In this document: positions 1 through 36,913 of the stretch, piece by piece
How positions within the stretch are numbered: position 1 is the stretch's first letter
Layout of the letters: every line of letters starts with the position of its first letter
NCBI GenBank assembly: GCA_023257035.1
Contig: JALRDI010000103.1
Span: forward strand, 1 to 36,913
Direction: 5' to 3'
Length of the DNA stretch: 36,913 nt
Source: Ilumatobacteraceae bacterium
GTDB lineage: Bacteria; Actinomycetota; Acidimicrobiia; Acidimicrobiales; Ilumatobacteraceae
Notes under the pieces: generated by a model
Seen by the model: the letters and a program-made list of their open reading frames with translations, nothing else
Told to the model about the DNA's origin: nothing
The model's database searches: none
Made by a program: the position numbers and the translations under genes

Positions 1-295
1 CATTCTGTGCTACGAGCGTGGTGGTGTGAGCCAGGTGTCGAGAGAGCGCGGATCGGGCTGCTTCGGGGCTTTTCACCCATCTATACCCGGAGCCGAACGG
101 TGGAGCTTTTGAGGATGAACGCCCATAATTATCGTTATGTAAAGTAAATCTGAAACCGACCAAAATGGGTCTTCCCTCTCAAACCGTTGTGCCGCAACGT
201 CTTCCTGAGGAACAACTCCCCGGCCGCACACATTCTGTTTCAGAAATGTTTGCGACCTGCCGATAAATCTCCTGCACCCGTTCAGGAGATCAACA

Positions 296-2149
296 ATGAA
301 AGTTTCACTTCGCAAGCGCCTCCCCCGGCGCCTCAGTTACAAGATCATCGCAGCAGGTTTGGTTGTCGCTCCCCTGCTTACAGCTACTGGTTCAGTTCAG
401 GCATCGTCTGTGTCGATTACGGCCTTACAGGGTCTGACCACCGGCTCGACTGGCGATTCCGTCAAGGCGCTCCAAGAAGCACTTATCGCTAAAGGAATCA
501 ACGTCGTTGGTGGCGCCGACGGTCGATTTGGTCCCAAGACCCTCGCAGCAGTCAACGAATTCCAGCGTTCTGTTGGCCTTGAGGTAACGAACGTCGTCGA
601 TGAGGCTACGGCGATTGCCGTCGGCACCACGGTTTCAGCGTTGACAGGTCTGGCCTTTGGCTCAAAGGGCAATTCGGTTGTCAGACTCCAAGAAGCCCTT
701 ATTTCAGCGGGATATGCCCCCAGGGGTGGCGCGGACGGTTATTTTGGTCCTGCAACTGAAGCCTCGCTGAGGGCCTTTCAAGCCGCTGCAGGTCTCTCTG
801 TTACGGGTATTGCTGATGAAGTGACTGTTGCTCGGTTGAGCGCCAGTCCAGGTAACTCTGACCCTGTGGAGGCGTCGGAAACCGAGACTCCTTCAGAAAC
901 CCCGACTCTCGCACCTGAAATTGCAGAGTTGGTGGGCGTCAAGTTCGGTTCTACCGGGTCTGCTGCCAAGGCTGTCCAACAGCTTCTCATCGATGCCGGA
1001 ATCACCGTTCGTGGCGGTGCCGACGGTGTTTTCGGTCCTGTGAGCGAAGCAGCTCTGAAGAGCTATCAGTCCGCTCGCGGTATTTCTGCATCTGGCGTTG
1101 CAGATGAAGTCACGCTTTTGTCGCTAACCGCTTCTTCATCGAATACCAACGAGTCTGCTGTTGCAGTGCCCGAAGATTTCGCCCAGCTGGTCGGTCTCCG
1201 CCCGGGTGCACTGGGTGGCTCTGTTGCGGCACTGCAACGGCGCCTTCTTGATCTCGGCGTGACGGTGCGTGGTGGTGCCGACGGTATCTTCGGTCCAGCT
1301 ACCGCTACTGCGCTCAAGGCGTTCCAGGAGAGCCGTCAACTCGAAGTAACTGGAATTGTCGATGATGCAACTGCTGTCGCTCTTTCTCAGACCGCTACTG
1401 CTGATGCAGATGGCCATTCACACGATGAAGATCAAGAAGAGAATGCAGGAACGACCCAGGGTTTTGGTGTCTACGGTGAAACAAGTGATCGAGTCGCTGC
1501 ACTTCAGAACGCCCTTATGAGTGCTGGGATCACTGTTCGGGGAGGTGCTGATGGCGTGTTCGGTTCAGCTACCTCGGCAGCCGTCATGTCGTTCCAACGT
1601 CGTGAGTCTCTCCAGGTGACGGGAGTTGTCAATATCGCAACTGCTGAGAAGCTTGGTCTCGCCTCATCCGCAGCGCCGTCCGACTCCCCCGTTGCCGCAG
1701 TTTCTCTTGGTGCGTTCCCAGTTCAAGGTATGTGCGGATTTTCCGATACTTGGCACGCAGCTCGCTCGGGAGGTCGTCTCCATCTGGGTGTCGACATCAT
1801 TGCTGCGGAAGGCAAACTTCTCTACGCAGTTGCTGACGGAACCATCACAAAGACGTACATCGATCGTCCAGGCTCTCTGGCTGGAAACGGAATCCGTCTC
1901 ACCATGGACGACGGCACGTACTTCTTCTACGCCCACCTTTCAGCATTTGCCGATGGAATTGAAGTGGGAACCGAAGTGGTTGCAGGTCAGGTCATTGGAT
2001 ACGTCGGGAACACCGGAAACTCTGGTACGCCACATCTCCACTTCGAGATCCACCCAGATGGTGGAGCGGCAGTAAATCCGTATCCAATCGTGAAAGCCAT
2101 CGATGGTTGTGCCGTAACAGACCCGGTTGCCGTTACGGCAAACAACTGA
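296..2149 (+). CDS. Secreted peptidoglycan-binding protein with five PG_binding_1-type repeats and a C-terminal M23/LytM metallopeptidase domain
   Basis: Five copies of a GGADGxFGPxTxxAxxxFQ...VTGxxDxxT unit; C-terminal HLGVD and HLHFEIH metal-binding motifs; hydrophobic N-terminal signal-like segment; AGGAG upstream of ATG. Confidence 0.92.
   Translation: MKVSLRKRLPRRLSYKIIAAGLVVAPLLTATGSVQASSVSITALQGLTTGSTGDSVKALQEALIAKGINVVGGADGRFGPKTLAAVNEFQRSVGLEVTNVVDEATAIAVGTTVSALTGLAFGSKGNSVVRLQEALISAGYAPRGGADGYFGPATEASLRAFQAAAGLSVTGIADEVTVARLSASPGNSDPVEASETETPSETPTLAPEIAELVGVKFGSTGSAAKAVQQLLIDAGITVRGGADGVFGPVSEAALKSYQSARGISASGVADEVTLLSLTASSSNTNESAVAVPEDFAQLVGLRPGALGGSVAALQRRLLDLGVTVRGGADGIFGPATATALKAFQESRQLEVTGIVDDATAVALSQTATADADGHSHDEDQEENAGTTQGFGVYGETSDRVAALQNALMSAGITVRGGADGVFGSATSAAVMSFQRRESLQVTGVVNIATAEKLGLASSAAPSDSPVAAVSLGAFPVQGMCGFSDTWHAARSGGRLHLGVDIIAAEGKLLYAVADGTITKTYIDRPGSLAGNGIRLTMDDGTYFFYAHLSAFADGIEVGTEVVAGQVIGYVGNTGNSGTPHLHFEIHPDGGAAVNPYPIVKAIDGCAVTDPVAVTANN
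422..1665 (+). repeat. Five diverged in-frame peptidoglycan-binding domain repeats (about 200 bp each)
   Basis: Recurring protein motif GGADGxFGPxTxxAxxxFQ within the 617 aa ORF; boundaries approximate. Confidence 0.8.
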
Positions 2150-2189
2150 TCTGCGCACTACGAGCACCAGCGTCGCCTAGCCTGACACC

Positions 2190-2948
2190 GTGCCTGCCGT
2201 CGTCGACTATCAGCTCACCTCAGGGCATGCAGATTGGCCTCGCCTTCGAGACTCGGCCCAATGGGCCGAAGCCCAAGGATTTGGTGCGATCTGGGTGGTT
2301 GACCATCTTGCTGGACGGTCGATGGGTGGTGAACAGGCATACGAGGCATTTACATGGCTTGGCGCCATGGCTGCGTCAACTACACGCATCGAGTTGGGGT
2401 CACTAGTCACCAACGTCTGGAACCGAAGCGTCGGTACTGCAATCGTCGCAGCTGCAACGGTGGCAGAGATATCACAGCGTCGATTCTGGTTCGGCATAGG
2501 TGCTGGCACCTCTCCGAACAGCTCGTTCGCATGGGAACAAAACGTGGTCAACGCCGACATTGAGCCGAGCATGGTGCGCCGCCAGGAACGTGTTGAGCAC
2601 CTTCTCGACCTCAGCAAAAAGATGTGGGCGACCTCGCCTGAGGAGTTCCCAACCTTCTTGCAGCCGAATCACACTCCCTGCAGGGTGGTTGGAGTGAACA
2701 GCATTCGGCTCTCAACTATTGCGGCAACAAAAGCTGACGGAATCAATGTTGCCTGGAATCATCCTCGTCGAGACGAGTTTCTTGCTGCCTGCCGGGAAGC
2801 CCAACCCTCCACAGAATTCCAATGGACGACATTTCTTCCCTACGATCCTGACTTGCTCGAACCAGAGCATCCAACGAGACTCGAGATGTCTGATCGTGGA
2901 ATAACCCGGGTCATCCTGCTTGAGTCTGGAGTACCCCACGTTTCCTGA
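2190..2948 (+). CDS. LLM-class (luciferase-like, probably F420-dependent) oxidoreductase
   Basis: WAEAQGFGAIWVVDHL, TTRIELGSLVTNVWNRSVGTAIVAAATVAEISQRRFWFGIGAG pattern typical of LLM proteins; GTG start. Confidence 0.75.
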   Translation: MPAVVDYQLTSGHADWPRLRDSAQWAEAQGFGAIWVVDHLAGRSMGGEQAYEAFTWLGAMAASTTRIELGSLVTNVWNRSVGTAIVAAATVAEISQRRFWFGIGAGTSPNSSFAWEQNVVNADIEPSMVRRQERVEHLLDLSKKMWATSPEEFPTFLQPNHTPCRVVGVNSIRLSTIAATKADGINVAWNHPRRDEFLAACREAQPSTEFQWTTFLPYDPDLLEPEHPTRLEMSDRGITRVILLESGVPHVS

Positions 2949-2997
2949 CGTTCGGGCTACAGTTCGATATAGGCATAACTACATATCCGCTATAACG

Positions 2998-3180
2998 CCG
3001 TATCGGGAGAGTGGAGGTCGCAGGTCACTGCGAGAAGCCACGCCGAAGGAGCAACCTCCCCGGAATCTCTCAGGCAACCGGACCGATACGGAAAGCGGCG
3101 CTGGAAAGCAGTCTTAGGGCTCGCCCAAGGGGAAAATCGCGTAGGCGGTGAAACTCTCAGGCATCGATGACAGCGGGGGC
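2998..3180 (+). ncRNA. Tandem glycine riboswitch (gcvT motif, two aptamers) upstream of gcvP
   Basis: Aptamer 1: P1 CCGTATCGG (2998-3006) pairs with CCGATACGG (3083-3091), with GGGAGAG...CGCCGAAGGAGCAA...AATCTCTCAGGCA inside. Aptamer 2: CGCTG (3099-3103)/CAGCG (3171-3175), with GCCCAAGGGGAAAA...AAACTCTCAGGCA...GACAGCGGGGG. Confidence 0.93.
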
Positions 3181-3201
3181 TCAATCACCAGAGGAGTACC
3201 C

Positions 3202-6042
3202 GTGTCTGTTCCGAAAACAGCAACGTCAGCGAAATTTGAGTCACGCCACATCGGACCACAGGGCGTAGACGTCGATGTGATGTTGAAACGTGTCGGTGCG
3301 TCTTCGCTCGAGGATCTCATCGATGAGATCGTTCCGTCTGCGATCAGGCAACAGGAGTCCTTACGCCTTCCACCAGTGTTGAGCGAGACGGAAGCACTAG
3401 CCGAAATACGTCATATTGCGAACAAGAACGTAACAATGACGTCACTCATTGGAATGGGTTACACCGGCACGGTGATGCCACCAGTGATTCGTCGAAATGT
3501 GCTCGAAAACCCGGCCTGGTACACGGCGTACACGCCGTATCAGCCAGAAATCAGTCAGGGACGGCTAGAGGCGCTCCTGAACTACCAAACGATGGTGAGC
3601 GAGTTGACAGGGCTGCCTGTAGCGAATGCCTCGCTACTTGACGAAGCCACTGCCGCTGCAGAGGCCATGACAATTTGTCGCAGGGCAACAAAACTCGGAG
3701 ACACATTTTTTGTGCATCACGATGTTCACCCGCAGATTCTGTCGGTGCTGCGAACGAGAGCTGAGCCGATCGGGGTCAATGTGGTGGTGGGTGATGATGA
3801 GGCACTCACAAGTGTCGAAGGAGTGTTTGGTGCCCTCTATTCATTCCCCTCCTCAACAGGTGGTGTGAGAGACCTCAGTTCACTCGCCGATGTCATCCAC
3901 GGCGTTGGCGCTCTGTTCGTCATGTCGATTGACCCGTTGGCAGCTGTATTACTCCGTTCTGCGGGATCGATGGGCGCCGACATTGCAATCGGAAGTGCGC
4001 AACGTTTTGGAGTGCCGATGGGTGGGGGTGGCCCACACGCGGCATTTATGGCGGTCACAGAGAACCTTGCGCGATCGATTCCTGGACGAGTTGTCGGTGT
4101 GAGCGTTGACGACGCTGGTCGCCCAGCGCTTCGACTTGCATTGCAGACGCGTGAGCAACACATTCGACGTGAACGAGCAACATCAAATATCTGTACTGCG
4201 CAGGTCCTGCTCGCAAATATCTCTGGCTTGTATGCCTGTTGGCACGGCCCAGATGGCCTTCGCCAGATTGCGCAACGCGTCGCCCAGCAAGCTCTTCAAA
4301 TCTCAATGGCGCTCAACGAGGCTGGATTCTCGATCCGGCACGAGGAATTCTTTGACACCGTTTGCGTCGAGAATGTGGACGCGGACGAACGGCTGAGTGC
4401 GGCTCAAAAATTGAATATCAACCTGCGAAAGGTTGATGCATCAACTGTTGCAATGACCTTCGATGAAACAACTGAACCCGGAGTGCTCGAGCGGCTCCTA
4501 GAAAGTTTTGGGGTTGAGCCTGGAGTACTCCCAGCCGTGGATGAGATTTTGTATGGAGGGTCTGTTGCTCGAAGTGGATCTCTCATGCCACAAGAGGTCT
4601 TCCATCGCTACCACAGCGAGCACGAGATGCTTCGCTATTTGCGCCGACTCAGCGATAAGGATCTTGCCCTCGACCGGACGATTATTCCGCTCGGCTCATG
4701 CACGATGAAGCTCAACGCCACAACCGAAATGGAACCAATTTCGTGGTCGGAGTTTGGAGACATCCACCCCTACGCCCCTGACGAACAGTTGGCCGGGTAC
4801 AGCGAACTCGTTGCCGAGCTAGAACAGATGCTTGCCGAAATCACAGGATATGACGCAGTAAGTCTTCAGCCGAATGCGGGAAGCCAAGGAGAATTTGCTG
4901 GTCTCTTAGCGATACGGGCGTATCACCGCAGTCGCGGTGACCTCGACCGTGACGTGTGCTTGATCCCATCGAGTGCTCACGGAACCAATGCGGCGAGCGC
5001 AGTCATGGCAGGAATGCGAGTTGTTGTTGTGGCGTGCAACGAACGAGGCGATGTCGATGTAGAAGATCTTGATCGACTCATTACCGAGCACGGCGAGCGC
5101 GTCGCTGCGATCATGATCACCTACCCATCGACACATGGAGTGTTCGAGACCACCGTAACGGACATTTGTGAGCGGTTGCACGCAGTCGGTGGTCAGGTTT
5201 ACGTAGATGGCGCAAACCTCAATGCTCTCGTTGGGCTTGCTCAACCTGGCGTCTTCGGTGCAGATGTCAGCCACCTGAATCTGCACAAAACCTTCTGTAT
5301 CCCCCATGGTGGAGGCGGCCCAGGTGTCGGTCCGGTTGCCGTTCGGTCGCATTTAGCTGAATTCTTGCCAAGTGATCCTGTTGCACCAACTGGCCCAGTT
5401 GGTCCCGTTAGCGCAGCTCGCTATGGATCGGCGGGCATCCTGCCGATCCCATGGGTGTATGCCCGATTGATGGGTGCAGAAGGCCTCAAACACGCGACGA
5501 TGATGGCGATTCTCGCAGCCAACTATGTCGCAGCCCGTTTGTCGGCGCACTTTCCGATTTTGTACACCGATACGAATGGGCACGTCGCTCACGAATGCAT
5601 TCTTGACATTCGTCCTCTTACTAAATCGACTGGTGTGACCGTGGACGACATCGCGAAGCGACTCATGGACCACGGTATCCACGCGCCAACGATGTCGTTC
5701 CCAGTTGCAGGGACGCTGATGGTTGAACCAACAGAAAGCGAATCGCTGGCCGAGATCGATCGCTTTTGTGATGCGATGATTTCGATACGTGGCGAAATTG
5801 ATCGAGTTGCCGACGGTGAATGGGCAGTGGAGGAAAGTCCGCTTCGGAATGCGCCGCATACGGCTGAGGAACTCATCGGTCCATGGGACCGGTTGTATTC
5901 GCGGGAATTAGGGGCGTATCCCCTGCCGGAACTTCGCCAGAACAAATACTTTGCACCTGTCGGGCGGATCGATGCAGCCTCCGGCGATCGAAATCTGATT
6001 TGTACTTGTGAGCCGCTCGAGGTGTACGCCAGCCAGACCTGA
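3202..6042 (+). CDS. gcvP: Glycine dehydrogenase (aminomethyl-transferring), P protein of the glycine cleavage system
   Basis: [10 protein letters not shown]-terminus, [26 protein letters not shown]-lysine motif, full-length GcvP pattern. Start moved to GTG 3202 (preceded by AGAGGAG) because the listed ATG at 3148 lies inside the riboswitch. Confidence 0.97.
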
Positions 6043-6057
6043 ACTAGCGTCTCGAGT

Positions 6058-6696
6058 ATGGCGACAAAACCGGACCGTACGGAATTCATCTCCGAAGTTG
6101 TGAACTTACTTGCGGGCCCCGTATCCGCAGGTATGAAGAAAGCTGGAGAAGCAAACCAGCGACGGATGGAACTACAGGAACATCTCGAACAGATTGTCGA
6201 GGACGCTCGGCGTGCAGGTGACGTAGCCAGACGAATGGTTGCGTTACTCGATGAGATTGAGCAACCGCTGCGAGAAGCCGTCCCGCAGTTTGCCCGGGCG
6301 GCTCAGATGCTCGGCCAACTGCTTGACGAAGCTCCAGACGATGTAGCCGCACAAATGAAGTCGACGTGGTCATCGGTGAATTCGCTCGTTGATGGACTCG
6401 GTCCGTTATTGCTGCTTGCACAAGGTGCTGCTGGAATGCTTGGTGGCTCGGGAGTGAAAGCCTCTCCTGCAACGGCTGCGAAACCTCCAGCAACCAAAAA
6501 AACTGGAACAGCGACGGCGGCTTCTGCAAAGGTGTCGTCAGCAAAGAAGGCATCAAAGGCGACTAAGAAAGCAGGATCATCGAAAGCAGCTCCTTCAAAG
6601 AAAGCAGCACCTGCAAAGAAAGCAGCTGCGAAAAAGAGCGCGTCGTCAGGCTCTAAGAAGCCTGCGGCGGCGAAGAAAGCTGCAACAAAGAAGTAG
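6058..6696 (+). CDS. Hypothetical protein: helical N-terminal region plus Lys/Ala-rich histone H1-like C-terminal tail
   Basis: ORF with AKKAAAKKSASSGSKKPAAAKKAATKK tail; N-terminal ~130 aa predicted helical by composition. Confidence 0.8.
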   Translation: MATKPDRTEFISEVVNLLAGPVSAGMKKAGEANQRRMELQEHLEQIVEDARRAGDVARRMVALLDEIEQPLREAVPQFARAAQMLGQLLDEAPDDVAAQMKSTWSSVNSLVDGLGPLLLLAQGAAGMLGGSGVKASPATAAKPPATKKTGTATAASAKVSSAKKASKATKKAGSSKAAPSKKAAPAKKAAAKKSASSGSKKPAAAKKAATKK

Positions 6697-6720
6697 ACAG
6701 CAGTCGCCTCGTATCAGCAC

Positions 6721-7755
6721 CTACACAAAGGGCATCGATACAATCGTCCCAGGTATTGCTGAACCTCGAACATCAATGTGTACCGGATCGCCGATCTTGA
6801 GATTTGGTGGGACGAAGCCCATTGCAATGCCGTGTTGCAATACCGGCGAGTAGTTGCCAGAGGTCACCACTCCGACCTCAATGTCGTCAGAAATAATTCG
6901 CGAGTCTGCTCGTGGTGGTCGACGACTCTCTGTCGAAATTCCGACAAGATGGCGGGCCACGCCCGCTTCTCTCTCAGCGATCAGTGCTGCTCGACCAACG
7001 AATTCAGTGTCGAAGGCGACGACCCACGCAAGCCCCGCCTGCAGAGGAGAGATTTCTCCACTGAGTTCATGACCATGTAGTGGCAGACCTGCCTCAAGTC
7101 GCAACGTGTCTCGAGCGCCTAGGCCGGCTGGAGTTGCGCCGGCCTCCGCAAGCGCGGCCCATAGTGATGGTGCCGCCGCATTCGATATCGAAATTTCAAT
7201 TCCTGCTTCGCCTGTGTATCCCGTTCCGGCAACAGTGCACGGGTGGCCGTTCCAAGTGACATCAGCGACACGGAACCGGGCAACCTCGCCAAAATCTGAA
7301 CACACCTCGGAGGCAATGCGTCTCGACTCTGGGCCTTGAACAGCGATCACTGCACGTTCCCTTGTGATGTCGTTGCCGCCGAGGGCATTTCGAACTGACG
7401 CGGTGTTCGACGCGTTTGGCATAACGTCGATCGTCCCGTCGGGGTGCCACCAAATAATGATGTCGTCGAGTACACCACCGGCTTCGTTGAGTAAGTGCGT
7501 GTATTGCGCTCGGCCAGGTTTGATCTTGTGAAGGTTGTTGGTGAGCGTGTTGTGAACACGCTCCGCTGCACCGCTATCGCTCAGTCGAACGGTTCCAAGA
7601 TGCGACACGTCAAACATTGCGCATGAATCTCGGCATGCAAGATGTTCGCTGATGGTGCCCGAGTACTCGAGCGGCATGTCCCATCCGCCGAACGGCGCCA
7701 AGCGAGCCGATGCCGCGACGTGCACCTCATGCAGAGGGGATGTGTTGTAACTCAG
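6721..7755 (-). CDS. gcvT: Aminomethyltransferase, T protein of the glycine cleavage system
   Basis: HVAASARLAPFGGWDMPLEY, DVSHLGTVRL, GTGYTGEAGIEI, ARDTLRLEAGLPLHGHEL. Listed ORF starts at GTG 7725; the reading frame continues upstream as LSYNTSPLHE, giving a candidate CTG start at 7755. Confidence 0.93.
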   Translation of the reverse strand: MSYNTSPLHEVHVAASARLAPFGGWDMPLEYSGTISEHLACRDSCAMFDVSHLGTVRLSDSGAAERVHNTLTNNLHKIKPGRAQYTHLLNEAGGVLDDIIIWWHPDGTIDVMPNASNTASVRNALGGNDITRERAVIAVQGPESRRIASEVCSDFGEVARFRVADVTWNGHPCTVAGTGYTGEAGIEISISNAAAPSLWAALAEAGATPAGLGARDTLRLEAGLPLHGHELSGEISPLQAGLAWVVAFDTEFVGRAALIAEREAGVARHLVGISTESRRPPRADSRIISDDIEVGVVTSGNYSPVLQHGIAMGFVPPNLKIGDPVHIDVRGSAIPGTIVSMPFV

Positions 7756-8204
7756 AGTGCGACTGCCTCAGGGTGCTCAAACCGAAGCGGGATGAGCTGG
7801 GCATCAACATCGTTCTTTACACCGGCAAGCGAAAGCACGTTGAGGACACCTTGGCCCTGCTTGACCACGTCGATGAGCTCGTCGCCTTGAGCAAGCACGA
7901 CGGTCTGACCGCTAATCACAAGGTGTGCGGAAGCGATGTCTGAAGTGACGTGCTTGCGAAGATAGTTAAACACTTCCCGCACTGATTCAAGCTTGATTCC
8001 GGCGTCGAGCAAGGTCTTAATAACGCGGAGTTCGAGTAGATCTTGGTAGCTGTATCGACGGCGCGAACCGCTCCCTGAAGCGTCGGTGAGCGATGGCCTA
8101 ATGAGGTCGGTACGAGCCCAGTAATCGAGCTGCCGATAGCTAATACCGACGACCTCCGCTGTCTGGCGGCCGCTAAAACCCTCTTGTAATGACGTGTCTG
8201 ACAT
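7752..8204 (-). CDS. MerR family transcriptional regulator (Rv1830-like position)
   Basis: GFSGRQTAEVVGISYRQLDYWARTDLIRPS...RRYSYQDLLELRVIKTLLDAG; GAGAGGGG upstream of ATG at 8204. Confidence 0.88.
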   Translation of the reverse strand: MSDTSLQEGFSGRQTAEVVGISYRQLDYWARTDLIRPSLTDASGSGSRRRYSYQDLLELRVIKTLLDAGIKLESVREVFNYLRKHVTSDIASAHLVISGQTVVLAQGDELIDVVKQGQGVLNVLSLAGVKNDVDAQLIPLRFEHPEAVAL

Positions 8205-8313
8205 TGCTCGCCCCTCTCCCATCACAACTTCAACTCACACGGACGTAACTACTTCGATGTGAGGCGCCCACGCTATAGAGGTGGCATTGAGATGTCAACA
8301 GCCGGGGCGATGC

Positions 8314-8805
8314 TCAAGCGAGAAAGTCGTCTGGGTTTACGCTCTCAAGAAAGTCCTGAAACTCATCCAACAGCTCTTCATCTTTTTCTTCTGCTGAGGC
8401 TGGCTCTTCCTGCCCCGCAGAATCGAGTACTTCGTCAGTTGCGAAGATTGGAGCATCGGTGCGAATTGCAAGCGCACAAGCGTCCGACGGGCGACATGAC
8501 AACGAGGTATTTACGCCATCACTGTCGACCAGGGACAACTCTGCCATGAACACATGATCTCGAATCTCGGTGATGGTGACGCGATCGACGCGATGGTCAA
8601 GAACTTCAATCACGGAACTCAACAAGTCGTGCGTCAATGGTCTTGGAGGGTGGATGCCCTGCAGAGCTGCGTGAATAGAGGCCGCCTCCGGGCTTCCGAT
8701 CAAGATAGGAAGAAGACGACCACTCCCCTCGATCTCTTTCAACATCATCATGGGAGTGTTCGCGGGAAGATCTACCCGAACGCCAACAAGTTCCATCTGG
8801 TGCAC
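8314..8805 (-). CDS. Bifunctional nuclease family (DUF151/BFN) protein
   Basis: MELVGVRVDLPANTPMMMLKEIEGSGRLLPILIGSPEAASIHAAL...RPLTHDLLSSVIEVL...SCRPSDACALAIRTDAPIFATDEVL. Confidence 0.92.
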   Translation of the reverse strand: MHQMELVGVRVDLPANTPMMMLKEIEGSGRLLPILIGSPEAASIHAALQGIHPPRPLTHDLLSSVIEVLDHRVDRVTITEIRDHVFMAELSLVDSDGVNTSLSCRPSDACALAIRTDAPIFATDEVLDSAGQEEPASAEEKDEELLDEFQDFLESVNPDDFLA

Positions 8806-8848
8806 GACTTGACCCTACAACAGCCCGTCAGACGACCGCTCGTTCGGC

Positions 8849-9640
8849 CTACTCAAAGAGTTGCTGTAACCCAAAATTCAGAAGCGCCGAGCGAAGTTTT
8901 GCCCCAGCCTCTGTGATCTCGTTCGCCTGATCTCGAGCTTTGACTCGAGTCGTGCTGTCTCGCTGACGAATTTGGTGCGCAAGTAATTGTTCAATCAGAG
9001 AAAGCTCACGTTCGGCGGTGGTTCTCCAATTGCGAAGATGCCGAGCATCGATTCCGTGCCGAAGGAGAATTCTTGCGGACCCTCCGATGGCAACTTCGTG
9101 CTCAGAGTAAAAGTTGTGTGGTTGACGACGAGGCGAAATGATGCCGTAGGACTCGAGCTCGGTCACTTCTTGTTCAGTGAGTCCAGTCATCGACCGGAAC
9201 TCGGAGCGATCGAGTTGAACTCCTGAGCCGATCGCGGTGACATTGCTTTCCGGCCGTGACGACGGTGTTTGCAATGGCGACGGTCGATGAGAGCGAGCCG
9301 AGGGATGCTGTTGCGAGTCCACCGTCTCGGCGGTCACGGGTGGCCGTTCGATCCCGAGCGGACGTGAAATCTCTTTAGAGGGATCGATCTCTCCGGAATC
9401 GATCCGATCTTTAATCACTCTGAGCGGGAGATAGTTCTCCCGCTGTTCGCTCAGAATGACGCGTAACAGTTCAACATCAAGGTCGTGAAACTTTCGATAT
9501 CCCGAAGTTGTTCGTTCAGGATTGATGAGTCCTTGGCTCTCTAGAAATCTGATCTTCGAAATCGTGACCTCAGGAAACTCCTCAACAAGGAGCCCCAGAA
9601 CCTCTCCTATTGAGAGGTAGTCAGATTCTGTCTCAGCCAT
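8849..9640 (-). CDS. ftsR: MerR family regulator, FtsR-like (Rv1828-like)
   Basis: YLSIGEVLGLLVEEFPEVTISKIRFLESQGLINPERTTSGYRKF; start set to ATG 9640 rather than ORF start 9826, which would overlap the FHA gene by ~190 bp. Confidence 0.85.
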   Translation of the reverse strand: MAETESDYLSIGEVLGLLVEEFPEVTISKIRFLESQGLINPERTTSGYRKFHDLDVELLRVILSEQRENYLPLRVIKDRIDSGEIDPSKEISRPLGIERPPVTAETVDSQQHPSARSHRPSPLQTPSSRPESNVTAIGSGVQLDRSEFRSMTGLTEQEVTELESYGIISPRRQPHNFYSEHEVAIGGSARILLRHGIDARHLRNWRTTAERELSLIEQLLAHQIRQRDSTTRVKARDQANEITEAGAKLRSALLNFGLQQLFE

Positions 9641-10118
9641 CCGACCGCTCGAAGAACACCAAACGGAACTTGCCGATTTGGACTTCGTCGCCATGTCGTA
9701 GCACGCTTGCCTCGATACGTTGCTGGTTGACGTAGGTGCCGTTGAGCGACCCAGAGTCGAGCACTTCATATTCGGCGTCGCGGCGAACAATTGCGGCATG
9801 GCGACGGGAAACCGTGATGTCGTCAAGCACGATTTCTGAGTCGGGGTGGCGCCCGATGCGTGTTGTCTCCGATTCGAGGCTGTAGCGCATTCCTGCGAGC
9901 CCCCCAGATCTCACAATGAGAACACCTACACCTTGCGAGAGTTCTCCAATGTTGACAGAGATGTCGTCTCCTGAACCAGGAGCATCTTGCAACGGATCGA
10001 CCGTCATCAACGTGATGGTGCGATCATCGAGTACGTCAAGTGGATCGCCACAACTCGAACAGAAGTTGCTCCCTGGCGGGTTCCGATGCCCGCACTGATT
10101 ACAGAACACGTACGACAT
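9633..10118 (-). CDS. garA: Zinc-ribbon plus FHA domain protein, GarA-like
   Basis: CNQCGHRNPPGSNFCSSCG zinc ribbon; FHA core GRHPDSEIVLDDITVSRRHA...GSLNGTYVN...HGDEVQIGKFRLVF. ATG at 10118 has AGGGGAG about 8 nt upstream; GTG at 10127 is an alternative. Confidence 0.88.
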   Translation of the reverse strand: MSYVFCNQCGHRNPPGSNFCSSCGDPLDVLDDRTITLMTVDPLQDAPGSGDDISVNIGELSQGVGVLIVRSGGLAGMRYSLESETTRIGRHPDSEIVLDDITVSRRHAAIVRRDAEYEVLDSGSLNGTYVNQQRIEASVLRHGDEVQIGKFRLVFFERSDG

Positions 10119-10123
10119 TGAGG

Positions 10124-10507
10124 TCACTCCCCTGTCAATTCTCGATATGCGTCAGCTGTGAGCAGTTGATCAATCATCGACGGGTCGTCGATCCTGATTT
10201 CGATCATCCACCCCTCGCCGTAGGGATCGGAGTTCAGTAGCGAAGGGTCATCTTGAACGGCAGAGTTCACCCCAACCACGACACCAGCGAGCGGGGTGTA
10301 AATCTCGGAAACAGACTTCGTGCTTTCAACCTCACCGCACATTGCCCCACCATCGAAGCGGGCATCGACGTCTGGGAGGTCAACAAAAACCACGTCGCCA
10401 AGAGCGTCTTGGGCGTAATCAGTGATGCCGATGCGAACCGTGCCATCGTCATTAGAGGCGACCCATTCGTGGTCTGCCGAGTACTTGAGGTGGCTGGGAA
10501 TCTCCAT
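10124..10507 (-). CDS. gcvH: Glycine cleavage system H protein
   Basis: HEWVASNDDGTVRIGITDYAQDALGDVVFVDLP; lipoyl-lysine motif VESTKSVSEIYTPLAG. Confidence 0.97.
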   Translation of the reverse strand: MEIPSHLKYSADHEWVASNDDGTVRIGITDYAQDALGDVVFVDLPDVDARFDGGAMCGEVESTKSVSEIYTPLAGVVVGVNSAVQDDPSLLNSDPYGEGWMIEIRIDDPSMIDQLLTADAYRELTGE

Positions 10508-10560
10508 AGAACTAACGGTAGCGGTTTTCGCGAACTCGGGGAACGGCTAGTCAGTGAATT

Positions 10561-11169
10561 TCAGGTCTGTAGTCGAGCATTTCGGACACCCTGAACCACC
10601 AGTGGAACGTAGGCACATGCGGTGTACACGCTGAGAACAATTCCTGGTATTCCCAGGATCCATGATGCAACCGTGAAGGCTGACGCAATAGGCATACCGC
10701 TCTCGCCCATGAGGAATCCTGGGAATGTGAACATCAACAGGAAGGCAGCGGTCTTGCCCCACCACGTAACATCAAAGCGTTCCATTTTGAAGACAAATGT
10801 CGCTACCAGCATCATGGCAGCGACGAGGACCTCTCGAATGAGAACAATGAGGGCGAACCATAATGGTGCCGAACCGTCGATGATGAGGGCAACAATTCCG
10901 ACGAAAAACAGAATCCTGTCGACGGTGGGGTCAAAAATCTTTCCAAATTCACTGGTCTGATTCAGCCGGCGGGCAAGGAACCCGTCGACCCAATCAGTTG
11001 CTCCAATACTCCCGAGTAGCCATGCAGCTGCGTGCTGATTATCGAGCCCGAAGAGCACCCAGAGGAAGACAGGAAGACAGAGCAGACGTATGAGCGTCAC
11101 CGCATTCGGAATCGTAACGAGACCATCGAACATGCTGACTTTGGTTGGATGCGTCTGGTTGGTACTCAT
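10561..11169 (-). CDS. CDP-alcohol phosphatidyltransferase (PgsA-like phospholipid synthase)
   Basis: CDP-OH-P motif DWVDGFLARRLNQTSEFGKIFDPTVDRI; multiple TM segments. Confidence 0.9.
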   Translation of the reverse strand: MSTNQTHPTKVSMFDGLVTIPNAVTLIRLLCLPVFLWVLFGLDNQHAAAWLLGSIGATDWVDGFLARRLNQTSEFGKIFDPTVDRILFFVGIVALIIDGSAPLWFALIVLIREVLVAAMMLVATFVFKMERFDVTWWGKTAAFLLMFTFPGFLMGESGMPIASAFTVASWILGIPGIVLSVYTACAYVPLVVQGVRNARLQT

Positions 11170-11287
11170 TGTTGTTCGTGGTTCTGACGGGGCGATCAGG
11201 TAATCCCGATGTTAGGTGACGGCACGGTGCTGCGGATGTCTCTCGTCACCTTCGTTTCGGTCGGCCTAGTCGTTCTATGGTGTCGGG

Positions 11288-11713
11288 ATGCCGACAATCT
11301 TCACTCGTATTATCGATGGCGAAATCCCGGGGACCTTCATCTGGCGTGATGAGAAATGCGTCGGATTCATGTCGATCAATCCAATGTCATTCGGGCATGC
11401 ACTCGTAGTGCCAATTCGTGAGGTCGACCACTGGGTTGATCTTGAACCCGACATTGCCCAACATTTGTTTGATGTCGCCTATCGCATCTCGAAGGCTCAG
11501 CAAGCGGCATTCAGTCCGGAGCGTATTGGCCTCATCATTGCGGGATACGAAGTCCCCCACACGCACATACACGTGTTGCCGACGAATCAAATGTCAGATC
11601 TCTCGTTTTCGAACGCGGCAAGTTCTGTCGACCGAGACGACTTGGAGCGGGCGGCAGATGCCATCCATCAGCAACTTGTTGCCCAGGGTGAAGAGACTGG
11701 TATCACACGATGA
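11288..11713 (+). CDS. HIT family protein
   Basis: IFTRIIDGEIPGTFIWRDEKCVGFMSINPMSFGHALVVP; HTHIHVLP histidine triad. Confidence 0.95.
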   Translation: MPTIFTRIIDGEIPGTFIWRDEKCVGFMSINPMSFGHALVVPIREVDHWVDLEPDIAQHLFDVAYRISKAQQAAFSPERIGLIIAGYEVPHTHIHVLPTNQMSDLSFSNAASSVDRDDLERAADAIHQQLVAQGEETGITR

Positions 11714-12912
11714 ATCACGGATTTGACCCCGCTCGACTCACCCGAATTGACTCGCATTTTCAGCGTTACGTCGACGATGGTCGGCTGGCGGGTTGGCAGG
11801 TGATGGTTGCACGACATGGAGAGCTTGCCCACCATTCGACTTGCGGCGTTCGTGATCTCGACAGCGGCATCCCCTTTGCGGATGACACGGTCGTTCGCCT
11901 CTATTCAATGACGAAGCCATTGACCACGATTGCCGCGATGCAATTGGTTGAGGAAGGGATCATTCAGTTGAAGGATCCCGTTTCGAAGTTCATCCCGTCA
12001 TTCGCGAACACTCAGGTGTACCGCTCGGGATCTATCCAGAAGCCAATGACCGAGCCGCAGACACTCCCGATGCTGGTGTGGCACCTCATGACCCACATGT
12101 CGGGATTGACCTATGGGTTCCATAACACCCATCCGGTCGATGCGATGTATCGAAATCATGGATTTGAATGGGGGCAGCCAGAAGACCTCGATCTCGCTGC
12201 CTGCTGCGACAAATGGGCGGAGCTCCCACTCGTGTTTCAGCCCGGTACCGAATGGAACTACGGCGTTTCCACTGACGTGCTCGGTCGAGTGGTCGAGGTG
12301 GCATCGGGTATGAACCTTGAGCAGTACTTCCAAGAGCGCATCCTTGGTCCTCTCGGCATGGTGGATACGAGCTTCTTCATTGACGATGACGACCGAAAGT
12401 CGAGACTGGCTGAGTTGTATATCCCGCATCCTGAAACAGGCTCGGCATTCAAAGCCCCAGAGTTTCTCTTGCGGCCAGACCGGCCGACGATGTTGTCGGG
12501 CGGAGGCGGTTTGTATGGCACCGCTGCCGATTACCTCCGGTTTTGCCAGATGATCTTGAATGGCGGAGTACTTGACGGCGAACGGATTATCGGTCGGCAC
12601 ACTCTGGAGTACATGGGGAAGAACCACCTCCCTGGGAATGTGGATCTTGAGGCGATTGGGCGTCCGCTGTTTGCAGAATCAGCATTCGTCGGTGTCGGAT
12701 TCGGTCTCGGATTTTCTGTCGTTATTGATGCGGCCGAGAGCAAGGTTCCAAGCACCAATGGCGAAATGGCCTGGGGAGGTGCAGCGAGCACTGCCTTCTG
12801 GGTGGACCCCGCCGAGGACATCGCTGTGGTGTTCCTCACGCAACTGATGCCGTCGAGCACGCATCCAATACGCCCCGAACTGAAGCAGCTGGTGTACCAG
12901 GCGCTTGTCTGA
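11710..12912 (+). CDS. Serine hydrolase of the beta-lactamase (class C-like/esterase) family
   Basis: SMTK (SxxK) motif in RLYSMTKPLTTIAAMQLVEEG; GGGGLYGTAADYLRFCQMILNGG; ATGA overlap with the HIT gene. Confidence 0.92.
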   Translation: MNHGFDPARLTRIDSHFQRYVDDGRLAGWQVMVARHGELAHHSTCGVRDLDSGIPFADDTVVRLYSMTKPLTTIAAMQLVEEGIIQLKDPVSKFIPSFANTQVYRSGSIQKPMTEPQTLPMLVWHLMTHMSGLTYGFHNTHPVDAMYRNHGFEWGQPEDLDLAACCDKWAELPLVFQPGTEWNYGVSTDVLGRVVEVASGMNLEQYFQERILGPLGMVDTSFFIDDDDRKSRLAELYIPHPETGSAFKAPEFLLRPDRPTMLSGGGGLYGTAADYLRFCQMILNGGVLDGERIIGRHTLEYMGKNHLPGNVDLEAIGRPLFAESAFVGVGFGLGFSVVIDAAESKVPSTNGEMAWGGAASTAFWVDPAEDIAVVFLTQLMPSSTHPIRPELKQLVYQALV

Positions 12913-12928
12913 GGACGACCTGACACCG

Positions 12929-13663
12929 TTAGAACAGTGTTGACGGCCTGTCGTTGACCTCGTCGAGGAGATGAACCCCCTCGTTACGGGCATTGTTGAC
13001 ATCTGTGCTGACGACGCGTTCATGCAGCACATGATCTGCGCAGGGGCGAAGTAGCTCAGAGAGTTCGGCTTCGGCGTCTTCCTTGGTGGCGGTGAGCCAA
13101 TGCTCGATGTCATCTGTTTCGAGAATCACTGGCATCCGGTGGTGAATCGGTTCCATGGTCTTGTTTGCCGAAGTTGTTAACAGGCAGACGGTTGATCGCT
13201 GGTCTGATCCTTCGAGTGGGTTCTGCCACTGTGAGGAGATCCCTGCCAACAGCATTGGTTCGCCGTCTCGGCGCGAGAAGTAATGAGGCTCCTTCAACGG
13301 CCTTCCAGATGATCCGCGAGGTCCATCTTTGCGAGCGGGCGACCACTCATAAAACCCTTCGACAGGAACGATGACTCGGGAGGATCGGATTGCCGACTTA
13401 AATGATGGCTTCTCCCACACGGTCTCGGAACGGGCGTTTGAAAGTTTCTGTCCGATTGAAGGGTCCTTTGCCCACGATGGGATTAATCCCCAAATTGACG
13501 ACGCCAACACCCGCTGATCGTTGTCTTCGTCGAGCACGGTGACGCTCGCAGATGGCGCGATGTTGAATCTCGCAGGTGAAGAACTGACCGTGTCATCGAC
13601 AACGGCGTCAAGAAATGAGGCGAGCTCGTGTGGTGGCCGAGCTTGCACGAACCTGCCACACAT
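12929..13663 (-). CDS. SOS response-associated peptidase (SRAP/HMCES/YedK family)
   Basis: MCGRF with catalytic Cys2, ARFNIAPS, WGLIPSWAKD, NARSETVWEKPSF, VPVEGFYEW, HHRMPVIL. Confidence 0.95.
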   Translation of the reverse strand: MCGRFVQARPPHELASFLDAVVDDTVSSSPARFNIAPSASVTVLDEDNDQRVLASSIWGLIPSWAKDPSIGQKLSNARSETVWEKPSFKSAIRSSRVIVPVEGFYEWSPARKDGPRGSSGRPLKEPHYFSRRDGEPMLLAGISSQWQNPLEGSDQRSTVCLLTTSANKTMEPIHHRMPVILETDDIEHWLTATKEDAEAELSELLRPCADHVLHERVVSTDVNNARNEGVHLLDEVNDRPSTLF

Positions 13664-13666
13664 GCG

Positions 13667-14515
13667 TTACGGCCAGCCCGCCCCTGGAACTGCGACTTCT
13701 GCCGTTTCGATTCGACCGGTCGTTGTTCCATCGACACGAGAAGGGTGAGTGCCTTTCGAGGTGAGCACATACAAGGTGGTGCCGTGAGCGCCTCCGAGCA
13801 TGCAGGCAACAGCGGACTGCTCCGTGGAGATTTCATCAACCACTTCCCCACCCTCACGCACTCGTACCACTTTCTTGTGAACTGGGTCAGCAAACCAGAT
13901 TGCACCCTCGGCGTCGAGGCAGCATCCATCGGGAATGAGTTCGCCTAGGTCAGCCCACACCCGATGATCCACCGCCATTCCGTCATTATCAATGCGATAT
14001 GCCGAGTATCGCCGCCCATACGACTCACCAACAATGAGTGTTGAACCATCTGGGGTGATGACAGCTCCGTTCGGGAACATCAATTCCTTGTCGCCGGTTC
14101 GCACGGTGCCATCAGGACTGACAACGACGAGATGGGCCGCCTGTGGTTCAACCGGTGGATCGGCATGTAAGTCAAAGCCGAAAATTGAGACATACGCAGT
14201 TCCATCCGGCCCGACAACCATGTCGTTGCAGTCGTGTTCTGATACATCCGAGAGATCAGCGTGCACCGTTGTCGTGGAGCCGTCATAGCGCAAGATTTTG
14301 TGATCGCTCATCGATACAACGAGTAGGTCTCCATTCGGCAACCATCCGAGCCCGGAAGGCCGAGCCTCGACGGTGAGCACTCGCTCTTCGGTGCCGTCTG
14401 TATCCAAGGTGAATACCCCGTGGCGGAAAAAGTCGCTAAACCACAACTTTCCGTCGTGCCACCGGGGTCCCTCTCCGAATTCAAGCCCCGTGTGAATGAT
14501 GGTGGTTGTCTTCAT
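13667..14515 (-). CDS. SMP-30/gluconolactonase/LRE family protein
   Basis: GLEFGEGPRWHDGKLWFSDFF, PSGLGWLPNGDLLVVSM, NGAVITPDGSTLIVGES. Confidence 0.9.
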   Translation of the reverse strand: MKTTTIIHTGLEFGEGPRWHDGKLWFSDFFRHGVFTLDTDGTEERVLTVEARPSGLGWLPNGDLLVVSMSDHKILRYDGSTTTVHADLSDVSEHDCNDMVVGPDGTAYVSIFGFDLHADPPVEPQAAHLVVVSPDGTVRTGDKELMFPNGAVITPDGSTLIVGESYGRRYSAYRIDNDGMAVDHRVWADLGELIPDGCCLDAEGAIWFADPVHKKVVRVREGGEVVDEISTEQSAVACMLGGAHGTTLYVLTSKGTHPSRVDGTTTGRIETAEVAVPGAGWP

Positions 14516-14535
14516 CTGTTGTCTTTCTCTGTGAA

Positions 14536-15375
14536 CTATTTCGGTGTGTCGCCAGCCAATGTGATTCGCATCATCTCACGGCGATGCCCGAAATAGTCAT
14601 CGATCGCGTAATGCTGGACACAACGGTTGTCCCACATCGTGAGGGTGCCTTGTTGCCATCGAACACGGCATGTGAAATCAATTCTCCGGCAATGCGAAAA
14701 CAGGAAGTCGAGAATTGGCTTTGCCTCTGCGTCATGAAGTCCGTCGATCCCGACCGTGTAGACCTCGTTGACGAACAGTGATTTTCGTCCAGTGTCGGGA
14801 TGGGTCCTTACAAGCGGGTGGAGTCGTGTCTCCAGTGCGGTTTCATCACCAATGATTTCCATTGAACGACGATCATCGCGCTGTCCAAACGTTCCCTTCG
14901 GCCCATAGGAGCGTCGCGCTGAATGCACGCCTTGCAGATTGGCAAGGAGTTGCTTCATTCCATCTGAGAGGGCGTCATAGGCCTTCTCTTGCTGAATAAA
15001 AGCAGTGTCGCCACCTGCGGGCGGAATATCGATTCCATAGAGCAGAGTTGCGCTCGGAGGTTGCGCTTGAAAACTCCAGTCACTATGCCAGCCACTTCCA
15101 AAAAGTGGCCCTGCTTCGTCGGCTTCACGAAGCAGTCGAAGCACATTTGGGTGTCCGTCAACTGGGGTGATGTAGGGAGTGTCACCAAACGAACCCAACT
15201 GAAGTGCAAACGCCTCAAACGTGTCGATCGTGAGAACCTGATCGCGAATAGCGAGAACGGAATACTCGCCGAAGGCGGAGCGTAAGTCAGTGAGTTCAGA
15301 ATCACTGAGCGGACGAGAGATATCAATGTCGGTCACATCTGCACCGAACCTGCCAGTCAAGGGTGTTACTCGCAT
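14536..15375 (-). CDS. TauD/TfdA family 2-oxoglutarate-dependent dioxygenase
   Basis: GWHSDWSFQAQPPSATLLYGIDIPPAGGDTAFI (HxD), TMWDNRCVQHYAIDDYFGHRREMMRITL; start set to ATG 15375 giving MRVTPLTGRFGADVTDIDISRPL. Confidence 0.92.
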   Translation of the reverse strand: MRVTPLTGRFGADVTDIDISRPLSDSELTDLRSAFGEYSVLAIRDQVLTIDTFEAFALQLGSFGDTPYITPVDGHPNVLRLLREADEAGPLFGSGWHSDWSFQAQPPSATLLYGIDIPPAGGDTAFIQQEKAYDALSDGMKQLLANLQGVHSARRSYGPKGTFGQRDDRRSMEIIGDETALETRLHPLVRTHPDTGRKSLFVNEVYTVGIDGLHDAEAKPILDFLFSHCRRIDFTCRVRWQQGTLTMWDNRCVQHYAIDDYFGHRREMMRITLAGDTPK

Positions 15376-15454
15376 GACTGAACGGTAGCCCACGAGTCGA
15401 GAGCGAGGTTCGTCGGGAAGAACTAACGATGCGTCAGGCGAATAGAGTGCCGAC

Positions 15455-16078
15455 ATGGAGCTTCTCCTGATCCGGCACGCCCTTCCAATTCGCCGCGAAG
15501 TCATCGAAGGGGCCGCTGATCCTCCCTTATCAGTCGACGGTGAACGTCAGGCGCAGTTGCTTGCTGGCTACCTCGGTTCTGAGCAGATTGACGCTGTATA
15601 CGCAAGCCCATTGCGTCGAGCAGTCCAGACTGCGGAGCCGCTATGTCGTCAGATTGGTCTCGAAATGGTGCTGGATGCAGGAATTGCTGAATTCGATCAG
15701 CATTCCTCTGAATACATTCCAGTTGAGGAATTACAGGCGTCAGGTGATCCGCGATTGAAGGAATTTCTTCTCGGAGAGGGGGACGAGTTCGACGATCGCG
15801 ATGAGTTTCGCGAGCGGGTGTTTGCATCGATAACACAGATCATTTCTCAACATGGTGGTGAGCGAGTAGCAGTTGTGTGCCACGGCGGCGTGATAAATAG
15901 CTACGCCGGCGATGTCCTCGGTCTCGATGTCGAGGGACCAGGATTCTTCTACCCCAACTACACCTCGATCACGCGAATTGCTGCATCCCGTTCGGGTGTG
16001 CGATCGATTGTGACGCTGAACGAAACGTCTCATCTGCGCAATACCGGGCTTCCGATGGGGCTCTTTCAACACGGTTGA
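15455..16078 (+). CDS. Histidine phosphatase (phosphoglycerate mutase-like) family protein
   Basis: LLLIRHALP RHG-type motif, YASPLRRAVQTAEPL, VAVVCHGGVIN. Confidence 0.93.
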   Translation: MELLLIRHALPIRREVIEGAADPPLSVDGERQAQLLAGYLGSEQIDAVYASPLRRAVQTAEPLCRQIGLEMVLDAGIAEFDQHSSEYIPVEELQASGDPRLKEFLLGEGDEFDDRDEFRERVFASITQIISQHGGERVAVVCHGGVINSYAGDVLGLDVEGPGFFYPNYTSITRIAASRSGVRSIVTLNETSHLRNTGLPMGLFQHG

Positions 16079-16097
16079 CTCGTATTAGCGAGTCAAC
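16074..16097. terminator. Candidate bidirectional hairpin terminator between convergent histidine phosphatase and tRNA-Pro
   Basis: Perfect 9-bp inverted repeat GTTGACTCG-TATTAG-CGAGTCAAC; no U-tract; includes the stop codon of the upstream gene. Confidence 0.5.
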
Positions 16098-16106
16098 ACT
16101 GCGAAA

Positions 16107-16184
16107 TGGTCGGGCTGGCGAGATTCGAACTCGCGACCTCTTGTCCCCCAGACAAGCGCGCTAACCAAGCTGCGCCACAGCCCG
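16107..16184 (-). tRNA. tRNA-Pro (anticodon GGG), 3' CCA encoded
   Basis: Reverse complement CGGGCTG...CTTGT CTGGGGG ACAAG...GCGAGTTCGAATCTCGC CAGCCCG A CCA; acceptor, anticodon and T stems pair. Confidence 0.95.
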
Positions 16185-16191
16185 TAACTGT

Positions 16192-16218
16192 GCCTCGGAT
16201 GCTAACGGTTGGCGAGGC
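16192..16218. terminator. Possible hairpin between the der/zinc-ribbon unit and tRNA-Pro
   Basis: GCCTCG (16192-16197) / CGAGGC (16213-16218), 15-nt loop, no U-tract. Confidence 0.3.
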
Positions 16219-16221
16219 TGT

Positions 16222-16419
16222 TCAGACGAAGAGATCAACGATTCGCCAGCCAAGATACGCAATTAAGGCCACGACGAGCAGTTTGAAGTGCCAAGGCGTC
16301 TTCTCTTCATCAGTCGCAGAAGATTGTGCTTCAAGGACCCGTCCGCAACTAGGGCAGCTACCTTCAGCGGTCATCGCAGTAGGAGCGAAATATCGCGCGC
16401 ACTCTTCACACCACGGCAT
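16222..16419 (-). CDS. Small zinc-ribbon protein with C-terminal TM segment
   Basis: MPWCEECARYFAP...GSCPSCGRVLE (two CxxC) and LLVVALIAYLGWRIVDLFV; start at ATG 16419 rather than 16509, which overlaps der. Confidence 0.75.
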   Translation of the reverse strand: MPWCEECARYFAPTAMTAEGSCPSCGRVLEAQSSATDEEKTPWHFKLLVVALIAYLGWRIVDLFV

Positions 16420-16420
16420 G

Positions 16421-17767
16421 TCAACCCTGCTTTTTGCGAATGCGAAGTTTGATTGGTGTTGACCCAAACCCGAATTCTTCGCGGATCTTTCGCTCAAGGT
16501 AGCGAACATGATGGTGTGGAAGTTCGCGGTTTACGAACAACGTAAATGTGGGCGGATCAGTAGCTCCTTGGACGGCATACATCACTTTGGCTCCCCCACC
16601 TGCAGGTTGGGCCTGTTGGGCCGCTGCGATGACCCGGTTTACATCCTTGGTTGGGACGCGGCGGTGATACTGCTCAACTGCCTCGGTAAGGAGCGGTCGT
16701 AACTTGTGGACTCCCTTGCCAGTGAGCGCCGAAATCGGCAACACGGGTGAATCGCCCAGAAATGCGAGACGGCGTCCCACCTCGACACGACGTGTGGCCC
16801 GTTCATCGGCGTCATCAATGAGTTCCCATTTGTTCAACAGGACGACAATCGGGCACCCAGCAGCATCGACACGTTCGGCGAGTCGTTGATCTTGGGCCGT
16901 AACGCCTTCAGTGCCGTCAATGACAAGGAGGGCAATATCGGCTTCATCGATGGCGCGCAGGGCCCGCACCATCGAGTAGTACTCAGCACTGTCGTCAACT
17001 TTTGCGCGACGCCGCATTCCAGCCGTATCCACAAACACGATTGGCCCATCTTCCGTTTCGACCAACGTGTCGATTGCATCACGTGTCGTGCCCGACATGT
17101 CGTGCACCACAGAACGATCTTCGCCAACAAGTCGGTTGAACAACGTTGACTTGCCGACATTCGGTCTGCCGACTATCGCGACACGTGGAGTATCTGGAGC
17201 AATATCGAGAGGCTCTTCTTCAAGCCAAGGAGCAACCTCTTCCTCGCGATACTTTGCGCGGTCACCGAGTTTTGCGAGCACTACATCGAGAAGGTCGCCA
17301 GCGCGGCGACCATGCAGGGCACTTACTGGGACTGGTTCGTCAAGTCCCAACGCGAGGAACTCCCACATCTCTCGCTCGCGAATATCATTGTCGGCCTTGT
17401 TTGCCACAACGATGACATCCACGCCGCTGCGACGAAGCCATGCTGCGATTTCGTCATCTTGCGCGACCGTTCCGACACTTGCGTCAACTACAAGGAGGAC
17501 GAGGTCAGCCGAGCTAACTGCCGACTCAACCTGTCGGCTGACTTTCTCATCGAGTTCATCACCACCAGGCATCCAACCACCGGTATCGACAATGGTGAAT
17601 GGAACTCCCAGCCACTCGGCTTCGAGTTCTTTGCGGTCGCGGGTAATGCCGGGACGGTCCTCTGTAATCGCAACCTGTTCCCCAGCAATGCGATTGAACA
17701 AGGTTGATTTACCGACGTTTGGTCGGCCAACGATGACAACGGTAGGAAGGTTCTGCTCTTCGTTCAT
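16421..17767 (-). CDS. der: Ribosome biogenesis GTPase Der (EngA)
   Basis: Two tandem GTPase domains, each with GRPNVGKSTLFNR; C-terminal KH-like domain. Confidence 0.97.
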   Translation of the reverse strand: MNEEQNLPTVVIVGRPNVGKSTLFNRIAGEQVAITEDRPGITRDRKELEAEWLGVPFTIVDTGGWMPGGDELDEKVSRQVESAVSSADLVLLVVDASVGTVAQDDEIAAWLRRSGVDVIVVANKADNDIREREMWEFLALGLDEPVPVSALHGRRAGDLLDVVLAKLGDRAKYREEEVAPWLEEEPLDIAPDTPRVAIVGRPNVGKSTLFNRLVGEDRSVVHDMSGTTRDAIDTLVETEDGPIVFVDTAGMRRRAKVDDSAEYYSMVRALRAIDEADIALLVIDGTEGVTAQDQRLAERVDAAGCPIVVLLNKWELIDDADERATRRVEVGRRLAFLGDSPVLPISALTGKGVHKLRPLLTEAVEQYHRRVPTKDVNRVIAAAQQAQPAGGGAKVMYAVQGATDPPTFTLFVNRELPHHHVRYLERKIREEFGFGSTPIKLRIRKKQG

Positions 17768-19176
17768 TACTTCTGTCCTAACGCTGCTCTAAGGGCATGG
17801 CCATGTGTCGCAATGACCTCCACAGATACGGGGAGGTCGGCGACGGTCATGCCATCGAGAAATTGTCCGGCATCTGACAGGCAAACATCGGGTAGTAGGT
17901 AGCGACGAGAAGGGTCAGCGCCGTCAAGTGCTGAAGCGATATCGGTCCCCGTGAGGAGACCGGTCACGCCCGTGTTGCCGCCGAAATAATTGTTATGGAT
18001 CGCGCAAATTTCGACATCGAGCACGGTCTCGAACTCGTCGATGAGTGGCTTCACGACATCTGCGCCCAAGACGCTCGTGAGAATGGTGACCTTGTTCGAA
18101 GCTTTGCGAGGTGGCGCTGAGAGGGTCACGGGCGTTGATCGTAGACCTGTATACGCCGCGGGATTCGTCAACTGGCCAATATCGACCGCTGCAAAAAAGC
18201 CCCGCTGGGGGCTTGTTTCTGATGCAGAGAGGCCAAGAAATTCCTCTCGGAACGTCGCCGCCATTCCGATGCCGTCTTCATGCATATCGCATGTCCTGTA
18301 GTTATCGATCGGCGGAAATGAGCGGCCGGCAAGCAGAAAGTATTCGTCCGCCGCAAACACCATTGGGTGTCCAACGAGCGAATGGAAGAGTTCTTGCCAC
18401 TCGAGCACGGTCGACAGCACAGCCTCGGCCTCTTCTCGGGTGTGCGCTCGCATGGCAGGTTCAGTGTTGAACTTCGAAATTCCCAGCGGAACGACCGCCA
18501 CCGAGGCGAGATCGCTAAACGAGTCAGCAATGCCAAGCATCGTGCGTTCGAGGACGTCACCATCGTTGACCCCCGGGCACACAACGATCTGGCCTTTGAC
18601 TTCAATGTCAGCATCAAGCATTGCCCGTAGCCAACGGAGGCTCATTCCACCGCGCTGGTTCTTCAACATGCGAGAACGATCAAACGGGTCAATCGCATGA
18701 ATGCTGACATGTAGTGGCGATAAACGTTGCTCGATGACCCGCTCAAGGTCGCTTTCAGTAAATCGCGTGAGAGTGGTGAAATTCCCAAAGAGGAAGCTCA
18801 GCCGGTAGTCGTCGTCTTTGAGGTAAAGGCTCCTACGCATTCCTTTTGGTAATTGGTGGATGAAGCAGAACTCACAGTGATTGTCGCAAGTCCGGACTCG
18901 GTCGAAGACCGCACTTTCAATTTCGATTCCGAGCGAAGCGCCCTCGGGCTTCGAGATATCAAGGTCAATCTCGAGTCCGCCTCGCGTCACTGAAATCACC
19001 GGGTTCTCTACATCAATCGCCCACTGCCATTCGATGATGTCTCGCGGCATGACGCCATCAACTGCAGTGATCTCATCACCGATGAGCGCGCCGGCTACCG
19101 CCGCAGGTGAATCTGCTTCGACCCCGGTGATTAAGGGGCCATCAGTTCGCTGGCGCGTCGAGGACGGTGAAGACAT
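17767..19176 (-). CDS. DUF512 family protein with PDZ-like N-terminus and radical-SAM-like CxxxCxxC
   Basis: VEADSPAAVAGALIGDEITAVDG; RTCDNHCEFCFIHQLPKGMRRSLYLKDDDYRLSFLFGNFTTLTRF; TAATG overlap with der. Confidence 0.92.
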   Translation of the reverse strand: MSSPSSTRQRTDGPLITGVEADSPAAVAGALIGDEITAVDGVMPRDIIEWQWAIDVENPVISVTRGGLEIDLDISKPEGASLGIEIESAVFDRVRTCDNHCEFCFIHQLPKGMRRSLYLKDDDYRLSFLFGNFTTLTRFTESDLERVIEQRLSPLHVSIHAIDPFDRSRMLKNQRGGMSLRWLRAMLDADIEVKGQIVVCPGVNDGDVLERTMLGIADSFSDLASVAVVPLGISKFNTEPAMRAHTREEAEAVLSTVLEWQELFHSLVGHPMVFAADEYFLLAGRSFPPIDNYRTCDMHEDGIGMAATFREEFLGLSASETSPQRGFFAAVDIGQLTNPAAYTGLRSTPVTLSAPPRKASNKVTILTSVLGADVVKPLIDEFETVLDVEICAIHNNYFGGNTGVTGLLTGTDIASALDGADPSRRYLLPDVCLSDAGQFLDGMTVADLPVSVEVIATHGHALRAALGQK

Positions 19177-19227
19177 GGCGGTAGAAGAGGCTACCTCTGA
19201 ACTGCCCCGGCTAGATTTGGTCGCACC

Positions 19228-20268
19228 ATGTCAGTCGATCGCGTTCTGCTTGCTGAACCACGCGGGTTTTGTGCTGGGGTCGAGATGGCGATTAAGGCCC
19301 TTGCCTGGATGGTTCGAGCATTCGAGCCTCCCGTGTACTGCTATCACGAAATAGTTCACAACCAGATTGTCGTCGACGCGTTCCGATCCCAAGGTGTGCA
19401 GTTTGTTGACGACATAGAAGAAGTGCCCGTAGGGCGCCCCATCATGTTGTCCGCCCACGGCTCGGCCCCAGAGGTCGTTGCGAGCGCCCGTAAACGGGGG
19501 TCATTCGTGGTCGACTCGGTATGCCCCCTCGTAACCAAGGTTCATCACGAGGTGAAAGTTCGGGCTTCGAAGGGGTACCGAATTGTGTACGTGGGCCACG
19601 AAGGTCATGAAGAAGCAGTGGGGACGATGGCAGTAGCCCCGGATGCGATCGATCGCGTTGAAAGTATTGAAGAAGTAGATGCCCTTCCACACCACGATGG
19701 GGCTGTTGCTCTTCTAGCTCAAACGACGCTCTCCCATCGAGATTGGGAAGGTGTGGCGGTGCGCGTGAAAGAACGATTCCCTGATGTGTGGACACCCGGT
19801 CGAAGTGACCTGTGCTTCGCTACCACCAATCGCCAAAGTTCGTTGCTCGCAATGGCGGCGCGTTGCGACGTGATTGTGGTGATCGGATCAGCGAACTCTT
19901 CAAATACGACCGCTCTCGCCCGGCTCGCAGTGGATGCAGGTTGTGCAAATGTCGTGCGAATCAATACGGCCGATGAGTTGCCAGCAGGTCTCAACGGCGT
20001 CGTTGGTGTAACTGCTGGAGCATCTGCTCCCGAACAGTTGGTGCGTGAAGTGTTAGAGCAGCTTTCGCCTGCCAACGGCATTGAACTCGTGCGCGTTACT
20101 GACGAAGATGAATATTTCCCACCGCCTCGAAATATCCGAGAACTTCAAACAGCTATCGAGTCGGCAGCGACGGTGCTGCTCGGGGCCGGACTGCTCTCTC
20201 ATCCAAAAATGGATGATCGATCACTTTCTGCGAGCACTGTGCTGGCGGCCTTGAACAACGATGTCTGA
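19228..20268 (+). CDS. ispH: 4-hydroxy-3-methylbut-2-enyl diphosphate reductase
   Basis: EPRGFCAGVEMAI, YCYHEIVHNQIVV, DSVCPLVTKVH, SDLCFATTNRQ with the three Fe-S Cys. Confidence 0.97.
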   Translation: MSVDRVLLAEPRGFCAGVEMAIKALAWMVRAFEPPVYCYHEIVHNQIVVDAFRSQGVQFVDDIEEVPVGRPIMLSAHGSAPEVVASARKRGSFVVDSVCPLVTKVHHEVKVRASKGYRIVYVGHEGHEEAVGTMAVAPDAIDRVESIEEVDALPHHDGAVALLAQTTLSHRDWEGVAVRVKERFPDVWTPGRSDLCFATTNRQSSLLAMAARCDVIVVIGSANSSNTTALARLAVDAGCANVVRINTADELPAGLNGVVGVTAGASAPEQLVREVLEQLSPANGIELVRVTDEDEYFPPPRNIRELQTAIESAATVLLGAGLLSHPKMDDRSLSASTVLAALNNDV

Positions 20269-20278
20269 GGGGATGACA

Positions 20279-20695
20279 ATGAATTCACTTACTCCAGCAA
20301 TAGATGCCATTCGAATCTCGTTGCACATCTGCGCCGTAGCGATTTGGGTCGGAGGGCAGATTGTGATTGCAGCTGTTGTGCCGGCACTTCGCGCTGATCA
20401 TCGGTCAGCCTTGCCTCTCGTAGCAAAGACTTTTGCCCGAGTTGCGTGGCCAGCGTTCGCTCTCGCCGTTTTGACAGGAATGTGGTCGCTGATGGCCGTC
20501 GACGTTGCGTCAACCTCGAGCGGATACCAGGTGGCGATGATGTTGAAGGTTCTCGCGGTGTTGCTGAGCGGAGGTGCCGCAGCCGTCCATTCGGCCGGAT
20601 CATCGACAGCTGCAAAGGCCATCGGTGGAGCACTTGGACTGTTGTTCGCACTTGCTGCCGTCGTGCTTGGAGTTCTCATACGAGCGGGTGCCTGA
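20279..20695 (+). CDS. CopD-like integral membrane protein
   Basis: Four hydrophobic segments, ISLHICAVAIWVGGQIVI; GAGGGG about 6 nt before ATG 20279 (ORF start 20261 also possible). Confidence 0.7.
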   Translation: MNSLTPAIDAIRISLHICAVAIWVGGQIVIAAVVPALRADHRSALPLVAKTFARVAWPAFALAVLTGMWSLMAVDVASTSSGYQVAMMLKVLAVLLSGGAAAVHSAGSSTAAKAIGGALGLLFALAAVVLGVLIRAGA

Positions 20696-20698
20696 GTC

Positions 20699-21181
20699 AT
20701 GAGGGGTGCATGGCGTTGGGTAATTCTTCTTGTGGCGATGTGCTCTGTTGGGATCGCCGCCCTACGTGAGCAACGATCAAACTCTGAAACGGCTGTGCCG
20801 ATCACTACAGCAGAAGAAATTGTCACCTCGACATCGGCGGACTTGTTGCCTGCCGACCCAATTCCTGCATGGTGTGAACGACTCCTCGCCATTGACGAGA
20901 CGACACCGCTCAGCGATGTGGCGCAGATCTATCTCGAGGTCGGTATCACTGCAGGTGGAGTCGTTGAACGTGACTTGACCGCAGCTGCGATCGTCCTCGC
21001 CGGAAACAGCGCTACCAGCGAAGAGTTTGCTGCAACCACGACAACAATTGCTGGTGACGAGTTTGATGCTGAGGGGCGCGTTGTCGAAGATGACGCTGTG
21101 CTCAGAGCTGGTCAATTAATTGATGAAATGTGCAAACGGGTGTCTCTGCAAGCGTCTCCTGCAGAGACGGTTCCCCAGTAG
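20699..21181 (+). CDS. Hypothetical exported or membrane-anchored protein
   Basis: ORF with N-terminal hydrophobic WVILLVAMCSVGIAAL; no recognised domain. Confidence 0.6.
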   Translation: MRGAWRWVILLVAMCSVGIAALREQRSNSETAVPITTAEEIVTSTSADLLPADPIPAWCERLLAIDETTPLSDVAQIYLEVGITAGGVVERDLTAAAIVLAGNSATSEEFAATTTTIAGDEFDAEGRVVEDDAVLRAGQLIDEMCKRVSLQASPAETVPQ

Positions 21182-21239
21182 CCGATACTGCTCACTTTGC
21201 GTTTCGGATGCAGGCGCATTGACGTACTAGGTTGCGAGC

Positions 21240-22790
21240 ATGTTCCCCGGATCACATATTAGAACTCAGCCCGATAAGCCTGCGCTCATCATGGCCGGTA
21301 GCGGTGAGGTGCAAACCTTCGCAGAACTTGATGCAGCGGCAAATCGACTTAGTCACGTCCTTCGTGATGCCGGGATTCAGGCAGGCGATCATGTCGCAAT
21401 CTGCATGGAAAACAATCCGAACTTTCTCGAAGTGTTGTGGGGCTGTCACTATGCCGGCGTCGTGTATACCGCAGCCTCATCTCGCCTAACCTCAGACGAA
21501 CTTGCCTACATCATGAATGACTGCGGGGCGAAGGCGTTCATTACTTCGATGTACAAGGCGGAGCAGGCCGCCGAAGTTCGTGAAGAGACCCCGAACGTCA
21601 CTTTGCGATTGATGATTAATGGAACGATCGAAGGGCATGGCTCCTATGAAGATGCTGTTGCCGCGGCAAGTAGTGAACCGCTCGCGAATCGAACAGCAGG
21701 ACGAGACATGTTGTACTCGTCAGGAACGACCGGACGCCCCAAAGGGGTGTTCCCGTCACTGCCTGAAGTTCCTCTTGAAGAGTGGTCGAGCAGCATCGAA
21801 GGTTTGCAGCAACTTCTCTTTGGAATGGATGCCAGCAAGGTGTACCTCTCCCCTGCGCCGATGTATCACGCTGCACCGCTCCGGTTTTGTCTTGCAACGC
21901 AAGCGATTGGAGCGACGGTCGTATTGATGGAGCACTTCGATGCCGAGGACTATTTGAAGTATGTCGACCAGTACAAGGTGACGCATTCACAACTCGTTCC
22001 CACCATGTTCGTCCGGATGCTGAAACTCGATGAAGAGACGCGGGCGAAATATGACGTATCGACAATCGAAGCGGCGGTGCACGCTGCAGCACCGTGTCCT
22101 GTTGCTGTCAAGCAGCAGATGATCGAATGGTGGGGCCCCGTCATTCACGAGTACTACGCCGGAACTGAAGGGAATGGTTTCGTCTATTGCAATAGCGAGG
22201 GTTGGCTCGCTCATCCTGGAACGGTTGGGTCACCGCTGAACTGTGTTGTCCATATTGTCGGTGAAGATGGCGAAGAAGTACCAACTGGCGAAGCTGGAAC
22301 GATTTACTTCGAAGCCGGTGGAACATTTGAGTACCACAATGATCCAGAAAAGACCGCCGGTTCTCGTCACCCCAAAGGCTGGAGCACGCTTGGTGACGTC
22401 GGATATCTCGATGAAGATGGATTTGTCTTCCTCACTGATCGCAAGGCGTACATGATCATCACCGGTGGAGTGAACGTGTACCCGCAAGAGTCAGAAAACT
22501 TGCTTGTTACCCACCCGTCTGTCATCGACGTTGCAGTGTTTGGCGTTCCAAATGACGATTTCGGTGAAGAGGTGAAGGCGGTTGTCCAGCCTGTTGAAAT
22601 GCCCGCGGACCCTGAAGCAGCCGGCGAGTTGGAGCGTGAACTCATTCGTTTCTGCCGTGAGCATCTTGCCGATGTGAAATGTCCTCGATCGGTCGACTTC
22701 AGAGAAGAATTGCCGAGGCATCCAACCGGCAAGCTCTACAAACGATTGTTGAAAGACGAGTACTGGGCAGCAGCGGGCAGAAGTATCTGA
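21240..22790 (+). CDS. AMP-binding acyl-CoA synthetase (FadD-like)
   Basis: LYSSGTTGRPKGV, YAGTEGNGF, TLGDVGYLDEDGFVFLTDRKAYMIITGGVNVYPQE, HPTGKLYKR. Confidence 0.95.
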   Translation: MFPGSHIRTQPDKPALIMAGSGEVQTFAELDAAANRLSHVLRDAGIQAGDHVAICMENNPNFLEVLWGCHYAGVVYTAASSRLTSDELAYIMNDCGAKAFITSMYKAEQAAEVREETPNVTLRLMINGTIEGHGSYEDAVAAASSEPLANRTAGRDMLYSSGTTGRPKGVFPSLPEVPLEEWSSSIEGLQQLLFGMDASKVYLSPAPMYHAAPLRFCLATQAIGATVVLMEHFDAEDYLKYVDQYKVTHSQLVPTMFVRMLKLDEETRAKYDVSTIEAAVHAAAPCPVAVKQQMIEWWGPVIHEYYAGTEGNGFVYCNSEGWLAHPGTVGSPLNCVVHIVGEDGEEVPTGEAGTIYFEAGGTFEYHNDPEKTAGSRHPKGWSTLGDVGYLDEDGFVFLTDRKAYMIITGGVNVYPQESENLLVTHPSVIDVAVFGVPNDDFGEEVKAVVQPVEMPADPEAAGELERELIRFCREHLADVKCPRSVDFREELPRHPTGKLYKRLLKDEYWAAAGRSI

Positions 22791-22792
22791 AC

Positions 22793-23548
22793 GTGGTTGG
22801 GCGGCCATCTGCCCCGCACCCCTTTCTTGAGTGGGAAGGAATTCTGGCGTTCGCCCATCGTGGCGGTATGAGTGAAGCCCCAGAGAACACCCTCGAGGCG
22901 TTTCAGCATGCGGTCGACCTTGGTTACACCTTTCTCGAGACAGATGTGCATCTGACAGCTGATGGTGTGCTTGCTGCCTTTCATGATGTTGACCTCGAAC
23001 GCACCTGCGGCATTGCAAGCAAGATTCAAGACCTGACGTGGAATCAACTCAGCGAGGCCCGTGTTGACGGAACACACCCAATTCCACGGTTCATTGATCT
23101 GCTTGAGGCGTTTCCCGACGCCCGAATTAACGTCGACTGTAAATCAGATGACGCCTTGCAACCGCTGATCTCACTTCTCAGCGAACGTGACTGCTTAGAT
23201 CGAATCTGCGTCGGCAGTTTCAGTGACCGCCGACTACGGGCCGTTCGAAAAGCATTCGGCACGCAGGTATGTACCAGTCTCGGGCCAGTTGAAACAACGC
23301 GTTTGACGACGGGAGCCCCTACTCCTCAAGGTGCGTTTGCAGCGCAGGTGCCACCGAGAGCCGGCAAAGTTCCTGTTGTAACCGAACGGTTTGTTGCCCG
23401 TGCTCACCGGAGAGGGTTGCAGGTCCACGTATGGACGATTGATGACCCAGCAGAGATGGACCGCCTTCTCGATTTGGGGGCTGATGGCATCATGACCGAC
23501 CAACCTGAGGTGCTAAAAGACGTTCTTCAGCGTCGCGGATTGTGGTGA
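22793..23548 (+). CDS. Glycerophosphodiester phosphodiesterase family protein
   Basis: AHRGGMSEAPENTLEAFQHAVDLGYTFLETDVHLTADGVLAAFHDVDLERT; VHVWTIDDPAEMDRLLDLGADGIMTDQP; start placed at GTG 22793, after the synthetase stop. Confidence 0.92.
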   Translation: MVGRPSAPHPFLEWEGILAFAHRGGMSEAPENTLEAFQHAVDLGYTFLETDVHLTADGVLAAFHDVDLERTCGIASKIQDLTWNQLSEARVDGTHPIPRFIDLLEAFPDARINVDCKSDDALQPLISLLSERDCLDRICVGSFSDRRLRAVRKAFGTQVCTSLGPVETTRLTTGAPTPQGAFAAQVPPRAGKVPVVTERFVARAHRRGLQVHVWTIDDPAEMDRLLDLGADGIMTDQPEVLKDVLQRRGLW

Positions 23549-23557
23549 CGGTGAAAC

Positions 23558-24523
23558 TCAGCCATTAAAAAGATCACCAACGCGCGCTACATATTCTTGT
23601 GGATCTCGCATTTCAAAGACCGGCAGCATGAATTCACTCAAATTATGTGTCTCAACGAGACCGGAGATTTGTTCTCGACAGTCTTTTGCTGATCCGTGGA
23701 TTACGAAAGGCAACACCCAATCGTCAGTAACGTGGCGAGCAGCAACGTGTAGGCCGTCGCCCATGGCCGCACGAATACGGTCGACGTCATCTGGCGACAT
23801 TCCGATGAGCTCTTGAATTTCTTGTGGTGAATCGCACAGTCGATAGGTCATATGGGGGCGAACAGCTTCGAGGTCATCGTCATTCATGACAACGGCTGTC
23901 GAGTACGAAAGGGCAGCCGAATGCGTGGAGCTCTCCGAGGCCGTTCTCACAAGTTCCACCGAGTCAGAGAGCGTTGTTTCGTGAAGAAAATCAAGTATCA
24001 CGCCATCTGCAAGCTTTCCGCCAAGGGTTAGGACCTTTGGTCCGCGCCCGGCAATCCAAATTGGAATTTGAGGAAATGGACAGGCAAGTGTTGCGTGATG
24101 GAGCGAAACGGTTTCACCGTCGAATTCAACCTGCTGGCCCGACCACAGCGCACGACAGATTGTGATGAGTTCCTCCAACGCAATCACTGGGCGTGAGCGT
24201 GTCAGGCCTAATGCATCCAGCGTGAGTGAACCACCTGCACCAAAACCGGCAATCGCCCGCCCACCGCTCAACTCTCCGAGACTTGCAATCGCAGCGGCAG
24301 TCTGGCCGGGGTGCCGAGTAAATGGGTTGGTGATTCCTGGGCCGATACGTAGTGAAGTGGTACCTAAGGCAACTGCTGACGCAACGACGTACACATCGTG
24401 CGTTGCGAGGCCTTCGTCGTAGAGGCGACATGTCGCAAAACCTGCCTCTTCTGCGACTTTGGCAAGTTCGACAACTGCATCAATTGATCCATCAGGGATG
24501 ATGTTCAGCGCGAGCGACACCAT
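23558..24523 (-). CDS. LLM-class (probably F420-dependent) oxidoreductase
   Basis: LAKVAEEAGFATCRLYDEGL, GTTSLRIGPGITNPFTRHPGQTAAAIASLGELSGGRAIAGFGAGG. Confidence 0.88.
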   Translation of the reverse strand: MVSLALNIIPDGSIDAVVELAKVAEEAGFATCRLYDEGLATHDVYVVASAVALGTTSLRIGPGITNPFTRHPGQTAAAIASLGELSGGRAIAGFGAGGSLTLDALGLTRSRPVIALEELITICRALWSGQQVEFDGETVSLHHATLACPFPQIPIWIAGRGPKVLTLGGKLADGVILDFLHETTLSDSVELVRTASESSTHSAALSYSTAVVMNDDDLEAVRPHMTYRLCDSPQEIQELIGMSPDDVDRIRAAMGDGLHVAARHVTDDWVLPFVIHGSAKDCREQISGLVETHNLSEFMLPVFEMRDPQEYVARVGDLFNG

Positions 24524-24532
24524 GTCGCCAAC

Positions 24533-25264
24533 CTACCCAATGTGTTCGTACTCAATCGAGACCACCTCTGCGGTGGTGGACAATTCAGCCTGCAACTCTG
24601 CAACGAGACTGGCCGTGAGTCGGTCGTCCTCTTCGTGGGGAACTTTGGTGATGACAACGACCTTCCTTGACTCTTCGGGGCTGCCTTTCATCGAGCCGTC
24701 AGGAGAGGTCAGTACCGCTGCTGCGCGCTGTGGTGTGAGTCGTTCATAGGGACTGCAGGCTGCAACAGCCGCTACTCGTAGGGGGCGGTGGCATTGGTCG
24801 GCGATGACGCGACCGAGTGCGTCTGCACCTATCACGGCAAGCACCAACGTCGTTTGCGCTGGGAATACGGGCTCAAAATTTGCGGGAGCCTTAAACGGTC
24901 GATGTCGGGCTCCGTCGGCCTCTACGACGACGTTGTCGCACAGCGAAGCGTCACCGAACCAGTCATTGCACATTTCTGGTTGAACACCTATTGATTTTCG
25001 ATTTCGGACGGTTTGGCGCACGAATACAGGTTCTTGTTTGCGTCGATAGCGCAGAGCATCAAATGTCGGCCCCTCAATGACGGATAACCCGCCGGTTTGG
25101 TTCTCCCCCATTTTTGTTGTCGTCGTGGCAATCGTTGAACCTTGGAGAGTTCGAGCAAGTTGAAATAGCAGAGTCGACTTTCCACCACCGCCGACCAGCG
25201 AAATGAGTTCACGAGAATTCAACTGAAGTGCGTTAGCGAGGTGACTACTTGGGATGGGTGTCAT
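24533..25264 (-). CDS. yqeC: YqeC-like selenium-dependent molybdenum hydroxylase accessory protein
   Basis: LISLVGGGGKSTLLFQLARTLQGSTIATTTTKMG P-loop; VVEADGARHRPFKAP. Confidence 0.85.
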   Translation of the reverse strand: MTPIPSSHLANALQLNSRELISLVGGGGKSTLLFQLARTLQGSTIATTTTKMGENQTGGLSVIEGPTFDALRYRRKQEPVFVRQTVRNRKSIGVQPEMCNDWFGDASLCDNVVVEADGARHRPFKAPANFEPVFPAQTTLVLAVIGADALGRVIADQCHRPLRVAAVAACSPYERLTPQRAAAVLTSPDGSMKGSPEESRKVVVITKVPHEEDDRLTASLVAELQAELSTTAEVVSIEYEHIG

Positions 25265-26079
25265 TGTTGAAGTTTCAGTCGCCAGATCGCTTCGACAACG
25301 CCTCCGCCAATCGCTAAGGCCTTATCGGAAATTTGGTGGCAGGCGGATGGGTCATTTCTTGGGTCGATATCAGCGATTTTCAACCCGACCGTTACGTTCG
25401 AATGATCGGCGATGAGTCCTCGAACCATTCCCGTAAACGGCGCCACAACCTCACAACGTTCTTGGCCTTGGATGAAGCCCAATGGCGTTTCCGCTTCCAC
25501 CCAATCACCGATGTTCGAGAGCCACTCAACTACGCCATTCTCAGGCGCTCGAATGACGCGCTCTGATGACTTGCCTTCAATGACACCTGGACTCCCGGTG
25601 TTCGGTTCTGCCGAACCATCAAAAATGACTCGCCCAAGTCGATGGCCTCTCATGGTTTCGATAGCCGCATCGCAATGCTCGCCAACGACGAAACCCGGAC
25701 CGAGTCCGACGACGATCGGGGCATCGGAAATTGTCGTGTCAAGCGGACGTTTTGCGAGACGACAGTCAATTACAGCCGCGATGTTGTCGAGATCACCGAT
25801 ATCAGCGAGTGTGGGAGCAATGATGACGGGAATCTCGCCCAATTCCCAACTCCCGTATACGGCTGAGTCGTTCTCGCACTTTCGTCCGATGAGACCCTCG
25901 ACGCTCGTCACGCCATCTGTGATCGCCGTTGAGAGCGACACTGTTCGACGAATTGAAAGTGGCGAAGAAAGTTCCGTGACGAGCACACGAAATCCGCAGT
26001 GGTGAAGGCGCCATGCAACACCGGTGGCGATGTCGCCACCGCCGCGAAGAACGATGAGGTCATCGTGTGCTGGTCGCAC
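25261..26079 (-). CDS. yqeB: YqeB-like (EF2563 family) selenium-dependent molybdenum hydroxylase system protein
   Basis: LIVLRGGGDIATGVAWRLHHCGFRVLVTEL; VVGLGPGFVVGEHCDAAIETMRGHRLGRVI; GTG 26079 chosen as start (ORF start 26229 would overlap xdhC by about 170 bp). Confidence 0.85.
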   Translation of the reverse strand: MRPAHDDLIVLRGGGDIATGVAWRLHHCGFRVLVTELSSPLSIRRTVSLSTAITDGVTSVEGLIGRKCENDSAVYGSWELGEIPVIIAPTLADIGDLDNIAAVIDCRLAKRPLDTTISDAPIVVGLGPGFVVGEHCDAAIETMRGHRLGRVIFDGSAEPNTGSPGVIEGKSSERVIRAPENGVVEWLSNIGDWVEAETPLGFIQGQERCEVVAPFTGMVRGLIADHSNVTVGLKIADIDPRNDPSACHQISDKALAIGGGVVEAIWRLKLQQ

Positions 26080-26830
26080 GTACAACCTCGGCGATGATGC
26101 TGATGGCAATCTCCTCTGGAGTTTCGGCGCCGATTTCAAGGCCAATCGGGGTCGAAATTCTTTCGACGTCAGATTCCGTGCATCCCGCCTGCAACAGCGC
26201 CTCTTTCGTTGTGCCCCACCTACGAGCACTACCCATCAAGCCGATGTAGGCAGCCTCTTGGGAAACGATCAGCGGTACCAGTTCAACGTCGAGCGCCACG
26301 TTTCTCGTGACCATCACGATTGCTGCCCGTGAATCGAGAGGAATTTCTGAGAGAGCAGACTGAAGGTCGCCACTATGTCCGTTGACGCCATCAGGCATTG
26401 CCGAAAGTTGCTCGGCGCGGTCGTCCCATAGGTGAACACTCCACCCGCTCCATTTCGCGAGTTCAGCGACGGCCTTTCCAACATGTCCAGCGCCAATGAC
26501 AAGAAGTGTTGCGGTGTCCATATATGGCTCAACGTAGACGTCCATCTCTCCTCCGCACACACCGGGGTCACCTGTTGAGGGGTCCACAAGGCGATAGTTA
26601 ACGAGTCGTGGCTGGCCATCGGCCATGGCGGCCATGGCTTCATTGATCACCCTTGCTTCCATTTCGCCGCCACCGACTGTTCCCTCTCGGCTTCCATCAT
26701 CGAGGATGAGCATCGAAGCACCCACTCGCCGCGGAACAGAACGGTCAGTTCGAACGACAGTTGCAATTGCCGCCTTTTGGCCAGACTCGACGGCGTTCAA
26801 TGCTTGCGCAACGAGTTCTATCGACCCCAC
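26060..26830 (-). CDS. xdhC: XdhC family molybdenum cofactor insertion/maturation protein
   Basis: AAIATVVRTDRSVPRRVGASMLI, EGTVGGGEMEARVI, LLVIGAGHVGKAVAELAKWSGWSVHLWDDR, GLMGSARRW. Confidence 0.92.
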   Translation of the reverse strand: MGSIELVAQALNAVESGQKAAIATVVRTDRSVPRRVGASMLILDDGSREGTVGGGEMEARVINEAMAAMADGQPRLVNYRLVDPSTGDPGVCGGEMDVYVEPYMDTATLLVIGAGHVGKAVAELAKWSGWSVHLWDDRAEQLSAMPDGVNGHSGDLQSALSEIPLDSRAAIVMVTRNVALDVELVPLIVSQEAAYIGLMGSARRWGTTKEALLQAGCTESDVERISTPIGLEIGAETPEEIAISIIAEVVRATSTR

Positions 26831-28122
26831 AACCGACTCGCTTCCTCCCTGACTCGTGCCGTGGAGCGCTCAACGTCGATGCCAAGCACTTCTTTGTTTC
26901 GTACGCGCCACTCCCCTGCAACCATGACGTCTCGCACATGGTGCCCACTTCTCCAGAGCACCAATTGGTCGGCAATGGTTGACGGATCAATCGGCGTCGG
27001 TACGTCAATTTCAACGATTTGAAGATCGGCTATCCAATCAGGCTCAAGTCGACCCAAATTTTTGAGCCCAAGGGCTTGGGCTCCGCCTTCAGTTGCCATC
27101 TGGAGCACTTGGTGAGCTGGCGTGGACGATGGGTCAAGAAGTCGCGCCTTTTGCAGCCAGAACGCCCCTCGCATCACTTCGAACATGTCGTTGACATAGC
27201 CGTCAGTACCTAAGCCCACCGTGACGCCTTTGGACAGAAGTTCCGATATCGGAGCGATGCCCCCTCCAACTTCACAATTGGATAGTGGCATGTGACTCAC
27301 TCGAGTGTCACTGTTTGCAATGATGTCGAGTTCGCCGCTTGTCATCTGGACGCATTGGCTTGCGAGAAATGATGAACTTGTAACTCCGAGGTCTCGATAG
27401 AACGCCATCGTGTCGCAACCAAGATGTTCACGTGCCCAGTTTCCCTCGTGAGTGCCTTCGTTGCAGTGGGCGTGAAACCACGTATTTCTTGACCGGGCTT
27501 CCGCGGCCGCACGCTCGATGAATGATGATGAGCAGGTGAATACCGTGTGCCACGACATTGCGCCCGAGATGAGGTCATCGCCTTGATGTTGGTCGATGAA
27601 ATCGATGTTCTCTCTCAGTGAGAGCTCTGCGATCTCTGCGCCGGCGCGCTCGGTCGCCTCAAAGCTGAAGATCCCTCGGAGTCCGGCTCGACGGCATTGT
27701 TCTGCTTCTGTCTCGAGCACGCCGCTCAATGCTCCTGGGGCCTCGCAAATGTCAAAGAACGTTGTGGTCCCGGTTCGCAGCATCTCTGCGCAAACCCATT
27801 CAGAGGCTGCCGCAATCATCTGCTGATCAAGTCTGTCCTCAACTTGTGGCCACCAATAATCATCAAGAAAACTCTCAAAGCCGATGGGCGGTGTCTGAAC
27901 AACGATGCCATGAGCGAGCGTGCCATAGAGGTGGACGTGCGTGTTGACGAATCCGGGCAGGACAGCGCACCCGGATGCATCAATTACTTCTTCACCTGGA
28001 AATGTGGCGATGAGTTCGGACGCCGGGGCGATCGCGCTAACAGCGCCGTTGTCGATGCGAATTGCAACTGACGCCTCGGCATGTTCTGCCGATGTCACCA
28101 ACCAGTCAGGGCAGATAATCAT
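26818..28122 (-). CDS. ssnA: Amidohydrolase, SsnA-like
   Basis: LPGFVNTHVHLYGTLAHG, HAHCNEG, GLGTDGYVNDMFEVMR amidohydrolase metal motifs; placed next to xdhD-like gene as in E. coli. Confidence 0.8.
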   Translation of the reverse strand: MIICPDWLVTSAEHAEASVAIRIDNGAVSAIAPASELIATFPGEEVIDASGCAVLPGFVNTHVHLYGTLAHGIVVQTPPIGFESFLDDYWWPQVEDRLDQQMIAAASEWVCAEMLRTGTTTFFDICEAPGALSGVLETEAEQCRRAGLRGIFSFEATERAGAEIAELSLRENIDFIDQHQGDDLISGAMSWHTVFTCSSSFIERAAAEARSRNTWFHAHCNEGTHEGNWAREHLGCDTMAFYRDLGVTSSSFLASQCVQMTSGELDIIANSDTRVSHMPLSNCEVGGGIAPISELLSKGVTVGLGTDGYVNDMFEVMRGAFWLQKARLLDPSSTPAHQVLQMATEGGAQALGLKNLGRLEPDWIADLQIVEIDVPTPIDPSTIADQLVLWRSGHHVRDVMVAGEWRVRNKEVLGIDVERSTARVREEASRLWGR

Positions 28123-28125
28123 TGG

Positions 28126-31074
28126 CTACGAGGTGGCTGCTGATGAGTTCATTGCTCGCCAGACTCGCTCCGGGGTGAACGGAATCTCGTTGATCGAGAC
28201 ACCGACGGCGTTCTGAAGTGCATGTCGAAGAGCTGGAGCCACACCATCTTTTGGAATTTCTGCAACCGCTTTCGCGCCAAATGGCCCGCTGTCTTCCATG
28301 GTTTGCACGAGATACACGGCAGTTTCGGGCATTTCATCAGCTCGATAGATGTGATACGGCCCGAACGAATCGTTGATCATCTTGCCGTTGTCATCGAATG
28401 CGTATTCCTCGCAATGGGCGTACCCCAGCGCTTGGAGCATTCCGCCTTCAACTTGGCCTGATGCTGTCACCGGATTAATCGCCACACCACAGTCGACAGC
28501 CATGGCCATCTTCTTTACCGTGACCTGACCGGTGTCAATGTCGACCTCAATCTCGATGACTTGTGCCGCAAACGGAGGCGGGCACTCGGGCGACACGTAT
28601 GAGGCGGTACCCATGATCTGTTCCTGCTCTTGGGTGTGCAGCGAGTCAAGTGCGATGTCTTCCATAGAAACGGAACGACCATCTGGTGCGTACGCACGGC
28701 GGTCTCGCAGCTCGATAGAACAGGGTTGCTCGACTCCAAGAAGCATTGCGGCACGTTCTTTGATGCGCTCGCGAGCGGCCTCTGCTGCTCTCATTGCAGC
28801 GGTCCCGGAGATGTACGTCGTTGACGAGGCGTATGCCCCTGTGTCAAACGGTGTCATATCTGTGTCGCTCGAGTACACCTTGATGTCATCGAGTGGTACT
28901 CCAAGTACCTCTGCCGCAATCTGTCCGAGAACCGTGTCGGCACCAGTGCCCAGGTCGGTTGCCCCAACAAGCATGTTGAACGACCCGTCATCGTTCAACT
29001 TGATTGAGCATCCACCCATGTCGAGGAATGGGATGGCGGTTCCATGCATGCAATAGGCAAACCCAAGACCACGCCGAATGTTTGGTCGATCGCTTGGCTG
29101 ACGCCACTCAGGATCATCACGACGGTGCCATTCGATTTCACGAAGTGCTTGAGCGACGCACTCTTCTAGGCCAGTTGAGAGCACTCGGGGGTATTCATCG
29201 AGTTCTTCGTCGCTTGCTGCGCGTTCACCAAGGTGCGGTGCGATATTCAGTTCATCGCCAAGGCGCAGCCAGTTCTTACGCTTGAACTCGATCGAGTCGA
29301 AGCCGAGCTCGGCTGCGATGTCATCCATGTGGGCTTCAAGAGCGAATTCTGCCTGCGGTGCGCCGTATCCGCGATATGCACCGGGAACCGGAATGTTGGT
29401 GTACACCACATCACAACGGAACCTCTTGTTTGGGGCGTTGTACTGCGTGAGTCCTCGAAGTCCGGCCACAGTTTGAACCGTGTATCCATGCGTGCCGTAT
29501 GGGCCGGTATTTCCAATGATGTAGAGGTCTTGTGAAACCAATTTTCCTTCATCGTCAACCACTGTGGTGAACGTGAGCGTCTGCGGATGTCGCGTGCGGC
29601 TCCCGATGAATTCCTCTGAGCGATCAAGTTCAAGGCGAACCGGACGACGCGTTGCCTGAGCAAGGTGCCCGACGATGTCTTCAATGAGCATCTCTTGCTT
29701 CGCGCCAAACCCTCCCCCGATTCGAGGCTTCACGACGCGGATGTCCTTGATGTCTCGGTCAAGCAGAGGAGCAACCATACGTCGAGCGTGGAACGGAACC
29801 TGCGTGGCTGTGCGAATGACGAGACGCTCATCTTCGTCAAGCCAGGCGATCGAGATGTGCGGTTCAATCGGACACTGTTGCACCTGGTGCACCCTGAATG
29901 TCTGGGTGAACACATGGTGACCATTTGCTTCAGCTCGTTCAACCGCTCCAACAGGATCATTTCGTCGAGCTGCAATGTGATGCACGATATTTCGGTCACG
30001 GTCGTGAATTTCGACGGTGTCGCTCTCGTCGTGAATCACCACAACGCCGTCTGCCATCGAATCACGCTCATCGAAAATTGCTGGTAGCACTTCGTAGGTG
30101 ACGTTGATGAGTGAGCAGGCGTGGGCGGCAATCTCTGGTGATTCTGCCGCAACGACAGCGACTCGGTCACCGACGTGGCGAACCTTGTTATCAAAACTCA
30201 CTTGATCGTGCGGGTGGGGGTTCGGCCATGACTGGCCACCAGAGGCATATTTCACCCTGGGAGTGTTTTTGTAATGGAGAACTTCATGCACGCCAGGGAG
30301 TGATCGTGCCCCCGAATCATCAATATCGAGAATTCGAGCATGCGCGTGTGGGCTCCGTAACACTTTTGCGTAGAGCATGTTGCGCAGCTCAATGTCATCG
30401 GTAAATGCGGGATTTCCCTTGGCGAGACGAATCGCATCCACTTTGATTTCTGGCTTACCGACGACTGCCATCTCTGGTACGTCGCGAGATGGAATAACCC
30501 GTGGCACCGCAGCCGGAGCGACCGGTGGTGTATCGGATGGGTCGTATTCAGATGGTTCTCCTCCCTGGGTGAGTGAAGGAAGAATCACTGGAGCGAATGG
30601 CGCCGTTTCCTCTCCTCGCAGCACCGCCGCTGCACGGTGAATTGCTTCGACCGGCTTGACGTATGCGGTCTCTCTGTCGAGAATCCCTGAGAGCATGTCA
30701 CGAATTTGCGCCTCGGTTGGCGAGGGAGATTCATTTAGTAATGCGAGTGTTCCGAGCACCATTGCGCCGGCTGAATAACCAGACTGGAACGCTCCTGCAG
30801 CAACGAATGCGGCCTGAATTGGATGAAGTTCTGCACTCGTATTGAGAGACTCAACTGTGACGACCTCATGTCTGTCTGCTTGGACAGCAAGAATCACATC
30901 GCTACTTGCAAGACGGCCATCAAAAAGAACAGCACCGGCACCGGTCTCGCCGCTGTCAGAGCCGTAATGAACGCTGAACATTCCTTGGGAACGAAGAAAT
31001 GTGCGGAGTGTGTCGTGCACTTCACACTGGCCGTGCACGGTTCGCCCGTTGAGGGTAAGGGTGATCTGAGTCAC
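28126..31074 (-). CDS. xdhD: XdhD-like molybdenum hydroxylase: Fe-S-type N-terminal domain fused to molybdopterin-binding domain; Fe-S cysteines absent
   Basis: Mo domain: VKPRIGGGFGAKQEMLIEDI, VPGAYRGYGAPQAEFALE, DLGTGADTVLGQIAAEVLG, GPFGAKAVAEIPKDGVAPALRHAL. N-terminus aligns by eye to XdhA/CoxS-type [2Fe-2S] domains but lacks their Cys. Confidence 0.9.
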   Translation of the reverse strand: MTQITLTLNGRTVHGQCEVHDTLRTFLRSQGMFSVHYGSDSGETGAGAVLFDGRLASSDVILAVQADRHEVVTVESLNTSAELHPIQAAFVAAGAFQSGYSAGAMVLGTLALLNESPSPTEAQIRDMLSGILDRETAYVKPVEAIHRAAAVLRGEETAPFAPVILPSLTQGGEPSEYDPSDTPPVAPAAVPRVIPSRDVPEMAVVGKPEIKVDAIRLAKGNPAFTDDIELRNMLYAKVLRSPHAHARILDIDDSGARSLPGVHEVLHYKNTPRVKYASGGQSWPNPHPHDQVSFDNKVRHVGDRVAVVAAESPEIAAHACSLINVTYEVLPAIFDERDSMADGVVVIHDESDTVEIHDRDRNIVHHIAARRNDPVGAVERAEANGHHVFTQTFRVHQVQQCPIEPHISIAWLDEDERLVIRTATQVPFHARRMVAPLLDRDIKDIRVVKPRIGGGFGAKQEMLIEDIVGHLAQATRRPVRLELDRSEEFIGSRTRHPQTLTFTTVVDDEGKLVSQDLYIIGNTGPYGTHGYTVQTVAGLRGLTQYNAPNKRFRCDVVYTNIPVPGAYRGYGAPQAEFALEAHMDDIAAELGFDSIEFKRKNWLRLGDELNIAPHLGERAASDEELDEYPRVLSTGLEECVAQALREIEWHRRDDPEWRQPSDRPNIRRGLGFAYCMHGTAIPFLDMGGCSIKLNDDGSFNMLVGATDLGTGADTVLGQIAAEVLGVPLDDIKVYSSDTDMTPFDTGAYASSTTYISGTAAMRAAEAARERIKERAAMLLGVEQPCSIELRDRRAYAPDGRSVSMEDIALDSLHTQEQEQIMGTASYVSPECPPPFAAQVIEIEVDIDTGQVTVKKMAMAVDCGVAINPVTASGQVEGGMLQALGYAHCEEYAFDDNGKMINDSFGPYHIYRADEMPETAVYLVQTMEDSGPFGAKAVAEIPKDGVAPALRHALQNAVGVSINEIPFTPERVWRAMNSSAATS

Positions 31075-31778
31075 GACAATGCTCCGATCACTCGTTCACT
31101 GAGTTTGACGGCGAGATGGTGGCGATACTCACTGCTACCTCGGAAATCGTCGATTGGAATGATGTGCTCGACTTCGTCGACAGACGACACAGCGACCGGG
31201 GCAGAACTCACGCCGGTAAGAGAGATGATGAGCCCGTTCGCAGTAGCCCTACCCATCGCGGCGACGATGGGGGTATCCATTGGAGTCCGCCCGGTGTGCT
31301 CGAATGCCCAGCTTCCCGATGTATCGACATCGACTGCGACAATTAGGCCACGCGGATCTGAGAGGAACTTGACGAGATCTCGTATTTCCCCGTCATCAGT
31401 TTCAACAGTCGCAGAAGATGCGAGCAGCGCCGCAACAACAAGATTCTCACTTCCGGCAACAGCAACAGATCCTCCAACGGTCCCTATCGTCCGCAACGTT
31501 GATGGGAGTTCCCGTCGTGCGGCTTCACTGAGAAGATCGCCGTCAAAGGCTCCCACTACCTCAGAGAGGCGAACCATTGCCCCAATGGTGGCATGTGAGT
31601 TGTTGCGTGTCATCGAATCAAGTCCGAGCGACTGAAGATCAACGCCAATCAAGTCAGAACGGGACCGGTCAGCGTTAAGAACGGTTCCTCCTGCAAGAGG
31701 AACATGATGAGGCTGAGCAAGCAGGGAAACTGCTTCGCTCAACGTGTTGGGGCGGTGGTATCCGACAAGTAATGGCAC
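31071..31778 (-). CDS. ygfM: FAD-binding subunit of the molybdenum hydroxylase (YgfM/CoxM-like)
   Basis: YHRPNTLSEAVSLLAQPHHVPLAGGTVLNADRSRSDLIGVDLQSLGLD, ATIGAMVRLSEV, RTIGTVGGSVAVA; 4-bp overlap with the xdhD-like gene. Confidence 0.87.
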   Translation of the reverse strand: MPLLVGYHRPNTLSEAVSLLAQPHHVPLAGGTVLNADRSRSDLIGVDLQSLGLDSMTRNNSHATIGAMVRLSEVVGAFDGDLLSEAARRELPSTLRTIGTVGGSVAVAGSENLVVAALLASSATVETDDGEIRDLVKFLSDPRGLIVAVDVDTSGSWAFEHTGRTPMDTPIVAAMGRATANGLIISLTGVSSAPVAVSSVDEVEHIIPIDDFRGSSEYRHHLAVKLSERVIGALS

Positions 31779-31788
31779 GCCCTCGAAG

Positions 31789-33162
31789 TTAGCCCAGACG
31801 AGTGGAAATGCCCGCCTGCTGGAAGAGGGATGCAGCAGCAGACTTCGCCTGCTCGACTGCCTCGGCGATCGGAACAGAATGATGTTCGCCGTTTGCCACT
31901 ACGCGATTTCCTCGCACAAACACATCTCGCACATGTTGTGGGGCGCAGTTGAACACGATCGCACTCGGCACCCTATGTACTGGGGCAACTGCAGGGTGGT
32001 CGAGATTCACGACCACTAGGTCGGCTTCACGCCCTTCTTCGATTCTCCCGAGTCGATCTGACTCTCCGAAGGCCCGGGCACCTCCGACGCACGCCATTTC
32101 AATCGCCTCTTCGGGCTGTAACGCCATTGCGTTCAATTGGTGCACCTTTTGCAGCAGTACAGATATTTTCATCGCTTCGAAAAGGTCTTGACGATTATTA
32201 GAACCGGATCCGTCGCTTGCGAGAGCAACGGTGATGCCGCGTTCGCGCATGTCGAGGACCCGAGCAACACCTGATGCCAAGTACATATTTGAAACCGGGC
32301 AGTGCACCACCACAGCATCGGTTCGCGCAATGGCATCAAGTTCGGAGTCCTCTAGCCAGACTGAATGGGCGAGTTGGACGTCAGGGGCGAGTGCCCCCAC
32401 GCTTTCGAGCCAGGGAACATGACGCATTCCGCGTTCTTCGATACTCATCTCAACTTCGATGGCGGTCTCAGCACAATGAACATGAGTTCCCCGGCCCCAC
32501 GAACGCGCTGCGCCAATGGTTTCGGTCATTGCTTCATCAGAACAGCCCCACGGGATGAGTGGCCCGAGTTCGATCTTTATGCGTCCGTCATGCCCGTCCC
32601 ACTTATCAAAGGCTTGTTTGGCTCGCCGTATGGCAGTCGCCGCATCCTCTGCAAGCGGTTCGTGATAGTTCCGGTCGGCCCAGCCATGAGCAAGAAGAAG
32701 ACGAATTCCGAGTTCGTCGGCCGCTCGACAGACTGCATCGTCGATGAGGTCTCCCTCTGACCCTGGGTGGACATATTGATGATCGATGACGCTGGTGCAA
32801 CCCGTCAGCAGGTTCTCAAGCAGCCCGATTCTCGCCGCGTGATAGGCGATTTCAGGAGTGATGTGCTCAGCCGCTGGCCAAATGCAGTCGCGTAGCCAGT
32901 CGAGTAGTGGGCGATCATCGGCTAGGCCTCGAAAGAATGATTGGAAAAGATGGGTATGGGCATTTGTCATGCCGGGCATTACTGCGCAGCCGTTGGCGGA
33001 AATTACTTCACTGGCAGATGAGAGAAGATCACCTGATGGTTCACCGTTCCCGACTTGGGTGATCGTTCCATCGGTTATGAGAATCCAACCGGGATCAAGT
33101 ACCTCTGCCGTCTCGTTGACGGTGACGACAGCACCTCCGTGAATCAGGGTCGTCTTAGTCAT
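31789..33162 (-). CDS. Amidohydrolase, 8-oxoguanine deaminase/hydroxyatrazine hydrolase-like
   Basis: [55 protein letters not shown]; start set to ATG 33162 ([15 protein letters not shown]). Confidence 0.88.
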
Positions 33163-34183
33163 GGGGCGCCCATCCAGCGAACGCGTCAATCACTGGTTTG
33201 ATGTCGTCCATCATCGGGTACAAGATCGGGCACGTCACTCCTGCCTCGATGTATTCAGCCACCTTGTCCTGGCACTGAGCTGTCGTTCCAACGGCCATCA
33301 GCGAGCGAACCAAGGAATCAGGAATGAGGTGAGCAGCTTTCCGATAATCAGCCTCGGTGGCTGGCCATCCAACGACCTCTTTTACCCGCTCGACAAGTTC
33401 GGGGTCAGCTCCGCTCGCTTCCATGATGTGCGGTTCTGTGCCTAGGTAATACGCCACCAGCGATTTGCCGGTGAGGAGAGCTTCATCTGGATCATCGTCA
33501 GACAGTGAGCACACGAGAAGTTCTGGGCGATCAACTTCGTCAATGGTTTTGCCTGCACGTTGGGCCCCCGCCTCGACGAGGTCGACAGCAGATCTGATGT
33601 ACTCAGCAGAAACAACGTAATTGAGCACTACCCCATCGCAGATTTCTCCAGTGAGTTCCAACATTCTCGGTCCGGTTGCCCCGATGTAAATCGGGATATC
33701 CCTCGGAGAGGTATCGCCGTACGCTACGTCAAGCCGAACCCTGTCCAAATTGACGATCTCACCTTCATACGAGACTTCTTCCATAGTGAAAAGCGCACGA
33801 AGTGCTTCGACATGTTCTCGCATCGCCCGAAGCGGAATGCGACGATTTTCTCCGACCCGGCTCGTGATCGGTTCCCACCACGCGCCAATGCCGCACATCA
33901 CTCGTCCTTGCCCGTCGACGAGTCCACCAAGTTCCCACATCGTGCTCCACGTGGATGCGATAACTGCGGGGTTGCGGGTCCAGATGGGCAGTACTCCGGA
34001 GCCGATACGCATACGTTTCGTCTCAGCGAGGAGAGCGCTCATGAGAACGATGCAGTCCCGCGCGAGTCGAGTGTCCGCTTGCCAAATTTCTGAGAAGCCT
34101 CTCGACTCCGCGTATTTCGCCATCTCGATCTCATACGAGATCGGATGTTTGTCTTGGAGATAGAGGGCCATGCGTTGCGCCAT
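33155..34183 (-). CDS. LLM-class F420-dependent oxidoreductase (methylene-H4MPT reductase-like)
   Basis: [64 protein letters not shown]; start set to ATG 34183. Confidence 0.9.
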
Positions 34184-34193
34184 GGCGCCGACA

Positions 34194-35438
34194 CTACGGG
34201 ATGAGAGCTGGCAACTCACTCATCACAGAGGTGGTCGCCACCACACGGCCTCCTTTGAGTACGACTCGATCGGCAGGCGCCTCTGCGATTGCCTGTCGAA
34301 TTGTCGTTGCTCGAACTGCAAGTAGGTCTGCTGGCTCTCCAACGGCGATGTTGACCGTTGGAGCGCTGATGGCAGCCCTTGCGTTTGAACTGATTGTTGA
34401 AAACGCGTCAACTGGAAGCATGTGTCCTGCCATCACCATGAGGGCTGCAGTTTCGAACGGATCATTTCGCCCGACAAAGTTGAACGGGTCTTGCGCGTTG
34501 TCGGCGCCTGCAACCAAATTTACTCCTGCGGCGCGTAACGCATGAATGGCGGTGAGTCCACGCGGAGTGGCGACTGGATCATCTCGACCCTGCAAGAACA
34601 GGTTTGTTTGAGGAAGAGCCACAATTGAGATATCGGCCTCTGCAATCGCAGCTGCGAGCGGTTTGATTTGTTCGCTTGGAAGCATGCCAAGGCTGACGCA
34701 GTGGCTCGCGGTCGTTGAAATCTGCGAGCCACGTGAGTAGCGAATCACGTCGTTGATCGTTAGTGCTGTTGGGTCCAGTGTCTCATCGACGTGGAGGTCG
34801 ACCTTCCTTCCATGTCGCTCCGCGAGTTCGAACGCAATCGATACGCAGGCGTCAGAGTCTGGTTCGAGGTGCGGGCACCCACCGATGACCTCTACACCAA
34901 GTTCGATCGCTTCGTTGAGTGCAATGAGGTTGAGGTCGCTCCCCTCTCCACTCATCGGCATATATGTCAACGCAACGAACTCGATGTCCATACGGTCTCG
35001 ATACCTCTGGGCGGCCTCAATCGCTGCCACGAGGTAACGAGTTGAGACCGGTCCACCAACATTCACGTGGCTGCGCACGAGTGTTACGCCACTTTTGAGG
35101 AGCATTTCTAATGAACGAGAAATTCTCTGAACCATTTCGTCATGTGCAATAACTCCTGACGATTCAGCTTCTCTCCATCCAACGATCGCCCCCATTAAGT
35201 CACCCTTCGGGTTCGGAACGACATCGGCGGTGAGTGACTTATCGAGATGGGCATGAGGCTCGACGAGCGATGGCAGAAGAAGACGCCCTTCCAATTCGAC
35301 CACTGTGAGGTTGTCGCTCACGACATCTTCACGCCTCTCTGACATCGCGACAATCGTTCCCGAAGAATCAACCAGAATGTGCGGCTTGCTGCCATCGACG
35401 AGGATGCCACCTGAAAGAAGTGTGCGGGGTTGGGTCAT
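34194..35438 (-). CDS. Amidohydrolase, cytosine deaminase-like
   Basis: [59 protein letters not shown] match CodA/AtzC-type motifs. Confidence 0.88.
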
Positions 35439-35447
35439 GGTCGCATC

Positions 35448-35463
35448 CTACGCGTCAGCGTAG
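35448..35463. promoter_or_regulatory. Candidate operator in the 35-bp divergent intergenic region
   Basis: Perfect inverted repeat CTACGC-GTCA-GCGTAG between start codons at 35438 (-) and 35474 (+). Confidence 0.4.
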
Positions 35464-35473
35464 ATTCGTGAGA

Positions 35474-36256
35474 ATGAAAGCAACAGAGAGTCGACGTTAC
35501 GCAGACATCGTTGGGCCAGATATCGGAGAGGTCATTACCGAAGGCTCAACTCTGATTCTTCCTGTAGGCGCGGTTGAACAACATGGACCACATCTTCCGA
35601 TGTCGGTGGATGACGTCATTGCAACCGAAACAGCAACTGAGGTCGTGCAGCGTTTTGGGTCAGATCTTGACCTTTGGCAGTTGCCGTCGCTTTCGATTTC
35701 GAAATCAAATGAACATGCATGGAGCGCTGGAACTCTGTGGTACTCGGCAGAAACGATGATGGCGGTTCTTCGCGATATCGGTCGTTCGATCTCAACGACC
35801 AGGGCGGAGCGTCTCGTACTGCTGAATGGTCATGGTGGGAACACCACCCTTCTCGTAACGGCGCTCCGAGAGTTGCGTCTTGCGTATGGATTGAAGACGT
35901 TTCTGGTTCATCCGTCCCTCCCCCCTGCATACGGCGGGTCATCAACCGAAGATGAACTCGGCATGGGAATTCATGGCGGTCTAAATGAGACGTCAGTATT
36001 CATGCATTTGCGCCCGGACCTTGTCGACCTCTCGAGAGCTGAACGAAAGGTTCCAGAAGCACTCGCGGAGAATGAACATGTGAAGTTCGGCGGTTCGGTG
36101 TCATTTGGTTGGCTCTCTAACGACTTCGACGAAGCTGGGTACATCGGCGACCCGACGGGAGCATCTGCTGAACGCGGTTCCGAGCTCTTTGAACACGCTG
36201 TTAATCGTCTTGGCGATCAGATGGCTGAGATTGCTGAATTCGATTTTGGGCGTTGA
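35474..36256 (+). CDS. Creatininase family protein
   Basis: LILPVGAVEQHGPHLPMSVDDVIATETATEV, LVLLNGHGGNTTLL, HGGLNETS; start set to ATG 35474 (ORF start 35420 overlaps the divergent gene). Confidence 0.92.
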   Translation: MKATESRRYADIVGPDIGEVITEGSTLILPVGAVEQHGPHLPMSVDDVIATETATEVVQRFGSDLDLWQLPSLSISKSNEHAWSAGTLWYSAETMMAVLRDIGRSISTTRAERLVLLNGHGGNTTLLVTALRELRLAYGLKTFLVHPSLPPAYGGSSTEDELGMGIHGGLNETSVFMHLRPDLVDLSRAERKVPEALAENEHVKFGGSVSFGWLSNDFDEAGYIGDPTGASAERGSELFEHAVNRLGDQMAEIAEFDFGR

Positions 36257-36317
36257 CGCACTTCTGACGCTGTTTGCTCGCTAAGGCGGGTCGAAACGTT
36301 GTTCTAGTATCAGCATT

Positions 36318-36913
36318 ATGTTGATTGCCCAGCTCAGTGATCCCCATATTTTTGAGCGAGGAGAGCTGATGGAGGGTCGCATCGACACAGCGTTGCATTT
36401 ATCGCAAGCGTTAGCCACCCTCCGGACACTTGAACCCAAGCCGAGTTTCGTTCTGCTCACAGGTGATCTGGTAAACGACGGCCTAGCCGAACAATATGAA
36501 CACCTAAGTGAGGTGCTCGGCGATCACTTGCGTTCCGTAATTGTTGTTGCTGGTAATCATGATGAACGGCGAGGATTGAGGAATCTGTTTCCGCAGCTCT
36601 CTGAGTTCGGCGTCGGTGATGATTGCATTGACTACGTGATCGACAGTGATGAGTACGAACTTTCAATTTCAATCGTCGTTCTCGACACGACTGTTCCCGG
36701 TGAACACGGAGGTTCGTTGAGCCCTGAGCAGTTGAGCTGGCTGGAATCTCAACTCGAAACCCGAAGTGACCGGCGGGTAGTGATCGTGCAGCACCACCCA
36801 CCGTTTGCAAGCGGAATTGGATTCATGGATGCTTACGGCTTGCAAGGATCAGAGGCGGAAGCCAAGATTCTTCAACGCTTTAGCAATATCGATGCCGTGC
36901 GTTGCGGTCATTT
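36318..36913 (+). CDS. Calcineurin-like metallophosphoesterase, CpdA/cyclic-nucleotide phosphodiesterase-like (3' truncated by window end)
   Basis: MLIAQLSDPHIF, LLTGDLVNDG, VVAGNHDERR, VIVQHHPPF; open to the window edge, so absent from the supplied ORF track. Confidence 0.9.
   Translation, partial: MLIAQLSDPHIFERGELMEGRIDTALHLSQALATLRTLEPKPSFVLLTGDLVNDGLAEQYEHLSEVLGDHLRSVIVVAGNHDERRGLRNLFPQLSEFGVGDDCIDYVIDSDEYELSISIVVLDTTVPGEHGGSLSPEQLSWLESQLETRSDRRVVIVQHHPPFASGIGFMDAYGLQGSEAEAKILQRFSNIDAVRCGH

Follow-up and report, generated by a model that had tools for sequence, protein, structure and literature searches.

A clade of XdhD-like molybdenum hydroxylases with a retained double ferredoxin fold and no cluster-ligand cysteines

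The analysed DNA, a contig of 36,913 nucleotides from an Ilumatobacteraceae bacterium (the window), carries an xdhD-like gene whose product lacks all eight cysteines that ligate the two [2Fe-2S] clusters of the xanthine oxidase family, and an entire clade of orthologues shares this loss. The gene (28126..31074, reverse strand, GTG start) encodes 982 amino acids, with an N-terminal double-ferredoxin-fold module fused to molybdenum domains. We favour, with a probability of roughly 0.6, the reading that the protein is the molybdenum subunit of a cluster-free urate dehydroxylase that belongs to a reductive uric acid pathway and whose ferredoxin module would persist as a conserved scaffold. Two [2Fe-2S] clusters with eight cysteine ligands belong to the general description of the family (PMC3958847), and both the window clade and E. 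coli XdhD depart from it, with the ligand sets gone and, apparently, both a functional molybdenum site and the flavin subunit kept. Papers from 2025 place XdhD at the start of uric acid breakdown in the gut and leave the ligand loss unmentioned in their searchable main text; the word "cysteine" is absent from the main text of PMC12507026, and the RefSeq name of E. coli XdhD is still that of a Mo/Fe-S-binding subunit. No paper mentioning the missing ligands was found in the accessible main texts that were searched, and an earlier notice is possible. The missing ligands make the electron route of this medically discussed enzyme a question that can be tested in E. coli.

Ligand positions and fold of the N-terminal module

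The ligand sites were assigned by alignment to E. coli XdhC, in which the canonical cysteines are C44, C49, C52, C64, C103, C106, C140 and C142. Residues 1-150 of the window protein are encoded by the stretch 31074-30625. In the ferredoxin-like domain (residues 1-76; 30847..31074, reverse strand), the sites of Cys1-4 are occupied by S39 (30960-30958), T44 (30945-30943), G47 (30936-30934) and D59 (30900-30898). In the helical domain, assigned to Fer2_2 by Pfam (residues 77-150; 30625..30846, reverse strand), those of Cys5-8 are occupied by S98 (30783-30781), S101 (30774-30772), D133 (30678-30676) and E135 (30672-30670). The count of ligand cysteines is thus 0/8, and the eight substitutions are exactly those listed in the original prediction. 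The two-cluster, eight-cysteine arrangement is likewise absent from 41/41 orthologues. The sole cysteine of the N-domain, C17, lies at a non-ligand position and is found in 27/41 orthologues; replacement cysteines elsewhere in this domain were rejected on these grounds. C554, C675, C862 and C888 of the molybdenum domain are common within the cysteine-free clade, and a substitute cluster site built from them was also rejected: they cannot be tied to the ligand loss because some sisters with eight ligand cysteines have them too. No separate Fe-S subunit was found among the identified ORFs of the window. It follows from the sequence that electron transfer through the usual two clusters would be ruled out for the window protein, and we infer that it binds no cluster.

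A total of 80 loci were retrieved from public genomes; the set was collected by means of molybdenum-domain motifs, and most of its sequences are metagenome-assembled. The 41 aligned cysteine-free orthologues come mainly from Acidimicrobiia and Chloroflexota, and E. coli is excluded from this count. S39, S98, D133 and E135 are invariant (41/41), T44 is present in 40/41, site 59 holds Asp in 33/41 and Glu in 8/41, and variation is seen at site 47 (G/A/S) and also at site 101. Ten positions across the whole protein are near-fixed in the window clade, differ in all sisters with eight cysteines and are rare elsewhere; four of these ten are ligand sites. Eleven genomes of the genus and order of the window carry the gene at 78-95% identity, and the same-genus assemblies (81-95% identity) are cysteine-free at the ligand sites. 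A sequencing error or a frameshift, the latter already thought unlikely at the first cluster in the original prediction, was excluded, as 41 orthologues from separate assemblies lack cysteines at the same sites. A search for viral homologues returned none.

The original prediction of a retained double [2Fe-2S] fold and intact molybdenum-domain motifs was borne out. Pfam recognised Fer2_2 at residues 73-146 (E=7e-18), as well as the molybdenum-domain families PF01315, PF02738 and PF20256. The molybdenum-binding part (from about residue 201 to 982; 28126..30474, reverse strand) contains GGGFGAKQ at 453, GAYRGYG at 565, E617 and, within GAKAVAE, the catalytic glutamate E939 expected of a cofactor domain of this family. 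An AlphaFold2 model, for which the window and locus sequences served as input, had a mean pLDDT of 87.4 and a pTM of 0.89, with values of about 77-96 per ten-residue block in the N-terminal 150 residues. The best PDB matches of the model in Foldseek were 1sij (TM 0.81) and 1dgj (TM 0.79, both query-normalised), complete Desulfovibrio aldehyde oxidoreductases with two [2Fe-2S] domains. These enzymes and xanthine oxidase share the overall fold of the window protein; however, their two clusters link molybdenum to flavin or an external acceptor, whereas the window protein is without both ligand sets. The best NCBIfam match was TIGR03313 (XdhD, molybdopterin-dependent oxidoreductase Mo/Fe-S-binding subunit), with 633.2 bits, below the curated cut-off of 1101.9.

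The N-domain is under purifying selection, with a dN/dS of 0.05-0.10 in unsaturated same-genus pairs; it evolves faster than the molybdenum domain (about 0.01-0.02 among relatives), and its ferredoxin half is the fastest. Purifying selection together with the near-fixed replacements indicates that the N-terminal module is maintained, with specific replacements, rather than decaying. A non-catalytic relic or pseudoenzyme could be proposed from the loss of the electron-transfer ligands and the somewhat weaker constraint on the N-domain, but it is hardly credible given the strong constraint on the molybdenum domain, the intact catalytic glutamate and cofactor motifs, the conserved operon and the activity of the E. 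coli counterpart (PMC12507026).

Repeated loss of the ligand sets among relatives

In a sampling of Chloroflexota, a strong match was obtained in 81/399 genomes, and ligand positions were read in the fused homologues. Five ligand states were distinguished by the cysteines left in the ferredoxin and helical sets: all eight, 0+4, 4+0, one residual cysteine (STADSSCE) and none. The 0+4 state was read in 24 sequences, each of which has Asp at both position 1 and position 3; L077 (DTDS) branches apart from the rest of them in the tree. The Chloroflexota clade of this state reading DSDG CCCC (L138, L139, L144 and others) resembles the window protein in being fused and in the replacement of the whole ferredoxin-domain set, but differs in that the helical-domain cysteines, beside the pterin, are kept. 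The 4+0 state (CCCC SDSE) was seen in one Chloroflexota genome only, that of L149 (L218 / L149, G257:C133). The related genomes thus form a natural series (8, 4+0, 0+4, 0+1 and 0 Cys) for probing the role of each cluster.

The phylogeny was inferred from the molybdenum domain only, by a quick IQ-TREE run with SH-aLRT support in which some inner branches are open; since the N-domain was not used, the tree is blind to the ligand trait. The clade with no or one cysteine adjoins, with full support, four proteins with eight cysteines. These Chloroflexota sisters (L068, L135, L136, L182) have the same domain order and 51-57% local identity, but both of their cluster sites are intact. E. coli XdhD grouped with eight-cysteine relatives from Spirochaetes and Dependentiae. 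Its closest relatives found (Dependentiae, Spirochaetes and Fusobacteria; 45-55% identity) have all eight cysteines, among them a protein of Cetobacterium somerae (Fusobacteriota) that is 45% identical. A single loss common to the window clade and E. coli XdhD was rejected by the AU test when the latter was forced into the window clade (p-AU 1.7e-9), and so was a single loss common to the window and 0+4 clades (p-AU 2e-63). On this tree, the ferredoxin set must have been lost at least four times and the helical set at least three times. The window and E. coli losses are independent, because the nearest relatives of each keep all eight cysteines. Read from sequences and tree, the ligand sets have been lost independently, cluster by cluster, several times in related bacteria.

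The statement in the original prediction that these cysteines are missing from E. coli XdhD as well proved correct for all eight, its sites reading DADSSNSD by alignment. The suggestion of a family trait rather than a local loss held in part: the state is clade-wide in the 41 orthologues, but E. coli acquired it separately. Among the sequences read, the loss of the E. coli type was confined to that species; a match to at least 80% of the initial 484 bases of xdhD was present in 5155/5426 complete genomes, with an identity of 95% or higher in nearly every case.

In the three independent losses of the helical-domain set, position 5 became Ser and position 8 acidic each time, a number too small for a test. 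These recurrent replacements fit side chains that would take over the hydrogen bonds of the lost anionic cluster. The same recurrence, with the invariance of S98, D133 and E135 noted above, might instead reflect vacated pockets occupied by a metal ion or an atypical cluster with Ser, Asp and Glu as ligands. We consider this very improbable, as positions 47 and 101 vary, and acidic or hydroxyl side chains could merely pair with the backbone amides to which the anionic cluster was once bound; moreover, we know of no [2Fe-2S] site with four non-cysteine ligands.

Some further features of these groups were recorded. The DSDG CCCC clade contains L138, L139, L141, L142, L144, L145, L150-L159, L161-L163, L168, L169, L186 and L197; its ferredoxin-domain ligand motif has become an almost fixed GDExGL(S/T)GAD, the pterin-side cysteines being kept, and no SsnA or luciferase-family neighbours were present in 12 loci examined. 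No FAD-subunit homologue was found adjoining the CCCC SDSE gene (L218 / L149). In four eight-cysteine sisters (L136, L182, L184 and L185), an inserted segment, several to roughly 20 residues long, separates Cys3 from Cys4.

Gene neighbourhood and probable role in urate reduction

The xdhD-like gene is preceded by a gene for a FAD-binding subunit of the YgfM/CoxM type (31071..31778, reverse strand, 235 aa; PF00941, AGGT and TVGG flavin motifs), the stop of which overlaps the xdhD start by four bases. An SsnA-like amidohydrolase (26818..28122, reverse strand) matched NF005540 and TIGR03314 best, with 262 and 257 bits, below their cut-offs. On the same strand lie genes for YqeB, a selenium-dependent molybdenum hydroxylase accessory protein (25261..26229; TIGR03309, 303.7 bits against a cut-off of 220, with the first 58 or so residues outside the match), the selenium cofactor protein YqeC (24533..25264; TIGR03172, 159.8 bits against 73) and an XdhC/CoxI-family maturation protein (26060..26830; PF13478, PF02625). 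SelD is encoded elsewhere in the genome (C265, 337.8 bits), which completes the YqeB, YqeC and SelD set of selenium-dependent molybdenum hydroxylases. The remaining reverse-strand genes encode an amidohydrolase resembling deoxyadenosine/8-oxoguanine deaminases (31789..33189), a luciferase-family protein, probably an F420-dependent oxidoreductase (33155..34219), an Amidohydro_3-type hydrolase resembling cytosine deaminases (34194..35438) and, at the far end of the cluster, a second luciferase-family protein (23558..24523). A creatininase-family amidohydrolase (35420..36256) is encoded on the opposite, forward strand. YqeB and XdhC/CoxI are separate genes in the window (25261-26830); an archaeal fusion of the two has been described (PMC2276186).

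Among the cysteine-free loci with enough flank, a FAD-subunit gene was nearby in 17/17, an SsnA-type amidohydrolase in 12, YqeB in 13 and YqeC in 12. Copies of the luciferase-family gene at 33155..34219 adjoin xdhD in related loci at 74-85% identity. Two cysteine-free xdhD genes adjoin homologues of YgeW, YgeY and HyuA (L054) or of YgeW, YgeY and YqeA (L082). In the loci examined from the sister clade with one residual cysteine, none of these neighbours was present, including an adjacent FAD subunit. Two loci of that clade (L219, L220) have a dihydroorotate dehydrogenase-like gene upstream of xdhD in place of the FAD subunit (PRK07565 type in L219), and L219 has a hypoxanthine phosphoribosyltransferase gene downstream.

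The E. coli XdhD-YgfM system is similar in its fused N-module and molybdenum domain, its 0/8 cysteines, its adjacent FAD subunit and the SsnA, YqeB and YqeC genes of its cluster. The two XdhD proteins are 37% identical and carry independent replacements (DADSSNSD versus STGDSSDE). E. coli XdhD and YgfM reportedly form 2,8-dioxopurine (yanthine) from uric acid at the expense of NADH, after which YgfK and SsnA act (PMC12507026). Whereas the E. coli cluster has YgfK, none was recognised among the identified window proteins; luciferase-family proteins are encoded there instead. In published Chloroflexota clusters, luciferase-family (F420-type, PF00296) proteins replace YgfK (PMC12507026), and the gene product of 33155..34219 is a candidate stand-in for this yanthine reductase. 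E606 of E. coli XdhD was named as a likely urate-orienting residue (PMC12507026). Its equivalent in the window protein is E617; all 42 cysteine-free sequences, counting that of E. coli, have Glu at this site, which E. coli XdhA lacks. The same Glu is frequent among eight-cysteine relatives, and therefore marks a wider XdhD-like group and not the cysteine-free clade.

Because the neighbours (the SsnA-like gene and the luciferase-family gene at 33155-34219 in particular), SelD and E617 parallel the published XdhD pathway, the window protein probably takes oxygen off uric acid in a reductive, yanthine-forming route. Counting against a urate dehydroxylase are the TIGR03313 score under its cut-off and the lack of pathway neighbours in the one-cysteine sister clade.

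The FAD subunit and the route of electrons to molybdenum

In the known family, electrons move between molybdenum and flavin via the two clusters (PMC12316806; PMC3958847). The tunnelling ruler gives a rate of about 1 per s near 20-22 Å and far lower rates beyond. In known enzymes the flavin lies beyond both clusters, too far from molybdenum for useful tunnelling with the usual docking. A cluster-free enzyme would therefore need a closer flavin, another donor at molybdenum, slow turnover or a redox-neutral reaction. The window FAD subunit was modelled with a pLDDT of 91.0, with low confidence at the AGGT loop only, and its best PDB match was the CO dehydrogenase flavoprotein 1ffv_C. The AGGT and T(I/V)GG motifs are nearly always retained in the FAD subunits of cysteine-free loci. 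For E. coli, a YgfM-sized protein co-purified with XdhD (PMC12507026), and a commentary gives an ipTM of 0.94 for an AlphaFold3 XdhD-YgfM complex (PMC12990295).

In the urate dehydroxylase that we favour, the double-ferredoxin module would act as a folded, cofactor-free scaffold that keeps the FAD subunit in contact with the molybdenum domain, and the polar or acidic residues S39, T44, D59, S98, D133 and E135 would fill the vacated cluster pockets. The electron source for molybdenum would be the FAD subunit, or another donor docked at that site, and the two-cluster wire would be bypassed; of the possible routes, a direct one from the FAD subunit or the site where it binds is ranked first, if weakly. 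A cluster-free enzyme of the xanthine oxidase family, in which either a FAD subunit docked in a new position passes electrons straight from flavin to molybdenum or the reaction is a redox-neutral transhydroxylation, is a tentative proposal, with the odds somewhat against it; to our knowledge, such a mode of action would have no precedent in the family.

In a transhydroxylase or isomerase, hydroxylation of xanthine at C8 would feed dehydroxylation of urate at C6, for a net conversion of xanthine to yanthine, and external electrons, clusters and flavin turnover would all be unneeded. Such a reaction would give a direct reason for the repeated dispensability of both clusters, xanthine and yanthine are isomers, and the molybdenum-site motifs are intact. 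It is nonetheless improbable, since a FAD subunit with nearly always conserved flavin motifs stands beside every cysteine-free gene checked, and the E. coli enzyme reportedly formed yanthine from urate and NADH when no purine donor was supplied (PMC12507026).

The molybdenum cofactor might instead receive its electrons directly from an external carrier: a ferredoxin, a flavoprotein or an F420H2-dependent partner would bind the ferredoxin module or the molybdenum domain, and the role of the FAD subunit would be structural only. F420-type luciferase-family proteins within the cluster would suit this arrangement, as would the dihydroorotate dehydrogenase-like gene that takes the place of an adjacent FAD subunit in the one-cysteine clade, and the commentary on XdhD-YgfM lists the native donor for XdhAC, the clostridial homologue, as unknown (PMC12990295). 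We regard it as unlikely, because no conserved docking gene was found across all loci, the cysteine-free clade has kept its FAD motifs, and NADH reportedly sufficed in vitro for the E. coli pair XdhD-YgfM (PMC12507026).

Two of the eight-cysteine sisters (L068 and L135) have a recognisable adjacent FAD subunit in which the first flavin motif is altered, SLGPK or MFGPR standing for AGGT. This pattern is the reverse of that in the window clade, where the clusters are gone but the flavin motifs are kept.
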